Of a DNA stretch of 64,000 bases, positions 1 through 64,000 are shown piece by piece. Location: contig NZ_JAMQON010000001.1 of the NCBI RefSeq assembly GCF_031624395.1, forward strand, positions 124,001-188,000. Reading direction: 5' to 3'. The notes under the pieces are model-generated. The model was not told the DNA's origin, ran no database searches, and was given only the letters and a program-made list of their open reading frames with translations. The position numbers and the translations under genes are program-made. The number at the start of each line of letters is the position of its first letter. The stretch's first letter is position 1. The stretch is from Halomicroarcula saliterrae (GTDB taxonomy: Archaea > Halobacteriota > Halobacteria > Halobacteriales > Haloarculaceae).

Positions 1-27
1 CTCTCGGACTGGTTGTGACCCGCTCGT

Positions 28-1290
28 TCACTCTGTCCCCGCCCGCGCCGTCTCGGGGAGCCGACCGTCGGCGTGGAGGACGAGGAGCACGGCCAGCAGC
101 GCGACCAGCCCGCCGCCCATCCACTCGAAGATGGTGGCGAAGGGGACGCCCGCGTCCCGCAGGAGGCCGACGAGGAGGCTCCCGGGGGCCTGAATGAGCA
201 TCATCCCCGCGCCGTAGGCCGCGTAGGCGCTGGCCCGGTGGCGGTCCGGGAGCGAGCCCAGCAGGTAGGTGTCGACCGCCGGGAAGATGCTGTGGATGAC
301 ATAGCCCATGACGACGCTGAGCGCGGCCAGCGGCCAGAACCCGCGGACGGCGGGCAGGAGGAGGATACAGCCGGTGAAGGCCCCGAGGATGGCGAGCAGG
401 TACGGAACCGCCGGGAGCCGGTCGGCCAGCCGGCCGCTGAGGTAGAAGGCCGGGACGCCGGCCGCGAAGACGACCTGCAGGAGCGTCCGCCCGGCGGTCC
501 CGTCGATGCCGACCGTGCCCATGTACGTGACGTAGAAGTTGAACACGCCGTTCCAGACCAGCGTCGTCAGGCCGAGCGTGGCGATCGCGGTGAGGACGAT
601 AGGCCACTGCGCGCGGACCGCTCGGAAAAAGTCCGTGTCCTGCTGACCGGCCTCGGGGAACGTCGTCCGGCGGGCGACGAGCGTGAACACGACGGTCATC
701 ACCGCCGACCCGACGGCCATCGCCAGCAGCGTCGTCCGCCAGTCGCCGACGGCGAGGGCGACGGTGACGAGACCGGGGGCGGCCACCGCGGCGAGCTGGC
801 TCGCGACGCCGTGGAGCCCCAGCGCCCGTCCGGGCGACTCGCGGAACAGCTCGCTGATGAGCGGGTTGGCCGCGACGAGGTAGACGCCGCTCGCGGTGCC
901 CATGACGAACGCGCCCGCGAGCAACAGCCTCGGGTCGCTCGTCAGGGCGGTAGAGGCCGTCCCCAGTGTCAGTATCCCGCCGGAGACGAGAATCGCGCGG
1001 GCTCTGCTCACCCGCGTCAGCAGGAGGCCAGTCGGCAGGCGCGGCACCGCGCTGCCGACCCAGACGAGCGTCGCCAGCAGTCCGAGGGTGGCGTCGCTGG
1101 CGCCGGTAGCGGTTCTGATGGGTTCGATGAGCGGCGCGAACACGACGCGAGCGAGATTGATGACGAATATCAGCCCGAGCAACGAGCCGAACACGGGCCG
1201 TCGGGACACACCGGCCGTTTCGGGGGCGACCGGAAGGCGTTTCCGGAACGTCGCGGCCTTTTTAAGTCCGGCTGTCACACTGTCCCACAT
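28..1290 (-). CDS. MFS transporter
   Basis: Predicted 12-segment major facilitator superfamily permease of the cytoplasmic membrane; substrate not deducible. The 420-residue product alternates long hydrophobic stretches with short basic loops, for example LLTRVSRAR between early segments, the position of the MFS signature loop. The first 27 residues are polar and basic. The ATG at 1290 overlaps the start codon of the divergent zinc-ribbon gene on the other strand, and that gene's promoter lies inside this N-terminus, so a later start is plausible: a GTG at 1209, just before RRPVFGSLLG and the first membrane segment, would give about 393 residues. Family call is from hydropathy and loop pattern; no neighbouring pathway suggests a substrate. 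Confidence 0.82.
   Translation of the reverse strand: MWDSVTAGLKKAATFRKRLPVAPETAGVSRRPVFGSLLGLIFVINLARVVFAPLIEPIRTATGASDATLGLLATLVWVGSAVPRLPTGLLLTRVSRARAILVSGGILTLGTASTALTSDPRLLLAGAFVMGTASGVYLVAANPLISELFRESPGRALGLHGVASQLAAVAAPGLVTVALAVGDWRTTLLAMAVGSAVMTVVFTLVARRTTFPEAGQQDTDFFRAVRAQWPIVLTAIATLGLTTLVWNGVFNFYVTYMGTVGIDGTAGRTLLQVVFAAGVPAFYLSGRLADRLPAVPYLLAILGAFTGCILLLPAVRGFWPLAALSVVMGYVIHSIFPAVDTYLLGSLPDRHRASAYAAYGAGMMLIQAPGSLLVGLLRDAGVPFATIFEWMGGGLVALLAVLLVLHADGRLPETARAGTE
1259..1266 (+). promoter_or_regulatory. TATA-like box for the small zinc-ribbon gene
   Basis: TTTTTAAG lies 25-30 nt before the ATG at 1289, the spacing expected if transcription starts at or next to the start codon (leaderless mRNA). 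The box is inside the annotated N-terminus of the divergent MFS gene. Confidence 0.55.
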
Positions 1291-1459
1291 GGACTCGGTC
1301 AGAAAGGCCCTACGGAGCGGGGATGTCGAGAAAGACAGTTACGGGCGACTCTCCTGTAGTGCCTGCGAGGAGGAGCTGGCGACGGACAACGACCCCGACG
1401 AAATCGGGAAACAGCGGGTCTGTCCGGAGTGTGAGAGCACGTGGACGGAGCTTAGCTGA
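1289..1459 (+). CDS. HVO_0758-like small zinc finger protein
   Basis: A 56-residue protein with two CxxC knuckles (CSAC at residues 23-26 and CPEC at 45-48), which together can bind one zinc ion as a rubredoxin-like ribbon. The N-terminus MDSVRKALRSGDVEKD and the zinc knuckles match what I remember of the haloarchaeal HVO_0758 family of micro-proteins. The start is supported by a TATA-like box at the leaderless distance. Its role is unknown; small zinc ribbons of this type may bind protein or nucleic acid. It is divergent from the MFS gene, with start codons overlapping by two bases, and ends 9 bp before the convergent aldo/keto reductase stop. Confidence 0.85.
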   Translation: MDSVRKALRSGDVEKDSYGRLSCSACEEELATDNDPDEIGKQRVCPECESTWTELS

Positions 1460-1468
1460 CTCGCCCGG

Positions 1469-2554
1469 TCACTCGAAGACGGCATCGAACGCGTCGGCGC
1501 CGAGCGGTTCGTAGCTGCCCGCGGCCACGTTCTCTCGCGCGTGCTCGACGGACCCCGTCCCGACGAGCGAACAGGTCACACCCGGCGCGCTGCGGGCGAA
1601 GTTGATGGCCCGCTGGGCGCGAGTCTCCCCCTCCAGCTTCGCTTCGACGCTGTCCGGCATCTCCGCGGCTAGCCGGCCCTGCATCATCGAGGCGCTCGTG
1701 AACACGTCCAGCCCGGCCTCGTGGGCGAACCACAGCGCCGACTGTGGACCTTCCGGACCCTCGTGTGACTGGACGGTGAACGCGTCGGCCATGAACACGT
1801 TGAACGGCAACTGAATCGCCCGAAAGTGCGTCGCCGTGTTCCCCGCCGACTCGGCCGCTGACCGCGCACGCTCGACGACTTCCGGCAGCGAGAGGTAGCT
1901 GTCGTGGTCCGCTGGCACGCGGAAGGCGTCCCACGTCGCCACGCCGTAGTGGGCGATGTCGCCCTCGTCGGCACGCGCCTCCAGTCGCTCGAACGTCGCT
2001 TCGAGCTGGTCGTAGACGGTCTCGCGACTCTTCTCGGCCAGCTGCGTCTCCGGGTTGTGGACGTAGTAGCAGTCGACGGTGTCGAGGCCCAGATTCGACA
2101 GCGAGCGGTCGAGCTGGTCGTCGATGAACGCCGGGGCGATACAGTGTTGCCCGCCTACGAGGTCCGCCCGGTCGACGAGCCCGGTGTCGACGTACTCGCG
2201 TTTGACGTACGCCCCGGGGTTGTCGGGGCGCTCGCCGTCGAATGGAACGAACCCGCCTTTGGTCGCCACGACGGCCGCCGACCGGTCGATGTCGGCGTCG
2301 GCCAGCGCCGTTCCCACCACTCGCTCCGAGCGCTGATGGCGGTAGTTGATGGCCGTGTCGACTACGTTTATGCCCGACTCCAGCGCGGTCCGGATGGCCT
2401 CGCCGTAGGCCTCGTCGCGCTCGTCGGTCGCGTCGCCGAGGTACGTGCCGACGCCGATGCTGGAGACGACGCCGTCGCCGAAACGCCGGTAGAACGTCCG
2501 TGCGAAGTCGTCGTGGTCGTTCCGGTACGCCCACGTCCCCTCACGTGTTGCCAT
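1469..2554 (-). CDS. Aldo/keto reductase
   Basis: NADPH-dependent oxidoreductase of the aldo/keto reductase superfamily, TIM-barrel fold, soluble. From the ATG at 2554 (361 residues) the catalytic tetrad is visible: Asp66 in VVDTAINY, Tyr71, Lys99 in VVATKGG and His166 in YYVHNPE. The C-terminal cofactor-binding region (GVTCSLVGTGSVEHARENV) is also present. The ATG at 2554 is preferred over a GTG six bases upstream because a TATA-like TGTTTTTGT lies about 27 nt before it. Substrate unknown. It stands alone, convergent with the zinc-ribbon gene, downstream of a DHH phosphoesterase on the same strand. Confidence 0.88.
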   Translation of the reverse strand: MATREGTWAYRNDHDDFARTFYRRFGDGVVSSIGVGTYLGDATDERDEAYGEAIRTALESGINVVDTAINYRHQRSERVVGTALADADIDRSAAVVATKGGFVPFDGERPDNPGAYVKREYVDTGLVDRADLVGGQHCIAPAFIDDQLDRSLSNLGLDTVDCYYVHNPETQLAEKSRETVYDQLEATFERLEARADEGDIAHYGVATWDAFRVPADHDSYLSLPEVVERARSAAESAGNTATHFRAIQLPFNVFMADAFTVQSHEGPEGPQSALWFAHEAGLDVFTSASMMQGRLAAEMPDSVEAKLEGETRAQRAINFARSAPGVTCSLVGTGSVEHARENVAAGSYEPLGADAFDAVFE

Positions 2555-2593
2555 AGCCACGCTACTGGCCGGCCGGACAAAAACAGCGAGGTC

Positions 2594-3793
2594 TCAGCGC
2601 TCGCCGGCCATCGCCGCGAAGATGCGCTCCTGGAGCTGTTCGCGCGTGACGCCCTCGCTCGGGCCGATGCCGTCCATGTACTCGATGGGAATCTTCCCGC
2701 CGCCCATGCGGGCGTGGCCGCCGCCCTCGGCCATCGGGATGTCGTCCACGACGGCCTCGATGGCCCGGCCGATGTGGACCCGGTCGTCGCGCGAGCGGCC
2801 GGCGATGCGGATGATTCCCTCTTTCTCGCCGATGACGACGACCGCCGAGACGCCCTCCAGCGTCTCCAGTTCGTCGGCGGCCTGGGGAATCGCGTCGGTG
2901 TTCGACACCTCGCCCACGTCGCTGAAGCCGTAGGGTGCGTTGACCACGCGCTCGCTGATGGCCCGGGACTTCACGTCGAGCACTTCGGCGTCGACCTGTG
3001 GGTTGGCGATGCGGTTCAACAGGTCGCTGTCGACGCCCTCGTAGAGGTACGCCGCCGCGGCGAAATCGGCGGCGGAACAGCCGTTCGTCAGCGACCGGGT
3101 GTCCGACTGGATACCGTATATCAGCCCCGTCGCGACGTGGCTGGGCATCGCGTCCGCCGGCACGTCGGCCGTGTCGACGCCGCCGTCGGTCAGCGCCACG
3201 TCGACCTCGAAGAAGTCCCAGTCGAGCGACTCGAAGTACTCGGCGAAGATGGTCGCACACGCGCCGGTCTCGGGTCGCACGTCGGTGAAATCGAGGCCGG
3301 TGCCGCCACCGGGGTGGTGGTCGACGACGGCGACCGGGTCGATTTCCTCCGCCCCCGCGAAGCCGCGGGGCTCGTTGTGGTCGACGAGCACGACCGCGTC
3401 TGTGTCGATGTCACCGACCGACTCGACGCGCTCGAAGTCGAGGTCGAGCACAGTCTGGAACGCGCGGTTCTCCGGGCGGCGGATTTCGCCCGTGTAGCAC
3501 AGGTTCGCGTCGGTCCCGCCGGCGGCCGCGAGCTGGTCGACGGCCAGCGCCGACGACATCGCGTCCGGGTCCGGGTTGGGGTGCATCAGAACCGTGACCG
3601 CGTCGTAGTCGGCCAGTATCGATTTGAGCCGGCTGACCGGTGACCGCGTCAGATAGCGGTAGAGGGCGAACCCGCCGCCGACGAGGACCAGCAGGCCCAC
3701 GACGACACCCGCGACTTCGACGGGGTTCTCGCTGGCGTAGCCCGGGAGCCCCTCGACCAGACTCACAAGGTCCCCAGCGGCCACCAGATACAT
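2594..3793 (-). CDS. Membrane-anchored DHH/DHHA1 phosphoesterase
   Basis: A 399-residue DHH-superfamily phosphoesterase with one N-terminal membrane helix (about residues 27-47, GVVVGLLVLVGGGFALY). Catalytic motifs of the RecJ/NrnA/GdpP group are visible: HPNPDPDAM (DxD), the DHN of VDHNEPRG and DHH in VDHHPGG, then the DHHA1 glycine motif GGGHARMGGG near the C-terminus. The family contains nanoRNases and cyclic-dinucleotide phosphodiesterases. The membrane anchor recalls GdpP-type enzymes, but the PAS and GGDEF parts of GdpP are absent, so the substrate (cyclic di-AMP, pApA or short RNA) is open. A CTTATTG box at 3816-3822 supports this start as leaderless. Confidence 0.85.
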   Translation of the reverse strand: MYLVAAGDLVSLVEGLPGYASENPVEVAGVVVGLLVLVGGGFALYRYLTRSPVSRLKSILADYDAVTVLMHPNPDPDAMSSALAVDQLAAAGGTDANLCYTGEIRRPENRAFQTVLDLDFERVESVGDIDTDAVVLVDHNEPRGFAGAEEIDPVAVVDHHPGGGTGLDFTDVRPETGACATIFAEYFESLDWDFFEVDVALTDGGVDTADVPADAMPSHVATGLIYGIQSDTRSLTNGCSAADFAAAAYLYEGVDSDLLNRIANPQVDAEVLDVKSRAISERVVNAPYGFSDVGEVSNTDAIPQAADELETLEGVSAVVVIGEKEGIIRIAGRSRDDRVHIGRAIEAVVDDIPMAEGGGHARMGGGKIPIEYMDGIGPSEGVTREQLQERIFAAMAGER

Positions 3794-3835
3794 ATTGCGT
3801 ATCTGGTCCGGGAAACAATAAGAAGGTTCCCCCGC

Positions 3836-4723
3836 TCACTCACCGGGGTACGCTTCCACTGCCGCGCGGTAACCCTCCCTGAACGTCGGGTAGGCGAACT
3901 CGTACCCCAGCTCGCGGAGGCGCTCGTTCGAGCAGCGCTTGCTCGTCTGGATACGGCGTTTCGCCGTCGCCGACAGCTCCGGGTCGGCCAGGCGCTCCTC
4001 GGTCGTCTGTTTGGGCGGGAACGGAACCGAACACGCCTCGGCCAGCCAGTCGGCGAAGGCCCACTTCTCGACCGGCTCGTCGTCGACGACGAGGACGACC
4101 TCGTCGCGGTAGTCCTCCTCCAGCAGATGTCGCACCGACCCGGCCGCGTCGTCGCGATGCACCATGTTGAGATAGCCCGCGGTGACGGGCCCCTCCAGAT
4201 ACCGCTCCAGCCGGTAGCGGTCCGGACCGTAGAGGCCGGCAAAGCGGGCGACCGACCCGTGGCCGCCGTGCTCGGCCGGCCGCTCGCGGGCGACTCGCTC
4301 GGCCTCGGCCAGCACCTCGGTCTTCTCGGTCCGGGGGTCGAGCGGGGTCTCCTCGTCGACCCACGCGCCGTCGTGGTCGCCGTAGACGCCCGTACTGGAC
4401 GTGTACACCAGCCGCTCGGGCGCATCCGCGCGGGACCAGAAGTGGTCGATGGCCGTCCGTAACCCCTCGACGTACACCTCGCGGGCCACGTCGGCGCCCC
4501 GACCGCCGGAGCTGGCCGCAAAGACCACCCAGTCGACGTCCGGCACCGCCGACAGCGAGTCGTCGTCGGTCACGTCGGCCTGTACCCCCTCGAACCCCGC
4601 CTGTTCGATGGCGTCCAGCCCGGCCGTGGAGCGGCGGACGCCGACGACCTCGTGGTCGGCCCGCAGCTGTCGGCCCAGTTCGAGCCCGACGTAGCCACAG
4701 CCTAGGATGGCGACCCGACTCAT
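3836..4723 (-). CDS. NAD(P)-binding SDR/epimerase family protein
   Basis: A 295-residue extended short-chain dehydrogenase/epimerase-type protein. The N-terminal Rossmann motif GCGYVGLELG sits directly after the start, and the VYTSSTGVYG segment corresponds to the active-site Ser/Tyr region of nucleoside-diphosphate-sugar epimerases. It resembles the YeeZ-like group rather than a dedicated sugar epimerase. Its ATG overlaps the TGA of the upstream gene (ATGA at 4720-4723), so the two are translationally coupled on the minus strand. The reading frame stays open upstream to 5305, but that part is arginine-rich shadow sequence and lies over the coupled gene. Confidence 0.82.
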   Translation of the reverse strand: MSRVAILGCGYVGLELGRQLRADHEVVGVRRSTAGLDAIEQAGFEGVQADVTDDDSLSAVPDVDWVVFAASSGGRGADVAREVYVEGLRTAIDHFWSRADAPERLVYTSSTGVYGDHDGAWVDEETPLDPRTEKTEVLAEAERVARERPAEHGGHGSVARFAGLYGPDRYRLERYLEGPVTAGYLNMVHRDDAAGSVRHLLEEDYRDEVVLVVDDEPVEKWAFADWLAEACSVPFPPKQTTEERLADPELSATAKRRIQTSKRCSNERLRELGYEFAYPTFREGYRAAVEAYPGE

Positions 4724-5148
4724 CGCTGTCGACTCTCGATGTAGCTGTGCAAGAGGGCGTACTCCCGGAGCGTCATCGGGTAGCGCCCCTCTATCTTCTG
4801 TTGAATCTCCTTGGGTTCGAGCTGGCTGTCGATGCCCGACGCCAGCGATTCGACGTCCATCACGGCCGTCGTCATCCCCATCAGGAGGATATCTTGCGCC
4901 TCCGCCTGTAGCGAGCCCGCGTCGGGCCGGTCGGGGTCGGTGGCCAGCACGGCCGTCGCGTCTTCGAGGGCGAGTTCCGCGACCTCGCCGGCCGCGACGG
5001 CCTCGACGGTGTCGCTGTCGAGGGCCGTCGCCTCGGCGACGGCGTCGGCGCCGACCGACTCGACCGTCTCGGCGAGGACCGACCCGTAGGCCGCAAGCAG
5101 CGCGTCGGGCGACTGGTCGCCCGCGTCGGGAAACGCAGATCTGAGCAT
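4720..5148 (-). CDS. Conserved haloarchaeal protein (DUF5791-like)
   Basis: A 142-residue soluble acidic protein without membrane segments or metal motifs. It is helical and alanine-rich in the middle (VESVGADAVAEATALDSDTVEAV), with a conserved-looking C-terminus (EIQQKIEGRYPMTLREYALLHSYIESR). From memory this matches a haloarchaeal family catalogued as DUF5791; the function is unknown. It is coupled by ATGA to the downstream epimerase-like gene, so the two are probably co-expressed. About 100 nt separate it from the end of the pilus-like operon, which is transcribed in the same direction. Confidence 0.75.
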   Translation of the reverse strand: MLRSAFPDAGDQSPDALLAAYGSVLAETVESVGADAVAEATALDSDTVEAVAAGEVAELALEDATAVLATDPDRPDAGSLQAEAQDILLMGMTTAVMDVESLASGIDSQLEPKEIQQKIEGRYPMTLREYALLHSYIESRQR

Positions 5149-5249
5149 GGCTGTGGCTACGGGGCGGGGGCGTTATAGGAATTGGCTTCGGTGCTGATAC
5201 TATCGGAACCGAAAGGCCGGGACCCCCGGCGTGTCGACCGACACCACCG

Positions 5250-8200
5250 CTACCCGTCGCCGGGCCATCCCGCCGAACTCTCGACGCTGTTGCCGTCCTT
5301 GTCACCGACCCCGCGCGGTTTCGGCGGGACCACGATTACGACGCCGGTGTCGGCCCGGACGGAGAGTCGCGTGTTGGCGCCCAGTCGCTCGGCCGTCCCG
5401 TCGCCGTCCGCGTCGAGAGTGACCGCTTCGTCCTCGCGGGCGTACGTCACTGTCGCTCCGGGCCGCCCCGGCGGGCCGTGATTCGCCGTCACGGCGAAGC
5501 GGGCGTACTCCCCTTCGACGGTGACCCACCAGATGTTCGTCGTCGCGTACCACGGCGCCGGCGGCGCGAGCGGGAGGCCCGACGGAAGGATACGCGTCCC
5601 GAGTCGCTTCTCCGCCAGCGTCTCGACTTTCCGCCCGGCCCGGTCCGCGAGAGCGGTCTGTAACTCGTTGCGCGCGACGGTCCGCACGGCGTTTGCGGTC
5701 CGGTTGACGACATCGCTGGGCGGTCGCACCCGGGCCGTGTCCAGCGTGGTCGTCGCGGTCCGGACGAGCCGGAGTCTGAGCCAGTCCGCTTCCAGCGTCG
5801 AGAGGTTTCGGCGGCGCTGTGCGAGCGCTGCGATACGCTCGGCCGCGGAGTCGTTCGCGAGCGCGACCCCACGGGCCGCTGTCGTCCCCCAGCGGGCCAT
5901 CGCGTCGCCGACGAGACGCTCGCTCACCGCGCCGTCCGCGTCGAGTTCCGCACTGACCCGGTGTCTGAGCGCCCCGATTACCTGCCCGTTCGACCGGGCG
6001 ACGGCCGACTGTAACCGCTCCCGGCGCCTGTCGAGGGTCGGATTCTCACCGGGCGGCCGGGTCTCGTTGGCCGCCGCGAGCGTCTTCGCCGCCGCCGCGA
6101 GGCCGGCTCTCTCTTTGCGCCTGTTCAGGCCGTCCAACACTGCTGTGACCGCGTTGCCGTATGGGACGCTGAACACGTTGACGTTGCGAGCGACGAGCGG
6201 ATGCTCGGTCCCGTTGAGGGCGGGCACCCGCGACTTGCCGACCGAGGCCAGCGTCAGATACTGCGGCTGGGCCTCCACCCGTGTCCGGACGGGGCCGGCC
6301 GGCCCGCTCGGAACCGGGCGCGTCCGCGGAACCCTCGTCTCGCGTGCGGTCAGCCCCCGTCTGAGCGCGGCCAGCGACCCGCCGGTCAGCGACCCGAGCC
6401 GGTCGTTCACGCCGGACTTGACCTTCGAGTGGCTCTGAGCGTGTTTGTCCAACCGTCGTTCGACGGCGTCGAGGAACGCCACGCGGGCCGCGACCCGGGC
6501 CCTGTCGGCGGCACTGTCGTAGGTCTCCGGCGCGTCGACCAGCTGCGCGCGGCGCTGTCTGAGCTTCCCTCGGAGCCGTTTCGCCGGGTTCGTCTGAAAC
6601 GACCCGACTGCGCCGCGGTCGGTCGTCACGGCGATGTCCCGGACCCGTTCGCGGAGCGCTCGCAGGTCCGTGGCTATCCAGACGTGTATCGAGTCCGGCC
6701 GCGCTCCCGTGATGCTCGCGGGCTCTCGCTCGAACCGTTCGAGTGCGATCTGTTTCGTGGTGTGCTCGTGGCCCCCCGGGAGTAGTTCCGATTCGGCCGT
6801 CGGCTCGACGTCGGCCAGGTTCTCGCCGTCAAGCGGGCTCCCGCTGCGGTCGTGGGCCGTCCGGATGCCGCGAACGGGCGCCAGCGATTCGTTGCGATGG
6901 TCGCCGACGAGCGCGACGCGCACGCGGACCCGCTCTGTCTGCTCCGTGCGAGTCCGTCTGTTCGCGTTCCCTCGCTTCCACCGGGCGACCCGAATACGGG
7001 TAATTTCGACCGTGTGTCCGAACCGCTCGAACGCGTGCCAGCCGTCGGGAACGGTCGCCCCGCCAGCGTCGGTGCCGACGACCCGCGCGCTCGAACTCTC
7101 CTCCTCGTCGATAAACTGCCACTCGGGACCCGGCGGGTCGGGCCGGTCGGGCCGGCCGCCGCCGAGTTGCTCGCGCTCGGTGACGACTTTCGCCTCGACG
7201 GTGTAGGCGTCTCTGGCGGTGGCGTTGAGGGCGTCCGGCATCCCGACGCCGCGGAACGCGTCGTCGGCCGTCCCGTTGATACCGATTCGCGTCGGGTCGT
7301 CCGGCTGTGGCGCGCTGGCACCCCCGGTGGAGATGTTCTGACTTGCCGGCCGGTAGTCGGTCTTTCGCAGTATCCGGTCGGCGAGCGGCCCGTTGCTCGT
7401 GGTGGCCACCACGTCCCTGACGCCGACGGCGGCCGTCGCCTCGGTCAGCGCCTGACGCCCCTCGGGGTCACTGCGGCCGAAGACGGCGCGCTGGACGCCC
7501 AGGAGGGCGCCGTTGGTCGCCAGACTCACGTGCCTGTTCGCGACGACGTTCCCGACCGGACCGCCGCCGAACTGGGCGTACCCGCGCGCCCACGCGATGG
7601 GGTACAGCCGGGCCGTCAGCCGCCGGCTCAACCCCGGCCGGGCGAGCCCGTTCGTCAGTCGGGTCTCGTAGGTCTCCGTCCGGTCGTGGGCGTACAACAC
7701 CGGCGTCGGGACGACGACCGTCGGGGAGACGGTCCGCCGATTGACCACCGCCCCACCCCGACGCGTGGTCAGGGTGATGTTCGACACCGTCACGCGGAGG
7801 GCGGTACCGTTCTCGCCGGCGCGTTCGACCGTCACGCGGTCGATAGCCCGCTCGTACTCCGCCGTCGAATCGACGGCCGGGAGCGACGCCGTCGTCTCGA
7901 CCCCGTCGCTGCGGGCCGAGAGCCGGTCGAGGTTCGCGCGGGCCCGCAGGTACACCCGCAGCCGGAGGCTGTCACGGAACGGCTCGTCGTCGCTCAGTGC
8001 CCGGCCCACCGGCGTGTCCGCGGGCTCGACGACGGGTGCGGCGGCGGCCCGGCGACCGGCCGTCGCGACGCCGTCCCGGACGGCGGTCTGGCTGGCCGCA
8101 GTCACCTCCGTTAGCGTGCGCTCGACCGCCGTCTCACTCGGTGCCGGCTCGGTCGACAGCGTCGGGGCGAGCGCCAGACTGGCGACCAGCAGCAGGACGC

Positions 8201-8273
8201 CGACCACCGCGAAGGGTACCCGGCCGCGCCGGTCCGTGGCCAGCGGGAGTCCCGGTCGGCTCACGGGGACCAC
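5250..8273 (-). CDS. Large membrane-anchored surface protein of the Tad/pilus-like operon
   Basis: A 1007-residue protein with an N-terminal membrane segment (about residues 19-40, VPFAVVGVLLLVASLALAPT) and an otherwise extracellular-looking, Thr/Arg/Val-rich body. The middle (about residues 550-900) is rich in helices with Arg/Ala heptad character; the C-terminus, including APWYATTNIWWVTVEGEY, looks like a beta domain. No enzyme motif is visible. It is the last gene of an eight-gene minus-strand operon and overlaps its upstream neighbour by 13 nt. Likely a structural or minor-pilin-like component displayed outside the cell. From memory this family is catalogued among haloarchaeal DUF72xx entries (DUF7286). 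The start at 8273 is a GTG-type start; a slightly later one is possible. Confidence 0.72.
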   Translation of the reverse strand: MVPVSRPGLPLATDRRGRVPFAVVGVLLLVASLALAPTLSTEPAPSETAVERTLTEVTAASQTAVRDGVATAGRRAAAAPVVEPADTPVGRALSDDEPFRDSLRLRVYLRARANLDRLSARSDGVETTASLPAVDSTAEYERAIDRVTVERAGENGTALRVTVSNITLTTRRGGAVVNRRTVSPTVVVPTPVLYAHDRTETYETRLTNGLARPGLSRRLTARLYPIAWARGYAQFGGGPVGNVVANRHVSLATNGALLGVQRAVFGRSDPEGRQALTEATAAVGVRDVVATTSNGPLADRILRKTDYRPASQNISTGGASAPQPDDPTRIGINGTADDAFRGVGMPDALNATARDAYTVEAKVVTEREQLGGGRPDRPDPPGPEWQFIDEEESSSARVVGTDAGGATVPDGWHAFERFGHTVEITRIRVARWKRGNANRRTRTEQTERVRVRVALVGDHRNESLAPVRGIRTAHDRSGSPLDGENLADVEPTAESELLPGGHEHTTKQIALERFEREPASITGARPDSIHVWIATDLRALRERVRDIAVTTDRGAVGSFQTNPAKRLRGKLRQRRAQLVDAPETYDSAADRARVAARVAFLDAVERRLDKHAQSHSKVKSGVNDRLGSLTGGSLAALRRGLTARETRVPRTRPVPSGPAGPVRTRVEAQPQYLTLASVGKSRVPALNGTEHPLVARNVNVFSVPYGNAVTAVLDGLNRRKERAGLAAAAKTLAAANETRPPGENPTLDRRRERLQSAVARSNGQVIGALRHRVSAELDADGAVSERLVGDAMARWGTTAARGVALANDSAAERIAALAQRRRNLSTLEADWLRLRLVRTATTTLDTARVRPPSDVVNRTANAVRTVARNELQTALADRAGRKVETLAEKRLGTRILPSGLPLAPPAPWYATTNIWWVTVEGEYARFAVTANHGPPGRPGATVTYAREDEAVTLDADGDGTAERLGANTRLSVRADTGVVIVVPPKPRGVGDKDGNSVESSAGWPGDG

Positions 8274-9133
8274 GTCCTGACGGTGACTGTGACGTTGCCG
8301 GTCCGGACCGCGCTCGCCGCGGCCGCCGGGGAGTCGAACCGGGTACGCATGTCCCGCTCGAACCGGGTCGCGAGTGCCGCCCGGAGCTTCGCGTTCAGCT
8401 CGCTCGCCGAGCTGGAGTCGGCCGACAGCCGCCCGGCGTCGGTGAGCCGCCCCATCCGGCGGTAGCGCCTCGTCATCAGTCGGTCACCGGGGTAGTCGCC
8501 GTCGAGGGCGAGCTGGGCCCTCCGCGGCGGAAAGAGTCCCTCGACGACGGCGCCGGCCACCAGCGACGCGACGCCGTCGTACCCCGAGACTGGCGCCGCC
8601 GGCCGGGCCGCTCCGCGCACCGACGGCGCCGGACTCGGCACCGTCACCGTCGCCGCGTCGACGGCCGCCGAGGGCGGCGGTCGCGGGCCGACTCGCATCG
8701 CGGCGTCGACGGGCGCGCCGCGGTAGGGCTCCCAGCGGGCCCGGACCGCGGTCCGCTGCCCGCGTTCCCGGAGGCGTCCGCGCGTGGTCGTCGCGACCGC
8801 CCGCTCGAATCCGACGCCGGCCGTCGAGAGACGCTTCCCGCCGACGCTGGTGCGGCTCATCGCCGCCTCGCCCAGGAGTTCGGCGACTGTGCCGTGGGCC
8901 GTCCGCCGGTGACTCGCCGTCGCGTTAGTCGTCCATGGGGGTGGGTCGCCCGGCGGCGCGAGTTCGTACTCGACGCTGGCGGTGCTCGTCGCGAGCAGTT
9001 CGGCCCGGTCGGCGGCCGGGTTCTCGGTCGTCGCCGTCTCGACCGCGGCGCCGTTGACGACGACCGTAATCGCGGCCCCGACGAGCAGGAGGAAGGCGGT
9101 CCCGTCGACGACCGTACTGGTCGCCCGGCTCAT
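8261..9133 (-). CDS. Membrane-anchored pilus-operon protein
   Basis: A 290-residue protein with one N-terminal hydrophobic helix (about residues 11-28, GTAFLLLVGAAITVVVNG) followed by a polar exported domain. The start at 9133 overlaps the upstream stop codon (ATGA), which fixes it against a longer frame open to 9247. The N-terminal layout, a short polar leader then a hydrophobic helix then a soluble domain, is that of a pilin-like or TadE/TadF-like minor subunit. No catalytic motif is visible. From memory this fits the haloarchaeal DUF7284 group; the function assignment is inferred from operon position. Confidence 0.7.
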   Translation of the reverse strand: MSRATSTVVDGTAFLLLVGAAITVVVNGAAVETATTENPAADRAELLATSTASVEYELAPPGDPPPWTTNATASHRRTAHGTVAELLGEAAMSRTSVGGKRLSTAGVGFERAVATTTRGRLRERGQRTAVRARWEPYRGAPVDAAMRVGPRPPPSAAVDAATVTVPSPAPSVRGAARPAAPVSGYDGVASLVAGAVVEGLFPPRRAQLALDGDYPGDRLMTRRYRRMGRLTDAGRLSADSSSASELNAKLRAALATRFERDMRTRFDSPAAAASAVRTGNVTVTVRTWSP

Positions 9134-9519
9134 CGCCAGACCGCCACCCTGAGCCGTCCCCGTCGGACCGTCGCCGGGCCGAGGGCGACGCTGACGGTTC
9201 GGCTGTCGGTGTCGGCGCGGGCCGGCGGTGTCGGTCCGGCGGACCATCGGTTTTCCGCCCGGAGCGTGACGTTTCCCTCGTAGCCCGACGGGACGGCCGT
9301 CAGCGAGTCGTCCACCCGTGCCGGGTCGACGAGCCCGGCCGCGGTCAGCCGGCGCTCGACGGCGTCGGCGGTCGGCGTCGCCACGTCGCGGTCACCGGTC
9401 GCTCGACTCAGCGTGTCGTCGAGGGCACCGGCGTACAGTGCGACCCCGGTCGAGACGGCGATGACGGCGACGAGCGCCGCCAGCGGCTCGGTCGCCGCTC
9501 TATCCGACGAGCGTGACAT
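9130..9519 (-). CDS. Small pilin-like protein of the Tad/pilus operon
   Basis: A 129-residue protein starting MSRSSDRAATEPLAALVAVI. A short charged leader is followed by a hydrophobic helix (about residues 13-33) and a small beta-rich domain with a threonine/valine-rich end. This is the general layout of archaeal pilin-like proteins, although I do not see a textbook prepilin peptidase site. It overlaps the upstream gene by 20 nt and the downstream gene by 4 nt, so translation of the three is probably coupled. From memory it belongs to a haloarchaeal DUF (7285-like). A minor pilin or pseudopilin role is inference. Confidence 0.68.
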   Translation of the reverse strand: MSRSSDRAATEPLAALVAVIAVSTGVALYAGALDDTLSRATGDRDVATPTADAVERRLTAAGLVDPARVDDSLTAVPSGYEGNVTLRAENRWSAGPTPPARADTDSRTVSVALGPATVRRGRLRVAVWR

Positions 9520-9961
9520 CGACCCCTCCCCAGACGACGCGCCTGACGGTCATGCGGTCGGGTGCCGTTCGCCACTGCACCCCGTCGGTCCGTGCGGCCT
9601 CGGTCGCCTGCCGGAACGCCGCGGGTGAGCCGTACACCGCTGACGGCGGTGTGCCGTCGAGCACCGTTCGGAGCCGGCCCGCTGTTGCCGGCACGGCTGG
9701 CCGGAGGAGCGTCTCGTGCACCGTTCCGCCCGTCGAGCGGAGGCCGACCTGTCGTCCCGTCAGTGACCAGTCGGAGGCGGTCAGCTCGCGCGTCGTGACC
9801 GACCCCGACGGGCTGGTGGCGACCTCGTCTATCGTCGTCGCGACGGCGGCTCCGTCCGGCGATGCTGACGTGGGGAGCTGCGTGACGACGCCGAACACAG
9901 CGACGCTGACTGCGCCGACGGCCACCCAGACGTACATCGTGTCGACGTGGGTGTCGAACAT
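9500..9961 (-). CDS. Membrane-anchored small protein of the Tad/pilus operon
   Basis: A 153-residue protein with an N-terminal hydrophobic helix (about residues 10-28, YVWVAVGAVSVAVFGVVTQ) followed by an exported domain. The true start is the ATG at 9961, 34 nt after the stop of the TadC-like gene; the frame is open further upstream but only as shadow of that gene. It overlaps the next gene by 20 nt. No motif of known enzyme families is present. Together with its three downstream neighbours it forms a block of single-anchor exported proteins behind the ATPase and platform protein, the expected place for pilins and minor pilins. Confidence 0.68.
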   Translation of the reverse strand: MFDTHVDTMYVWVAVGAVSVAVFGVVTQLPTSASPDGAAVATTIDEVATSPSGSVTTRELTASDWSLTGRQVGLRSTGGTVHETLLRPAVPATAGRLRTVLDGTPPSAVYGSPAAFRQATEAARTDGVQWRTAPDRMTVRRVVWGGVDVTLVG

Positions 9962-9995
9962 GGGTCGGGGTGGCCCCGGCTTCGGAGTTAAACCC

Positions 9996-11684
9996 TCAGA
10001 CGAGCGTGCCGGTCGCCACGACGGCCGTGAGATACACCGTCGTCGCCGAACAGAGGGCCAGTCCGGCCCGGTAGCCCACGAGCGCCCGGTCCAGCCCGCG
10101 GTGGAGTCCGGTCGACAGCGCCGGCAATACGGCCGCGAGGACGAGACAGTACCAGCCGATGACCGGACCCAGCGACGCGGTCGGGACGGGTTCGATGGGG
10201 CCGCCGCTCTGCATCGTCGCCGACAGCGCGACGGTCGCTCCGCCGACCATCGGCCCGAAAACCGCCGCCGTGTTCGACAGCGTTCCGGTGACCTGTGCGA
10301 GCTGGCGGCGGGTCTCCCGCTCGACCCCGGCCAGCTCTTCGAGATGGTCGCCCATCGTCGCGATAGTCTCGCCCGCGGGCGGGCCGATGTCGGCGGCCGC
10401 GCCGAGCAAAACGGCGGCCCGACGGAGCCGCGGGCTCGGAATCGTCGCGAGCGTCCCGTGGTCGCCACAAAAGGCCGTCTCGATGTCGACACCCAGCGTC
10501 TGCTGGCGCTCGACCGTCGCCGCCAGCACGGACGACAGCGGTTCGGACGTGGCGTCGACCGCGGCGTCGAAGGCAGCTTCGACGGACTCGCCGCGCTCGA
10601 CCCGGCGACCGACCGCCGAGAGGGCGGCCGGGAGCCCCGACTCGACGGCCTCGATGTGGTCCCGGACTCGCGTGACGGGCCGGTAGTAGACGACCAGCGA
10701 CGCGCCCGTTCCGAGTCCGAGAGCAGCGATCGGCGGGGCCCAAGCTGGGAGGAGGGCGCGCCCGGCGAACCACGCCCCGGCGGCGACTGCCGCCCCAGTG
10801 CCGACCGCGGCCGACGGGCCGGTCGAGACGTCCGGGTGGCTCCGTGACACCGCCGCCGGGGGGAAGGCGACGGGGCGCTGGGCGAGCAGCCACGCGCTCG
10901 CGACCACCAGCCCGCCGGGGAGCGCGACGCCGTAGGTCGCGACGAGCAGCGGCAGCGACACCGGGACGCCCGCGGCCCCGACTGCGGGCAGCAGTGCGAC
11001 CAGCGCGAGCGGGAGGAGGACGCCGAAGGCGTACAGCGCCGTCGCCGGGGCCCGCAGGTCGGCCGCGAAGGCTGCCATCTCGTCGCGGGCGCCGTCGAGT
11101 ATCCCCCGGCGGGCTTCTTCGAGCAGTTCGGCGCGCTCCTGAGCCGTCACCGCGGCCGCCCGCTCGATGCACGTGAGCGCCTGTTCCAGCGCCGGAAACG
11201 TCGCCGCCCACTCGCGACCGAACGCGTCCAGCCCGCTCCGGGGGCTCCGCCCGGCCCGCCGGCGGTGGGTGTCGAGACTCGCGGCCAGTAGGCCGTCACT
11301 CGAACTCGCGGCGAAGGCCGCCGCCCGCTCCGAACTGGGCCAGAGCGTCATTCCCAGGACGAGCGTCGCGACGAGCGCCGGCGCGGCACCCAGTGCGCGG
11401 ATGCGCCGGGCCTGTGCAGCCAGCGGGACGCCGTAGCGGCCGGCCAGTGCGACGGCGACGGCCGCGGCGGCGCTGCCGGCCCCGACGGCGAGGGCTACCG
11501 CTCCGGAGCCAGCGCCGATGGCGACGACGCCGGCGAGACACAGCACGACCGCTAGCGCGTAGCTCCCCCCGAGCACGGCCTCGGCGCTGGTCGACAGCCC
11601 GAGCAGCCGACAGGCCCGCCGGTAGCCGTCCGGGACCGCGACGAGCCACCCGAGCAACTCGGCGGCGTCGACCGGCTCGGTCAT
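9996..11684 (-). CDS. TadC/PilC-like type II secretion system F membrane protein
   Basis: A 562-residue multi-pass protein with about eight hydrophobic segments arranged as two similar halves, each with a long cytoplasmic helical stretch (about residues 150-210 and 330-480). The second half contains the T2SF-like region around ESVEAAFDAAVDATSEPL and GDHLEELAGVERETRRQLAQ. Such proteins form the inner-membrane platform of type IV pili, archaella and Tad systems, and are turned by the partner ATPase. The start overlaps the ATPase stop (ATGA at 11681-11684), and the pair is the core of the operon. FlaJ and TadC relatives are alternatives within the same superfamily. Confidence 0.82.
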   Translation of the reverse strand: MTEPVDAAELLGWLVAVPDGYRRACRLLGLSTSAEAVLGGSYALAVVLCLAGVVAIGAGSGAVALAVGAGSAAAAVAVALAGRYGVPLAAQARRIRALGAAPALVATLVLGMTLWPSSERAAAFAASSSDGLLAASLDTHRRRAGRSPRSGLDAFGREWAATFPALEQALTCIERAAAVTAQERAELLEEARRGILDGARDEMAAFAADLRAPATALYAFGVLLPLALVALLPAVGAAGVPVSLPLLVATYGVALPGGLVVASAWLLAQRPVAFPPAAVSRSHPDVSTGPSAAVGTGAAVAAGAWFAGRALLPAWAPPIAALGLGTGASLVVYYRPVTRVRDHIEAVESGLPAALSAVGRRVERGESVEAAFDAAVDATSEPLSSVLAATVERQQTLGVDIETAFCGDHGTLATIPSPRLRRAAVLLGAAADIGPPAGETIATMGDHLEELAGVERETRRQLAQVTGTLSNTAAVFGPMVGGATVALSATMQSGGPIEPVPTASLGPVIGWYCLVLAAVLPALSTGLHRGLDRALVGYRAGLALCSATTVYLTAVVATGTLV

Positions 11685-13525
11685 CGGCCCGATTCGTCCG
11701 GCGACGCGCTCGCGGAGCCGACTGCCGCCGTGCGGTCGCCGATGGTCTCGCGGACGCTGGCGTACGATTCCCCGGCGTGGGCGAGCGACTCGACGAGGCG
11801 GCTGGCCCCGCGGTCCAGCCGGCCCGTGGCCGTCGCCGCGGGACCGTCGCGCTCGAACAGCGACGCGAACTCCGCGCCGCCCTCGCGCCGGATGACCTCT
11901 TCGACGGCCGCGATACCGCGCCCGCCCTCGGCCGTCGGCGGGTCGAGCGTCACGACCAGGTCCGTCGCGGCGAAGGCGCTCTCGGGCACGTCGAGGTCGG
12001 AGACGACCCGCTCTCGGACGCCATCACCGCCGGTGCCGTGGATGGTCCCGAGCACCGCGCTGTCGCCGCCACCGACACGCATCGCCTCGTAGAGGGCGGC
12101 CGCCTCCTCGCCACGGACCTCGCCGACGACGAGGGCGCCGTCGCCGAGCCGCAGTGCCGTGTGGAGTGCGGCCGTCGGGTCCACCGACGGCCCGTCGCCG
12201 GTCGCCGTCCGCAGTGGCTGTACGTCTCTCCCCGCGTCCTGCAGGGCCGAGACCGGGAGCTCGGGCGTGTCCTCGATGACGACGGTCCGGACGTGCTGGG
12301 GCAGCTCCCACAGCAGCGCGCCCAGCATCGTGGTCTTCCCGGCCCCGCGCGGCCCGGCGACGAGACACGCCGCGCCGCGCTCGACGGCGACCGACAGCAA
12401 CCCGGCGACCCGCGGGGGGACGCTCCCGTTCGCGACGAGGTCGGGGAGTCGGAACGACTCCTCGTCGTGGCCCCTGAAGGCGAAGCCGACCCCGTCGCTG
12501 ACCGGCTCGGTGACGCCGGCCACGCGGACCCGTCGGTCGGCGACGGTCGTCGTCGCGGCGAGCGTCGGACTCGCCCGCGAGAACGCCCGCCCGCTCGTCC
12601 GACGGAAGGTCGAGGCCAGCGTCCGAACGCCCCGCGTCGTCAGCCGGACGTTCGTCCGCAGCGTCTCCTCGTCGGCGCGCACCCGAAGTCGGGTCTCCTC
12701 GACGGGCGCCGTCGCGAACACGTCGGAGACTCGCTGGTCGGCGAAGATATCTTCGAGGATACCCAGCCCGCGGGTGTGCTTCCGGAGGACCGCCGCGAGC
12801 CGGGTCGCGACCGGCCCGTCGTCGACGACCGCCTCGGCGGCGTCCTCCGGGGTCACCGACTCGTCGGCCGCGGTCGCCAACCGGTCGACAGCGTCGGAAA
12901 GCGCCGCCGTCGTCGCCGCGTCGAACTCGTGTTCCCGCGGGCGGACGTGGTAGCTGTCGAGCGAGTCGGGCGGTGTCTCGTACCGGCGGATGACCGCCCC
13001 GGTCTCGACGGTCCGGCGGTCCCGGAGCGTCGCTGTCCCGGGCGGACTGGCCGAGATACGGGCGTCGCTCACCGCCGGGCCGACGTAGGGTTCGAGCGCG
13101 TGCTCGGCCGAGACATCCTCTGTGGCGACCGCGAACCCGGTCTCAGCCGCCAGGTCGGCGACGGGGCCCGCCCGACCGGTCGCCTCGGTCGCGGCGGCCA
13201 GCGGGTCCCGGCGGGCCCGCTCGGCGAGCCGCTCGTCCGTGGCCGCCACCCGCGCCGCGAACCGACCCGCCGCCACCAGCAGCGCCGCGTCGCCGTCCAG
13301 ATACGCCCGTTCGACCCCGTCGGCGCTCGTGACGACGGCGTCGACGTCACCGTCACCGAGCGCCTCGACGACGGTCGCCCGGCAGCCCGGGGACTCGGCC
13401 AGTCGACCGCTCCCGGGACAGGCGTCGGCGTCCACGGCCAGGGTCCCGGGCTCGAACGCCGTCCCGCAGCGACAGTCGCCCTCGGGCTCGCTGTCAGTGA
13501 ACCACTCACGCATCGCCGTCACCAC
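11681..13525 (-). CDS. VirB11/TadA-type secretion ATPase with N-terminal Cys motif
   Basis: A 614-residue hexameric secretion ATPase (GspE/VirB11/TadA superfamily) powering the pilus-like machine at the cytoplasmic face. The Walker A GPRGAGKTT is near residue 390, followed by the Asp-box-like VIEDTPELPV, Walker B GALVVGEVRGEE, and the His-box GTIHGTGGDGVRERV. The N-terminus carries a CRCG...CPG...C cluster in the first 45 residues that could bind zinc, which is not a standard feature of TadA. Two ATG starts are possible, 13525 and 13513 (MREWFTDSE); both overlap the upstream gene. The ATPase is coupled to the TadC-like platform gene. Confidence 0.88.
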   Translation of the reverse strand: MVTAMREWFTDSEPEGDCRCGTAFEPGTLAVDADACPGSGRLAESPGCRATVVEALGDGDVDAVVTSADGVERAYLDGDAALLVAAGRFAARVAATDERLAERARRDPLAAATEATGRAGPVADLAAETGFAVATEDVSAEHALEPYVGPAVSDARISASPPGTATLRDRRTVETGAVIRRYETPPDSLDSYHVRPREHEFDAATTAALSDAVDRLATAADESVTPEDAAEAVVDDGPVATRLAAVLRKHTRGLGILEDIFADQRVSDVFATAPVEETRLRVRADEETLRTNVRLTTRGVRTLASTFRRTSGRAFSRASPTLAATTTVADRRVRVAGVTEPVSDGVGFAFRGHDEESFRLPDLVANGSVPPRVAGLLSVAVERGAACLVAGPRGAGKTTMLGALLWELPQHVRTVVIEDTPELPVSALQDAGRDVQPLRTATGDGPSVDPTAALHTALRLGDGALVVGEVRGEEAAALYEAMRVGGGDSAVLGTIHGTGGDGVRERVVSDLDVPESAFAATDLVVTLDPPTAEGGRGIAAVEEVIRREGGAEFASLFERDGPAATATGRLDRGASRLVESLAHAGESYASVRETIGDRTAAVGSASASPDESGR

Positions 13526-13970
13526 CCGGCCGTCGCACTGTCAGGACCGTCCGGTTCGCCCGCTTGTCCAGTCCGAAGACGAGCCTGTGTGTGCCCGACT
13601 CGCGGAGTGTGAGGCTCCCACCACCGACGGCGCGGATGGGGACTCCCGAGAGGCGGGTGCTGCTCTCGGCTCCGTCACTGACGCGCCACGACGCCAGGCC
13701 CACGCCCTCGCGCCCGTAGAGACGGAGGCGGGTGACATCGGCGCTCGTCAGCGTCCGACCCGGCAACCGGAGCGCGGTGACGTGGCGCGCGCCGCGCCCC
13801 GCCGTCGGGTCGTCGATCGCGACCATCTGCCCGAGGTTCGACGCCAGTGTCGTCAGCTGTCGGTCGACAGTACTTTCGGCTCTGTCCGCGCCGGCGACGG
13901 ACACCGCTGGGGCGGCGACAGTCACCAGAGCGGTGGTCAGTACCACCGCCAGGACGACGCGGAGGATCAC
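13506..13970 (-). CDS. Secreted protein of the Tad/pilus operon (DUF7311-like)
   Basis: A 154-residue protein with a cleavable-looking signal peptide (residues 1-27, MILRVVLAVVLTTALVTVAA then PAVSVAGA) and a small beta-rich exported domain. No cysteine lipobox is visible, so it is probably released or held by partners. It overlaps the coiled-coil gene by 4 nt and the ATPase by 8-20 nt. From memory this family is known as DUF7311 and is found next to the ATPase in haloarchaea; function unknown. A role as an external assembly factor is inferred only from position. Confidence 0.72.
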   Translation of the reverse strand: MILRVVLAVVLTTALVTVAAPAVSVAGADRAESTVDRQLTTLASNLGQMVAIDDPTAGRGARHVTALRLPGRTLTSADVTRLRLYGREGVGLASWRVSDGAESSTRLSGVPIRAVGGGSLTLRESGTHRLVFGLDKRANRTVLTVRRPGGDGDA

Positions 13971-14458
13971 AGCAGCGACCGTATCTGTTCGAGCACGCCG
14001 CCGCCGCGTGCCGTCGCCCGGTCGTCCGTCTCGTCGGATTCGCCCTGGCCGGCGCTCGCGTCGATGCCCGCTGCTTTCCGACTCCCCGCCCCGGTAGCGT
14101 TGTCGACAGTGCCACCGTCGTGCCCGACTTCGTCGACTCTGGCGTCGATTCTCGCGTCCTCGTTTGCCAGCTCGTCGAGTCGCCGCTCCAGCCGCTCGGT
14201 CGCCGCAAGCGCCGTGTCGGCCCGCCCTTCGACCCGTTCGTTCACCGAGCGAACGTTGCCGACGTACCCTCTGAGCGCCTGTGTCGCCGCCGACAGCTCC
14301 TCGGTCTGTTCCTCCAGCGCTGTGACCTGCTGTTCGAGGGCCGCGACTCGTTCGGTCAGCTCCCCGAGGTCGTTCGCGGCCGGGAAGTCGTGGTCGCCGT
14401 CGGTGACGGCGCGTTCGACCGTCCGAACCCGTTCTTCGAGTGTCTCCACGTCCGTCAT
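13967..14458 (-). CDS. Coiled-coil protein, first gene of the Tad/pilus operon
   Basis: A 163-residue cytoplasmic protein whose first 115 residues are heptad-rich (TLEERVRTVERAV..., LTERVAALEQQVTALEEQTEEL), predicting a long parallel coiled coil. A disordered acidic linker and a short C-terminal helix (GGGVLEQIRSLL) follow. The start at 14458 was chosen because the coiled coil begins there; the open frame upstream runs into the divergent gene. It is divergent from the gene at 14534 with only 75 bp between. From memory this is the DUF7310 coiled-coil family. It could scaffold or regulate the ATPase; that is inference. Confidence 0.75.
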   Translation of the reverse strand: MTDVETLEERVRTVERAVTDGDHDFPAANDLGELTERVAALEQQVTALEEQTEELSAATQALRGYVGNVRSVNERVEGRADTALAATERLERRLDELANEDARIDARVDEVGHDGGTVDNATGAGSRKAAGIDASAGQGESDETDDRATARGGGVLEQIRSLL

Positions 14459-14533
14459 GGACGGGCCTGCTCCCGTCACCGCCCTTGAACTCTCGGCCGA
14501 AGGTTCTTGTGCGATACCGGTGGCACCGACCCT

Positions 14534-14932
14534 GTGACCGACCACGAACAGGCGAAGGCGGCGCTGGCCGCGCTCGCGGAGGGGGAACCCGAGCGACGCG
14601 AGGGGTCCGCGACCGGCCAACGCCACCGGCGTGTGCAAGGCCGACCGAAGGACTCGGTCCCCGACAGGACGGACGCTCCGGAATCGATGCCCAGGAACGC
14701 CGACCGGGCCGGCGAGCACGCGACGTACCGCACAGTCATCCAGCGGGCCGTGGCGGCGACCGACGACCTCGACGCCGCCGCCGAGTTCGTCGAGTCCGTC
14801 GGGCTCGAACGGCTCGAAGCCGCGGTCGAGACGGCCGAACACGAGGTCAGCGGGCTGGCCGACGACGGGCGCGAGGCGCTGGCGGCCTTCGAGCGGTTCC
14901 GCGTCGCGGCCGAGGGGCCGGTGCATGGGTGA
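14534..14932 (+). CDS. Uncharacterized helical protein upstream of mre11
   Basis: A 132-residue acidic, alpha-helical protein beginning with a GTG codon (TDHEQAKAALAALAEGEPER). A basic low-complexity linker (about residues 20-45) is followed by a helical domain (TYRTVIQRAVAATDDLDAAAEFVESVGLERLEAAVETAEHEV). No metal or catalytic motifs and no membrane segment are visible. It ends 64 nt before mre11 on the same strand, but mre11 has its own TATA-like box, so co-transcription is optional. I do not recognise the family. A TTG at 14507 would add nine residues; the GTG fits the acidic N-terminus better. Confidence 0.6.
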   Translation: MTDHEQAKAALAALAEGEPERREGSATGQRHRRVQGRPKDSVPDRTDAPESMPRNADRAGEHATYRTVIQRAVAATDDLDAAAEFVESVGLERLEAAVETAEHEVSGLADDGREALAAFERFRVAAEGPVHG

Positions 14933-14996
14933 GAGCGGATTACTTTCACCCCGGTCGCGACACCTCTTTAGGAGCGGCTGGCATACGCCCGGACAG

Positions 14997-16289
14997 ATGA
15001 CACGGGTGATACACACCGGCGATACCCACATCGGGTACCAGCAGTACCACGTGCCCGAGCGCCGGCAGGACTTCCTCGGGGCGTTTCGGGCCGTGGTCCG
15101 GGACGCCGTCGACGACGACGTGGCCGCGGTGGTTCACGCCGGGGACCTGTTCCACGACCGCCGGCCGACGCTGTCGGACATCATGGGTACGCTCGACGTA
15201 CTGGAGGAACTCGACGAGGCGGACATCCCGTTTCTCGCCGTCGTGGGCAACCACGAGGCAAAGCGGGACGCCCAGTGGCTCGACCTCTACGCGTCGCTCG
15301 GGCTGGCCAGCCGCCTCGACGACGAGCCGACCCTCGTCGGTGACACGGCCTTCTACGGGCTGGACTTCGTCCCGCGGTCGAAACGGGAGGCCCTCGACTA
15401 CGACTTCGCGCCCCACGACGCCGACCACGCGGCGCTGGTCACCCACGGCCTCTTCCAGCCGTTCGACCACGGGGACTGGGACGCCGCGGAGGTGCTGACC
15501 GGCTCCTCGGTCGAGTTCGACGCCCTGCTGCTGGGGGACAACCACAAGCCCGGCAAGCAGGAAGTCGAGGACGCGTGGGTCACCTACTGTGGTTCGACCG
15601 AGCGAGCGAGCGCCAGCGAGCGCGAGGACCGCGGCTACAACATCGTCTCCTTCGACGACGAGGTGCGCATCACCCGGCGCGGCCTCGACACCCGCGAGTT
15701 CGTCTTCGTCGACGTGGAACTGGCCCCCGAGGAGGGCGTCGAACGGGTCCGCAGTCAGGTCGGCCAGTACGACCTCGACGACGCCGTCGTCGTGGTGAGC
15801 ATCGACGGCGACGGGGACCCCATCGCCCCGGCGAGTATCGAGGAGTACGCGCTGGACCGGGGCGCGCTGGTCGCCCGAGTGACCGACCACCGGGAGCTCG
15901 CTGCCGACGAACGCGAGACGAGCGTGAGCTTCGCCGACCCGGACGACGCCGTCGCCGAACGCGTCCGCGAACTCGGACTGAGCGGGGCCGCCCGCGACAT
16001 CGACGAGACGGTGCGGGCCTCGAAAGTCGCCGACGCGAACGTCGCCGAGACGGTCGAGGACCGTGTCCGAGACCTGGTCGAGGACGAGCCCGAGACGCTG
16101 GAGGCCGTCGACGCCGCCGTGACGGCAGAGACCGACGAGCCGGACGCCGTGACGGCAGAGACCGACGGCGGGGACACCGACGACACGACTGATACTGACG
16201 ACACAGCGGCCGAGGCCGACGCGACCGACGGGCCGGACTCCCCGGGTGGCGATGGCGAGGACCAGTCCAGCATGGAGGAGTTCCTGTGA
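14997..16289 (+). CDS. mre11: DNA double-strand break repair nuclease Mre11
   Basis: Manganese-dependent 3'-5' exonuclease and endonuclease subunit of the Mre11-Rad50 complex that processes DNA ends. The 430-residue product shows the phosphoesterase motifs in order: Asp9 and His11 in GDTHIG, Asp50 in HAGDLFHD, Asn85-His86 in GNHE, His150 in VTHG and His183 in GDNHKPG. The C-terminal third is a long acidic, disordered tail ending SSMEEFL, with a short duplicated segment (DAVTAETDE/DAVTAETDG). A CTCTTTA box about 27 nt before the ATG at 14997 supports a leaderless start; the frame is open further upstream but is shadow sequence. rad50 follows 13 nt after the stop. Confidence 0.95.
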   Translation: MTRVIHTGDTHIGYQQYHVPERRQDFLGAFRAVVRDAVDDDVAAVVHAGDLFHDRRPTLSDIMGTLDVLEELDEADIPFLAVVGNHEAKRDAQWLDLYASLGLASRLDDEPTLVGDTAFYGLDFVPRSKREALDYDFAPHDADHAALVTHGLFQPFDHGDWDAAEVLTGSSVEFDALLLGDNHKPGKQEVEDAWVTYCGSTERASASEREDRGYNIVSFDDEVRITRRGLDTREFVFVDVELAPEEGVERVRSQVGQYDLDDAVVVVSIDGDGDPIAPASIEEYALDRGALVARVTDHRELAADERETSVSFADPDDAVAERVRELGLSGAARDIDETVRASKVADANVAETVEDRVRDLVEDEPETLEAVDAAVTAETDEPDAVTAETDGGDTDDTTDTDDTAAEADATDGPDSPGGDGEDQSSMEEFL

Positions 16290-16302
16290 GGGGTGGTCGG
16301 TA

Positions 16303-18984
16303 GTGCGATTCCAGCGTGTCTCCATGGAGCATTTCAAGTGTTACGACGACGCCGACCTCGCGCTAGACCCCGGCGTGACGGTCATCCACGGGCTCAACGG
16401 CAGCGGGAAGTCCTCGCTGCTTGAGGCCTGTTTCTTCGCCCTCTACGGCTCGAAGGCCATCGACGAGAAGCTGGAGGACGTGGTCACCATCGGCGCCGAC
16501 GACTGTACCGTCGAGCTGTGGTTCGCGCACGCGGGCGGGGAGTACCACCTCACTCGACGGGTGCGGAACACGGGCGAGCGCGCGACGACGGCGAAATGCG
16601 TTCTGGAGACCCCGGACGACACCTTCGAGGGAGCCCGGGCGGTCCGCCGCCGTATCACCGAACTCCTCCGGATGGACAGCGAGGCGTTCGTCAACTGCGC
16701 CTACGTCCGCCAGGGCGAGGTGAACAAGCTCATCAACGCCTCCGCGAGCGACCGACAGGACATGCTCGACGACCTCCTCCAGCTCGGGAAGCTGGAGGAG
16801 TACCGCGAACGGGCCAGCGACGCCCGCGTCGGGGTCAAGCGGGTCCGCGAGGACAAACAGAGCCGGCTCGACCAGCTGGACGACCAGATAACGGAAAAAG
16901 AGGAGAAAGGCCTCCACGACCGGCTGAACGCGCTGGAGACCCGACTGGCGGAGACGACCGCCGACATCGAGCGCATCGAGGGCCAGCGCGAGACGGCCGC
17001 CGAGACGCTCGAACAGGCGAGGGCGGTCCTCGAGGAGTACGAGGAGCGCCGGGAGCAACTGACCGAACTCGGCGGCGACATCGAGACGCTGGAAGCGGAG
17101 ATAACCGAGACGGAGGCCGAGCGCCAGGAGCTGAAAGAGCGCGTCTCGGCGCTGAAAGCCGAACGCGAGGAGCTGGCCGCTGACTTCGACGAGACGCTCG
17201 CCGAGACCGACCTCGACGAGGCCGACCCGGAGCGCGTCACGTCCCGAATCGAGACGCTGGAGGAGCGCGCGGAGGAGCTGCGCTCGCGCATCGAATCCCG
17301 GAAAGTCGAGGCACAGAAACACAGCAGCGAGGCCGAGTCGCGGGAGGCCGAGGCCGAGGACCTGCAGTCCCGCGCCGAGGCGAAACGTGACGAGGCCGAC
17401 GACCTCGAATCCGACATCGAAGACGCGCGCGCGACCGTCGCGACGCGGCGCGAGAAACTCGACGATATCGACGAACAGATACAGCGGCTCGAAGCCCGGT
17501 TCGCGGACAGCGATGTCGACCGTGCGGACGCGACGGACCGCCGCGACTCCGTCGCTGCCGACCTCGACGAGGCCCGCCAGCGGGTGACCGAGCTGGAGAC
17601 GAAACTGGCGAGCGAGCGCGACTCGCTCCGGGAGGCCGAGGCGCTGCTCGACGAGGGGAAATGTCCCGAATGCGGTCAGGACGTGGCCGAGTCCCCACAC
17701 GTCGACTCTATCGAGGACGACCGCGAGCGGGTCGCGGAGCTGGAGTCGTCCCTCGAAGCCGCTCGCGAGACCGTCGAGACGCTCGAAGGCGAGCTGGAAC
17801 GAACCGAGTCGCTGGCCGACGCGGCCGACCGGCTGGCCACGCTCGAATCGAACCGGGCCAACGTCGTTCAGCTCATCGAGGAGAAAGAATCGGGGCTGGA
17901 CGCCGACGAGACCCGCATCGAGGAGCTGCGGGAGTCCGCTGAAGAACTCGAAGCCGAGGCCGAGGAGAAACGCGACGCCGCGACCGCGGCCGAGGAACTG
18001 GCCGCCGAGTCCCGCTCGGTAATCGGCGAGTGCAACCAGGAACACCAGCAGGTCAAACAGTCTATCCAGCGGTTAGAGCAGGTGGAGACCCTCCTCGACG
18101 CCGTCGACGAGCGCGAGAGCGACATCGAGCAACTGCGGGAGAAACGCGCCCAGCAGGACGCGATGAACGAACAGCGCCGCGAGCGCCTCGCGGAGAAACG
18201 GGAGCGACGGCAGGAACTGGCCGAACAGGTCGACGAGGACCGCATCGAGGAGGCCCGTTCCGAGACGGACCGCGCCGCGGACTACATCGAGAAGGCGGAC
18301 GCCAAGCTCGCGGAACTGCGCGACCAACGCGACGAGACGCAGGCGGCTATCGGGGGCGTCGAGAACGAACTCGCGGAGCTAGAGACGCTCCGCGAGCAGC
18401 GCGAGGAGCTGGCCGCCACCGTCTCGAAGCTCGAAGCCCTGTACGACGAGAGCGAGCAGCTCCAGGAGATGTACGGCACGCTCCGCGCGGAGCTGCGCCG
18501 GCGCAACGTCGAGACGCTCGAACGGATGCTCAACGAGACGTTCTCTCTGGTGTACCAGAACGATTCGTACTCGCACATCGAACTCGACGGCGAGTACCAG
18601 CTGACGGTGTTCCAGAAGGACGGGGACCCGCTGGAGCCCGAACAGCTCTCGGGCGGCGAGCGGGCGCTGTTCAATCTCAGCCTGCGGTGTGCCATCTACC
18701 GGCTGCTCGCCGAGGGTATCGAGGGCGCGGCACCGATGCCGCCGCTCATCCTCGACGAGCCGACGGTGTTTCTCGACTCGGGTCACGTCACGCAGTTACT
18801 GGACCTCGTGGCGTACATGCGCGACGAGGTCGGCGTCGACCAGATTCTGGTCGTCAGCCACGACGACGAGCTCGTCGGCGCGGCCGACGACCTCGTCCGG
18901 GTGGAGAAAAACGCCACGTCCAACCGCTCGCACGTCTCCCGGGTCGACCGCATCGAGGAGACGGTGGCCGAACTTGCCGACTAG
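16303..18984 (+). CDS. rad50: DNA double-strand break repair ATPase Rad50
   Basis: SMC-like ATPase partner of Mre11. From the GTG at 16303 (893 residues): Walker A GLNGSGKSS near residue 30, Q-loop region YVRQGEVNKLI, two long coiled-coil arms, the zinc hook CPEC near residue 454 for dimerisation, then the ABC signature LSGGERALFNLSLR and Walker B LILDEPTVFLD, with an H-loop in VVSHDDE. The length is normal for archaeal Rad50. The GTG sits 13 nt after the mre11 stop, and VRFQRVSMEHFKCY is the expected N-terminus, so the ATG further upstream inside mre11 is rejected. The stop overlaps the convergent small gene by 4 nt. Confidence 0.95.
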   Translation: MRFQRVSMEHFKCYDDADLALDPGVTVIHGLNGSGKSSLLEACFFALYGSKAIDEKLEDVVTIGADDCTVELWFAHAGGEYHLTRRVRNTGERATTAKCVLETPDDTFEGARAVRRRITELLRMDSEAFVNCAYVRQGEVNKLINASASDRQDMLDDLLQLGKLEEYRERASDARVGVKRVREDKQSRLDQLDDQITEKEEKGLHDRLNALETRLAETTADIERIEGQRETAAETLEQARAVLEEYEERREQLTELGGDIETLEAEITETEAERQELKERVSALKAEREELAADFDETLAETDLDEADPERVTSRIETLEERAEELRSRIESRKVEAQKHSSEAESREAEAEDLQSRAEAKRDEADDLESDIEDARATVATRREKLDDIDEQIQRLEARFADSDVDRADATDRRDSVAADLDEARQRVTELETKLASERDSLREAEALLDEGKCPECGQDVAESPHVDSIEDDRERVAELESSLEAARETVETLEGELERTESLADAADRLATLESNRANVVQLIEEKESGLDADETRIEELRESAEELEAEAEEKRDAATAAEELAAESRSVIGECNQEHQQVKQSIQRLEQVETLLDAVDERESDIEQLREKRAQQDAMNEQRRERLAEKRERRQELAEQVDEDRIEEARSETDRAADYIEKADAKLAELRDQRDETQAAIGGVENELAELETLREQREELAATVSKLEALYDESEQLQEMYGTLRAELRRRNVETLERMLNETFSLVYQNDSYSHIELDGEYQLTVFQKDGDPLEPEQLSGGERALFNLSLRCAIYRLLAEGIEGAAPMPPLILDEPTVFLDSGHVTQLLDLVAYMRDEVGVDQILVVSHDDELVGAADDLVRVEKNATSNRSHVSRVDRIEETVAELAD

Positions 18985-19403
18985 CTCGTGAGGAAGGCGA
19001 CCGCATCGGTCGCCGTGTCGGTGGTGTCGTACCCCCGCTGGCCGAACACGTCGGCCTCCTCGACGAGCCCCGCCGCGCGGAACTCCCCGAGCAGGCCGTG
19101 GAGGTCGCTCTCACAGAGGTCGTAGCTGTCGAGCAGCTCGTGGACCGACAGCGGACCCCGCGTGTCGAGTTCGACGAGCAGCCCGAGCGCGTGCTCGTCG
19201 TGGGCCGCCGTAACCACCGTCCGCACCGCGTCGGGGACGGCGGTCGCGGCGGTCGCGAGCGGCGACTCGCCGTCGACGGACGCCAGTTTCTCGTTGGCGA
19301 CGTGGCGCTCGGCGCCGGTCTTGGGGTCCCGGACGAGACTCGACTCGCTCGATTCCTTCAGGAGAATGTAGTGTGTCCCCGACTCGTCGCGGACGGTGCG
19401 CAT
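18981..19403 (-). CDS. Conserved haloarchaeal protein with C-terminal winged-helix-like part
   Basis: A 140-residue protein. The N-terminal 40 residues (MRTVRDESGTHYILLKESSE...VRDPKTGAERHV) form a short beta-rich domain. The C-terminal half (about residues 60-140), with LGLLVELDTRGPLSVHELLDSYDLCESDLHGLLGEFRAAG, looks like a winged helix-turn-helix. From memory it matches the haloarchaeal DUF7346 family. It is convergent with rad50, overlapping by 4 nt at the stop codons, a compact arrangement that may allow antisense interference at the 3' ends. DNA binding is plausible but not shown. Confidence 0.72.
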   Translation of the reverse strand: MRTVRDESGTHYILLKESSESSLVRDPKTGAERHVANEKLASVDGESPLATAATAVPDAVRTVVTAAHDEHALGLLVELDTRGPLSVHELLDSYDLCESDLHGLLGEFRAAGLVEEADVFGQRGYDTTDTATDAVAFLTS

Positions 19404-19427
19404 GCCCGCAGTAGCTGTCGGGCGTGG

Positions 19428-19814
19428 TTAGCCGTTGTGGTCCGGTTCGCCGCCGTCTGCCGGCGCCCCGTCTTCGGCCGCGTCGTCGCTGTCACGCTGT
19501 TTCGTGAACCGACGGTAGCGGAAGTAGCCGTAGGCGGCCGCAATGGCGCCGACGAGGGTGATACGGACGCCCAGGTCGACGTCGCCCTCGAAGTAGGCGA
19601 TCATTGGCCCGACCGACAGCGCCAGTAGGGCGACGTTGAACACGACGACGAGCTTCCAGAACAGCGCCGTCACGTCGTTGTTGGCCGCGCCCTCCGGTGG
19701 ACTGGGCGCCTCCGGAACGTCGGGGCCGAGGCTCGACGGGTCGAACTCGTCGGGCTCGAATGGGCTCTTCTCTGAGAGGACGCCCTCGCCGTCCTCGTCG
19801 GGACCGTCAAGCAC
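19428..19814 (-). CDS. Small membrane protein (DUF7322-like)
   Basis: A 128-residue protein: an acidic N-terminal region of about 50 residues (LDGPDEDGEGVLSEKSPFEP...), then two membrane helices (about residues 55-75 and 82-103, LFWKLVVVFNVALLALSVGPM and RITLVGAIAAAYGYFRY), and a charged C-terminal tail. The GTG at 19814 is taken as start because a TTTTA box sits about 28 nt upstream (19840-19844) and the acidic sequence begins there; the frame is open to 19898. It resembles a haloarchaeal family I remember as DUF7322; the function is unknown. Confidence 0.68.
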   Translation of the reverse strand: MLDGPDEDGEGVLSEKSPFEPDEFDPSSLGPDVPEAPSPPEGAANNDVTALFWKLVVVFNVALLALSVGPMIAYFEGDVDLGVRITLVGAIAAAYGYFRYRRFTKQRDSDDAAEDGAPADGGEPDHNG

Positions 19815-19852
19815 GAGTACCGGTCGGACCGCGACGGGTAAAAGGACTTCTT

Positions 19853-20044
19853 TCAGGCCAGTTCGTTCAGCGCGACGGTCGTATCTGTCTGCACCCACGC
19901 GAGCGGGTTCTGTGCGTCGTAGAACACCGTCCCCTCCTCGGTCTCGTACGTCTCGGTGGTCTGCACTGCCTCGGGAAGCGCAGGGTCCGACCGGAGGTCG
20001 TCCGCCCTATCCGACTCGCCGTCGGGAGATGCGTGGTGCGACAT
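19853..20044 (-). CDS. Small acidic protein (DUF7331-like)
   Basis: A 63-residue soluble acidic protein, MSHHASPDGESDRADD at the N-terminus and a conserved-looking end (TYETEEGTVFYDAQNPLAWVQ...). From memory this is the haloarchaeal DUF7331 micro-protein family. The start at 20044 is the first ATG of the acidic part; the frame is open far upstream only as shadow of polB. A TATA-like AGTATATGG lies about 35 nt upstream. It is divergent from polB with about 130 bp between the start codons, so the two share a promoter region. Confidence 0.68.
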   Translation of the reverse strand: MSHHASPDGESDRADDLRSDPALPEAVQTTETYETEEGTVFYDAQNPLAWVQTDTTVALNELA

Positions 20045-20147
20045 GGCAGGTCGTCTGTGGGTATGCCAGTCTTTACCATATACTTTCTGCCTGTGACAAT
20101 CCTTTACAGTCCCTCCGGGCGGCGGGTGACGCCGCCGACCGCCGACG

Positions 20148-20155
20148 TTTTTATG
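20148..20155 (+). promoter_or_regulatory. TATA-like box of polB
   Basis: TTTTTATG at 22-29 nt before the polB ATG at 20177, consistent with a leaderless or near-leaderless transcript. It also separates the real start from about 480 nt of open but arginine-rich upstream frame. Confidence 0.55.
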
Positions 20156-20176
20156 TACCGTCTCGAAGACCGGGCA

Positions 20177-22981
20177 ATGAGTGAGGACAGCCAGCGTACC
20201 TTTGGGGATTTCGTCAGCGAGGGGGACGATGGCGACCGGCCGACGGCGGAGGCCGCGGCCATCGCGGGCAACGGCGACGGGGGCGCGAGCGTCGTCGACA
20301 TCGACGAACGCCAGTTCCAGCCGGTCGAGGAGACCGTGGAGTTCGTGGTCACGCAGGTCGACTACACCGTCGAGGGCCGGGGCGACGATGAGTTCCCCGT
20401 CGTCCACGTCTTCGGCCGGACCGACGACAACGAGCCGGTCCACGCGCGGGTCTACGAGTTCAAACCGTACTTCTATGCCCCGACCAGCAGCGTCGCCGAG
20501 GACCGACTCCGCCAGTACGACAACATCACCGGTTGGGAGGAGACCGACGGAGAGGGCGAGCCCTACGAGTCCATCCGCGGCGAGCGCCTGACCAAGATAT
20601 TCGGCCAGACGCCCCGCGACGTCGGGCAGATGCGTGACGACTTCGACCACTACGAGGCGGACATCCTCTTTCCCAACCGCCTGCTCATCGACAAGGACAT
20701 CACGAGCGGCGTGCGGGTGCCCGCTCGCGAACTCGACGACGGCAGCCTGAAGGTCCACCACGAGGAGCTGCGCCCGGTCGAGGCGACCGCCGACCCGCGG
20801 GTCAACACCTTCGACATCGAGGTCGACGACCGCCACGGCTTCCCCGAGGACGGCGAACAGACCATCGTCTGTCTCACCTCCCACGACTCCTACACGGACG
20901 AGTACGTCGTCTGGCTCTACGAGTCGCCCGACGGCATCGAGGGACCGGAGGCGCTCTCGGGCTACGACCCAATTCGGGACGACGCCGACCTGGCGGCCGA
21001 CGTGCGCATCTTCGAAGAAGAGGCGGCGATGCTGGATGCCTTCATCGGCTACATCGAGGACACCGACCCGGACGTGCTGACGGGGTGGAACTTCGACGAC
21101 TTCGACGCGCCCTATCTGCTGGACCGCATCGAGGCGCTCCAGAGCTTCGACCACGACTACGACCTGAACATCGACCGCTTATCGAGAGTGGACGAGGTGT
21201 GGCGAAGCGACTGGCGGGGGCCGGATATCAAGGGCCGTGTCGTCTTCGACCTGCTCTATGCCTACAAGCGAACCCAGTTCACCGAACTCGAATCGTACCG
21301 ACTCGACGCCGTCGGCGAGCAGGAACTGGGCGTCGGGAAGGAGCGGTACACCGGCGATATCGGCGACCTCTGGGAGCAAGAGCCCGAGCGCTTGCTGGAG
21401 TACAACCTCCGCGACGTGGAGCTGTGTGTCGAACTCGACCGCGAGCAGGACATCATCGACTTCTGGGACGAGGTCCGTACCTTTGTTGGGTGCAAACTGG
21501 AGGACGCGACGACGCCCGGTGACGCCGTCGACATGTACGTCCTGCACGAACTCCACGGCGAGTACGCGCTCCCATCGAAGGGCCAACAGGAGAGCGAGGA
21601 CTACGAGGGCGGGGCCGTCTTCGACCCCATCACCGGGGTTCGTGAGAACGTCACCGTGCTGGACCTGAAGTCGCTCTACCCGATGTGTATGGTGACGACC
21701 AACGCCAGCCCCGAGACGAAGGTCGACCCCGACGTATACGACGGCGAGACCTACCGCGCGCCCAACGGGACCCACTTCCGGAAGGAGCCGGACGGCGTCA
21801 TCCGGTCGATGGTCGACGAACTCCTGACAGAACGCGAGGAAAAGAAGTCCCAGCGGAACAGCTACGACCCCGATAATCCGGAGTACGAGCGCTTAGACCG
21901 GCAGCAAGCAGCCGTCAAGGTGATAATGAACTCGCTGTATGGGGTGCTGGGATGGGACCGGTTCCGCCTCTACGACAAGGAGATGGGCGCGGCCGTCACC
22001 GCCACGGGGCGGGAGGTCATCGACTACACGGACGAGGTCGTCGAAGACGAGGGATACGAGGTCGTGTACGGAGACACCGACTCCGTCATGCTCCAGCTCG
22101 GGGACATCGGCCCAGCCGACCTCGATGGCGAGGCCGAGGTCACCGACGAGATGCGCGAGAAACACCCGGAGATGGACGACGACGAACTCGGGCTCATCGC
22201 GGCGACCATCCAGAAGGGGTTCGAGCTGGAGGACATCATCAACGCCTCGTACGACGAGTTCGCCAGCGAGCGGTTGCACGCCGAGGAACACCGCTTCCAG
22301 ATAGAGTTCGAGAAGCTCTACCGGCGCTTCTTCCAGGCGGGCAAGAAGAAGCGGTACGCGGGCCACATCGTCTGGAAGGAGGGAAAACACGTCGACAGCA
22401 TCGACATCACCGGCTTCGAGTACCAGCGGTCCGACATCGCGCCCATCACCAAGCGCGTCCAGAAGGAGGTCATCGACCGCATCGTCCACGGGGAGGACGC
22501 CGAGAACATCAAGAGCTACGTCGGCGAGGTCATCGAGGACTATCAAGCCGGGAACGTCGACTACGACGACGTGGGTATCCCGGGCGGTATCGGGAAGAAA
22601 CTCGACAACTACGACACCGACACCGCACAGGTCCGGGGCGCGAAGTACGCCAACCTCCTGCTGGGGACGAACTTCCAGAGCGGGTCGAAACCCAAGCGGC
22701 TCTACCTCGACCGCGTGCACGCCGACTTCTGGGACCGGGTCGAGGCCGAGGCGGGTCTGGACGCCTCGACCGACCCGCTGTACGGCGAGTTCCGCCGGGA
22801 CCCCGACGTTATCTGCTTCGAGTACGCCGACCAGATCCCCGAGGAGTTCGAGGTCGACTGGGACAAGATGCTGGACAAGACGCTGAAAGGGCCTATCGCG
22901 CGGATTCTGGAGGCGCTGGACATCTCCTGGGACGAGGTCAAATCCGGCCAGGAGCAGACCGGTCTCGGCCAGTACATGTAA
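20177..22981 (+). CDS. polB: DNA polymerase family B (PolB1-type)
   Basis: Replicative/repair DNA-dependent DNA polymerase with proofreading 3'-5' exonuclease, 934 residues. Exonuclease motifs: Exo I FDIEVDD (213-218), Exo II GWNFDDFD (303-310), Exo III YNLRDVEL (409-416). Polymerase motifs: A DLKSLYPM (496-503), B KVIMNSLYG (581-589), C YGDTDSV (631-637). The acidic insertions are typical of halophiles. No intein interrupts motifs A, B or C, although these are classical intein sites in archaeal PolB genes. The N-terminal 40 residues are acidic and low complexity. The start at 20177 is fixed by the promoter box. Confidence 0.95.
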   Translation: MSEDSQRTFGDFVSEGDDGDRPTAEAAAIAGNGDGGASVVDIDERQFQPVEETVEFVVTQVDYTVEGRGDDEFPVVHVFGRTDDNEPVHARVYEFKPYFYAPTSSVAEDRLRQYDNITGWEETDGEGEPYESIRGERLTKIFGQTPRDVGQMRDDFDHYEADILFPNRLLIDKDITSGVRVPARELDDGSLKVHHEELRPVEATADPRVNTFDIEVDDRHGFPEDGEQTIVCLTSHDSYTDEYVVWLYESPDGIEGPEALSGYDPIRDDADLAADVRIFEEEAAMLDAFIGYIEDTDPDVLTGWNFDDFDAPYLLDRIEALQSFDHDYDLNIDRLSRVDEVWRSDWRGPDIKGRVVFDLLYAYKRTQFTELESYRLDAVGEQELGVGKERYTGDIGDLWEQEPERLLEYNLRDVELCVELDREQDIIDFWDEVRTFVGCKLEDATTPGDAVDMYVLHELHGEYALPSKGQQESEDYEGGAVFDPITGVRENVTVLDLKSLYPMCMVTTNASPETKVDPDVYDGETYRAPNGTHFRKEPDGVIRSMVDELLTEREEKKSQRNSYDPDNPEYERLDRQQAAVKVIMNSLYGVLGWDRFRLYDKEMGAAVTATGREVIDYTDEVVEDEGYEVVYGDTDSVMLQLGDIGPADLDGEAEVTDEMREKHPEMDDDELGLIAATIQKGFELEDIINASYDEFASERLHAEEHRFQIEFEKLYRRFFQAGKKKRYAGHIVWKEGKHVDSIDITGFEYQRSDIAPITKRVQKEVIDRIVHGEDAENIKSYVGEVIEDYQAGNVDYDDVGIPGGIGKKLDNYDTDTAQVRGAKYANLLLGTNFQSGSKPKRLYLDRVHADFWDRVEAEAGLDASTDPLYGEFRRDPDVICFEYADQIPEEFEVDWDKMLDKTLKGPIARILEALDISWDEVKSGQEQTGLGQYM

Positions 22982-23073
22982 CGCCGCGGAGCGGTGCCTT
23001 TTCGGCCAAGAAAATATTATTTCTGGATAGCGAAATCGAGTTCGCGGCAATGCGAAAGCTTGATGGGGGAAAA

Positions 23074-23090
23074 CAACCTTGTTTCGGTTG
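23074..23090. promoter_or_regulatory. Inverted repeat in the sufC leader
   Basis: CAACC-N7-GGTTG lies 14-30 nt before the sufC ATG, downstream of an AT-rich stretch at about 23008-23025 that could hold the promoter. It could be an operator or a small leader hairpin for the suf operon; the arms are only 5 bp, so this is weak. Confidence 0.25.
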
Positions 23091-23103
23091 ACCTAAGACT
23101 ACC

Positions 23104-24030
23104 ATGGCAGTACTCGAAATCAACAATCTACACGCGGAAGTTGCAGAGGAAGGCGGTGAGACAATCCTTCGCGGTGTGAATCTCGAAGTGGAGTCCGGCG
23201 AAATTCACGCCCTGATGGGGCCCAACGGCTCGGGCAAGTCGACCACGGCGAAGGTTATCGCCGGCCACCCGGCCTACGAAGTCACCGACGGCGAGGTCCT
23301 CATCCACCTCGAAGACGACGAGTTCGGCGAGGACTTCGAGATTCCCGACGACCTCCGGACGTGGGACCTGCTCGACCTCGAACCAAACGAGCGCGCCGCG
23401 CTGGGCGTGTTCCTCGGGTTCCAGTACCCCGCCGAAATCGAGGGCGTGACCATGGTCAACTTCCTCCGGACGGCGCTCAACGCCAAGCTCGAAGAGCGCG
23501 AGGAGCTGTTCGAGGACGAGGAAGAAGAGGCCGAAGAGAGCGAGGCCACCAAGGAGGACGCCGCCGGCTACGACACCTCCCCGATGGAGGGTAACGTCGA
23601 GGAAGGCGAGGTCGGCGTCGCCGAGTTCCAGGAGATACTCCAGGAGAAGATGGAGCAACTGGACATGGACGAGAAGTTCGCCTCGCGCTACCTCAACGCC
23701 GGCTTCTCCGGCGGCGAGAAGAAGCAAAACGAGGTCCTGCAGGCCGCCATCCTCGAACCGTCCGTCGCCGTGCTCGACGAGATCGACTCCGGGCTGGATA
23801 TCGACCGTCTGCAGGATGTCTCCGAGGGAATCAACGCGCTGCGCGACGAGCAGGGCGCCGGCATCCTCCAGATCACCCACTACCAGCGCATCCTCGACTA
23901 CGTCGAACCCGACCACGTCCACGTGATGCTCGACGGCCAGATCGCCCAGAGCGGCGGTCCGGAACTCGCCGAGAAACTCGAGGACGAGGGATACGACTGG
24001 GTCCGCGAGGAAGCCTACGAGGCCGCATAA
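23104..24030 (+). CDS. sufC: Fe-S cluster assembly ATPase SufC
   Basis: ABC-type ATPase of the SUF iron-sulfur cluster scaffold, working with SufB and SufD in the cytoplasm. 308 residues: Walker A GPNGSGKST (39-47), ABC signature FSGGEKKQNE (near 200) and Walker B AVLDEIDSG (near 222), with the H-switch in QITHYQR. Bacterial SufC has about 250 residues; the extra length is an acidic insertion at about residues 120-175 (ELFEDEEEEAEESEATKED...), a halophile-type elaboration inside the helical subdomain. First gene of sufCBD, 35 nt before sufB. Confidence 0.95.
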   Translation: MAVLEINNLHAEVAEEGGETILRGVNLEVESGEIHALMGPNGSGKSTTAKVIAGHPAYEVTDGEVLIHLEDDEFGEDFEIPDDLRTWDLLDLEPNERAALGVFLGFQYPAEIEGVTMVNFLRTALNAKLEEREELFEDEEEEAEESEATKEDAAGYDTSPMEGNVEEGEVGVAEFQEILQEKMEQLDMDEKFASRYLNAGFSGGEKKQNEVLQAAILEPSVAVLDEIDSGLDIDRLQDVSEGINALRDEQGAGILQITHYQRILDYVEPDHVHVMLDGQIAQSGGPELAEKLEDEGYDWVREEAYEAA

Positions 24031-24065
24031 CACCCATACGTCCACACCACTAACCCATACATATC

Positions 24066-25496
24066 ATGAGCTCAGACCAAGACCACCTCAAAGAAACCGA
24101 CACCGAAGCCCGCTTCGAGTTCAAGAAGGACGAGAAGTCCGCCTTCGAGACCGAGAAGGGCCTCACCGAGGAGACCGTGCGGGTCATCTCGGAAGACAAG
24201 GACGAACCCGAGTGGATGCTCCAGCGCCGCCTGCGCGCGCTGAAGCAGTTCCAGGAGATGCCGATGCCGGAGGGCTGGCCCGGAGCGCCCGACCTCTCGG
24301 AAGTCGACATCGACCACATCGTCCCCTACATCCGCCCGGACATCGAGACACGCGGCGGCGCGGAGAACTGGGAAGACCTCCCGGAAGAGATCCAGGACAC
24401 CTTCGACAAACTGGGCATCCCCGAAGCCGAGAAGAACGCCCTCTCGGGCGTCGGCGCCCAGTACGAATCGGAGATCGTCTACCAGAACATGCAGGAGCGC
24501 TGGGAGGAGAAAGGCGTCATCTTCTGTGACATGGACAAGGCGGTCCAGGAGCACGAAGAACTCGTCAAAGAGCACTTCATGACGAAGTGTGTCCCCCCGA
24601 GCGACAACAAGTTCGCCGCGCTCCACGGGGCCGTCTGGTCCGGTGGCTCCTTCGTCTACATCCCGGAAGACACCACGGTCAACATGCCCGTGCAGGCGTA
24701 CTTCCGCATGAACTCCGAGGGGATGGGCCAGTTCGAGCACACGCTCATCATCGCCGAGGAGAACTCGGAGGTCCACTACATCGAGGGCTGTTCCGCCCCG
24801 AAGTACTCGGCGTTCAACCTCCACAGCGGTGGGGTCGAAGTGTTCGTCGGCGAGAACGCCCACGTCCAGTACTCGACCGTGCAGAACTGGTCGAAGAACA
24901 CGTACAACCTCAACACCAAGCGCGCCATCTGTGAGGCCGAAGGGACCATGGAGTGGGTCTCGGGCAGCATGGGCTCGAAGGCCACGATGCTGTACCCCTC
25001 CACCGTCCTCAAGGGCCCCGGCGCGACGGACAACCACATCACCATCGCCATGGCCGGCGAGGGACAGGACATCGACACCGGCGCGAAGGTCTACCACAAC
25101 GCGCCCGACACGAAGTCCACCATCGAGTCCAAGTCCATCGCGAAGGACGGCGGCCGCACGAACTACCGCGGGCTCGTCCACATCGCCGACGGCGCCGAGG
25201 ACTCCTCGACTTCGGTCGAGTGTGACGCCCTGATGTTCGACAACGACTCCACCTCCGATACGATGCCGTACATGGAGATTCAGGAGTCGAAAGTCGACGT
25301 CGCCCACGAGGCGACCGTCGGCAAGATCGGCGACGAGGACGTCTTCTACCTCCAGTCCCGTGGACTGGACGACGACGACGCAAAGCAGATGATCGTCGCC
25401 GGCTTCATCGAGCCGATCACGGAGGAGCTGCCGATCGAGTACGCGGTCGAACTGAACCGTCTCATCGAGCTGGAGATGGAGGGGTCGCTCGGATAA
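24066..25496 (+). CDS. sufB: Fe-S cluster assembly scaffold SufB
   Basis: 476-residue scaffold subunit on which nascent Fe-S clusters are built with SufC and SufD. The SufBD-type beta-helix core is evident (TKRAICEAEGTMEWVSGSMGSKATMLYPS, then SKSIAKDGGRTNYRGLVHI). The C-terminal FYLQSRGLDDDDAKQMIVAGFIEP motif is the family hallmark. The N-terminus is strongly charged, as in other haloarchaeal SufB. It lies 35 nt after sufC and 2 nt before sufD, consistent with one polycistronic mRNA. The mechanism is taken from the family, not from this sequence. Confidence 0.95.
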   Translation: MSSDQDHLKETDTEARFEFKKDEKSAFETEKGLTEETVRVISEDKDEPEWMLQRRLRALKQFQEMPMPEGWPGAPDLSEVDIDHIVPYIRPDIETRGGAENWEDLPEEIQDTFDKLGIPEAEKNALSGVGAQYESEIVYQNMQERWEEKGVIFCDMDKAVQEHEELVKEHFMTKCVPPSDNKFAALHGAVWSGGSFVYIPEDTTVNMPVQAYFRMNSEGMGQFEHTLIIAEENSEVHYIEGCSAPKYSAFNLHSGGVEVFVGENAHVQYSTVQNWSKNTYNLNTKRAICEAEGTMEWVSGSMGSKATMLYPSTVLKGPGATDNHITIAMAGEGQDIDTGAKVYHNAPDTKSTIESKSIAKDGGRTNYRGLVHIADGAEDSSTSVECDALMFDNDSTSDTMPYMEIQESKVDVAHEATVGKIGDEDVFYLQSRGLDDDDAKQMIVAGFIEPITEELPIEYAVELNRLIELEMEGSLG

Positions 25497-25498
25497 CC

Positions 25499-26710
25499 AT
25501 GAGCACGCAGGTACACGCAACACTGTCGGAAGACGCAGTCGAACAGATTTCGTCGGACCTCGACGAGCCCGAGTGGCTGCTCGAAACCCGTCTGTCGGCC
25601 CTCGAGGCCCTCGAAGAGCTCGACATGCCCGACGTCATCCAGACGCCGGGCCGCAAGTGGACGAACCTCGACGCGCTCGACTACGAGACGCTGGTCGACC
25701 CGCTCGACTACGCACAGGACAAGGACCGCATCGACGCCGAGGGCGTCGACGTGCTCTCCTGGTCCGAGGCGCTCGACGAGCACGGCGAGCTCATCGAGGA
25801 CCACTTCGGCTCCGTCGTCGACCCGCAGCGGGACTACCTGACGGCGCTGTCGACGGCGCTGTTCTCCGCCGGGACGGTCGTCTACGTCCCCGAAGGCGTC
25901 GACGCCGAGGACGTGAAGATTCGGACGACGATGAACAGCCAGTCGCTGTTCAACTACACGCTCGTCGTCGCCGAGGAGTCCGCCTCGGTCACCATCCTCG
26001 AACGACAGACGACCGGTGAAGACATCGACGGCGACCAGTACTACTCCGGCGTCGTCGAGGCCGTCGCGGGCGAGAACGCCTACGTCCAGTACGGCACCCT
26101 CCAGAACCTCTCGGAGGAGAGCTACAACTACCAGGTCAAGCGCGGCCACGCCGACACGTACGGTAGTATCGACTGGATCGAGGGCAACATCGGCTCCCGA
26201 CTCACGAAGTCCAGCGTCGAGACGCGCCTGCTCGGGGACTCCTCGGAGTCCCAGATCGTCGGCGCGTTCTTCGGCCACGACGACCAGCACGTCGATATCG
26301 CGGCCCGTGTCTGGCACGAGGCCGAGCACACCGTCGCCGACCTCGTGACACGGGGCGTCCTCGACGACGAGGCCCGCTCGGTGTACGAGGGCGTTCAGGA
26401 CGTCGGCACCGACGCGTGGGACACGTCGTCCTACCAGCGTGAGAACACCCTCATGCTCTCGGACGAGTCCGAGGCCGACGCCTCTCCGAAGCTCATCATC
26501 AACAACCACGACACCGAGGCCTCCCACTCCGCGACGGTCGGGCAGGTCGACGCCGAGGACATGTTCTACATGACCTCCCGCGGTGTCCACCCCGAGAAGG
26601 CGAAGAACATGCTCGTCGAGGGCTTCTTCGTCCCCGTCCTCGAAGAGGTCGCGGTCGACGAACTCCGCGAGGACCTCGACCAGCTCATCTACGAGCGTCT
26701 GCGCGAGTAA
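25499..26710 (+). CDS. sufD: Fe-S cluster assembly protein SufD
   Basis: 403-residue SufB paralogue that completes the SufBC2D complex. The family core (YNYQVKRGHADTYGSIDWIEGNIGSRLTKSS) and the C-terminal FYMTSRGVHPEKAKNMLVEGFFVPVLEEV motif are present. It begins 2 nt after the sufB stop. Its last codons, encoding RLRE-stop (CGTCTGCGCGAGTAA), recur downstream as part of a tandem hairpin array, so the 3' end of sufD and its untranslated region share repeat ancestry. Confidence 0.95.
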   Translation: MSTQVHATLSEDAVEQISSDLDEPEWLLETRLSALEALEELDMPDVIQTPGRKWTNLDALDYETLVDPLDYAQDKDRIDAEGVDVLSWSEALDEHGELIEDHFGSVVDPQRDYLTALSTALFSAGTVVYVPEGVDAEDVKIRTTMNSQSLFNYTLVVAEESASVTILERQTTGEDIDGDQYYSGVVEAVAGENAYVQYGTLQNLSEESYNYQVKRGHADTYGSIDWIEGNIGSRLTKSSVETRLLGDSSESQIVGAFFGHDDQHVDIAARVWHEAEHTVADLVTRGVLDDEARSVYEGVQDVGTDAWDTSSYQRENTLMLSDESEADASPKLIINNHDTEASHSATVGQVDAEDMFYMTSRGVHPEKAKNMLVEGFFVPVLEEVAVDELREDLDQLIYERLRE

Positions 26711-26896
26711 CACGAGCGCAGGCTCGTCGGAGCTTGTCTCCGACGGCGTCTTCGTGAGTAACCCGTAGGGTTACGAACGAAGGCTCGTCAATCTCTGATT
26801 GACGGTGTCTCCGCGAGTGAGCCGGTAGGCTCACGAGGGGAGGCTCGTGAGGGCACTGCCCTGAAGGCGTCTCAGAGAGTAATCCCCCTGATTACT
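26696..26896 (+). repeat. Tandem hairpin array copied from the sufD 3' end
   Basis: Four copies of a box resembling the last 15 bases of sufD start at 26696, 26747, 26806 and 26868 (spacing 51, 59, 62). Between them is a second constant box, AGGCTCGT (26720, 26781, 26841). Each box is followed by a short hairpin. Stems: CGTCGGAG/CTCCGACG, GTAACCC/GGGTTAC, CGTCAATC/GATTGACG, GTGAGCC/GGCTCAC, AGGGC/GCCCT and AGTAATC/GATTACT. The stem sequences differ completely from unit to unit while pairing is kept. Three of the four sufD-like boxes still read R-L-R-E-stop with different codons. This is the 3' untranslated region of the suf operon; function unknown. Confidence 0.85.
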
Positions 26897-26929
26897 GTCT
26901 GATACTCGTCTTCCACGGTCGTTTCGGGA

Positions 26930-26972
26930 GCAGCGAGGTGCCCCCGCCCCAACGGCGGGTCTGCTCGCTGGA
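26930..26972. other. Nested GC-rich hairpin after the suf array
   Basis: An outer stem AGCGAG/CTCGCT encloses an inner stem CCCGCC/GGCGGG with a CCAAC loop. There is no T-run, so it is not a classical intrinsic terminator, but it is the last strong structure before the next gene and could define the suf mRNA 3' end. Boundaries are approximate. Confidence 0.4.
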
Positions 26973-26975
26973 AGT

Positions 26976-26993
26976 ATCAAAACGCGTTTTGAT
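26976..26993. promoter_or_regulatory. Perfect 18-bp palindrome upstream of the DUF7847-like gene
   Basis: ATCAAAACGCGTTTTGAT is a perfect palindrome 42-59 nt before the ATG at 27035, in the region where the promoter or its upstream operator is expected. AT-rich symmetric sites of this kind typically bind dimeric winged-helix repressors. The ArsR-like regulator 75 nt after this gene is a candidate, but that link is inference. Confidence 0.5.
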
Positions 26994-27034
26994 GTTACGG
27001 CCGCCTCAAGAGGGTCTCTCTCGTAGCTCGCTGT

Positions 27035-27862
27035 ATGGCCGCTCTCGAATCGTTCCGCGACGGTTGGACCGCGCTGTCAACTACCCCGACGTTGCTCGTC
27101 GCCGGCGGGCTGCTGGTCGCGCTGTCACTCGCGGGTGTACTGGATTTCGGGCCGGAGACCGAGCCGATTGTCGCGCTGGGACTGCTACTGACCTTTCCGT
27201 TCGTTCTCGGGGGGTTTCTGGGGATGGCCGTCGCGGCGGTCCGGGACGGCGAGAGCTCGCTTGCGACCTTCGTTCGGGCCGGCGTCGCGAACTACTCGCG
27301 GCTGCTGGCCGCGACGGTGCTGTTCGTCGCCGGCCTCGTCGCGTTGTTCACGGTCCTGTTCGCGCTCACCCTCGTACCGCTGGTCCTGCTCGTTCTCGTC
27401 GACATGGGTGACGCGGCGCTCGTCGGCGCGGGCATCACTTTCGCGCTGAGTGTCCTCGCCACGCTACTCGGTATCCCCACGGTGCTCCTGTTCGTACAGT
27501 TCCTCGCGCCGGCCATCGTCGCCGAAGACCGGAGCGTCGCGGGCGCGGTCCGGCGGAGTGTCGCACTCGTCCGACACAACCTCGGTAGCGTCGTCGGGTT
27601 CACGCTGCTCTGGGTGTTTGTCGTGAGCCTCGTCCCCCATCCCGAGGTGTTACTGGAGGTCTCACCGACGTGGCTCCCCGCGACACCGTACTTCGGCGCC
27701 TCGACGCTCGTCGTCGCCGTCGCGAGCGTCCTGTCGACGGCGGCGCTCACGTACTGCTACACCGTTCATGCGGCCTACTTCCTCCGCCTCGCCGGAGGGC
27801 AGCCCGCTTGGACCCGGCAATCTGACCGTCCGAAACCCGCAGGAACTGTCGAAACACAGTAA
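27035..27862 (+). CDS. Multi-pass membrane protein (DUF7847-like)
   Basis: A 275-residue protein with about six or seven membrane helices and short loops. The first half contains LLVAGGLLVALSLAG and LGLLLTFPFVLGGFLGMAVAAV; the centre has the amphipathic AIVAEDRSVAGAVRRSVALVRHN, typical of haloarchaeal DUF7847-type proteins, in which a membrane segment is followed by a helix of this kind. No transporter signature is seen. A similar membrane protein lies at 28384 behind an ArsR-like regulator, suggesting a pair under common control. Confidence 0.7.
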   Translation: MAALESFRDGWTALSTTPTLLVAGGLLVALSLAGVLDFGPETEPIVALGLLLTFPFVLGGFLGMAVAAVRDGESSLATFVRAGVANYSRLLAATVLFVAGLVALFTVLFALTLVPLVLLVLVDMGDAALVGAGITFALSVLATLLGIPTVLLFVQFLAPAIVAEDRSVAGAVRRSVALVRHNLGSVVGFTLLWVFVVSLVPHPEVLLEVSPTWLPATPYFGASTLVVAVASVLSTAALTYCYTVHAAYFLRLAGGQPAWTRQSDRPKPAGTVETQ

Positions 27863-27934
27863 GGTATTCGGCCGTGGAACGCCACAGCGGTGATATCGGT
27901 CCACTGCGCGACAGTTCCGTCAGGACACAGACAT

Positions 27935-28387
27935 ATGGGACGACTCCTGCCGACAGAGACTGACGCATCGGTCGAGCGAAGCGACGAGCCGTCGGTGCTG
28001 TGTATCGACGACGAGGCGACCTGCGAGGTGTTCTCGGCGCTGGGTTCGGAGACGGCACAGGATATCTTCCGGCTGTTGAACGAGGAACCGGCGACGCCGG
28101 CGACTATCGCCGAGGGGCTCGACATGTCCGTCCAGAACGTCCACTACCACCTCGGCAACCTCGACGACGTCGGACTCATCGAGGTCGTCGACACCTGCTA
28201 CTCGGAGAAGGGCCGGGAGATGGACGTGTTCGTCGTCGCCGAGGACCCGACGCTCGTCTTTCTCGGGACCAGCGACGACAAGCCCGCGATGCGGCGCGCG
28301 TTCGAGTCGTTCGCGTCAGTCGTCGGCGTCTCACCGCTGCTGGTGTCGCTTGGCAACGCCGTTTCCGGGCTTCTGGGAGAGGAATGA
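27935..28387 (+). CDS. ArsR-like winged-helix transcriptional regulator
   Basis: A 150-residue cytoplasmic regulator. The winged HTH (about residues 30-95) shows EVFSALGSETAQDIFRLLNEEPATPATIAEGLDMSVQNVHYHLGNLDDVGLI, the typical ArsR-type helix-turn-helix plus wing. The C-terminal part is a small sensor or dimerisation segment ending in a hydrophobic helix (VGVSPLLVSLGNAVSGLL) that may touch the membrane. No CxC metal site is apparent, so the signal is unknown. Its TGA overlaps the ATG of the downstream membrane gene (ATGA), so the two are coupled. Confidence 0.85.
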   Translation: MGRLLPTETDASVERSDEPSVLCIDDEATCEVFSALGSETAQDIFRLLNEEPATPATIAEGLDMSVQNVHYHLGNLDDVGLIEVVDTCYSEKGREMDVFVVAEDPTLVFLGTSDDKPAMRRAFESFASVVGVSPLLVSLGNAVSGLLGEE

Positions 28388-29271
28388 CCGCTGGGGAGGA
28401 GCGGCCCCCGTCGGTGTCCGCCGGCCCGCGTGGGCTGCCGATTCGCCGCCGCTCGGAGACCGACGGCTGTGGCTGTCTCGACTGTCGGAACGTCGACGCC
28501 ACGGCGACCCGGCGGAGCCTCCTCGACACTGTCGCCTGGAGCTGGCGACTCTGCCGTACGCACCCGTCTATTCTCGTCCTCGGGGCCGTCCTGGTCGCGC
28601 TCGGTACGCTCGTCGATGTCCTCGGCGTTCGGTATCTCCCGGTTCCGGTCGCGGACGTGCTCGAAATCGCCGTCGCCGGCGGCTTTTTCATCGGCGTCAG
28701 AATCTACGTCGCGACACTCACCGCGCGTGAACTCACCGGAGACACGGTGAGTCCGTGGCTGTGGTGCAGACGGGCCGTCGGCCGGGCGCTAGTGCTGGTC
28801 GTGGTCCTGATCGGGTTGCTCGGTGCGCTCTCCGCGCTCTCGACACTGCTGAGTGTCGCGCTTATGGGCGTGCTGGTCCTCACGGCGCTCCAACCGACGA
28901 CCCCGTACGGCTACATGCTGGTGTTCGCCGTCTCCGTCGGGCTGCTGTTGCTTCCCGTCGGAATCATGCTGTTCAAGTGCTGGTTCGCGATGGAGGCGTG
29001 TATCCTCGGCCGGTACGGCCCGCTGGAATCGATCCGGGTGAGCTGGGCGATGACGACCAGCTATCGCTGGAAGCTGGCGCGTCTCCTCTCGCTGTTTACC
29101 GTCGCCATCGGGCTGAGTTACGTCGGCAGACTCGTCGCTCCCGGTTCGGGTCCGCTCGCTGCTCTGTTCCCGGCCGTACAGAGCCTCGCCGGCGCTCTCG
29201 CGGAGCTGAGCGCCGTGGTCTGGTTCGCCGTCTCCGCACACCTCTACGTGCAGAGCGTCGTCGAGGGGTGA
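28384..29271 (+). CDS. Multi-pass membrane protein coupled to the ArsR-like regulator
   Basis: A 295-residue protein with a polar, Cys-containing N-terminus (CGCLDC at about residues 28-33, a possible metal or redox site) and about six membrane helices. The segment RYGPLESIRVSWAMTTSYRWKLARL matches the amphipathic helix between membrane segments seen in the neighbour at 27035, so the two are probably homologous (DUF7847-like). Translation starts within the regulator's stop codon. A signal-transducing or transport role under the ArsR-like regulator is inference. Confidence 0.68.
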   Translation: MTAGEERPPSVSAGPRGLPIRRRSETDGCGCLDCRNVDATATRRSLLDTVAWSWRLCRTHPSILVLGAVLVALGTLVDVLGVRYLPVPVADVLEIAVAGGFFIGVRIYVATLTARELTGDTVSPWLWCRRAVGRALVLVVVLIGLLGALSALSTLLSVALMGVLVLTALQPTTPYGYMLVFAVSVGLLLLPVGIMLFKCWFAMEACILGRYGPLESIRVSWAMTTSYRWKLARLLSLFTVAIGLSYVGRLVAPGSGPLAALFPAVQSLAGALAELSAVVWFAVSAHLYVQSVVEG

Positions 29272-29338
29272 CCGGGGCCCGCGTTTGGCCGGCACAGCGA
29301 GGGAACCGCTTAAGTTCCGGCCTCCCCGACCTTCCCCT

Positions 29339-29374
29339 ATGACTGTCTCGCATCGCCCGGAGGTGTCGTCGTGA
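29339..29374 (+). CDS. Short leaderless upstream ORF (11 codons)
   Basis: ATG at 29339, encoding MTVSHRPEVSS, begins 27 nt after a GCTTAAG box (29309-29315), so transcription should start at or near this ATG. Its TGA overlaps the GTG start of the ferritin-like gene (GTGA), and the Shine-Dalgarno GGAGGTG of that gene lies inside this ORF. It may be a leader peptide that couples translation, or only a chance ORF in a 32-nt leader. Confidence 0.4.
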   Translation: MTVSHRPEVSS

Positions 29375-29850
29375 GTCTGACCCAGCCCGTCGCGTCGGAC
29401 CACCAGCTCGCGCGCCTCCTCCAGATCGGCATCGTCCTCGAAGAGGTCGTCGAGGCGCGAGCCGCCAAACACGCGGCGGCGACCACCGCGAACGACTCAC
29501 AGCTCCACGAGCTGCTCTCCGAGGCGTCGGCCGAGTCGGCCGACCACCGCCGCCGGCTGGAAGCGCTCGTCGAGGACCTCGACGCCGACACCGTCCCGTT
29601 CGAGGAGATACAGACCCTCGTCGAGGCCCAGTACGAGTCCGACAAGGACTTCGACGGTGTGTTGTACGACCAGCTCTGCAACGAGGAGACGGCGTACAAG
29701 TTCTACGACGACCTCATCGATTCTATCGAAGCGTCCGAGACCGACTTCGGTCTCGACCGCGAGCGGCTGCTCGACGTCCTCTCGACCATCCGCGAGGAGG
29801 AGGCCGCGGGCGTCGAGGACGTGACCGAACTCATGGAGGCACGAGAATGA
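29371..29850 (+). CDS. Ferritin-like helical protein upstream of a DtxR-family regulator
   Basis: A 159-residue all-helical acidic protein. Helix 1 carries VLEEVVEARAAKHA (Glu/His), helix 2 ADHRRRLEALV, helix 3 QLCNEETAYKFYDDLI and helix 4 LSTIREEEAAGVEDV; the spaced Glu and His residues resemble a rubrerythrin/ferritin-like diiron four-helix bundle, though I cannot align all ligands. It starts with GTG preceded by a strong Shine-Dalgarno GGAGGTG 6 nt away, unlike most genes here. It is coupled (ATGA) to the regulator downstream, a context that suggests metal homeostasis. Confidence 0.7.
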   Translation: MSLTQPVASDHQLARLLQIGIVLEEVVEARAAKHAAATTANDSQLHELLSEASAESADHRRRLEALVEDLDADTVPFEEIQTLVEAQYESDKDFDGVLYDQLCNEETAYKFYDDLIDSIEASETDFGLDRERLLDVLSTIREEEAAGVEDVTELMEARE

Positions 29851-30281
29851 ACACGCAGGCTCAGTATCTGAAGGCGATATACCTCACACAGCAACAGGCC
29901 GACGGTCCGGCATCGACCGGCGACGTCGCGAATCTGCTCGACGTCAGCCCAGCCAGCGCCAACGAGATGATCGGTAAGCTCGAGGACCGCGGCCTGCTCG
30001 ACCACGAGAAGTACAAGGGCGTCGACCTCACTGACGAGGGCATCACACAGGCCCGTGACGCCCTGCAGAACTACTGTATCATCGAGCGGTTCCTCATCGA
30101 GGTCCTCGAAGTCGAGGACTTCCGCGGCGAGGCCAAGACGCTCGAAGGGGTCATCGACGAGACCGTCGCCGAACGGCTCGACACCATCATCGACCGCGAA
30201 CCGCAGTGTCCCGACTGCTTCAACGCCGAGGACGACGTCTGTGGTCTGCTCGACGTCGAGGCCGAAGTGACGAGCGACTAG
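29847..30281 (+). CDS. DtxR-family metalloregulator-like protein with altered metal site
   Basis: A 144-residue regulator with the DtxR N-terminal winged HTH (residues 1-65, YLKAIYLTQQQ...SPASANEMIGKLEDRGLL) and the helical dimerisation domain. The canonical DtxR/IdeR ligand motif HxEACxxEH reads RGEAKTLEG here (about 93-101), and the conserved HR of the preceding helix is YC (76-77), so the usual His/Cys ligands are missing. Instead four cysteines are present: Cys77 and a C-terminal CPDC...C cluster (121, 124, 132). It lacks the SH3-like domain, as in short SirR/MntR types. It may sense metal or redox state through these cysteines. Confidence 0.82.
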   Translation: MNTQAQYLKAIYLTQQQADGPASTGDVANLLDVSPASANEMIGKLEDRGLLDHEKYKGVDLTDEGITQARDALQNYCIIERFLIEVLEVEDFRGEAKTLEGVIDETVAERLDTIIDREPQCPDCFNAEDDVCGLLDVEAEVTSD

Positions 30282-30311
30282 CTCTCGAAGCGTTCAAGTG
30301 CATTCCGGCGG

Positions 30312-30317
30312 TTTATT
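30312..30317 (+). promoter_or_regulatory. Candidate promoter for the tRNA-Gln transcript
   Basis: TTTATT is the only TATA-like element between the DtxR-like gene and the tRNA. With usual spacing, transcription would begin at about 30338-30343, inside the first unit of the repeat array, giving a structured leader of about 160 nt before tRNA-Gln. Confidence 0.4.
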
Positions 30318-30324
30318 CGAGTGC

Positions 30325-30500
30325 AGTCCCGTGGTGGTGAGCAATCTCGACGAGATTGCGAGGCACATGGGGCGAACGAAGCGAAGTCCCGTGGTGGTGA
30401 GCGAACCTGTGGTTCGCGATGCTCACGGGGCGAACGAAGCGAAGTCCCGTGGTGGTGAGCGAACCTGTGGTTCGCGATGCTCACGGGGCGAACGAAGCGA
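30325..30500 (+). repeat. Tandem hairpin array copying the 5' end of tRNA-Gln
   Basis: Three units begin at 30325, 30385 and 30443 (60, 58 and 58 bp to the tRNA start at 30501). Each opens with AGTCCCGTGGTG, the first 12 bases of tRNA-Gln, followed by GTGAGC, a hairpin, and GGGGCGAACGAAGCGA. Units 2 and 3 share the stem GCGAACC/GGTTCGC; unit 1 has an unrelated but perfectly paired stem (GCAATCTCG/CGAGATTGC). An outer pairing CCCGT/ACGGG can close units 2 and 3. It probably forms the 5' leader of the pre-tRNA, to be removed by RNase P. Confidence 0.85.
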
Positions 30501-30603
30501 AGTCCCGTGGTGTAGTGGCCAATCATATGGGCCTTTGGAGGCGTTCGCCTTCGGCGAGCGCCGAAGACAGCCCACGACGGCGGTTCGAATCCGCCCGGGA
30601 CTA
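30501..30603 (+). tRNA. tRNA-Gln(UUG) with bulge-helix-bulge intron
   Basis: Acceptor stem AGTCCCG/CGGGACT with discriminator A; D-arm GTGTAGTGGCC; anticodon stem TGGGC/GCCCA; loop CTTTGGA with anticodon TTG at 30535-30537; T-arm GGCGGTTCGAATCCGCC. The 3' half of the anticodon stem is displaced by a 30-nt intron at 30539-30568, inserted after position 37. The intron folds as GGCGTTCGCC/GGCGAGCGCC around TTC, and CTTT/GAAG can form the central helix of a bulge-helix-bulge substrate for the tRNA splicing endonuclease. Mature length is 73 nt; CCA is not encoded. An intron in tRNA-Gln(UUG) is known in haloarchaea. Confidence 0.93.
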
Positions 30604-30672
30604 TTTTCGCGCGAACAACTTCGTGAGCGTGAATATCCTCGGCGGTTCGCGCCCAGAAGACGAGAGGATTCG

Positions 30673-30703
30673 AGTCTTCGTGGTTCGAATCCGCCCGAGA
30701 CTA
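30673..30703 (+). pseudogene. Degenerate tRNA-Gln 3' fragment
   Basis: About 100 bp after tRNA-Gln, GGTTCGAATCCGCCCGAGACTA repeats the tRNA's 3' end (GGTTCGAATCCGCCCGGGACTA) with one difference, preceded by AGTCT, which could still pair with AGACT. The D and anticodon arms are missing. It is a remnant of a duplicated tRNA or a leftover attachment-site copy; no integrase lies nearby. Confidence 0.65.
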
Positions 30704-30787
30704 TATTGCTTTTCCGACAACTCCTCCGGGACACACTTGCGTCCGGGGAAGCGTGACATCCCGTCAGGAAAACGAGGCTCAGATAGG

Positions 30788-31516
30788 CTATAGATACGCC
30801 GCGTCCCACCGAACCGGCTTTCGCACGTTCCCACACGACTCACACTCGATGCGGCCCATCGAATCCATCGCGGTGGCGAGCGTGTTACAGTTGCTACAGA
30901 AGTAGCCATAGCGGTTGTCGCCCTCCGGTTCGGTGAACACGACCTGGAAGGGGGCCTTCGAGCCGCGCTCCTGGTTGTCGTGGTCGACGTAGACGGTGCG
31001 GTCCGCGTCGGTCTGGACGGCTTCGCGGCCCCACTGCTCGGACTCGGCGTAGATGTTCTCGACGTAGCTCTCGCCGTCTATCTCGACCGTATCGGTGCCG
31101 ACCTGCCGGAAGCCGCGGTGCTCGTAGAAGCTGGTCCCCTCGGTGTTCTCGGCGAGGACGCGCCCGCGGAGCCCCGTCACGTCGAGGTCCGTCAGCTCCT
31201 CGCGGGTCGCCTCGAACAGCGCGCTGGCGATACCCTCCCCGCGGTGAGCGGGGTCGACGTGGAGCCACAGCAGGGTAGCCGTGTCGGCCGCCGCGACGAT
31301 ACTCTCGGAGAACCCGACGACCTGGCCCGCCTCGTCGGCGACGACGACCACCCGTCCGGGCTCTTCGAGCTTCTCGGCCAGTCGGTCCTCGCTGTACCAC
31401 TCCGCTATCGCGCTGGTAATCGCTTTCGGCCCCAGCGAGTACGACGCCTGCAGTGAACGGCGCGCGACATCCCGAACCGCGGGTCGGTCGGCTGGTCTAG
31501 CCCGTCGGAGTTCCAT
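30788..31516 (-). CDS. GNAT family N-acetyltransferase with C-terminal zinc ribbon
   Basis: A 242-residue fusion. Residues 1 to about 160 are a GNAT acetyltransferase; the acetyl-CoA-binding region is LWLHVDPAHRGEGIASALFEA (an R/Q-x-x-G-x-G/A variant), followed by YEHRGFRQVG. Residues about 185-240 carry CSNC...CESCGN, a zinc ribbon that may bind the acetylated partner or nucleic acid. The ATG at 31516 is chosen because the fold starts there and a TTTTTA box lies 27-33 nt upstream; the longer frame to 31681 crosses the promoter. The substrate is unknown. Confidence 0.85.
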   Translation of the reverse strand: MELRRARPADRPAVRDVARRSLQASYSLGPKAITSAIAEWYSEDRLAEKLEEPGRVVVVADEAGQVVGFSESIVAAADTATLLWLHVDPAHRGEGIASALFEATREELTDLDVTGLRGRVLAENTEGTSFYEHRGFRQVGTDTVEIDGESYVENIYAESEQWGREAVQTDADRTVYVDHDNQERGSKAPFQVVFTEPEGDNRYGYFCSNCNTLATAMDSMGRIECESCGNVRKPVRWDAAYL

Positions 31517-31975
31517 ACGTCTACCCTGACAGCGGACGGGCATAAAAATACAGTTCAATTGAAACTTTCGGCGGCTGACCGCGGGTCGAGATGCCGGAAC
31601 TACTACCACATAATTCAAAGAAAGTCTTATACTCTTGGACGCACGATTTACATTCACACATGGAGGTTGATTATCGAGCATAGATGGAGAGGATAACTAC
31701 CTGAAACAGAGAGAGGTGTCTTGCCGGCCGATGCCTGCCGGCTGCCCGCCGAGATGGCCGTTCTTCGCCCGAACGCGTGCTACCGGACCGGTCGTGGTCC
31801 CCGCTCGCACTGGGCGCCGCTCAACCACACCGCCACTCTTGGCACCGCTGTTTTCCGTACATCCGTTCGGATTCGTGACCGCTTCGGGGCGTTTTCCCTG
31901 TCGTAACGCTAAAGAGTCGAACGTACCTTCTTATCTGTAAGATGAATACCGGAACCTATCGCCGGAGGTGTCGCC
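31517..31975. other. Intergenic region with divergent promoters
   Basis: No convincing protein gene. It holds the TATA-like box of the acetyltransferase (31543-31549, minus strand), a TTCAATTGAA palindrome directly upstream of it (31554-31563), a plus-strand CTTATACTC box near 31626 whose expected start site falls at a seven-codon ORF (31661), and the leader of the HD gene with its short upstream ORF. The stretch 31710-31900 shows nothing I can assign; a 74-codon ORF there has non-halophilic composition. Confidence 0.5.
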
Positions 31976-31992
31976 GTGGGCGTCGAGATTAG
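31942..31992 (+). CDS. Short upstream ORF overlapping the HD-hydrolase start
   Basis: ATG at 31942 encodes MNTGTYRRRCRRGRRD and ends at a TAG inside the HD gene, out of frame with it. A CTAAAG box at 31908-31913 places the transcription start at about this ATG. The Shine-Dalgarno GGAGGTG for the HD gene lies within it. Arginine-rich and unlike halophilic proteins, so if translated it is more likely a regulatory leader than a functional product. Confidence 0.3.
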   Translation: MNTGTYRRRCRRGRRD

Positions 31993-32692
31993 GGAGTCAC
32001 CAGTCTCGGACGAGGCGTTCGATGCGATGCGGGAGTTCGTCCACGACTATCTGGCTGCCAGTGTCGAAAACGAGGACGAAGGCGGCAGGATGCGCTGGTA
32101 CCCCTGGCACTCGGCGGAGTACCGGTTCAACCACATCCTCAACGTCGTCGACATCTCGACGACCATCGCCGAGCGGGAGGGTGCGAACGTCGACGTGACC
32201 CGGGTGGCGGCCCTGTTCCACGATATCGCGAAGCTGGAGGCCGAACAGGACGTCCACGCCGAGGCCGGCGCTCGCATCGCCCGCGAGTACCTCGAGACAC
32301 ACGGTGAGTACCCCGACTCGTTCGTCGAACAGGTGTGTCGTGCTATCGAGGCCCACTCCTATCAGGACGACCTCTCGGACCTCTCTCTGGAGACGCAGTG
32401 TCTCATCGAGGCGGACATCCTCGACAAGGTCGGGGCCAACGGGACGGCCCTGATGCTGTTGCGGATGGGCTATGAGTCACGGACCCACATGGACGCCGCG
32501 GAGATGGTCGACCGCGTCATCGAGCGCGGCGTCGACGCCAAGGAGCGCGTCGAGAGCGACACCGCGGAGTCGCTCGTCCACCAGCGGCTCAAGCGCACCC
32601 GCTGGTTTCAGGAGTGGCTGGAGATGGAGGTCGCCGAGATGGAGGCCGAGGAGAGCCTCGACGACGTGGCGACCGGGATGGGTGACTCCTGA
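31976..32692 (+). CDS. HD-domain phosphohydrolase
   Basis: A 238-residue metal-dependent phosphohydrolase of the HD superfamily. His53 in RFNHILNVV and the His82-Asp83 pair in ALFHDIAKLE are the metal ligands; His93 in DVHAEAG and the C-terminal D of IEADILDKVG extend the site. Members hydrolyse nucleotides or cyclic nucleotides; the substrate here cannot be read from sequence. Translation starts at a GTG 6 nt after a strong GGAGGTG, and the last 50 residues are charged and helical (WLEMEVAEMEAEESL). The stop is 1 nt from that of the convergent LysE-family gene. Confidence 0.85.
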   Translation: MGVEIRESPVSDEAFDAMREFVHDYLAASVENEDEGGRMRWYPWHSAEYRFNHILNVVDISTTIAEREGANVDVTRVAALFHDIAKLEAEQDVHAEAGARIAREYLETHGEYPDSFVEQVCRAIEAHSYQDDLSDLSLETQCLIEADILDKVGANGTALMLLRMGYESRTHMDAAEMVDRVIERGVDAKERVESDTAESLVHQRLKRTRWFQEWLEMEVAEMEAEESLDDVATGMGDS

Positions 32693-32693
32693 A

Positions 32694-33398
32694 CTACTGC
32701 ACCACGGCCTGACCGAGAAAGAGCACACCGGTCACGGCGAGCACCGCGGCGCTCGCCCACGCCACGGCCGGCGCCAGCGCCTCGACGCGCCGGCGTGCCA
32801 GCACGATAGCCGCCGGAAAGCCCGTTATCCAGAGCGCGATACCACCGAACAGCCCGACGAGCAAGGCCGGATGGCCCGTCCGGACGACGAGCAGGCCCGT
32901 GGTGTCGGTCCCGACGGAGGGCAGTGACGACAGCACGTCTACCGTTCCCGGCCGGAGGAGCCCGATGCCGACAGTGAGCCAGAACACCACCTGGTAAGGG
33001 TTCGTGAGGGCCAACACGAGCGCTTTCCGGAAGCCACGGCTCTCCGCCCCGGACGCCTCGGCCGACGAGAACCCGCTCGCGTCCCGGACGGCGCCGTAGG
33101 CGAACCAGAGCATCAACAGGCCGCCAGTCGCCACCATCAGCCGATGGAGTCCGGGCGTCTCGGTCACTACTGTGGCGACACCGACGAGCGAGAGGAGGAG
33201 GAAGCACAGGTCGGCCACCATCGCACCCAGCCCGGCAAACAGCCCCGCTCGCCACCCGCGAACAGCGCTCTCCTCGGCGATGACGGCGTTCATCGGTCCC
33301 GGCGGTGCCGCCAGTGCGAGGCCGAAGACGACACCGCCAACGACCGTCGGGAGGAGCCCGAGCGGACCCGCCGACTGGAGGGGAACATAGGGATGCAT
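32694..33398 (-). CDS. LysE/RhtB family exporter
   Basis: A 234-residue membrane protein with about six helices. The N-terminal FGLALAAPPGPMNAVIAEESAVRGWRAG is the LysE/RhtB signature (GPx-N-x... followed by a basic loop), and GFRKALVLALTNPYQVVFW carries the conserved NP motif of helix 4. The family exports amino acids or small metabolites; the substrate is unknown. Its C-terminus is 1 nt away from the HD gene stop, and 36 nt separate its start from the end of the coiled-coil gene transcribed in the same direction. Confidence 0.86.
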   Translation of the reverse strand: MHPYVPLQSAGPLGLLPTVVGGVVFGLALAAPPGPMNAVIAEESAVRGWRAGLFAGLGAMVADLCFLLLSLVGVATVVTETPGLHRLMVATGGLLMLWFAYGAVRDASGFSSAEASGAESRGFRKALVLALTNPYQVVFWLTVGIGLLRPGTVDVLSSLPSVGTDTTGLLVVRTGHPALLVGLFGGIALWITGFPAAIVLARRRVEALAPAVAWASAAVLAVTGVLFLGQAVVQ

Positions 33399-33434
33399 CT
33401 ACTGGCCGTGAAAAACAGAGAGAAAGACGCCGAC

Positions 33435-34325
33435 TCAGAGCTTGCCGGCCTTCTGCAGCTTCATCAGGTCCTCGGTGTCGAGGGTTTCGCCTTCCTTGAA
33501 CTTCTGGTAGATCTCCTCGGCCTCCTCGCGGGCGGCCTCCTGCTTCTCCTCGCGCTGGGAGCGCTCCTGTTGCTCCTCTTTCTTGTCGAGCTCGCGCAGG
33601 CGCTTCTGGACGCGGACGAAGTCCTCGTGGTGCTGGTCGGCGGCCTCCTGGGCCTCCACGAACTCCTCGTGTTTCTCGTCGGCGTCGTCACGGATCTCGT
33701 CGGCCTCGCGGTAGGCCTCGATCATCTCGTTGTGGTGTTTCTGGGCCTCGTCGGCCAGCTCCGTGACCTTCTGGTGGTGTTTCGAGGCCTCCGAGCGGAC
33801 CTCCTCGGCCTCCTCTTTGAGCCCCTCGAGATCGCCGCTCTGGTCGAGCTTTTCTTTCTTGTTCTGGAGCTTCTCGCGTTTCGCCTCGATCTTCTCGATG
33901 AGCTCCTTCTCGTCCTCGGAGGAGAGCACCTCGGTCTGCTGTTTGAACTCGAGATCTTCGATCTCGTCCGTGAGTTCGTCGACCGATTTTCCCTCGTCGA
34001 GTTCGAGGTCGTTCTTGACTTTGTCGACCTTGTCGAACAGCTTGTTGGCCTCGGCGTTGAGCTCGTTGCGCTTGTCCTTGTGCTCCTGGACCTGCTCGTT
34101 GAGCTCGTCGCGCTTCTCGCGGTGTTCTTGGGCCTCGTCGACCTTCTCGCGCGTCTTCGCGTTCAGGTCGTCGCGGGCGCTAGCACGCTCGGAAGCCATC
34201 TGGTTGAGCTCGTTTCGCCGGTCTCGCAGCTGACCGGCGAGCTTGATGAGCTCGCCCTTCGATTTGTTCTCAAGATCCTCTTCTGTTACTGCAACGTTTT
34301 TTGATTCGTCTATCGAGTCTGCCAT
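33435..34325 (-). CDS. Long coiled-coil protein (COG1340-like)
   Basis: A 296-residue, extremely charged, all-helical protein, with near-continuous heptads from about residue 15 to 250 (ELIKLAGQLRDRRNELNQMA..., HREKRDELNEQVQEHKDKRNELN) and a short non-coil C-terminus (KFKEGETLDTEDLMKLQKAGKL). It matches what I know of the widely conserved archaeal coiled-coil family COG1340, sometimes mis-annotated as phosphoserine phosphatase; no phosphatase motif is present. The conserved C-terminal tail after the coil suggests a docking segment. Its molecular role is unknown; it is expected to be an abundant cytoplasmic protein. Confidence 0.8.
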   Translation of the reverse strand: MADSIDESKNVAVTEEDLENKSKGELIKLAGQLRDRRNELNQMASERASARDDLNAKTREKVDEAQEHREKRDELNEQVQEHKDKRNELNAEANKLFDKVDKVKNDLELDEGKSVDELTDEIEDLEFKQQTEVLSSEDEKELIEKIEAKREKLQNKKEKLDQSGDLEGLKEEAEEVRSEASKHHQKVTELADEAQKHHNEMIEAYREADEIRDDADEKHEEFVEAQEAADQHHEDFVRVQKRLRELDKKEEQQERSQREEKQEAAREEAEEIYQKFKEGETLDTEDLMKLQKAGKL

Positions 34326-34499
34326 TGTTGGAACCTCTATGCCATCACCGCCTTCGGACAGGCAGAACCGTAGCTATGGAGGGGCTGGCACCAATAACAA
34401 GGGTTCCCTCTCATGTTGGGCGCGGAGCGATACTGCCTGAACGCGAAAGCGTTCTGGTACCAACAACTACCGGGGGATACCGTTTAAATATTGCGGTGC

Positions 34500-34573
34500 A
34501 ACCGATACCGTGGCGACCCCTCACACACCCGTCTGCGGGCGCGTGAAGCTTTCACACGGATTCGGTATCGGTT
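34500..34573. repeat. 11-bp inverted repeat enclosing 52 nt between two minus-strand genes
   Basis: AACCGATACCG at 34500-34510 is exactly complementary to CGGTATCGGTT at 34563-34573, the second arm overlapping the last codon of the glycosidase-like gene. Smaller hairpins lie inside (CCCG/CGGG, GTGAA/TTCAC). It could be an end-of-transcript structure or a tiny non-autonomous mobile element. A TTTAAA box nearby (34484-34489) may serve the coiled-coil gene. Confidence 0.5.
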
Positions 34574-36392
34574 ATATATCCCCGTCGATGTGGTACTCGT
34601 TTTTCACCGCCTGCCGCTCGACGGCGGCGGCCAGCGTCAGTTCGTCCCCGGCTTCGAGGGTGAGCGAACCGACGGTCACTCTGCCGAACTCGCCGATGAT
34701 GCGTTCCTCCTGTTGCCGGTCGCCGTTGTGGTCCCACTCGACGGTCACCGTCGCGCCCGAGGGGCGGTCGTGACACACCACGATGTCGCTTTCGCCCGGT
34801 GTCGGGTCCGAGAGGAACACCTGTGTCGGCTGGTAGCTGTCGGTCACCGTCGCGTACGCCGCCTTTTCCGTTCCGTCTTCGGTGAGCACGCCCATCCCGG
34901 CGTCGCCCACGTCCCGGAGGCTGTCGAGCAGCAGTATCTCGCTCTCCCGCTGTCGGAGCGCCTCGGCGACCGCCTGCACGATTCGGGCCTGATACGTCTG
35001 TGAGGCCGTGCTGTCGCCGCTGACGCGGCTGTCGTGGACCGCCGCCGTCTCGTCGCTCCCCAGCGAGCCGGCGCCGAAGCCGGCGACCACCTCGCCGACG
35101 TCGTACCGGTCACAGAGCCACGACAGGTCGCCGACCGCGCCGTACTGCCAACCCGGATACAGCGTGACAGCGTCGGGGTCGATACCGGGCGGGCCGACGA
35201 CGGGGAAGGTGGGGACCCCTTCGACGCGGTCGGCCACCGACGTCGCGGGCGCCTCGTTGTAGCTCGCACGCCAGGCCCGGAAGCGAAAGCGCAGCCGGTC
35301 GAGCAGCCCCGAACCGAGCCCGTCGGCGTAGGGCCGGACGGGTTCGTCGTGGACCGCGACACAGGCGAGGCTCGGGTGGTGGCCGATGTGGGCGGTGAAC
35401 GCCGACGCCAGTTCGCGACCGCGCTCCATATCGAAGCCACCGGGGCCGGTGAGTGGAAGGTCCTGCCAGAGGAGGAGGCCGTATTCGTCACACGCCTCGG
35501 CCACGTCCGGTGGGAGGCCCTGGGCGCGAACGCGGACGAGGTTCGCGTTCGCCGCCAGCGCGCGTTCGACGTCCTCGACTGTCGGGTCCAGTAGCGTCAC
35601 CCCGCGGACCCTGACCCGCTCGCCGTTGACCCGGAGCCCGTCGTCGTACGTGACCGAGCGCAGCCCCGTGGTCAGGGAGTGCTCGGCGTCGCCGAGTTTG
35701 GCCCGCACCACGTACCGGGGCTGGTCGCCGCGGTCGTGGGGCCACCACAGCGTCGGGTCCCGCACGTCTATGGTGTGCGTGACGGTGCGTTCCCCGGCGT
35801 CGGTGTCGACGCGGGCGCGGTCCATCATCCCGCCGCCCCGCACTTCGCCCGCCGGCCGCAGTGAGAAGGTGAGCCGGTCGTCGATGGGTTCGCTCGTGAC
35901 GACTTCGGCCTGTACGTCGACCGCGGCCCCCTCCTCGGTGAGGCGCGGTCGCGCACGCATCGCGTGCACGAACGGGTCGGGGTAGGTCTCGATGCTCGCG
36001 TCCCACCAGATGCCCGGCACGCAGCGGTCGGCCGGCAGCTCGTCGGTGTCGTGGAGCCCGCCAAAGCGGTGCTCGGGGCGCCGACACTCGACCAGGAGCC
36101 GGTACTCCTCGGCGTCGGGCAGCCGGACGCGCAGCGGCGTGACGTAGCGGTCCGAGGCCGCGAGCTGTTCGCCGTTACACCAGACGCGTGTCTGGGCGTA
36201 ACTCCCCCGCAGAACGAGCACCGCGTGTTCGTCGGCGCCACGCCGCGGGTCAGCGACCGTCGTCTCGTATGCGACGGCGTCGGCCCCGGCGAACTGTGCC
36301 GGCCGTCCCGGGACCGACACCGGTTCCCACGTCTCCGGCGACGGCATCTCCTCGTCCGGCGCTACCGACGCGCCGCGCCACGAAAGCGACAT
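34572..36392 (-). CDS. Glycoside hydrolase family 2-like protein, probably catalytically altered
   Basis: A 606-residue protein with the GH2 layout: N-terminal jelly roll (WEPVSVPG...), an immunoglobulin-like domain with LWWPHDRGDQPRY, and a TIM barrel introduced by RVNGERVRVRGVTLLDP. In active GH2 enzymes the acid/base sits in a GNE motif and the nucleophile in SEFG. Here the equivalents read HDE (348-350) and AGFG (about 437-440), so the nucleophile Glu seems to be Gly. The protein may be a binding or scaffold homologue. The start at 36392 is supported by AAAGGATATG 25-30 nt upstream rather than the GTG-type start at 36434. There is no signal peptide, so it is cytoplasmic. Confidence 0.68.
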   Translation of the reverse strand: MSLSWRGASVAPDEEMPSPETWEPVSVPGRPAQFAGADAVAYETTVADPRRGADEHAVLVLRGSYAQTRVWCNGEQLAASDRYVTPLRVRLPDAEEYRLLVECRRPEHRFGGLHDTDELPADRCVPGIWWDASIETYPDPFVHAMRARPRLTEEGAAVDVQAEVVTSEPIDDRLTFSLRPAGEVRGGGMMDRARVDTDAGERTVTHTIDVRDPTLWWPHDRGDQPRYVVRAKLGDAEHSLTTGLRSVTYDDGLRVNGERVRVRGVTLLDPTVEDVERALAANANLVRVRAQGLPPDVAEACDEYGLLLWQDLPLTGPGGFDMERGRELASAFTAHIGHHPSLACVAVHDEPVRPYADGLGSGLLDRLRFRFRAWRASYNEAPATSVADRVEGVPTFPVVGPPGIDPDAVTLYPGWQYGAVGDLSWLCDRYDVGEVVAGFGAGSLGSDETAAVHDSRVSGDSTASQTYQARIVQAVAEALRQRESEILLLDSLRDVGDAGMGVLTEDGTEKAAYATVTDSYQPTQVFLSDPTPGESDIVVCHDRPSGATVTVEWDHNGDRQQEERIIGEFGRVTVGSLTLEAGDELTLAAAVERQAVKNEYHIDGDI

Positions 36393-36536
36393 ACCATGTG
36401 GCCCGTCCGCTGGGGGCATATCCTTTACCCCCACGGGCCGGCGGTGGATTCGGTCCGGCCCCGTCGCCCGCTGTCACTTTCACTTTCACTCCGGGGACGG
36501 CTCGGATTAAGGTAACCCCGGACCGTCCCTGCAGAT

Positions 36537-36704
36537 ATGATACAGGACCTCCGCGGGGAGAACACGTGCGACGCCGACGGCTGCGACCGCGCCCTGACCG
36601 AGCCACAGCTGGCGTTCGAGACGGCCGCCGGTCGGCGGGAGGCCTACGAGTGTGTCTGTGGCGCGGTGACGGTCACCGTCGCCCGCCCCGAGTCGACCGA
36701 CTGA
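36537..36704 (+). CDS. Small protein with four cysteines (zinc-ribbon-like)
   Basis: A 55-residue ORF starting at an ATG 25-33 nt after a GATTAAGG box, so leaderless expression is likely. Cys11 and Cys16 (CDADGC) and Cys45 and Cys47 (CVCG) could bind one zinc ion. Composition is acidic, as expected for a real halophilic gene. It is in the same direction as the DUF371 gene, which has its own box 90 nt later. I do not recognise the family; a regulatory micro-protein role is a guess. Confidence 0.65.
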   Translation: MIQDLRGENTCDADGCDRALTEPQLAFETAAGRREAYECVCGAVTVTVARPESTD

Positions 36705-36793
36705 AACCGACGGTGCAACAGGCGTGTCGTCGACCCGGTCCCGGCGACACGCAGAACCGTCCGTCTAAGTACGGCCGTCGAAAACGAGGCCGT

Positions 36794-37219
36794 ATGGAAC
36801 ACGACGCCGTCGTCAGCGCACGGGGCCACGAGAACGTCACGGCCGAACACGCGAGCACGCTCGAAGTCACCAGCGACGACTTTCTGACGCCGGCCGGTGA
36901 CTGCATCCTCGGCGTCGAGGCCGACACCGTCCCCGCCGACTTCGACGACGAGTTCGTCGCGGCCTGCCGGTCCGCCGACGCGACCATCACGGCGACGCTC
37001 GAAGCCGCCGGCCACCGCGTCGTCGTCGAGGGCTCTGGTCACCCGGAGCTCTCCTTCGAGAACGACCGGAGCCACGTCCTCCGGACCAGCGATTACGTCG
37101 ACGACCGGACGGTGATGGTCGGGGCCGACGCGGCCGCCGGCGACGTCGACCGCGACCTGGTGGCGGCGCTCGCCGACGGCGCGGAGCTGACGTTTTCACT
37201 CACCGTGGAGTCGACGTGA
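36794..37219 (+). CDS. DUF371 family protein
   Basis: A 141-residue protein matching the archaeal DUF371 family: an N-terminal SARGHENVTAEHASTLEVTSDDFLTPAGDCILGV segment, then a beta-rich core (TITATLEAAGHRVVVEGSGHP) and the typical HVLRTSDYVDDRTVMVGADAAA. The family is conserved across archaea; the function is unknown. The ATG at 36794 follows a TCTAAGTACG box by about 27 nt. Its 3' end overlaps the convergent gene by 24 nt, an unusually long convergent overlap for this window. Confidence 0.88.
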   Translation: MEHDAVVSARGHENVTAEHASTLEVTSDDFLTPAGDCILGVEADTVPADFDDEFVAACRSADATITATLEAAGHRVVVEGSGHPELSFENDRSHVLRTSDYVDDRTVMVGADAAAGDVDRDLVAALADGAELTFSLTVEST

Positions 37220-38059
37220 GGCCGTCCTCTCGTCCCCGTAGTCCTCGAAGAACGCCCGCACGTCTCGCGGCGGTCGCCCGAGCACGCGCTCGACAGCCCC
37301 GGTGACACGACCGGCGAGCCCGAGCCGGGCCGTGGTGTAGATGCCGCTCATCACCAGTGTGAAACCCAGCGGCCGGCCCCGCCGGAGCTCCCGGACCACG
37401 AACCGCGGGAGCGAGGGGTCGGTGTACGCGACCGGTGAGCCGAGCACGTCGCTCGCGACTGCGGCCACCTCGTCGTAGGTGAGTGCTTCGGGTCCGGTGA
37501 GGTCGTAGGCGACGCCGGCGTGGCCCGGCTCGGTGAGCGCGACGGCGGCGACGGCCGCCACGTCGCGGGCGTCGACGAAGCTCGTCCGCCCGTCGCCGGC
37601 CGGCACCGGAATCTCCCCCCGCGCGAGCGCGTCGCCGTGGACTTCGACGAGGTTCTGGGTGAAAAAGGAGGGGCGCAGGAACGTCCACCGGAGCGGCGAG
37701 GCCGCGACGTGGCGCTCGATTCGTCGGTGTGGGAGCAGCGGGTTCCGGTCGGCGCCGAGCACGGAGAGCACGACACAGCGGTCGACGCCGACACGGCCGG
37801 CGGCGTCGACGAACGCCCGAACCGGGCCGACCCGGGAGAGCTGTGGCGGGCGCATCACGAAGAGCGCGTCGACGCCGGCCAGGGCGTCGCCCCACGTTTC
37901 GGGCTTCTCGAAGTCGAACGCGACCCACTCGTCGGCCGGCCCGGTCCCCGGCGGCGACCGGGTTGCCGCCCGGACCGTCGCGTCACGGTCGGTCAGTGCG
38001 TCGAGCAGTGCCGAACCGACGGTGCCGGTGGCGCCGGTGACGAGAACGGTCGAGGTCAC
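37196..38059 (-). CDS. NmrA-like atypical SDR, NAD(P)-binding
   Basis: A 287-residue atypical short-chain dehydrogenase. The Rossmann motif VTGATGTVGSALLDAL starts right after the GTG at 38059, followed by FDFEKPETWGDALAGVDALFVMRPP and the GYDLTGPEALTYDEVAAVASDVLG segment of the NmrA/QOR2-like group. The YxxxK catalytic pair of classical SDRs is not evident, which suits a redox sensor or quinone-reductase-like role. It overlaps the convergent DUF371 gene by 24 nt. The start was chosen from the fold; the frame is open upstream to 38194. Confidence 0.82.
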   Translation of the reverse strand: MTSTVLVTGATGTVGSALLDALTDRDATVRAATRSPPGTGPADEWVAFDFEKPETWGDALAGVDALFVMRPPQLSRVGPVRAFVDAAGRVGVDRCVVLSVLGADRNPLLPHRRIERHVAASPLRWTFLRPSFFTQNLVEVHGDALARGEIPVPAGDGRTSFVDARDVAAVAAVALTEPGHAGVAYDLTGPEALTYDEVAAVASDVLGSPVAYTDPSLPRFVVRELRRGRPLGFTLVMSGIYTTARLGLAGRVTGAVERVLGRPPRDVRAFFEDYGDERTASRRLHGE

Positions 38060-38165
38060 AGCGGTGATTCGGACGCCACGACAGAAAGATGGTTCGGCGA
38101 CGGCAGTGCCAGCCCGGCGTCGAGCGGGTGAAGCTGTTTTGCCCCTCGCACCCCTTGGAGCCCAC

Positions 38166-38969
38166 ATGACCGACCGAGAGCCCTCGAAGAACATCAGCGG
38201 TGGCGAGTCCGGCGGGGGACGGACGGCGACGTTCGACCCGGCGACCGCGGCGACGCGGGCCGAAGCCGTCGTCGACCGCCTGGGCGAGCTGTACTGGACG
38301 AAGACCTACGGCGGTCAGGACGCTTTCGACTGTCTCGTCCGCACCATCCTCAGCCAGAACACGTCCGATACGGCGAGCCAGCCGGCCCACGACGCGCTGA
38401 TGGAACGGTACACTGGCGGCGCGGACCTCGTCGCGGCCCTCGCCGAGGCGGACCAGTCCGAGCTCGCCGAGACCATCCAGTCGGCGGGGCTGTACAACCA
38501 GAAGTCGGCGCGAATCGTCGCTCTGGCCGACGAAATCCGTGCGGAGTTCGGCGGGGAGGACGGGTTCGACGAGTTCGTCAGGGAGGCCGACCCCGACGCG
38601 GTCCGAGACCGGCTGCTGGAGATGAACGGCGTCGGCCCCAAGACCGCCGACTGTGTCCTGCTCTTTGCCGGCGGCCGCGGCGGCGTCTTCCCCGTCGACA
38701 CGCACGTCCACCGCATCGCCCGCCGGATGGGGCTGGCGCCCGCCGACGCCGACCACGAGACCGTCCGGGAGCACATAGAGCGGGACGTGCCCGCCGAGAA
38801 GTGCGGCTTCGGCCACACCGCGATGATACAGTTCGGGCGCGAGTACTGCAAAGCCCGCAAACCGGCCTGTCTGGACGACCCGGAGGCCTGCCCGCTGGCC
38901 GACCGCTGTGAGCAGGTCGGCGTCTATCCGGCGACCGACGAGGTCGTCGACCCGTCGGACGCGGCCTGA
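38166..38969 (+). CDS. nth: Endonuclease III (base-excision repair glycosylase/AP lyase)
   Basis: DNA glycosylase/AP lyase for oxidised pyrimidines, 267 residues. The helix-hairpin-helix LLEMNGVGPKTADCVLLF carries catalytic Lys159, and Asp178 lies in VDTHVHR. The C-terminal cysteines 228, 235, 242 and 248 form the 4Fe-4S loop, with spacing C-x6-C-x6-C-x5-C. In the E. coli enzyme the middle gap is x2, so this loop is four residues longer. The N-terminal 25 residues are a Gly/Ser-rich extension. It is convergent with the HalOD1 gene, 1 nt between the stops. Confidence 0.92.
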   Translation: MTDREPSKNISGGESGGGRTATFDPATAATRAEAVVDRLGELYWTKTYGGQDAFDCLVRTILSQNTSDTASQPAHDALMERYTGGADLVAALAEADQSELAETIQSAGLYNQKSARIVALADEIRAEFGGEDGFDEFVREADPDAVRDRLLEMNGVGPKTADCVLLFAGGRGGVFPVDTHVHRIARRMGLAPADADHETVREHIERDVPAEKCGFGHTAMIQFGREYCKARKPACLDDPEACPLADRCEQVGVYPATDEVVDPSDAA

Positions 38970-38970
38970 C

Positions 38971-39327
38971 TCACTCCCGGGGACACACCGAGAGGAGGTC
39001 GTCGTCGGCGGTGACGGTGTAGCCGGCATACCGGAAGCTGACGACGACGCTCGAATCGGCGGTCTGGCCGTCGCCGAACAGGGCCTCCAGTGCCTCGGAG
39101 TCGACCGCCTCGTACAGGGGCGGGAGCGAACACGGGTCCGTCGACTCACAGTGGGCGACGAGGGCCGGTACGGCGATGCTCAACGGGTCCGAGCCGTGGT
39201 CGTAGCCGACGACGGTCGTCCCAGTCTCCGGGTCGGCTTCGTCGATCTCGAAGTCGCATATCCTGCTGTCGGTCCGGAGGCCATCGTTGCTTTCTTCCTC
39301 ACCGGCAAATGCTGTCCAGTCGTCCAT
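38971..39327 (-). CDS. HalOD1 output-domain protein
   Basis: A 118-residue protein that is essentially one halobacterial output domain 1: PLSIAVPALVAHCESTDPCSLPPLYEAVDSEALEALF, followed by a beta hairpin (SSVVVSFRYAGYTVTADDDLL). This domain is found alone or at the end of haloarchaeal two-component and sensor proteins and is presumed to bind partners; its biochemical activity is unknown. The ATG at 39327 (MDDWTAF) is preferred to one four codons upstream. It sits next to a bacterioopsin-activator-type HTH gene on the same strand (44 nt), possibly a signalling pair. Confidence 0.82.
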   Translation of the reverse strand: MDDWTAFAGEEESNDGLRTDSRICDFEIDEADPETGTTVVGYDHGSDPLSIAVPALVAHCESTDPCSLPPLYEAVDSEALEALFGDGQTADSSVVVSFRYAGYTVTADDDLLSVCPRE

Positions 39328-39370
39328 TGTACACGACAACTATCGGGACGGACATAGGGGAACGGATTGA

Positions 39371-40036
39371 CTATGTAACCCGTTCAAGCCCGCTGCCGTA
39401 TTTCAGGTGTGACTCTATCAACGTCCGGTAGCCCCGTCGGAGGCGACTCGCGAACGCCTGCCGAGAGATGCCGACACGGTCGGCGAGCTCGTCGAGGGTC
39501 GTTTCGCGGGGTTCCGAGTAGTAGCCGTGTTCGTAGGCGAGCAACAGGGCCTCGCGCTGGGCGTCCGTCACCGCCGGGTGGCTCCGCTCGGACGGTGCCG
39601 TCACCTTGTGGATGTCCCGCAGGGTCAGCCGGATGCCGGCCTGCCGGCACTGGTCGTCGAAAGCCGCTATGGCGCGCTGTCTGTCGCTCTGGACGTGGAT
39701 TAGCCACCCCTCTCGGGTACCCGTCGCCGACAGCAGCGTCACGTCGGTGTCGGCGAGCGCCGCCAGCAGTCCGTCTCTGGTCCGCGGGCTCTGGTATCGG
39801 AACAGCGTGTGGTCACCAACCGTATCGACGATTTTCGGCTGTTCGATGGCGGTCTCCAGTTCGAGGAAGCGCTGGACGGCGTCGCCGGCCACGTTCATCA
39901 CCCAGCAGTAGGGACGCAACTCCTCTCGGACCGGGACGACGCGCCCCAGTTCGATCGTCGCCTCGGGAAACTCCTCGAACACGACCCCGACCGGGAACGT
40001 CTCGGGCGGCAGGGCGAATTCGGCGAGGGTTGCCAT
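39371..40036 (-). CDS. Bacterioopsin-activator-type HTH regulator
   Basis: A 221-residue transcription regulator with the haloarchaeal HTH_10 domain at the C-terminus (about residues 160-215: LTDAQREALLLAYEHGYY-type segment, then TTLDELADRVGISRQAFASRLRRGYRTLI). The N-terminal 150 residues form a small sensor-like domain (FPVGVVFEEFPEATIELGRVVP..., GWLIHVQSDRQRAIAAFDDQC) common to this family. The signal is unknown. It lies 48 nt after the aldo/keto reductase gene on the same strand and 44 nt before HalOD1, so it may regulate either. Confidence 0.88.
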   Translation of the reverse strand: MATLAEFALPPETFPVGVVFEEFPEATIELGRVVPVREELRPYCWVMNVAGDAVQRFLELETAIEQPKIVDTVGDHTLFRYQSPRTRDGLLAALADTDVTLLSATGTREGWLIHVQSDRQRAIAAFDDQCRQAGIRLTLRDIHKVTAPSERSHPAVTDAQREALLLAYEHGYYSEPRETTLDELADRVGISRQAFASRLRRGYRTLIESHLKYGSGLERVT

Positions 40037-40084
40037 TGTCTCGTGTTCTACTTCTAACAGGAAAAAGCTCGGCCGGGCGGCGAC

Positions 40085-41116
40085 TCAGCGGCGGTGGCCC
40101 CACCGCTCGCCGTCGTCGGCGTAGCGGGCGGAGACGATGCGGTTGAACTGGTCGTCGGACAGGGAGATGTCGGCCGCGCCGACGTTCTCGTCCAGCTGGT
40201 CGACGGTGCGCGCGCCGACGATAGGCACGCAGGTGATGTCGGGCTGTTCGATGAGCCACCGGAGGGCGACCTGTGGGGTCGTCGCGCCGAGGTCGTCGGC
40301 GACGGCGCGGAGCTCGTCCAGCACGTGCCAGCCGCGCTCCGAGAGGTAGAAGTCCTCGAAGCGGTCCGACAGCGAGCCACGCGCCCCCTCGGGCCCCTCG
40401 AACTTCGTCGGGTCGTCGTCGTCGGTGCGCTCGTACTTCCCGGTGAGGAACCCGCCCGCGAGCGGGGAGTAGGGACAGACCGCCATCCCCTGATCCGCAC
40501 AGACGTCGAGGTAGTCTTTGACGTCGTCGCGGTAGCCGGCGTGGAAGAGCGGCTGGGTCACCTCGAACCGTTCGAGCCCCTCGACGTCCGCCTTCCACAG
40601 CGCCTTGGTCAGCTGCCAGGCGGCCATCGTCGACGCCCCGAGGTAGTGGACTTTCCCCTCGCGGACGAGGTCGTTCAAGGTCCTGAGCGTCTCGACGATG
40701 TCGCTCTCCTCGTCCCAGCGGTGGATGTAGTAGAGGTCCAGATAGTCGGTGTCCAGCCGGTCGAGGGTCCCCTCTATCTGGGCGCGGATGTGCTTGCGAC
40801 CCAGACCCGAATCGTTCGGCCCGGGCTCGCCCCAGCCGTCGAACGGGAAGTACACCTTCGAGGCGAGAACGACGTCCTCGCGGTCGCGGTCGTCGAGCCA
40901 CTCGCCGATGTAGCGCTCGCTCTTGCCGTTCGGGTGCCCGTAGACGTTCGCCGTGTCGAAGAAGTTGATGCCCCGGTCCCAGGCCGCGTCCAGCAGTTCG
41001 TGGGCCTGCTCGCGGTCCGTCTCGACGACGCCGCCGGTCTCCCGGCCGAAGCGCCAGGTCCCGTAACAGAGCTGCGACACCGTCGTCCCGGTCGAACCGA
41101 GTCGTGTGTACTCCAT
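40085..41116 (-). CDS. Aldo/keto reductase
   Basis: A 343-residue NADPH-dependent oxidoreductase of the voltage-gated K-channel beta-like (YghZ/AKR) branch. Catalytic residues are visible in FFDTANVYGHPNGKSE (Asp, Tyr), VVLASKVYFP (Lys) and LYYIHRWDEES (His); the C-terminus CVPIVGARTVDQLDENVGA binds the cofactor phosphate. The ATG at 41116 (MEYTRLGSTG) is the standard family start and is preceded by CTTTTAG about 27 nt upstream; the longer open frame upstream reads through a hairpin-rich spacer. Not closely similar to the other reductase at 1469. Confidence 0.9.
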   Translation of the reverse strand: MEYTRLGSTGTTVSQLCYGTWRFGRETGGVVETDREQAHELLDAAWDRGINFFDTANVYGHPNGKSERYIGEWLDDRDREDVVLASKVYFPFDGWGEPGPNDSGLGRKHIRAQIEGTLDRLDTDYLDLYYIHRWDEESDIVETLRTLNDLVREGKVHYLGASTMAAWQLTKALWKADVEGLERFEVTQPLFHAGYRDDVKDYLDVCADQGMAVCPYSPLAGGFLTGKYERTDDDDPTKFEGPEGARGSLSDRFEDFYLSERGWHVLDELRAVADDLGATTPQVALRWLIEQPDITCVPIVGARTVDQLDENVGAADISLSDDQFNRIVSARYADDGERWGHRR

Positions 41117-41189
41117 AGCGACGCTCAGACGGCCGACGGCTAAAAGGACTGGTGGAGCCGGCAATCCCAACACCTGTTGTAAGATACTC

Positions 41190-41402
41190 GCGGGTGGCCT
41201 CGCCAGCGCGCCGTCGCTGGCGAACGGGGACGGGCAGGCCGTCGTGATGAGGGCAGGTCGCTGTGAGCATCCGGCGGCGCAACCGCCGGTTCGAACGCGG
41301 CGCGCGGACTGCCGCGGGCCGAAGGCCCGCGAAAGGAACACGCCGCGATTTTTCCCCGAGCGAGCATCGCTTTGCGACGCTCGCGACGGTGCAAAAAGCG
41401 GT
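41190..41402 (-). other. Hairpin-rich 3' flank of fttA with U5 tract
   Basis: Reading in the direction of fttA, a CTTTTTG tract follows the stop by a few bases. Then come four stable hairpins: GCGAGCGTCGC/GCGATGCTCGC (one wobble pair), CGCGGGCC/GGCCCGCG, CCGGCGG/CCGCCGG and CGCCAGCG/CGCTGGCG. Between the first two is a second AAAAAT tract. It is likely the fttA 3' untranslated region and termination zone. Confidence 0.55.
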
Positions 41403-43307
41403 TTAGATGAAGCGGAACGTCTCCAGGTTCTGCGGCGTGAACGTCCGCAGATTGTAGTCGTGGTACAGCGACGAGGAGAGGTCCTGCGTGGCCGACTGGT
41501 CGCCGTCGACACAGAGGACCTTCTCCGGGCGGGGGTGCATCGTCTTCACGAAGTTCTCCAGCCCCTGCCGGTCGGCGTGGCCGGAGAAGCCGTCGATCGT
41601 CTCGACGTGCAGTTCCAGCGGGACGCTCTCGCCGTCGAGCGACACCGAATCGCGGCCGCTCTGGATGCGGTTGCCGAGCGTTCCCCGGGCCTGGTAGTCG
41701 ACGAAGGTGAGCGTGTTGTCGGGGTCCGGTGCGAGCGCTTCGAGCCACGTCCGGACCGGGCCGGGCGTACACATGCCGGGCGTCGAGAGGACGACGCTGG
41801 CCTCGTCGCGTTCGGCCAGCTCCCGGCGCTCCTCGTCGTCGCTGACCGGGGTGAACTGGTCGGCGAGGAACGGGTTCTCGTCGTCGTCGTGGAGCCGGTC
41901 CGCGACGCCGTCACGGAGGAACTCGGGGTAGCTCGTGTGGACGGCCGTGGCCTCCCAGATGATGTCGTCGATGTAGACGGGCATCTCGGGCACGTCGTCA
42001 GACCGCATGAGCTCCTCGATGACGACCAGCAGCTCCTGTGGTCGGCCGACGGCGTCGGTCGGAACGAGCACCGTCCCGTCGCGCTCGGCGGCGTCCTGTA
42101 GCCGCTCTTTGAACTTGCGCTCGGAGTCGCCCTGGTCGGTCTGGTAGTCGTTGCGGCCGCCGTACGTCGATTCGAGCACGAGCGTCTCGACTCGCGGGAA
42201 CTCGTTGACCGCGCCGTCCAGCAGCCGCGTGTTGTCGTAGTGGATGTCCCCGGAGAAGGCGACGTTGTAGAGCCCGTCGCCGATGTGAAAGTGGACGACG
42301 GAGCTGCCGAGCACGTGGCCGGCGTTGTGCAGCGTGAGCTTCACGTCCGGCGCGATGTCGGTCACGTCGCCGTACTCCAGCGGGATGCAGTGTTTGACCG
42401 CCTCGCGGACCATCTCGGTGTCGTAGGGACGCTGCCGTCCCGTCCGGGCCGCCGAGTCGACGTAGTCCAGCGTCAGCAGCCCCAGCAGGTCACGCGTCGG
42501 CTCCGTGCAGTACACCGGGCCGTCGTAGCCGTTCTCGTAGAGCAGCGGCACCAGCGCGGCGTGGTCCAGATGGGCGTGTGTCAGGACCACGGCGTCGAGC
42601 GAGGTCGCGCCCGACCCGATGGCCTCGGGCACGTCGAGATACGGCTGTTCGCTGCGTTCGCCGGGCTTGTCGCCGCAGTCGACGAGGATGCGCGTGTCGG
42701 CCGTCGAGATGATGTAGGCCGCCCGCCCGACCTCCTTGCATCCGCCCAGCGTGGTGACGCGGACCCACTCGTCGCTCGACATCGGGTCGCGGTGAATCTG
42801 GCGGCCGACGCGTTCGAGGATGTCGCGGCGGTCGTCGCGTTCCTGTGTGAGGAAGGTCCGGACGTTCGCCACCGTCGGCGAGTCGATAGCCGGCGTCCGG
42901 ACCACCTCGGGCGTCCAGCCGACGGCTCTGGTTATCTCCCGCAGCGTCTCCCCGCGGCGGCCGATGACTCGGCCGGGCTTTCTCGCGTGGATGACGACCT
43001 CGCCCGTGTCGGCGAGGAACTGAATGTCGCTGACGGCGGCGTCCTCGGGGATGATATCACGTATCTCCTCTCTGGCCGACTCGGGGCGCGTGAGAACGTC
43101 GGGGTCCGGCCGAACGGTGATACGCTTGCGGAGCTTCGAGGCCAGCCGCCGGACGAGGTCGTCGTCGGTGGCGAACTCCTTGGGGTCGCGGGTGTAGATG
43201 ACCAGTTCCGGCCCCTCGTAGGTCACGTCGGTGACCGAGATGCGGTTGGGAACCTCTTCGTCTATCGTTGCTCGGACATCTTCGAGTTGCTTGTCTACCG
43301 TGCTCAT
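41403..43307 (-). CDS. fttA: FttA/aCPSF1 transcription termination ribonuclease
   Basis: Archaeal CPSF73-like metallo-beta-lactamase/beta-CASP nuclease that cleaves nascent RNA and ends transcription. 634 residues: N-terminal KH domains (RVIGRRGETLREI, 113-125), metallo-beta-lactamase core with THAHLDHA (243-250), and beta-CASP region with STPGMCTPGPVRTWLE and GFSGHADRQGLE. Length and order match the archaeal family. The ATG at 43307 (MSTVDKQLED) is the usual N-terminus; a CTTTAATAA element at about 43447-43455 would give a leader of about 110 nt, unusually long here. Confidence 0.93.
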   Translation of the reverse strand: MSTVDKQLEDVRATIDEEVPNRISVTDVTYEGPELVIYTRDPKEFATDDDLVRRLASKLRKRITVRPDPDVLTRPESAREEIRDIIPEDAAVSDIQFLADTGEVVIHARKPGRVIGRRGETLREITRAVGWTPEVVRTPAIDSPTVANVRTFLTQERDDRRDILERVGRQIHRDPMSSDEWVRVTTLGGCKEVGRAAYIISTADTRILVDCGDKPGERSEQPYLDVPEAIGSGATSLDAVVLTHAHLDHAALVPLLYENGYDGPVYCTEPTRDLLGLLTLDYVDSAARTGRQRPYDTEMVREAVKHCIPLEYGDVTDIAPDVKLTLHNAGHVLGSSVVHFHIGDGLYNVAFSGDIHYDNTRLLDGAVNEFPRVETLVLESTYGGRNDYQTDQGDSERKFKERLQDAAERDGTVLVPTDAVGRPQELLVVIEELMRSDDVPEMPVYIDDIIWEATAVHTSYPEFLRDGVADRLHDDDENPFLADQFTPVSDDEERRELAERDEASVVLSTPGMCTPGPVRTWLEALAPDPDNTLTFVDYQARGTLGNRIQSGRDSVSLDGESVPLELHVETIDGFSGHADRQGLENFVKTMHPRPEKVLCVDGDQSATQDLSSSLYHDYNLRTFTPQNLETFRFI

Positions 43308-43597
43308 AGTGTAGAACCGGCGGGAGCCTGTTGTGGCCGACGCCGTGGCGGGTCCGGTGTCCTTGGGGAGTCCGTCGGCCAGTGTGACCTCGCCGACAAG
43401 GCGCCCCGGAAAACCGATTGTGCCAGTAGGTTCCACTGTCGAATTATTAAAGACTTCGCACTTCGCGCCGGTGCTGCCCGCTGTGGCCGTGACCGCTGCT
43501 GAGAGCGGGGACTTGTGGCCGTTTCCGGGCTACCGGCTCCGGTGGGCAGCCGCCGGACGGGCGTCACACCAAAGTTCACAGCCCGCGAGCCCACGGT
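43308..43597. other. Divergent promoter region
   Basis: Between fttA and the plus-strand gene at 43598. It has an AT-rich core GAATTATTAAAG at 43443-43455 that can serve as a TATA element for either strand. No protein gene is supported; the frame continuous with fttA has no promoter at its first ATG. The 140 bp on the plus side are GC-rich without a clear signal. Confidence 0.45.
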
Positions 43598-44077
43598 ATG
43601 CGCGTTACACCTGCGGTCGTCGCCGAGGAGTACGAGTGGGTCCGGGGCCGAGCCGACGTGGTGGTCCCGCTGGTCAACGAGACCCGGGCTCATCTCGGCG
43701 AGCAGTTCGGCACCGACGTCGACAGTATCGACGAGGCGGCCTACTACGACGCCGTCGAGACGGTGTTTGCCGACGGCGACCGGCCGGTCAACGTCGCGGC
43801 GCTCGTGGCCCTCCTGCGGGCGCTCGACGTCGAGGGCGACTACCCGGGCTTCGTCGTCGACGAACTGCTCGGCCGTGAACTGGCCGCGATGCTCGCCGGC
43901 GACCAGCCGTTGCGGCTGCTCGCCGAGGCGACGTTCCACGTCGCGGACGTACGCACCCACGGCGAGCCGAACGACACCGCGGGCGCGGACGACCTCGACG
44001 CGGCGCTTGCGGCCGGCATCCAGACCAGACTCCCGGGGTGGCCCTGGACCGAGGGACCGAGTCCGTTCTCGGTCTAG
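43598..44077 (+). CDS. Uncharacterized haloarchaeal protein
   Basis: A 159-residue acidic soluble protein without membrane segments or cysteines. The N-terminal MRVTPAVVAEEYEWVRGRADVVVPLVNETRAHLGEQFG is helical, the centre (VNVAALVALLRALDVEGDYPGFVVDELLGRELAAMLAG) is a compact helical unit, and the C-terminus ends TRLPGWPWTEGPSPFSV, a proline/tryptophan tail that looks conserved by design. Halophile-like acidic composition supports a real gene. I do not recognise the family. Its stop overlaps that of the convergent P19-like gene by 4 nt. Confidence 0.7.
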   Translation: MRVTPAVVAEEYEWVRGRADVVVPLVNETRAHLGEQFGTDVDSIDEAAYYDAVETVFADGDRPVNVAALVALLRALDVEGDYPGFVVDELLGRELAAMLAGDQPLRLLAEATFHVADVRTHGEPNDTAGADDLDAALAAGIQTRLPGWPWTEGPSPFSV

Positions 44078-45120
44078 AACTCGACGGTCGGCGTCGCGAG
44101 GAACGCGGTCTCGTACCCCTCGTGGCGGGAGACCTGCGGCGGCGCGACAGTCTCGACGGTGACGGTCGGGTCGCCGGTCGCGGGGACGACGGCCCCGTAG
44201 TGATAGCCGATGTCGGGGTGGATGGCCGCGGTCAGCGCGTCGTCGAAGGCCGTCTCACCGCCCACGTCGACGGTGCCGTCGAGGGACATCATCGGGAGCG
44301 GTACTCGGTTGTACGGCGTGTGGACCGAGACGGCGAGATACGACTCGCCCGACCCGAGGAAATCGGCGTCGGAGAGCCACGTCGCCGCGTACACCTCGTC
44401 GCTGCCCTTCGCGGTGCCCAGCAGTTCGCCGGGCAACGCGTCGGTCGCCGGGAGCTGCGAGGTCGGTATCATCTCCATGCTCATGAGGTCGAGCGCGGCC
44501 TGGTCGCCCTGTTTGTCCGGAAACTCGGTGTAGGAGATGCTATCGCGGGCCGCTCGCGAGAACTCCCAGTTGGTGCTCATCTTCCCGCTGGTACCGAAGT
44601 TCCCGTCGAACGCACCGAGGCGGCGCTCGGTCATCCCGCTGATACTGACGGTGAGCTCGTAGACGCCCTCGCCGTCGAGCTGGTAGTTGTCGCCGTAGTG
44701 AAAGCCCATGTTCTGAGAGACCATGGGCCAGGGCTGTTTGTCGGCGACCGTCTCGCCGTCGGACGCGATTTCGATGTTGACGCCCGACTGGATCGGCAGG
44801 ACCGTGTTGGTCTCCGGGTCCCACACCGACGCCATGAGGTGGACGCTGTCGGCGTCCCGGATGCTGACCTGCTCGGCGGTAGTCCCGGTCACCGTCCAGA
44901 ACCGGTGTGGGTACGAGTAGGTCAGGCCGACCATGTAGTCGCCGGCTTGCTTCGTTCCGATCATCTCCATGCCCTCGCGGTGGGTGGGGTAGTAGGTCGC
45001 GTCGGGTCGGTTCTCGACCAGCGGCGGCGACCGGGTCGACTGTTCCTGTAGCGAGCCACACCCTGCGACTATCGACGCGCCGGCGAGGCCGGCACCGGCG
45101 AGGAAGCGACGGCGGTCCAT
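44074..45120 (-). CDS. Tat lipoprotein with P19/Tpd-like iron-binding domain
   Basis: A 348-residue secreted lipoprotein: twin-arginine signal RRRFLAGAGLAGASIVAGC with lipobox cysteine 21. The central domain resembles the P19/Tpd periplasmic iron-uptake fold: GMEMIGTKQAGDYMVGLTYSYPHRFW, then VLPIQSGV...IEI, and the hallmark PMVSQNMGFHYGDNYQL with a Met/His-rich metal site, followed by GEGVYELTVSI. A second beta domain follows (about residues 230-348). From memory this is annotated as DUF7350. It is divergent from a small lipoprotein gene, near a DyP-like Tat lipoprotein, the kind of partnership seen in Efe/Ftr iron systems. Confidence 0.72.
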   Translation of the reverse strand: MDRRRFLAGAGLAGASIVAGCGSLQEQSTRSPPLVENRPDATYYPTHREGMEMIGTKQAGDYMVGLTYSYPHRFWTVTGTTAEQVSIRDADSVHLMASVWDPETNTVLPIQSGVNIEIASDGETVADKQPWPMVSQNMGFHYGDNYQLDGEGVYELTVSISGMTERRLGAFDGNFGTSGKMSTNWEFSRAARDSISYTEFPDKQGDQAALDLMSMEMIPTSQLPATDALPGELLGTAKGSDEVYAATWLSDADFLGSGESYLAVSVHTPYNRVPLPMMSLDGTVDVGGETAFDDALTAAIHPDIGYHYGAVVPATGDPTVTVETVAPPQVSRHEGYETAFLATPTVEF

Positions 45121-45227
45121 ACCGTCGCTAGCGGTGTTCACACAAAGACGGTTCTGGTACGGCTGGCGAATCCAGCGGCCGGCGGACCCACACAAAGCAT
45201 TTACTGTCAATACGAGCACGGTTCGCC

Positions 45228-45722
45228 GTGCCTTCCCGAATCGCTATCGCGACCGTCCTCGGACTCGTCGTCCTCACTGCCGGCTGTATCGGAACGCCGG
45301 AGACAGCCACCTCCCAGCCGTCGGCCACGCCCTCCTCGGCGCCGACAGCCACGCCGCCCGGCGGCGGGAGTATCGACTTCCCGGACGGGCCCAAAGCCGT
45401 CCCGGACAGGCCGGCGACGTTGTCCGAATCGACCGTCAGCGACTTCGTCTACGACTACGAGTACAACTACGTCTACAACAAGCTCTGGCAGGGCGAGCAC
45501 ACCGAGATGGACCTCGAATGCCGCGTCGACAGCGTCACCGAGCTGTCTCGGGGGTACGAGGCCGTCGTCACCTGTGACGGCGGTTCGACGACCGAGTTAC
45601 CGGCGGGCGCGACGGGGACTGAAGGCCCCATCATGGACTACTTCACGCAGTCGTTCCGCTACCGCGTGACCGATACGGCGACGGCACGCGAACGGGTCGA
45701 GACCCGTCGCAACGGCGTCTGA
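45228..45722 (+). CDS. Small lipoprotein
   Basis: A 164-residue exported lipoprotein: signal peptide IAIATVLGLVVLTAGC with lipobox cysteine, a Ser/Thr/Pro linker likely to be glycosylated (about residues 21-50), and a small acidic domain with two further cysteines (LECRVD, VTCDGG) that could form a disulfide. The GTG at 45228 follows a TTTACT box (45200-45205) by 25-28 nt, so it is leaderless. No recognisable family. Position between the P19-like and DyP-like genes suggests a part in the same surface module. Confidence 0.68.
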   Translation: MPSRIAIATVLGLVVLTAGCIGTPETATSQPSATPSSAPTATPPGGGSIDFPDGPKAVPDRPATLSESTVSDFVYDYEYNYVYNKLWQGEHTEMDLECRVDSVTELSRGYEAVVTCDGGSTTELPAGATGTEGPIMDYFTQSFRYRVTDTATARERVETRRNGV

Positions 45723-45728
45723 ACGCTC

Positions 45729-46997
45729 TCAAGCCGGGTTCGCCGCCGGGAGCGCCCGCAGGCCCCGCGGCGGCAGCAGGTAGTTTCCGCGGCGCTCTAC
45801 GCGCATGTACTGGAGAATGCCGTTGTTGACGCGCTGGCCGACCGCGGACTCGTCGGCCACGTCGGTGCCGTTCATCACGGCCTTCGTGGCGACGAAGTCG
45901 GCGATAGCGCGTTGCAGCGAGAGGAAGTGGACTCGCGCCTCGCTGCCGTCGGTGGAGTCGAAGTCCCGCCGGAGGATGATCGGTGTGTCGTCGTCGTCAC
46001 GGGCCCGTGCGGCCTTCTGGGCGTGGCCGGCGACGCCCTCCCGCCGGCTGTTCTCGACGACGTCTTCGGGACACTCGCCCACGCCGCTGTCGGTGCCCAG
46101 GTTCTCGCCGACGCCCTCGACTTTGCCCTCGTCGGCGTGGGCCGGACAGAACATCTTCGAGACGCGCTGGTCGCGCGAGTCCTGCTCGTACCACTGCTGG
46201 AGCTGGAGGCGGATGCGCGAGAGGTGCTGGGTCGCGCCGTCGGCGAAGGGGCCCGACTCGACGGTGACGCGGTCCTCGCTGGCCTGGTTCCCGTCGAAGC
46301 CCGATTTGAAACCCATGAACAGCGGGGCGTCTTCGGGGACGGGCTCGGAGTCCGGGATGCCGTCCACGTCCTGGTTCTGTGCCGGGAGGCCGGCCCCGAC
46401 GAAGCCGGTGCGGCGGTCCTGTTCGGCGAAGACGCCGTCGAGAGAGGCCGCTACGTCGACGTCGTTGACGGTGTCACGGTTGTCCTTTAGGGCCTCCTCC
46501 GCCGCGAGCACGACGGACTCGTGGTCGCTGGCCAGATGCAACAGTGCGTCGGGCGTGTCGAGTTCGGGGTCCTCGAAGGGGGCCAGCGACTCGGGAGCGG
46601 GAAGGTCGACCCCGGCGGGGCCGCTCTCGAACCGCTCGAAGTACGCCGGGCTGTAGCCGAGCGTGAACTGGAGGCCGTTGGCCTGCCAGGCGTAGGCCCG
46701 TTCCAGCGAGCGGAGCGCGTCGGTGACCTGCTGTCGGTCGCCGTCGGTCGGGGTGCCGTCGCGCTCGTAGTCGAGCAACAGCAAGACGTGGTGGCGTGAC
46801 AGCCGCGTGTTCCCGGCGTCGTCGGTCGGCAGCCCGCCGTCCCAGGCGTGCTGTCTGGCCGGGAGCGTCGACGGGTCGGTCCCTGTGGGCACGTCGGGCT
46901 GTCCGAACCGGTCCAGACAGGCCGCGAGTGCGGCCGTCCCGCCGATGGCGACGGCGCTTTTCGCGAACTCGCGTCGGGAGATACCACGCTCACTCAT
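45729..46997 (-). CDS. Tat-exported DyP-type peroxidase-like protein
   Basis: A 422-residue exported protein with a twin-arginine signal (SRREFAKSAVAIGGTAALAAC) and lipobox cysteine at about 27. The body follows the dye-decolourising peroxidase fold: RHHVLLLLDYERDG at the N-terminal ferredoxin-like half, LFMGFKSGFDGNQASED in the middle, a candidate heme-ligand region MFCPAHADEG, and the C-terminal ILRRDFDSTDG...LHFLSLQRAIADF-type ending. The exact GxxDG motif of canonical DyPs is not evident, so activity is uncertain. EfeB-type DyPs accompany iron uptake proteins, which fits the neighbouring P19-like lipoprotein. Convergent with the small lipoprotein gene, 6 nt apart. Confidence 0.68.
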   Translation of the reverse strand: MSERGISRREFAKSAVAIGGTAALAACLDRFGQPDVPTGTDPSTLPARQHAWDGGLPTDDAGNTRLSRHHVLLLLDYERDGTPTDGDRQQVTDALRSLERAYAWQANGLQFTLGYSPAYFERFESGPAGVDLPAPESLAPFEDPELDTPDALLHLASDHESVVLAAEEALKDNRDTVNDVDVAASLDGVFAEQDRRTGFVGAGLPAQNQDVDGIPDSEPVPEDAPLFMGFKSGFDGNQASEDRVTVESGPFADGATQHLSRIRLQLQQWYEQDSRDQRVSKMFCPAHADEGKVEGVGENLGTDSGVGECPEDVVENSRREGVAGHAQKAARARDDDDTPIILRRDFDSTDGSEARVHFLSLQRAIADFVATKAVMNGTDVADESAVGQRVNNGILQYMRVERRGNYLLPPRGLRALPAANPA

Positions 46998-47060
46998 CGC
47001 CGGCTCCTAGGGACTCACCCCATTACTGGTTTCTGGTACGCCGGGCGAACGCGGCCGAAA

Positions 47061-47573
47061 TCAGTCCTCTCGTGGCTCTTCGAGCAGGCTGTCGATCAGC
47101 CGCTCGAAGCGGTCGGTCAGCCGCTCGGCGAGGCTCGGCTCCACGGCACCGAGCAGCGCGACCGTCTCCTCGGGGCGGGCCAGCGAGAGCGTCACGCGGT
47201 TCCCCTCGCGCCGTTTCGCGACGATATCGCCCGCGACGAGCCCGTCGAGGTGGTGTTCGAGCGTGCTCCGAGCGACGCCGACCCGGTCGGCGACGGCGTC
47301 GGGACGTGTCTGGTCGCCCTCGTACAGCGCCACGACCACGTCCCGGGCGGTCTCCCGGCGGAGCATGGCCAGCGTGTGGCGTTCCCACGCGTCGTAGCCC
47401 GGCGGGTAGTAGTGGGTCCGACCGTTGACTCGCTCCGCGGTCACGTCGTCGAGGCGGGCGAGGTGGTACTGCACCTGACCCGTCGCCAGCTCCAGCCCTC
47501 GCGTCAGCGCCCGGAAGTGGATGCCGGGGTCGCGGTCGATGCGCCGACGGATGCGCCGTCGCGTCTCGCTCAT
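47061..47573 (-). CDS. Double winged-helix transcriptional regulator
   Basis: A 170-residue regulator with two HTH units. The first (residues 1-55) is RRRIDRDPGIHFRALTRGLELATGQVQYHLARLDDV. The second (about residues 72-130) is LRRETARDVVVALYEGDQTRPDAVADRVGVARSTLEHHLDGLVAGDIV. A helical C-terminal tail follows. Its ATG overlaps the stop of the small membrane gene upstream (4 nt), so the two are coupled. Such regulator-plus-membrane-protein pairs are frequent in haloarchaea; the signal is unknown. Confidence 0.83.
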   Translation of the reverse strand: MSETRRRIRRRIDRDPGIHFRALTRGLELATGQVQYHLARLDDVTAERVNGRTHYYPPGYDAWERHTLAMLRRETARDVVVALYEGDQTRPDAVADRVGVARSTLEHHLDGLVAGDIVAKRREGNRVTLSLARPEETVALLGAVEPSLAERLTDRFERLIDSLLEEPRED

Positions 47574-47902
47574 GGCCCCTCCAGTCGCTGTTCGACCGAG
47601 CGGGTGTAGTAGGCGGCCCCGAGGACGAGGACGACGATGACCGCGTCGGCGCCGTGTTCGAGCGTGTGGTGCGTCGTCGGACTGACCGCCCCGACCATCG
47701 CCAGTCCGCCCAGTACCGGGCGGGCGACGAGCACCGCGAGTGCCAGCGCGACCAGCAGATACGCCCGTGACCCCCGTCGGCGGTAGGCGGCGACGCCCGC
47801 GACACAGAGCACTGCTGTGGTCAGTCCCGACACCGCGAGTACGACCGTGAAGTCGACGTGGGCCGTGCCCCAGTGTCCGCCGACGTGACCCGGCCAGTTC
47901 AT
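47570..47902 (-). CDS. Small membrane protein coupled to the winged-helix regulator
   Basis: A 110-residue protein with three hydrophobic helices (about residues 18-38, 48-72 and 84-98) separated by basic turns (AYRRRGSRAY). Its TGA overlaps the ATG of the regulator. The start at 47902 (MNWPGHVGGHWG) is the first ATG before the first helix; the frame upstream is arginine-rich shadow. From memory it resembles a haloarchaeal DUF7471 family that accompanies HTH regulators, perhaps as membrane sensor. Confidence 0.65.
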   Translation of the reverse strand: MNWPGHVGGHWGTAHVDFTVVLAVSGLTTAVLCVAGVAAYRRRGSRAYLLVALALAVLVARPVLGGLAMVGAVSPTTHHTLEHGADAVIVVLVLGAAYYTRSVEQRLEGP

Positions 47903-48059
47903 GGACGGATTTGGGGCCGAGTTCACCTGATACTGTCGACTCCGGGTCCGTAGAGATGGTCGCCACTTGGGGACCGAACACTCCCGGGATGTTACAGCCG
48001 ACGGGACGACTCGTTCGGTTCGTCCGGACTTTTTTACGCCCGCCCTCCGAGCGGGGGGT

Positions 48060-48785
48060 ATGGACAGTATCGGGTTCATCTGCGACCCGGACCACCCCCT
48101 CTTTCGCCCCGTCGCACAGCGATTGGCCGCGCGGGGGTTCGAGGTCCAGTTCCACCGGCCGACCGGCCCGGTTTCACCCGCCGACATCGACGCGCTGGCG
48201 GGACTGGTAAACGGTGCGGTCCACCCGACGGCCCTCGCCGCGCTCCGGCACGCCGACCGGACCGGGGTACCGACGTGGAACGGCGTCACGGCGACGGTGG
48301 CGCTGTCGGCCCGGCTGGTCACGCTCGACGCGCTGGAGTCTGTCGGCTGTCGCGTCCCCGATGTCAGCTTCGACGGCCCGAGAGCGGGGTACGACCCCGG
48401 GCGCCGGTACGCGTGGGAGGGGCCCGCCGCCCTCGACGACCCGGCGCCGTTCTACGTCGAGCAGCCGGGGACGGAGCCGGTCGACTACCGCTACTACGCG
48501 GTCGACGACGGCCGCGAGACCCACATGCGCGCCGTCGAACTCCGGACCTCGCTGCCCGACGACGGCCCGCTCCTCCGGCGGACCGACGTGGACGTGTCGC
48601 TGGCTGCCTCGGTCCGGGAGCTCCTCGACCAGTTCGGTGCCCGCGCCGTCGCCGTCGACTTCACCCGCGGCGCGGACGACGAGCTGTACGCCGTCCGGGC
48701 GACGCCGACGCCGACGTTTACCGGTGCCGGGATGGACCGACGGGTCGCCGACTCGATAGCGTCGCTGACGACTATCGGGGCCTGA
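48060..48785 (+). CDS. RimK-like ATP-grasp-type protein, short
   Basis: A 241-residue protein with the layout of RimK-like ATP-grasp ligases: an N-terminal pre-ATP-grasp domain (GFICDPDHPLFRPVAQRLAARGFEV), an NG-type turn (GVPTWNGVTATVALSARLVTLDALESVGCRVP) and a small C-terminal half (FYVEQPGTEPVDYRYYAVDDGRE, VAVDFTRGADDELYAVRATPTPTF). The catalytic Lys and metal-binding Asn/Glu of active ligases are not clearly kept, and the protein is about 60 residues shorter than usual, so it may be inactive. A TTTTTTAC box about 27 nt before the ATG marks the start. Confidence 0.62.
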   Translation: MDSIGFICDPDHPLFRPVAQRLAARGFEVQFHRPTGPVSPADIDALAGLVNGAVHPTALAALRHADRTGVPTWNGVTATVALSARLVTLDALESVGCRVPDVSFDGPRAGYDPGRRYAWEGPAALDDPAPFYVEQPGTEPVDYRYYAVDDGRETHMRAVELRTSLPDDGPLLRRTDVDVSLAASVRELLDQFGARAVAVDFTRGADDELYAVRATPTPTFTGAGMDRRVADSIASLTTIGA

Positions 48786-48948
48786 GGACAGCCCGGGCAC
48801 CCTCAGCACGGACTGACCGGTCGTTTCCCGCCCGCTCTCACAGACCAGAGAGCATCTCGCGGGCCCGATGTTGCGCGGTTATCCGGACCAAACCTGATCA
48901 CTTATACATAAGATTAACTACATATTCGCGGCGGCGGAAGGGAGACTG

Positions 48949-49008
48949 ATGACGACGCAACGCAGAACCCGACGACACGGAAGACAACTGTTCGAGGTGG
49001 CTGCTTGA
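48949..49008 (+). CDS. Arg-rich 19-codon ORF directly upstream of doxX-like gene
   Basis: ATG at 48949 encodes MTTQRRTRRHGRQLFEVAA and its TGA overlaps the ATG of the DoxX gene (TGATG). It contains AGA and CGA, rare arginine codons in this GC-rich context. A CATATTC element at 48921-48927 places the transcription start near its ATG, and the GAGGTGG Shine-Dalgarno of the next gene is inside it. It is a candidate leader peptide with codon-dependent coupling. Confidence 0.4.
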   Translation: MTTQRRTRRHGRQLFEVAA

Positions 49009-49415
49009 TGCCGTTCGAGACGACCGCCGGGGCCGCGACGTTCCTCGCTGGGCGGGCCCTCCTCGGCGGGGTCTTCGCCTATCTCGGCGTCAGCAACCTG
49101 CTCGACGTGCGAGCCAAGATCGCCTACGCCCGCGACACGGGTATTCCGCTGGCCAGCGTCGCCGTCCCCGCCGCCTTCGTGTTGCTGGTGATCGGTGGGC
49201 TCGGCGTTCTCACCGGTGTGTATCCGGCCGTTGCCAGCCTCGCGATTATCGCGTTCTTCGCCGGCGTCACACCGGCGATGCACGCCTTCTGGCGCATCGA
49301 GGACCCGGACGAACGGGAGTCAGAGAAGACACAGTTCCTGCTCAACACCGCCCTGCTCGGAAGCGCGCTCGTCCTCCTCGCGCTCGGCGGCACGAACTGG
49401 CCGTACGGACTGTAA
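49008..49415 (+). CDS. DoxX family membrane protein
   Basis: A 135-residue protein with four membrane helices: FLAGRALLGGVFAYLGVSNLL, then VAVPAAFVLLVIGGLGVLTG, a third with ASLAIIAFFAGVTPAMHAFW and a last one with NTALLGSALVLLALGG. This is the DoxX/DoxD-like layout, a family tied to thiosulfate:quinone oxidoreductase, thiol stress or membrane redox. It precedes a carboxymuconolactone-decarboxylase-type gene by 29 nt in the same direction, facing an HxlR-type regulator that probably controls both. Confidence 0.85.
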   Translation: MPFETTAGAATFLAGRALLGGVFAYLGVSNLLDVRAKIAYARDTGIPLASVAVPAAFVLLVIGGLGVLTGVYPAVASLAIIAFFAGVTPAMHAFWRIEDPDERESEKTQFLLNTALLGSALVLLALGGTNWPYGL

Positions 49416-49444
49416 CGACACTACACAGCACGCACTTACCACAG

Positions 49445-49792
49445 ATGACCACAGACGATACTCCCCAACCGTTCGATGGACTGTTCGCAGATACGGCGAG
49501 TGAACCGGCGTTCGTCCGCAAACTCCGCCGACACGACGAGGCCTTCGCCGACCACGTCGCCGCGCTGGCACGGAACGCCGGAGCCGACGGCGCCCTCCCC
49601 GCCCGGACGAAGACCCTCATCACGCTCGCGCTCGACGCGGCCGACGGCAACACTGCCGGCGTGACCGAGCTCGCGAGCATGGCCCGCGCGCAGGGTGTCA
49701 CCGAAGACGAACTCGCGGAGACAGTGAAGGTGATCGGTAATCAGGGCGGGCTCGGGACGCTCGCCATCGCCGCCCGCGCGCTGGAGGAGTAA
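49445..49792 (+). CDS. Carboxymuconolactone decarboxylase-like protein without CxxC
   Basis: A 115-residue AhpD-like helical protein. LPARTKTLITLALDAADGN and TELASMARAQGVTEDELAETVKVIGNQGG are the family's paired helices. AhpD-type members have a redox-active CxxC between these; here the position reads GNTAG and the protein has no cysteine at all, so it cannot be a thiol peroxidase partner by the usual mechanism. It may be a CMD-type enzyme or a structural homologue. It probably shares an mRNA with the DoxX gene. Confidence 0.8.
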   Translation: MTTDDTPQPFDGLFADTASEPAFVRKLRRHDEAFADHVAALARNAGADGALPARTKTLITLALDAADGNTAGVTELASMARAQGVTEDELAETVKVIGNQGGLGTLAIAARALEE

Positions 49793-49793
49793 G

Positions 49794-50186
49794 CTACACG
49801 TCTGGCGTCTCGGACGACAGCGGCCCGTTCTCACCGCCCCACTCCTCGCTCCACTGGTCGATAGCGTCGAACACCGGTTCGAGCGCCGCCCCCTTCTCGG
49901 TCAGGCTATAGTGTGTCTCGACGGGCGGCCCGGGCTCGACACGGCGGTCGACGATACCGTCCGCTTCGAGCGATTCGAGCACACGCGAGAGCGTGTAGGA
50001 ACTCGCGCCCGACGCCCGTTTCAGTTCGTTGAAACGGTGGTCCGCTTCGAACAGCGTATAGAGGATACGGAGCCGCCACTTCGTCCCGAACTGGTCCAGC
50101 GACTGCACGCTCCCACAGGCCTCGGGGGTGCGCGCCCGGGCTTCCCGTAGATTGTCGTCGACCTCGTCGTCTGGTCCCTGAGTCAT
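49794..50186 (-). CDS. HxlR-family winged-helix regulator
   Basis: A 130-residue MarR/HxlR-type regulator. The core reads CGSVQSLDQFGTKWRLRILYTLFEADHRFNELKRASG, then SSYTLSRVLESLEADGIVDRRVEPGPPVETHYSLTEKG, the HxlR wing, and DAIDQWSEEW at the end. A single cysteine (Cys25) precedes the HTH, the position used for redox sensing in HypR/QorR-type members. It is convergent with the DoxX/CMD genes (1 nt between stops). Control of that pair or of the glutathionyl reductase is inference. Confidence 0.87.
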   Translation of the reverse strand: MTQGPDDEVDDNLREARARTPEACGSVQSLDQFGTKWRLRILYTLFEADHRFNELKRASGASSYTLSRVLESLEADGIVDRRVEPGPPVETHYSLTEKGAALEPVFDAIDQWSEEWGGENGPLSSETPDV

Positions 50187-50268
50187 GTTGTCACTCCTTG
50201 TGTCCGTGCTGTAATAATTGACCCGGGAGGCGGGTCCGCGCCGGGGGCGGCCAGCTGTGGCTGGGACG

Positions 50269-51204
50269 TCAGCCGCGCTGATGCGGGGCGGTGAGGTCGA
50301 TATCTGGGCCGACCGGGACGAGGCCGTTCGGATTGAGGCCGGTGTGACTCCGGTAGTAGTGGTTCTCGATGTGAGCCATGTTCACAGTGTCCGCGACGCC
50401 GCGGCGCTGGTAGATATCGCGTGTGTACCCCCAGAGGTTCGGATAGTCCACCAGACGCTTTCGATTACACCTGAAGTGCGTGTGGTAGACTGGGTCGAAC
50501 CGGACCAGCGTCGGGAAGAGTCGGAGGTCGGCCAGCGTCAGCGACGCACCGACGAGATACCGCCGGTCGGCGAGCACCGACTCCCACCTGTCGAGGGCGT
50601 CGAACAGGTCGCTGACCGCGTCCTCGTAGGCCGCCTGCGACGTGGCGAACCCTGCGGTGTAGACGCCCCGGTTGACGGGGTCGTGCAACTCCTCGACGAC
50701 GGCGTCGATACGCTCGCGCTTCGACTCGGGATACAGCGACACGTCCCCGTGGTCCTCGAAGGCCGTCGCGAGCATCCGCATTATCTCGATGGACTCGTTG
50801 TTGACGATGGTCCCCTCCTGTTTGTCCCACAGTACCGGCGTGGTCACCCGACCGGTGAACGCCGGGTCGGCCCGGGTGTACACCTCGTGGAGATAGTCCG
50901 ACCCGTGGAGTGAGTCGGGCGTACAGCCGGGTTTGTCGGGTGTGAACTGCCAGCCGTCGTCGCCGCGGTACGGGTCGACGATATTCACGCTGATCGCGTC
51001 TTCGAGGCCGAACAGCGCTCGGACGAGGACGGCGCCGTGGGCCCACGGACAGGCGCGAGCGACGTACAGGTGGTACCGTCCCGGCTCGGGCGTGAACCGG
51101 GAGTCGGGGCCGACGCGCTCCCGAAACGAATCCGGGCTCCGGTCGCGGTCGGCCGCCGTCAGTTCGTCGTCGGTCTTCCAGCGTCCGTCGATTAGTTGTC
51201 CCAT
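50269..51204 (-). CDS. S-glutathionyl-hydroquinone reductase-like protein (ECM4/GST family)
   Basis: A 311-residue member of the Xi-class GST/ECM4 group. The active-site motif CPWAH lies at 52-56 in RYHLYVARACPWAH, followed by thioredoxin-fold residues TPVLWDKQEGTIVNNESIEIMRML and the C-terminal helical domain (YEDAVSDLFDALDRWES). These enzymes reduce glutathionyl-hydroquinones. Haloarchaea use gamma-glutamylcysteine rather than glutathione, so the natural substrate is probably a gamma-glutamylcysteinyl conjugate; that is inference. It is transcribed toward HxlR, 19 nt after the VOC gene. Confidence 0.9.
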   Translation of the reverse strand: MGQLIDGRWKTDDELTAADRDRSPDSFRERVGPDSRFTPEPGRYHLYVARACPWAHGAVLVRALFGLEDAISVNIVDPYRGDDGWQFTPDKPGCTPDSLHGSDYLHEVYTRADPAFTGRVTTPVLWDKQEGTIVNNESIEIMRMLATAFEDHGDVSLYPESKRERIDAVVEELHDPVNRGVYTAGFATSQAAYEDAVSDLFDALDRWESVLADRRYLVGASLTLADLRLFPTLVRFDPVYHTHFRCNRKRLVDYPNLWGYTRDIYQRRGVADTVNMAHIENHYYRSHTGLNPNGLVPVGPDIDLTAPHQRG

Positions 51205-51222
51205 ACGATGGCCTCCTGTCGG

Positions 51223-51627
51223 TCAGGTCGCCCCGTCGACCGGCTCTTTCAGCTCGATGAGGTAGCCAAAGGGGTCCCGGACGTAGATGGCCGGCGCGTC
51301 ACCGGTCGCGCCCGTCGGCGTCCCCTCCCGTTCGACGATGACGCCGGCGTCTTCGAGTTCCTGCTTCACGTCCGTGACGTCCTCGTCCAGCACCACGGCG
51401 AGGTGGTCGAAGTTCCGTCGCTCGGGGTGGACGAAGTCGTCGGTCGGCTTGACGTGGATGATACTCTCGGGGGTGAGCCGGAACGTGAAGATGGGCGAGT
51501 CGCCTCGGTCGTAGGCGTCGAACCCTTCGAGACCGAAGCCGAGCAGGTCTCGGTAGAACTCGATGGCGTGTGCCGTCTCGTCGTCGGGTATCCGGAGGTG
51601 GACGTGGTCGATGCCGAGTGTCTCCAT
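51223..51627 (-). CDS. VOC/glyoxalase-type protein
   Basis: A 134-residue vicinal-oxygen-chelate protein with two beta-alpha-beta-beta-beta modules: DHVHLRIPDDETAHAIEFYRDLLGF in the first and NFDHLAVVLDEDVTDVKQELEDAG, then YVRDPFGYLIELKEP, in the second. Metal ligands are probably His in DHVH, His in FDHLAVV and Glu in LIELKEP. Substrate unknown; family roles include glyoxalase, dioxygenase and resistance functions. The start at 51627 is the ATG just before the first strand. It is probably co-transcribed with the ECM4-like gene 19 nt downstream. Confidence 0.86.
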   Translation of the reverse strand: METLGIDHVHLRIPDDETAHAIEFYRDLLGFGLEGFDAYDRGDSPIFTFRLTPESIIHVKPTDDFVHPERRNFDHLAVVLDEDVTDVKQELEDAGVIVEREGTPTGATGDAPAIYVRDPFGYLIELKEPVDGAT

Positions 51628-51772
51628 AGCGGTCCGGTGGCCGCGAACCGGCATATAGCTCAGGCAAGGCCGATATGAGCAGGTCACGTCCGGCTAACCA
51701 CCCCCTCCGGGACGACCGACGCTTCGCGCCCCCTTCGTATGCTTTAATAGCGGCGTGGGCCACCCTCCGATA

Positions 51773-53227
51773 ATGAGCGGCGAGCAGGAACTCGGTATTA
51801 CTGAGAGCAAGGAGCATTCACCCGGCGAGTGGTACGCCGAGGTCGTCCAGAAGGCAGGCCTCGCGGACTACGCCCCCATGGGCGGCTTTATCGTCACGAA
51901 ACCGCGCGGCTACGCGGTCTGGGAGCGCATCCAGAACCATCTGGACGGCTGGTTCAAGGACACCGGCGTCCAGAACAGCTACTTCCCGATGTTCATCCCC
52001 GAGAGCTTCCTCGAACGGGAGAAAGACATCGTGGAAGGGTTCGACCCCGAGGTCGCGTGGGTCACCCACGGCGGCCACGACGAACTGGAGGAACGCCTCG
52101 CGGTTCGCCCGACGAGCGAGTCCATCATCGCGCCCTTTATGGCCGACTGGACGCGCTCGCACCGCGACCTCCCCCTCCGCCTGAACCAGTGGTGTTCGGT
52201 CGTGCGCTGGGAGGCCACCGAGACGAAGCCGTTCTTCCGCACCAAGGAGTTCCTCTGGCAGGAGGGCCACACGGCCCACGCCGACGAGGAGGGCGCGTGG
52301 GACGAGACGATGACCCGCCTCGAACAGTACAAGCGGCTCTACGAGGAGGTCATGGCGATGCCGGTCATGGAGGGGCGCAAGCCGCCCCACGACAAGTTCC
52401 CGGGCGCGCACACGACGACGACAGTCGAGGCGCTGATGCCCGACGGGAAGTCCGTCCAGGGCGGGACCTCCCACTATCTGGGGACCTCCTTCGCCGAAGC
52501 GTTCGACATCACCTACGCCGACGAGAACGAGGAGGACAACGTCGCCCACACGACCTCGTGGGGGCTCTCCTGGCGGGCGATGGGCGCGCTCATCATGACC
52601 CACTCCGACGACCAGGGGCTCGTCCTGCCCCCGGCCGTCGCGCCGACGCAGGTCGTCATCGTCCCCATCTGGCAGGAAGACACCAAAGACGAGGTCCAGG
52701 AATACGCCGCGGACCTCGCCGTCGACATCGAAGATTCGGGCGTCCGCGTCGAACTCGACGACCGCGACCACTACAATCCCGGCTTCAAGTACAACGAACA
52801 CGAGCTCAACGGCGTCCCCCTTCGAATCGAGGTCGGCCCCCACGAGGTCGAGGACGACGAGGCGACGCTGGTCCACCGACCCGACGGCGAGAGCGAGGTC
52901 GTCGACCGCGAGGACATCGGCGACACCGTTTCCGACCACCTCGACACCGTCCACGCCAAGCTGTACGCGAGCGCCGAGGAGACGCTCGACGGCGAGATCC
53001 GCGAGGGCGAGTCGCGCGAGGAGATTCTGGGCACCATCGGCCAGCACGGCGGCTACGTGAAGTGTGGCTGGTGTGGCGACGAGGACTGCGAGGACCCCAT
53101 CAAGGACGCCATCGCCGCGGAAATCGTGATGGTCCCGCTGGACCGCGACGAAGAGCCGGTCCACGACGACTGCGCTATCTGCGGTGAGGACGCCGAGGAG
53201 ACGGCATACTTCGCGAAGAGCTACTGA
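51773..53227 (+). CDS. proS: Prolyl-tRNA synthetase, archaeal/eukaryotic type
   Basis: Class II aminoacyl-tRNA synthetase charging tRNA-Pro, 484 residues. Motif 2 region is LRLNQWCSVVRWEATETKPFFRTKEFLWQEGHTAH and motif 3 is around WGLSWRAMGALIMTHSDDQGLVLPP. The anticodon-binding domain follows (VVIVPIWQEDTKDEVQEYA), and the C-terminal zinc-type domain carries CGWCGDEDC and CAICG. No editing insertion is present, which is the archaeal form. The ATG at 51773 follows a CTTTAATA box by about 27 nt. Confidence 0.94.
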   Translation: MSGEQELGITESKEHSPGEWYAEVVQKAGLADYAPMGGFIVTKPRGYAVWERIQNHLDGWFKDTGVQNSYFPMFIPESFLEREKDIVEGFDPEVAWVTHGGHDELEERLAVRPTSESIIAPFMADWTRSHRDLPLRLNQWCSVVRWEATETKPFFRTKEFLWQEGHTAHADEEGAWDETMTRLEQYKRLYEEVMAMPVMEGRKPPHDKFPGAHTTTTVEALMPDGKSVQGGTSHYLGTSFAEAFDITYADENEEDNVAHTTSWGLSWRAMGALIMTHSDDQGLVLPPAVAPTQVVIVPIWQEDTKDEVQEYAADLAVDIEDSGVRVELDDRDHYNPGFKYNEHELNGVPLRIEVGPHEVEDDEATLVHRPDGESEVVDREDIGDTVSDHLDTVHAKLYASAEETLDGEIREGESREEILGTIGQHGGYVKCGWCGDEDCEDPIKDAIAAEIVMVPLDRDEEPVHDDCAICGEDAEETAYFAKSY

Positions 53228-53228
53228 G

Positions 53229-53510
53229 CTAGCGGACGGTGGCTGTGTCGCCGGTTCCACGTGGTACCGGCTTCGCAACGGCGTGCGGTCGTTCCACAGT
53301 ACGTCCAGTACCGAAGTGACGCCGGCGTCGGTCACCGCCGACCACGCACTCGTCGGATGCTGACTCTTCGACACGCCAGCGCTCATCCGCGCGTTCGACT
53401 GGTCGTGCCGGCCACCGATATCCGGACCAGCGACTTCTGACCGTGTAGCTGCTCCGGAGGAAAGGTAAGGATGGGGCCAAGGGAGCGTGTGACTTTCTCC
53501 ATGCCCCCAT
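53229..53510 (-). CDS. Doubtful small ORF with a consensus promoter
   Basis: A 93-codon ORF whose ATG lies 21-28 nt after TTTATATA, an ideal archaeal TATA box (53531-53538), so a leaderless transcript starting at the ATG is predicted. The product is arginine-rich (RSRWSGYRWPARPVERADERW...) and not acidic, unlike genuine halophilic proteins here. It could be a non-coding RNA read by chance as an ORF, or decayed coding DNA. Its 3' end lies next to the proS stop, convergent. Confidence 0.3.
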   Translation of the reverse strand: MGAWRKSHAPLAPSLPFLRSSYTVRSRWSGYRWPARPVERADERWRVEESASDECVVGGDRRRRHFGTGRTVERPHAVAKPVPRGTGDTATVR

Positions 53511-53530
53511 GGACGACTCTCTCGTCGCCA

Positions 53531-53538
53531 TATATAAA
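53531..53538 (-). promoter_or_regulatory. Strong TATA box in the proS-CBS interval
   Basis: TTTATATA on the minus strand matches the archaeal consensus better than any other box in the window. The next gene in its direction is only the doubtful ORF, so it may drive an RNA antisense to the proS 3' end. Confidence 0.55.
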
Positions 53539-53561
53539 TCGGCGTCAGACTCGGGGCTGAC

Positions 53562-53587
53562 AACCGGCAGACAGCGGCCGGTTTTTT
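53562..53587 (+). terminator. Hairpin plus T6, intrinsic-terminator-like
   Basis: AACCGGC/GCCGGTT with an 8-nt loop, directly followed by a run of six T on the plus strand. It looks like a bacterial-type terminator; proS ends about 330 nt before, so it may end a long proS 3' region. On the minus strand it lies just upstream of the strong TATA box. Confidence 0.45.
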
Positions 53588-53699
53588 CCTACGAGTGACA
53601 GTTCAGACATCGACTGCGAGCGGCGTGTCGCCGGCGGCTATCGGGCGAGCGGTTCCGGCGAACAACAAGTTTATTGAGACGTGTATGTGAGTGAGGAGC

Positions 53700-54116
53700 A
53701 TGGACGATATATTTGTCGGCAGCTTGATGACATCGCCAGTAACCACCGTCTCGGCGTCGACACCGGCGAAGGAGGCCGCCGAACTGATGCTCGACGAGGG
53801 CATCAGTTCGGTCGTCGTCGTGGACGAGGACAACCGGCTCGTCGGCATTCTCACGTCGACCGACTTCGTCGCCATCGCGGCGGCCGACGAGTCCGCCGGG
53901 GCCTTCTCGGTCGCCGACCACATGACCCGCGACGTGGTGACGACGACGGTGCAGGCGTCCATCGAAGCCATCGCCGACCTGCTCATCGAGCACGGGATTC
54001 ACCACGTCCCCGTCGTCGACGACACCGAGGGCGTCGTCGGGATGGTGACGACGACGGACCTCACCGCGTATCTCGCGGGGGCCGTCGACTCCGAGTCGGC
54101 CCGCGCGTGGACCTGA
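53700..54116 (+). CDS. CBS-domain pair protein
   Basis: A 138-residue protein made of two CBS domains (about residues 8-60, VGSLMTSPVTTVSASTPAKEAAELM..., and 72-128, VADHMTRDVVTTTVQASIEAIADLLIEHGIHHVPVVDD). Tandem CBS pairs bind adenosyl nucleotides and regulate partner enzymes or transporters; the partner is not fused here and not obvious nearby. A TTTATTG box (53670-53676) 24-30 nt upstream gives a leaderless start at 53700. Confidence 0.9.
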   Translation: MDDIFVGSLMTSPVTTVSASTPAKEAAELMLDEGISSVVVVDEDNRLVGILTSTDFVAIAAADESAGAFSVADHMTRDVVTTTVQASIEAIADLLIEHGIHHVPVVDDTEGVVGMVTTTDLTAYLAGAVDSESARAWT

Positions 54117-54222
54117 GTCGTCGGGAACAGCCGGCAAATACTGCGTCGGCCTCGCGGTCCTGACACGCCCGTCGACTCGTGTCAATCGCCAGACTGCGTG
54201 GACAATGATGAGAATATATATG

Positions 54223-54242
54223 TCCTAATGGGGGGATTAGGA
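54223..54242. promoter_or_regulatory. Inverted-repeat operator candidate upstream of gltB
   Basis: TCCTAAT-GGGGGG-ATTAGGA is a perfect 7-bp inverted repeat with a 6-nt spacer, next to an AT-rich GAATATATATG (54212-54222) and about 58 nt before the gltB ATG. A second TATA-like CTCTTATG lies about 27 nt before the ATG. The symmetric site is well placed to control nitrogen-assimilation expression; the regulator is unknown. Confidence 0.5.
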
Positions 54243-54299
54243 ACACTAGTGCATTGATGAACATCCTCTTATGGGAGTCTCCACTAGGTGCGCGCACAC

Positions 54300-57200
54300 A
54301 TGGTTGAGCGACACATCAGTGACCAGTCTGTGGGTGAGGCCGGGCTCGCAGACCCGACTGACGAGCGGTCGAACTGTGGCGTCGGGGTCGTAATGGACCT
54401 CGACGGCGAGAGCGACCACGGAACCGTCTCCGACGGGCTGGAACTTCTGGAGAATCTCGAACACCGGGGCACGACTGGTGCCGAGCAGGGCACCGGTGAC
54501 GGGGCGGGTATCATGCTGCAGATTCCCCACGAGTTCTTCGCGGCGGAGTTCGACGCCGACATCCCGGAACCGGGCGCGTATGCGGTCGGGACCCTCTTTC
54601 TACCGAGCGACGACGAGTCGGCCGCCGCCGACCTGAAAGACCTCGTCGAGACCGAACTCGCCGCCGAGAAACTGGACGTTCTGGGCTGGCGAACCGTTCC
54701 GACGGACAACGACGACCTGGGTGCGACCGCGCTCGAATCCGAGCCCGAAATCGCACAGTTCGTCGTCACCGCCGAGGACGGCGCGACGGGCGAAGACCTC
54801 GACAACAAGCTCTACGTCGGCCGTCGCGCCCTCGAAAACACCGTCGAGGCCGAGCAGCCGCCGGGCCACGACCGCTTTTACATCGTCTCGCTGGCGACCG
54901 ACGTCGTCGTGTACAAGGGCCTGCTCAAGGCCGAACAGCTCCCGGACTACTACCCGGACCTCTCGGACGAGCGGTTTACCTCCTCGTTCGCGATGGTCCA
55001 CGCCCGCTTCTCGACGAACACGCTGGGCGCGTGGCACCTCGCACACCCCTACCGCCGGGTCATCCACAACGGCGAGTTCAACACTATCCAGGGGAACATC
55101 AACTGGATGCGCGCCCGCGAGACCGACATCGCGAGCGAGCGCTTCGGCGACGACATCGAGCGGGTCAAACCGATTATCGACGACCCCTCTCAGTCCGACA
55201 CCGCGAGCGTCGACAACGCTCTGGAACTGCTCCTCCAGGGCGGTCGTGACCTTCCCCACGCCCTGCGGATGCTCATTCCCGAAGCATGGCGCGGCGAGAT
55301 GAACAACGTCTCGGGCGACCGCCGCGACTTCTACGACTACCACGCCTCGCTGGTCGAGCCGTGGGACGGTCCCGCCCTCGTGGCCGCCACCGACGGGGAG
55401 CGCATCGGCGCGGTGCTCGACCGCAACGGGCTCCGTCCGTGCCGGTACGACATCCTCGAGAACAACACGCTCGTCATGTCCTCCGAGGCCGGCGCACTGG
55501 AACACGACCCCAGCAGAATCGCCGAGCGCGGGCGGCTCCAGCCGGGACAGTGTTTCCTGGCCGACCCCGAGGAGGGGCGCGTCATCCCCGACGCGGAAGT
55601 GTTCGAGTCCATCGCCGACGAGAAGTACGGCGAGTGGGTCGACGAAGAGCAGGTCGACATCGACGACGTGGCCCCGCGCGAGGACAACACGCCACAGGAC
55701 ACCGTCGGCGGCCTGCGCAGCCAGCAGGCGATGTACGGCTACACCTACGACGAGGTCGACCACCTCATCGAGCCGATGGCCGAGAAGGGGAAAGACCCCG
55801 TCGGCTCCATGGGCGACGACACGCCGCTGTCGGTGCTCTCGCAGTTCAACCGGCCCCTGTTTACCTACTTCAAACAGCTGTTCGCACAGGTCACCAACCC
55901 GCCGCTCGACTACATCCGCGAGGAACTGGTCACCTCGCTCGAATCGCGGCTGGGCCACCAGCGCAACCTGCTCGACGAGTCCCAGGCACACGCCCGCCAG
56001 CTGGTGCTCGACTCGCCGATTCTCACCGACGAGGAGACCGAGTCCATCAAGACGCTGGACGAGAACGGCATGTCGACGAAGGTCGTCGACATCACCTACG
56101 AGAAGGGAACCGACCTCCGCGAGGCCGTCGAAGACGTACGCGCACAAGCGGACGCGGCCGCGAACGACGGCCACGACATCATCGTCCTCTCGGACCGCGC
56201 GGCCGGCGAGGACCGCGTCCCGATTCCCTCGCTGCTCGCGGTCGGCGGCATCCACCACCACCTCGTTCGCAACGGACTGCGCAACCACGTCGGGCTCGTG
56301 CTCGAATCCGGTGACCCGCGTGCGGTCCATCACTTCGCGACGCTCATCGGCTACGGCGCGGGCGCGGTCAACCCCTACCTCTCCTACCAGACTATCGAGG
56401 ACCTCGTCGCCGGTCCGGACGGCGCGGACCTCTCACAGGCCATCGACGCCTACATCACGGCCGTCGAGGACGGGCTGTTGAAGACGATGGCGAAGATGGG
56501 TATCTCGACGGTCGAGTCCTACCAGGGCGCCCAGATCTTCGAGGCGGTCGGCCTCTCCTCTGACTTCATCGCGGAGTACTTCGAGGGGACGACCTGCCGG
56601 ACCGAGGGTATCGGCCTCGACGAAATCGAGGAGGACCTGCTCCAGCGCCACGACGTGGCCTGGAGCGAGGAAGAGCCGGAGATTCCCCGCCAGGGCGAGT
56701 ACGAGTTCCGCTCGAACGGGATTCACCACCAGTGGAACCCCAACACGGTCGGCAAGATTCAGCAGGCCGTGCGGATGGGCGACTACGATATCTACAAGGA
56801 GTTCGCCGAGCTCATCAACGACCAGAACGAGCAGCTCCAGACGCTGCGCGGGCTGCTCGAACTGGATTCGGGCCGCGAGTCCATCGACATCGAGGAGACC
56901 GAGCCGGTCGAGGAAATCGTCAAACGCTTCGAGACGGCCGCGATGTCGCTTGGCTCGCTCTCCCCGGAGATGCACGAGAACAACGCCATCGCGATGAACC
57001 GGCTGGGCGCCAACGCCAACACCGGCGAGGGCGGCGAACCGCCCGAGCGCTTTGGCACCGAGAAGGAGTGTACGACCAAGCAGGTCGCCTCCGGCCGCTT
57101 TGGCGTCACCTCCGATTACCTCTCGGAAGCCAACGAGATCCAGATCAAGATGGCCCAGGGCTCGAAACCCGGCGAAGGTGGCCATCTGCCCGGCAAGAAG

Positions 57201-58856
57201 GTAAACGAGATGATCGCCCACGTCCGCTATGCGACGCCGGGCGTCGGGCTCATCTCGCCGCCGCCGCTGCACGACATCTACTCCATCGAGGACCTCAAGC
57301 AACTGATTCACGACCTCAAGGCGGCCAACCCGGAGGCCGACATCAACGTCAAGCTCGTCGCCGAGGACGGAATCGGTACGGTGGCGGCCGGCGTCGCGAA
57401 GGCCAACGCCGACGTGGTCCACATCTCGGGCCACGACGGCGGGACCGGGGCCTCGCCCAAGACCTCCATCAAGAACGCCGGCCTCCCGTGGGAGCTCGGC
57501 GTCGCGGAGGCGAACCAGATGCTGCGTGCGACCGGCCTGCGCTCGCGTATCCGCATCAACGCCGACGGCGGGATGAAGACGGGTCGCGACGTGGCCGTCG
57601 CCGCCCTGCTCGGTGCCGAAGGGTTCGCCTTCGGGACCGCTTCGATGGTCACGTCGGGCTGTGTGATGGCCCGGCAGTGCCACGAGAACACCTGTCCGGT
57701 CGGCGTCGCGACCCAGAACGAGAACCTCCGCAGCCGCTTCCCGGGCGAGCCACAGCACGTCATCAACTACATGACGTTCGTCGCCCAGGAACTGCGCGAG
57801 ATCATGGCCGAACTCGGCTTCGAGACCGTCGACGAGATGATCGGCCGAGCGAGCGTCCTGCAACAGCGCGACGACGTGAAACAGGCGAAGGCCAAGAAGC
57901 TCGACCTCTCCTCGGTCATCGCGGAGCCGGCCGGGTCGGACGGCCGCTACAAACAGCGCGAACAGGACCACGACGTCGACGAACAGCTCGACTGGGAGCT
58001 GCTCGAGGCCGCCGAGCCCGCCATCGAGGACGGCGAGCCGGTTGCCATCGACGCCGGAATCAACAACGTCCACCGCGCGGTCGGTGCGACGCTGTCGAAC
58101 CGCATCTGCCGGGCCCACGGCGGCGACGGGCTCCCGGACGACACCATCCGGGTCGACTTCGACGGCACCGCCGGCCAGTCCTTCGGTGCGTTCCTCGCAC
58201 AGGGTGTCACCATGGAACTGACCGGCACCGGCAACGACTACGTCGGCAAGGGGCTCTCGGGCGGGAAGCTCATCGTCAACACGCCCAACGAGGCCAACTA
58301 CGATGCCAGCGACAACATCGTCATCGGCAACGTCGCGCTGTACGGCGCGACCCAGGGCGAGGCCTACGTCAACGGGCAGGCCGGCGAGCGCTTCGGCGTC
58401 CGCAACTCCGGCGTCAAGGGCGTCGTCGAGGGCGTCGGCGACCACGGCTGTGAGTACATGACCGGCGGCGCCATCGTCGTGTTGGGCGACACGGGCAAGA
58501 ACTTCGCGGCCGGGATGTCCGGCGGCGTCGCCTACGTCTACGACCCCGACCAGTCCTTCGCCGAGCAGGCCAACACGGGGATGGTCTCCATCCGCGACAC
58601 GCTGGAGGCGAAAGACCGCGGGATGATCACCCGTCTCGTCGAGAACCACGCCGCCTACACCGATTCGGACCGAGCGGCCGAACTGCTCGAGAACTGGGAC
58701 GAGGAGCTGTCGAACTTCACGATGGTGATGCCCGACGCCTACGCCGAGGTCATCAGCGACCGCGAGCGCGACGACGTGCGCAACGAACCGCCCGCGGCGG
58801 CCACGCCGACGGCCGACGCGACCGAGGCGGACTTCGCGGCTTCCTCGGACGACTAA
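54300..58856 (+). CDS. gltB: Glutamate synthase, large subunit (ferredoxin-dependent type)
   Basis: Converts 2-oxoglutarate plus glutamine to two glutamates; with glutamine synthetase it assimilates ammonium. 1518 residues: a short propeptide of about 25 residues, then Cys26 (CGVGVVMD) as N-terminal nucleophile of the class II glutaminase; a central domain; the FMN barrel with GMKTGRDVAVAALLGAEGF; 3Fe-4S cysteines 1121, 1127 and 1132 (CVMARQCHENTC); and the C-terminal GXGXG beta-helix (NAVH-type repeats, GGAIVVLGDTG). No NADPH-binding small subunit gene is adjacent, so ferredoxin is the likely donor. The start at 54300 fits the promoter. Confidence 0.94.
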   Translation: MVERHISDQSVGEAGLADPTDERSNCGVGVVMDLDGESDHGTVSDGLELLENLEHRGTTGAEQGTGDGAGIMLQIPHEFFAAEFDADIPEPGAYAVGTLFLPSDDESAAADLKDLVETELAAEKLDVLGWRTVPTDNDDLGATALESEPEIAQFVVTAEDGATGEDLDNKLYVGRRALENTVEAEQPPGHDRFYIVSLATDVVVYKGLLKAEQLPDYYPDLSDERFTSSFAMVHARFSTNTLGAWHLAHPYRRVIHNGEFNTIQGNINWMRARETDIASERFGDDIERVKPIIDDPSQSDTASVDNALELLLQGGRDLPHALRMLIPEAWRGEMNNVSGDRRDFYDYHASLVEPWDGPALVAATDGERIGAVLDRNGLRPCRYDILENNTLVMSSEAGALEHDPSRIAERGRLQPGQCFLADPEEGRVIPDAEVFESIADEKYGEWVDEEQVDIDDVAPREDNTPQDTVGGLRSQQAMYGYTYDEVDHLIEPMAEKGKDPVGSMGDDTPLSVLSQFNRPLFTYFKQLFAQVTNPPLDYIREELVTSLESRLGHQRNLLDESQAHARQLVLDSPILTDEETESIKTLDENGMSTKVVDITYEKGTDLREAVEDVRAQADAAANDGHDIIVLSDRAAGEDRVPIPSLLAVGGIHHHLVRNGLRNHVGLVLESGDPRAVHHFATLIGYGAGAVNPYLSYQTIEDLVAGPDGADLSQAIDAYITAVEDGLLKTMAKMGISTVESYQGAQIFEAVGLSSDFIAEYFEGTTCRTEGIGLDEIEEDLLQRHDVAWSEEEPEIPRQGEYEFRSNGIHHQWNPNTVGKIQQAVRMGDYDIYKEFAELINDQNEQLQTLRGLLELDSGRESIDIEETEPVEEIVKRFETAAMSLGSLSPEMHENNAIAMNRLGANANTGEGGEPPERFGTEKECTTKQVASGRFGVTSDYLSEANEIQIKMAQGSKPGEGGHLPGKKVNEMIAHVRYATPGVGLISPPPLHDIYSIEDLKQLIHDLKAANPEADINVKLVAEDGIGTVAAGVAKANADVVHISGHDGGTGASPKTSIKNAGLPWELGVAEANQMLRATGLRSRIRINADGGMKTGRDVAVAALLGAEGFAFGTASMVTSGCVMARQCHENTCPVGVATQNENLRSRFPGEPQHVINYMTFVAQELREIMAELGFETVDEMIGRASVLQQRDDVKQAKAKKLDLSSVIAEPAGSDGRYKQREQDHDVDEQLDWELLEAAEPAIEDGEPVAIDAGINNVHRAVGATLSNRICRAHGGDGLPDDTIRVDFDGTAGQSFGAFLAQGVTMELTGTGNDYVGKGLSGGKLIVNTPNEANYDASDNIVIGNVALYGATQGEAYVNGQAGERFGVRNSGVKGVVEGVGDHGCEYMTGGAIVVLGDTGKNFAAGMSGGVAYVYDPDQSFAEQANTGMVSIRDTLEAKDRGMITRLVENHAAYTDSDRAAELLENWDEELSNFTMVMPDAYAEVISDRERDDVRNEPPAAATPTADATEADFAASSDD

Positions 58857-58988
58857 CGCGGCGGACGGACTTTTTGCGGGCCGACGAGCGGCGACCGCCG
58901 CCGTGACGGACAGCCAGACGCCCCTGTGCCACGTCCGCTCGGGGGCCGTCGGGCTTTCGGCCCATCGCACGGGGGTCGGCCACCCCGC

Positions 58989-60164
58989 CTACGCCTCCAG
59001 GTCGTACAGCCGCCGGAACACCGTCGGCGGGAACTTCGGTTCGAGCCGGCTCGGCGGGCGGCCCTGCTCGGCGTCGTTCTCCCAGCGCACCCGGTCGACG
59101 ATGCCGACGGCCGCGAGCTCGTAGAGGTATCGCTTTATCGTGCCTTCGGCCAGCTCGTTCGACGTCGAGGCGGCGATGGCGCTCGTGGCCACGGTCACGC
59201 TGGCCCGGTCGGCGGGGTCGAGCTCGACGAGTTCGCGCAGCACCGTCTGCTTGTTCGCCGGGAGCGCGAACACGCGCCCCAGCGCGACGCCGTCGTCCGG
59301 CACCTCCTCGAAGGCGGCGTCGAGGTCGGCCGTGGTGATGGTGGTGTGGTCGGCCCGTGCCGCGCGGTCGGCGGCGACGAACAGCGCCGCGAGCGCGTCG
59401 TGGGCGTCACCGTCGGCCCACTCCGCGATAGTCGAGACGCCCTCGTAGCCCAGGGCCGCGTGGTCGAGGCCGCTCGCGGCCCGGCGCAACACGACGTTGA
59501 CCAGCACGTGGAACCGGTAGGGCTCGACGCGTATCGCCTCGGCGGTGTAGTCGGTCAGGACCGTCTCGGCCGGTTCGGTCCGGCCGATAGCGAGCCAGCT
59601 GACGCCGCTCGGCAGCGCGGCGAACCGGTCGACGAGCGCGTCGGCGGGCGTACTCCCCGGCTCGCCGACGTGGTCGACGGCCAGCAAGAGCCCGGCGTTC
59701 GCGTCCCCGAGCTGTCGGTGTAGTCGCTCCCGAAGCGTCTCGGTACTGATGCCGTGGCGGGGCACCCGCTCGTCGGTGATGGCATCGAGCAGCGTGTGGT
59801 AGAACGCGAACTCGCTGGTCCGGTGTCTCGTATCGACGTAGACGAACTGGAGCAGTCGCGACGGCCGGACGCGGGTCGCGGTGTAGATGGCGTTGCCCGG
59901 TGTGATGCGCTGCCGGCCGAGATGGGCAAACAGCGCCGTCACCACGGCCGATTTGCCGGCGCCTTTCGGGCCGTAGAGGTAGCCGTGGGGCGGCAGGTGG
60001 TCGTCGAACACCGGGTCGAAGTGGTCCAATAGCTCTTCGAGGAGTCGGCTCCGGTCGGTCGGTTCCTCGACGTGGGCGGCCGCAGAGAGGTGTTCGTAGT
60101 CCTCGATCAGTCGCGACTCCCCGTCCCGACGCTGTCGCCGCTTTATCATCGCCTCGATGTTCAT
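58989..60164 (-). CDS. Cdc6/Orc1-like AAA+ ATPase, divergent
   Basis: A 391-residue AAA+ protein with the Orc1/Cdc6 order: Walker A GPKGAGKSAV (65-74), Walker B LLLAVDHVG (159-167) where the usual acidic pair is Asp164-His165, sensor region WLAIGRTEP, and a C-terminal winged helix (about 300-391, EGTIKRYLYELAAVGIVDRV). The altered Walker B argues for weak or no ATP hydrolysis, as in paralogues not used at origins. I saw no origin recognition box repeats next to it. ATG at 60164 (MNIEAMIKRRQRR) chosen by a basic N-terminal helix and the palindrome 22-41 nt upstream. Confidence 0.82.
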   Translation of the reverse strand: MNIEAMIKRRQRRDGESRLIEDYEHLSAAAHVEEPTDRSRLLEELLDHFDPVFDDHLPPHGYLYGPKGAGKSAVVTALFAHLGRQRITPGNAIYTATRVRPSRLLQFVYVDTRHRTSEFAFYHTLLDAITDERVPRHGISTETLRERLHRQLGDANAGLLLAVDHVGEPGSTPADALVDRFAALPSGVSWLAIGRTEPAETVLTDYTAEAIRVEPYRFHVLVNVVLRRAASGLDHAALGYEGVSTIAEWADGDAHDALAALFVAADRAARADHTTITTADLDAAFEEVPDDGVALGRVFALPANKQTVLRELVELDPADRASVTVATSAIAASTSNELAEGTIKRYLYELAAVGIVDRVRWENDAEQGRPPSRLEPKFPPTVFRRLYDLEA

Positions 60165-60185
60165 GGTTCCCGGTGGGGGGGACGG

Positions 60186-60205
60186 CCCGGTGTAGTTACA
60201 CCGGG
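60186..60205. promoter_or_regulatory. 20-bp inverted repeat at the Cdc6-like promoter
   Basis: CCCGGTGTA-GT-TACACCGGG has 9-bp perfect arms, 22-41 nt before the Cdc6-like start codon, exactly where its TATA/BRE should be, and overlapping the stop codon of the upstream gene. It is a candidate autoregulatory operator, or a transcript-end hairpin of the membrane-protein gene. Confidence 0.5.
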
Positions 60206-61278
60206 ACGGGGACCCAGCCGCTATCCGGGAAGACACCGAGAATCGCCAGCACGGCGATGGTGAACGTCGTCAGGACGATGGCGGCCGCTGGGGGGTCCCA
60301 GTGGGTGTCGCTGTGGGCGTAGAAGATACGCTGGTGAGCCTCGCCCGCCAGCGCTCCGTAGAGCCCGAAGACGGTGCCGACCAGTAGCGCGAGCAACGCG
60401 TCGCCGCCCGCCCCGAATATCAGGGCCGCCGTACTCGACGGGAGGGTGATGTGGTGGGTCACCGGAATCTTCTCGACGCCGCAGTTCAGGAACAGCAGGG
60501 AGGCCGCGCTGATGCCGAAACCGAGGAAGAAGCTCTCGGTCACCAGCGCGATGTACGACCCCAGCACGCCGACACCGATGCCGAGCAGCGCGACCCCGGA
60601 CCACTTGTACTGGTGGGGGAGCCACGGCTCGACGGCCAGCCGGCTCTCCTCGACGCCGCCGTCGGCCGCCACGTCGCCGGCCTGTCGCATGTCCCCTCGC
60701 GCGAACGGACTCATATCGAACAGCCCGTCGCCGCGGATCTTCCCCACGAGCGGGTAGCCAAACACGAGTCGGTGGGCGACGGCCGAGAGCGTCACGCCCA
60801 TCGCGATGGGGTCCCAGGGGAGCGCGAGCCCGCCCGATATCTGTCTGATGAGCATGCCCAGAATCCCGAAGGCCCCGCCGACGAGGAGGACGTCCGGCTC
60901 CGTCCCGAACGCATAGAGGATGTTCTTCCCCTCGTGGTAGTCGAAGCCGGTGTCCATATCGGTGTTTTTCGCCGCGTAGGCCGTCGCCGCCGCCCCGCCC
61001 GCAAAGGAGATGTGCGGGCCGAACACGGGGCCGAAGGCGACCAGCGCCGTGACGTTCGGGGCGACGTCCCCCGTGGCGATGCCCGCGACCTCCCCGAGCT
61101 GGGCCGTCAGGATGTTGATGGCCTCCCCGGCGATGACCATGAAGCCGGTGAAGATGAAGGCGGGAAGCGCACCCAGTGCCGCGCCGAAGAGCCCCCCGGC
61201 GAAGGAGGCGATGAGCAACACGACGAACTCCGCGACGCTGAGCCCGATGACCGGGAGCTGGAGGACCGGCCCGATCAT
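60196..61278 (-). CDS. Multi-pass membrane protein of unknown function
   Basis: A 360-residue protein with about nine or ten hydrophobic segments rich in glycine and small residues (FVVLLIASFAGGLFGAALGALPAFIFTGFMVIAGEA; VGGAFGILGMLIRQISGGLA). A polar cytoplasmic insertion lies at about residues 185-220. Intramembrane HH in VTHHITLPSS and AFGPVFGPHISFAGG are conserved-looking motifs. The overall form recalls conserved membrane families of archaea and thermophilic bacteria, but I cannot name it. Start ATG at 61278 has a strong GGAGGTG 4 nt before it and overlaps the stop of the 46-codon ORF upstream. Confidence 0.72.
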   Translation of the reverse strand: MIGPVLQLPVIGLSVAEFVVLLIASFAGGLFGAALGALPAFIFTGFMVIAGEAINILTAQLGEVAGIATGDVAPNVTALVAFGPVFGPHISFAGGAAATAYAAKNTDMDTGFDYHEGKNILYAFGTEPDVLLVGGAFGILGMLIRQISGGLALPWDPIAMGVTLSAVAHRLVFGYPLVGKIRGDGLFDMSPFARGDMRQAGDVAADGGVEESRLAVEPWLPHQYKWSGVALLGIGVGVLGSYIALVTESFFLGFGISAASLLFLNCGVEKIPVTHHITLPSSTAALIFGAGGDALLALLVGTVFGLYGALAGEAHQRIFYAHSDTHWDPPAAAIVLTTFTIAVLAILGVFPDSGWVPVPV

Positions 61279-61415
61279 CGCTGCACCTCCCCGGGGGCGC
61301 CACGCTCCGTGGTGCTCGTCACCACCCGGCCTGTCAGTCCTCCGGTCGAGTCGACCGAACCGACGTGGTTGCGCGGTGATACACGAGCGGTCGTCCGAAC
61401 GTATTTGCCAGCCAT
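61275..61415 (-). CDS. 46-codon ORF coupled to the membrane protein gene
   Basis: ATG at 61415 follows a minus-strand GGATAAAC box (61442-61450) by about 27 nt, and the TGA overlaps the membrane-protein ATG (ATGA). The product, MAGKYVRTTARVSPRN through EVQR, is basic and Ser/Thr/Gly-rich, without a membrane helix. It carries the Shine-Dalgarno GGAGGTG of the next gene in its last codons. It may be a real small protein or a translated leader; promoter and coupling favour translation. Confidence 0.5.
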   Translation of the reverse strand: MAGKYVRTTARVSPRNHVGSVDSTGGLTGRVVTSTTERGAPGEVQR

Positions 61416-61654
61416 GGTAGGGTTTAGTCGGGTGAGCGGTGGTTTATCCACGCTGCCGTTGCGTCAGTAACTGACACGATTAAATCACATAAAACCTTGT
61501 CAACAATAGTGAATTTCATACTTACCAATATATTCCGGCGTGGAGCCGACCGTTGCCGTGCGGCTCGGAGACGATGGCACCGAGCCGGTGTCGTGACGGA
61601 CCTACTCTGTCTCGAAAACGTGTCCCGTCCCCCGACGGAACGCCCCTGTAGCGG

Positions 61655-64000
61655 CTATTTCCCGAGTTGCCAGCGCTTGATGAGTTCGAGTAACTCGGAA
61701 TGACTGACCGTCTCGCCGTCGGTTCCGGGCACCGTCTCCCCGTGTTGCCAGTACTCGATGGCGTCGAGTATCTCCGAGTCGTCTATGATGCCGTCGTCGT
61801 CGCCGTCGATGGCTGCGCTGACGGACTCGACCTCACCCGTGCCGTCCGACTGCTCGCCGAGGGTCGACGTGTCGACCTCCGCGCCGTCGATGTACACCGT
61901 GAGGTCATCACTGCTCGACCACGACGTGACCTTGCCGGTGTACCGGTAACTGTCCTGGAAGCTCTTGAGATAGCCCGAAGCGGTCGTGCCGTCGATGGAG
62001 TCCGAGCCGCCGCCGTAGAACTTCCCGGCTTCGAGCGTGTCGCTGACCTCGAACTCGTAGGTCTTTTCGACGTCCTCGGTCTCGTCGACGAGGATAGTGT
62101 GCGTGTCGACGTGGTCGGACGGGTCGACCGGCTCGCCGTCGATGAAGACGGTGACGCCTTTCCCCCAGAAGTGTTCCAGCCCGCCGCTGTAGACGTAGGT
62201 GTCGGCCTCGCCGTCGACCTGGCCGTCCACAGTGGCACTGTCGACGGTGTCGTTGCGCGTGGCGAATCCGTCCTTCGAGACGTCGCTACCAGCTTTGAAC
62301 CCGTAGGGAACCCCGTTCGGGGCCTCGATGCGAAGCGTCGTCCCGACGGACACGGTCTGCGTCGTAGTCGTCGACACGCCGTCGCTGTCAGTCACTGTCA
62401 GCGTGACGTCGTACTCGCCGATCGCGTCGTAGCTGTGAGTGACTGTCCGTCCGGTGGCACTGGCGCCATCTCCGAATGCCCAGTCGAAGGTCACCGCGTC
62501 GGCGGTTGATCCCGAGGCCCTGAAGCTGACTGGAGCGTTCGGCCTCGCAGTGGTCGGAGCATCGATAGTAATGTACGAGGAGTCCTCGAGAACCATGCCC
62601 GGGAGTTTCGGTGGCATCACGTCGCTCCCACGTTCGACGTTAGTCCCTGTCGCCGACGTCTCCCATGCATGGTCGACGAAGTCACTGCGCTCGGCGTCAG
62701 CAGGGACCATCTCGCCACCGCCTTTCAGTCCGTACTGTTCGTTCAGTTCCGTGTTCGTTTTGCCGGTGAGCGCCTCCACGTTGTCTTCGATTTCGTTTAC
62801 TTCGTCCGGGAGATTCCTCGCCTGACCGAAGTTGAAATGAGAGAGTGTCGAGTTCATACTCTCTGCAACTTCTCGTTCCGAATCGGTGCCGGGGAAGCGA
62901 CCGTTCCGTCTGGCGGTCTCCATCGGCTCGCTGTCGGGTTGCTGGTAATCGAAATACAGCTTCTTGTCGTCGACTCGAACGCCGCCCGAGTTCGCGTGAG
63001 TCTGGGCGAACGACGACGGCTCCGAATCGGGTCCCTGACTCAGTAGGATGCGGTAGTCGAAGAAGGCTGGGAACCCTATTGTCCTGAGGTCGTAGTGGTG
63101 CCATAGGTTCCGGTCAGCCCGCCTGTAGGTGTTGTTGTTTAGCCACAGCATAGAGCTCTTATGTATCGTCCCAGCCGGTGCGCTGACGTTCGTTCGCTCG
63201 TTGTCCAGCGTACAGTTGGTTACGATGGTCGTCGGTCCGGTACTAACTGCGATGCCGACGGCGAAGTTCTCGACCGTCGTATCTTGGTACATGCAGTTGG
63301 CGATCTGATACAGGTTGCTACCCCTGTTGATACCGTACCCGTTGCCGTCGCCGACGAGCCGACAGTCCTTGACCCAGCAGTGGCTCGACCAACTGATGCC
63401 GATGCCGTTGCCCCCGGTGAGCCAGTGACCGTCATCACGGTGGATACCGTAGGCAGTGAATCCCTCGATCTTGTTGTAGTCCTCGTACTTGTTGTGACGG
63501 AGTTGTCCGGAGTATCGTTGTGGTTTCATCCAGCGGGTTCCGACCCCTGATCCGACCGCGTACGCGGTGTTGTTGGCAAACGAGCGGATGGTAACGAAGC
63601 CGTGTGCGACGTGTGTGTCCGTCTCGCCCACGTCCGCGCTACGACCGTCGTTGCGGTTGAACGTCGCCTGTTCTTTGGGGTAGTTCGCCGGAATCATGAT
63701 ACCGTCGCGCATCACGCTGCCCCGGTCGATGCCCGTCTCGTCGAGTGGCATCCCCCAGTAGAAGAACCCGTAGTCCGCGTGGCCCGCGGCGACGTTGTCG
63801 TCGACGACGACGCCGGGGCTGTGCATCCAGAAGCCGTGTCCCGAGTGACCGAAATCGTCGATCGGATTCTCCGTGACTTCTGTCTGTCCGCCTTCGTCGG
63901 CCCTGTGGGCGACGTGTTGCCCGCTGCCCTCGCTCTTGATGGCGATGTTGCGCTCGAAGGAGCCCTGCTCGTCGCCGGCCTCGGTGACGAAGCCGGCACC
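61655..64000 (-). CDS. Large extracellular beta-helix protein with PKD and dockerin-like domains (5' end outside window)
   Basis: Partial: 781 codons are seen, open to the window edge, so the N-terminus and signal are missing. The visible N-terminal half has right-handed beta-helix features (Gly/Asn-rich turns such as NNTAYAVGSGVGTRW, GNGIGISWSSHCWVKDCRLVG), resembling G8/CEMIP-like or pectin-lyase-fold proteins. A PKD domain follows (PVSFRASGSTADAVTFDWAFGDGAS...VTLTVTDSDG), then two beta-sandwich units with VFIDGEPVD and VYIDGAEVD, and a C-terminal dockerin-like segment, DGDDDGIIDDSEILDAIEYW then SELLELIKRW. Probably a surface or secreted polysaccharide-acting protein. Composition is Asp/Thr/Ser-rich with lower GC than its neighbours. 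Confidence 0.75.
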   Translation of the reverse strand, partial: GAGFVTEAGDEQGSFERNIAIKSEGSGQHVAHRADEGGQTEVTENPIDDFGHSGHGFWMHSPGVVVDDNVAAGHADYGFFYWGMPLDETGIDRGSVMRDGIMIPANYPKEQATFNRNDGRSADVGETDTHVAHGFVTIRSFANNTAYAVGSGVGTRWMKPQRYSGQLRHNKYEDYNKIEGFTAYGIHRDDGHWLTGGNGIGISWSSHCWVKDCRLVGDGNGYGINRGSNLYQIANCMYQDTTVENFAVGIAVSTGPTTIVTNCTLDNERTNVSAPAGTIHKSSMLWLNNNTYRRADRNLWHHYDLRTIGFPAFFDYRILLSQGPDSEPSSFAQTHANSGGVRVDDKKLYFDYQQPDSEPMETARRNGRFPGTDSEREVAESMNSTLSHFNFGQARNLPDEVNEIEDNVEALTGKTNTELNEQYGLKGGGEMVPADAERSDFVDHAWETSATGTNVERGSDVMPPKLPGMVLEDSSYITIDAPTTARPNAPVSFRASGSTADAVTFDWAFGDGASATGRTVTHSYDAIGEYDVTLTVTDSDGVSTTTTQTVSVGTTLRIEAPNGVPYGFKAGSDVSKDGFATRNDTVDSATVDGQVDGEADTYVYSGGLEHFWGKGVTVFIDGEPVDPSDHVDTHTILVDETEDVEKTYEFEVSDTLEAGKFYGGGSDSIDGTTASGYLKSFQDSYRYTGKVTSWSSSDDLTVYIDGAEVDTSTLGEQSDGTGEVESVSAAIDGDDDGIIDDSEILDAIEYWQHGETVPGTDGETVSHSELLELIKRWQLGK

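Follow-up and report, generated by a model that had tools for sequence, protein, structure and literature searches.

Intergenic palindromes of the REP/BIME type are short bacterial repeats that occur in many copies and combine a conserved hairpin with a variable stem, and t-elements are tRNA-like processing signals in Haloferax RNAs. In Haloquadratum walsbyi, PATEs, SMRs, and MITEs are short, transposase-free palindromic repeats of approximately 50-110 bp, in which deletion between repeats shortens the element and alters its copy number (PMC3119063). PATEs and SMRs make no target duplication and have been described as dispersed or inside other mobile elements, like MITEs (PMC3119063). Here, we analyzed a 64-kb window (the whole stretch of Halomicroarcula saliterrae DNA under study) in which a tRNA-Gln gene is flanked on both sides by palindromic units that carry copies of the tRNA's own ends. 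We found no published description of such units in the open-access library that we searched.

The tRNA-Gln(UUG) gene occupies 30501-30603 on the forward strand (cmscan, RF00005, 49.6 bits), with its discriminator A at 30603 and a 30-nt intron at 30539-30568. ARAGORN did not detect this intron-bearing tRNA-Gln in the 64-kb window at default settings, but reported it as tRNA-Gln(TTG), with an intron of length 30 at intron position 39, when introns were permitted. Upstream, at 29847-30281, lies a gene that Pfam identifies as a DtxR-like regulator of the iron-dependent-repressor type. The sequence AGTCCCGTGGTG, with which the tRNA begins, recurs exactly at 30325, 30385, 30443, and 30501; allowing up to one mismatch gave five matches against 0.64 expected, and as many were seen in 0 of 100 shuffles. 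We could therefore confirm what an initial annotation of this DNA had described, namely three units of 58-60 bp that open with the first 12 nt of tRNA-Gln and abut the gene. They lie at 30325-30384 (unit 1, R1 match 69.4 bits), 30385-30442 (unit 2, 63.7 bits), and 30443-30500 (unit 3, 65.4 bits), have lengths of 60, 58, and 58, with unit 3 identical to unit 2, and form an array with a TRF score of 293. Each unit starts with the copy of tRNA nt 1-12, followed by a GTGAGC-stem-GCGA hairpin; after four unpaired bases come the acceptor strand in inverted copy and a linker of the GAACGAAGCGA type found in unit 1. The inverted acceptor copy reads CACGGGGC in units 2 and 3 and CACGGGAC in most relatives. 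As had also been noted, the unit 1 stem differs from that of units 2 and 3 yet is fully paired (AATCTC/GAGATT versus GAACC/GGTTC); it is one among many such variants.

The other side of the gene carries a 100-nt 3' unit at 30604-30703, which has a hairpin with a GAACAACTTCGTGA loop, a degenerate inverted T-arm at approximately 30641-30653, a palindromic core (AGAAGACGAG...GAGTCTTCG), and, at 30684-30703, the sequence TTCGAATCCGCCCGAGACTA, which duplicates the 3' end of the tRNA. Homologues of this unit were found after tRNA-Gln and other tRNAs. Read from the tRNA outward, both flanks share one order of linker hairpin, inverted copy, core hairpin, and direct copy; a regular-expression scan for the linker hairpin returned nothing usable in the 64-kb window. 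The initial annotation was thus right about the three 5' units and overlooked the intron, the inverted acceptor copies, and the 3' unit.

A single promoter-like block conserved in relatives, GTTCAAGT at 30292-30299, stands 33 nt before unit 1, in agreement with the earlier observation that a TATA-like box precedes unit 1 only. In unit-bearing relatives this block lies a median of 42 nt before the first unit and approximately 112 nt before the tRNA, and in unit-less relatives it lies 36 nt before the tRNA. The units take the place of the tRNA start behind the promoter and therefore should lie in the transcribed leader and be made as part of the pre-tRNA, a position that the initial annotation had also assigned to them. 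Downstream, the first T-run after the last 3' unit showed no clear pattern. In genome G002, grouped with the source genome in one genus (L249, C1:785300-805000, reverse strand), a 254-aa HNH-nuclease-like open reading frame separates the DtxR-type regulator gene from tRNA-Gln, on the site that the promoter and hairpin units occupy in relatives. We considered this open reading frame as an integrating element and rejected it, as the tRNA ends were not found a second time.

Among contigs with a matching tRNA-Gln(UUG), a comparison of related species that the initial annotation had called for, 5' copies were present in 21 of 119 and 3' copies in 20 of 119, while most relatives had no units. The copies occur in Natrialba, Natrinema, Natronorubrum, Haloferax, Halorubrum, Haladaptatus, Halalkalicoccus, Haloarcula, and others, and a single Woesearchaeon match is probably due to chance. 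The 5' units are conserved over several haloarchaeal families, and the number of units at tRNA-Gln varies from zero to three within the genus of the source organism.

To look at other tRNAs, we compared the last 20 nt of each isolated tRNA with the 200 nt downstream, allowing up to two mismatches, with ends swapped among tRNAs as the control. Own 3'-end copies followed 14 of the 44 isolated tRNAs of the source genome, compared with none of 1848 mismatched pairings. Haloferax gibbonsii had such copies at 10 of 21 solo tRNAs (1 of 406 mismatched) and Natrialba sp. SSL1 at 6 of 29 (0 of 792), fractions that are approximate because these samples were the best-scoring 30 tRNAs per genome. No own 3'-end copies were seen at 17 tRNAs from the phylum's other classes, outside the haloarchaea. 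A genome pattern for the 3' hairpin had 23 matches in four genomes, versus none for the reversed pattern, and comparison with tRNA coordinates placed nearly all of the 23 directly 3' of a tRNA. Across tRNAs, 5' copies were rarer than 3' copies and were found at tRNA-Gln and tRNA-Gly, both of which have GGTGG-like sequence near nt 8-12, a sequence that looks favored for 5' units. Our genome-wide statements are built on tRNA loci together with model and pattern searches. The units are neither an accident of the tRNA-Gln gene nor specific to glutamine.

Two further loci of the source genome were unusual. The 3' array of tRNA-Gly(ccc) (L032, C7:196223-196565) repeats as a 174-nt compound unit and is found at the ends of two contigs (L032 and L372, C3 end), probably reflecting an assembly break inside the array. 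A dense island with many tRNA-like genes (L057/L236, C1:884102-887987) includes a tRNA-Ile(gat) and a tRNA-Gly(tcc) whose T-loops apparently contain an inserted hairpin core of the 3'-unit type, with GGTTC or GTTCGA repeats on either side of it.

We then aligned the copies, 86 at 3' ends and 39 at 5' ends, to the tRNAs that they duplicate. At the 3' boundary, identity was 0.81 for nt 73 and 0.42 for nt 74; at the 5' boundary, it was 0.97 for nt 1 and 0.44 for nt -1. The search seed included nt 1-9 and not nt 70-74. Given the sharpness of these drops, the copies end at the mature tRNA ends. Inside the tRNA, identity extended to near nt 52 in 3' copies and to nt 12 in 5' copies. The length of the direct copy is set by the mature tRNA end and comes to approximately 10 bp at tRNA-Gly, 12 bp at tRNA-Gln 5' ends, and approximately 20 bp at 3' ends. 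Two helices, one formed by the tRNA copy and the inverted copy and the other by the hairpin stem, were paired in 95.4% of cells across 33 distinct 5' units, and 60 cells showed double changes, compared with 17.4 in shuffles and at most 6 when slid. Base pairing is conserved in the 5' units, and the covariation fits selection on an RNA or on a DNA hairpin alike. In the 3' units, the inverted arm mostly showed 1-4 mismatches to the T-arm of its own tRNA and mostly 3-5 to the arms of other tRNAs, with a large overlap because T-loops are conserved. We looked by eye for a clean k-turn (L7Ae site) at the internal loop of GTGAGC/GCGA and discarded it, since no drawing was consistent over the variants.

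We searched eight genomes with a covariance model built on the 5' unit, and it matched at the 5' ends of tRNA-Gln and tRNA-Gly and also, in reverse orientation, just 3' of tRNAs Gly, Arg, and Ala (E=4e-10 after tRNA-Gly(ccc) and 2.3e-8 after tRNA-Arg(cct)). The conserved GA-containing strand is antisense in these mirrored 3' units, which points to a feature at the DNA level. Weaker relatives without a nearby tRNA scored 20-50 bits, compared with 60-80. At three of them (L353, L359, and L363), a local flank of approximately 10 bp is repeated directly and roughly inverted (CCGACGGTGG in L353 and L359, GATTCGGAGG in L363); the direct copies of off-tRNA relatives are imperfect in several cases, and some of these relatives lie inside open reading frames (L359 and L377). 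Because the motif occurs in both orientations, and in coding sequence as well as in leaders and trailers, the simplest reading is that it belongs to the DNA. The coding copies in L359 and L377 add acidic, Ser/Arg/Gly-rich stretches, such as EADGGEPSEARRSSSVERSESDGGTET in the L359 protein. Elsewhere in the window, at 26755-26900, we observed an intergenic array with no adjoining tRNA and at least two hairpins with a tandem GA/GA motif, one of them built as CTTCGT-GA-GTAACCC-GTA-GGGTTAC-GA-ACGAAG and the second on the same plan; an array of this type is also present in Haloarcula rara (L150, approximately 3313-3490).

The initial annotation had suggested that the repeated 5' ends could act as decoys for the 3' acceptor strand of the tRNA. 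They can do so in silico: with forced pairs, the window precursor reached -144.2 kcal/mol in the native and -146.2 kcal/mol in the decoy arrangement, so that capture by a decoy is favored by 2.0 kcal/mol over the best fold that retains the native acceptor stem. In model folds of many precursors, computed without proteins or folding order, the outermost decoy takes the 3' acceptor strand, and the 5' strand of the tRNA itself is bound by the inverted copy. Over 18 other loci, native minus decoy energy had a median of +0.45 kcal/mol and a range of -4.5 to +4.7 kcal/mol, the two folds being nearly equal because the layout makes both use the same helices. The models show no consistent preference among the alternative folds, whereas the sign would be expected to stay the same in a tuned switch. 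During transcription, each unit would be expected to close on itself before other pairings form. The Gln-tRNA-specific switch once proposed is not supported: the architecture flanks many tRNAs and is absent at most tRNA-Gln loci, and the sign of the fold energies is inconsistent. The other option offered, a tolerated accident, comes closer, but we see a family that recurs across Halobacteria and not one accident.

We favor, with about even confidence, a haloarchaeal family of palindromic repeats that settles at tRNA ends, leaves the tRNA intact, is trimmed in maturation, and changes copy number by recombination between direct copies. An element of this family would consist of a direct local copy, a hairpin (GTGAGC-stem-GCGA in 5' units), an inverted copy, a second hairpin or linker of the GAACGAAGTGAG type, and a further direct copy. 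At tRNA genes, the units directly adjoin one of the two mature ends, so that the tRNA stays complete and the unit would become part of the leader or trailer of the pre-tRNA, from which RNase P and tRNase Z may remove it; such removal would make tRNA ends a safe harbor. Recombination between direct copies could change the copy number, as is suggested by the identity of units 2 and 3 in the window. Each unit may mask its own decoy by pairing with its inverted copy, and co-transcriptional folding should therefore leave the tRNA free. Against the repeat-family reading, we found no transposase or recombinase for the units and no clean empty site outside tRNAs, and the off-tRNA relatives have lower scores and, in several cases, imperfect direct copies. 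The exact stop at mature tRNA ends, which a fixed-length target duplication would not give, also counts against it; so does the strong compensatory change of the stems, which could equally reflect selection on RNA. We also regard as possible, though only tentatively, that these are undescribed mobile or self-copying palindromes specialized for tRNA gene ends, each copy acquiring the direct and inverted end of its host tRNA and stopping at the mature nucleotide. A class of this kind would hint at a tRNA-reading mechanism, perhaps with an RNA intermediate, or at an enzyme able to recognize tRNA gene ends from either side.

The main rival is a functional RNA, in which hairpins of the leader and trailer would imitate the acceptor end and the T-arm and would have a role in the folding, processing, or regulation of the pre-tRNA, the decoy switch included. 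The location of the units between promoter and tRNA, the strong covariation of their stems, alternative decoy and 3'-strand folds within a few kcal/mol, and the conservation of 5' units over several families all speak for it. We nevertheless consider it rather unlikely, given that most relatives manage without units, that many different tRNAs bear them, that loci disagree in the sign of their fold preference, and that the conserved strand is antisense in mirrored 3' copies. Repeated integration and excision by tRNA-targeting integrases could instead have left displaced tRNA 3' ends as remnants of attachment sites; haloarchaeal prophages bounded by short repeats of a tRNA 3' end are known (PMC3119063), and the 3' copies, though not the 5' units, extend from the T-loop as far as nt 73, which resembles the identity block of an integrase target. 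What lies between the copies, however, is 80-170 nt of hairpin sequence only, with neither cargo nor integrase, and the constant spacing, conserved palindromic core, and inverted arm, together with 5'-end copies that are equally common at tRNA-Gln, make this origin improbable. Moreover, the exact tRNA-Gln 3' end occurs in only 2 of 2.9 million viral contigs, and as both also hold the tRNA-Gln 5' end at tRNA distance, they contain a tRNA gene and not an attachment fragment. A local accident of replication slippage at the tRNA-Gln gene alone is very improbable. The identity of units 2 and 3 does indicate that the newest step was a tandem duplication, but slippage would not create inverted copies and a shared hairpin core, homologues of the units are present at other tRNAs and, in several families, at tRNA-Gln, and own-end copies at many tRNAs in three haloarchaeal genera refute it as the whole explanation.

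Own-end copies surround about one third of the isolated tRNA genes in the source genome and nearly half of those in the scorable Haloferax sample. If transcribed, they would make haloarchaeal pre-tRNAs longer and more structured than assumed and would place decoys for RNase P and tRNase Z in them. Should the units be mobile, an unrecognized repeat family would be targeting tRNA ends. Both questions can be addressed in the genetically tractable Haloferax and Haloarcula.

The units resemble REP/BIME palindromes in being short, present in many copies, and built on a conserved hairpin with a variable stem, but REPs carry no host-gene end copies matched to each locus. Like t-elements, they place T-arm- or acceptor-stem-like pieces within a precursor RNA, and unlike t-elements, these pieces copy the adjacent tRNA itself and vary in tandem number. 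With integrase attachment sites in tRNA genes they share duplicated tRNA ends beside a complete tRNA (PMC3119063), and they differ from these sites in lacking gene cargo and in their constant short length, palindromic core, inverted copy, and presence at both tRNA ends. With PATEs, SMRs, and MITEs, the nearest groups in the literature, they have in common that they are short, palindromic, transposase-free, haloarchaeal, and variable in copy number through repeat-mediated deletion, although none of those repeats has been described with a copy of a neighboring tRNA's end (PMC3119063). Each tRNA unit is flanked by direct copies, contrary to the PATE and SMR rule of no target duplication, and these copies measure approximately 10, 12, and approximately 20 bp where a MITE would have a target-site duplication of fixed length. 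As these target-duplication rules do not fit, we do not file the units as members of any of the three groups; their inverted arms, moreover, match the local tRNA and not a fixed terminal sequence as in the terminal inverted repeats of MITEs.
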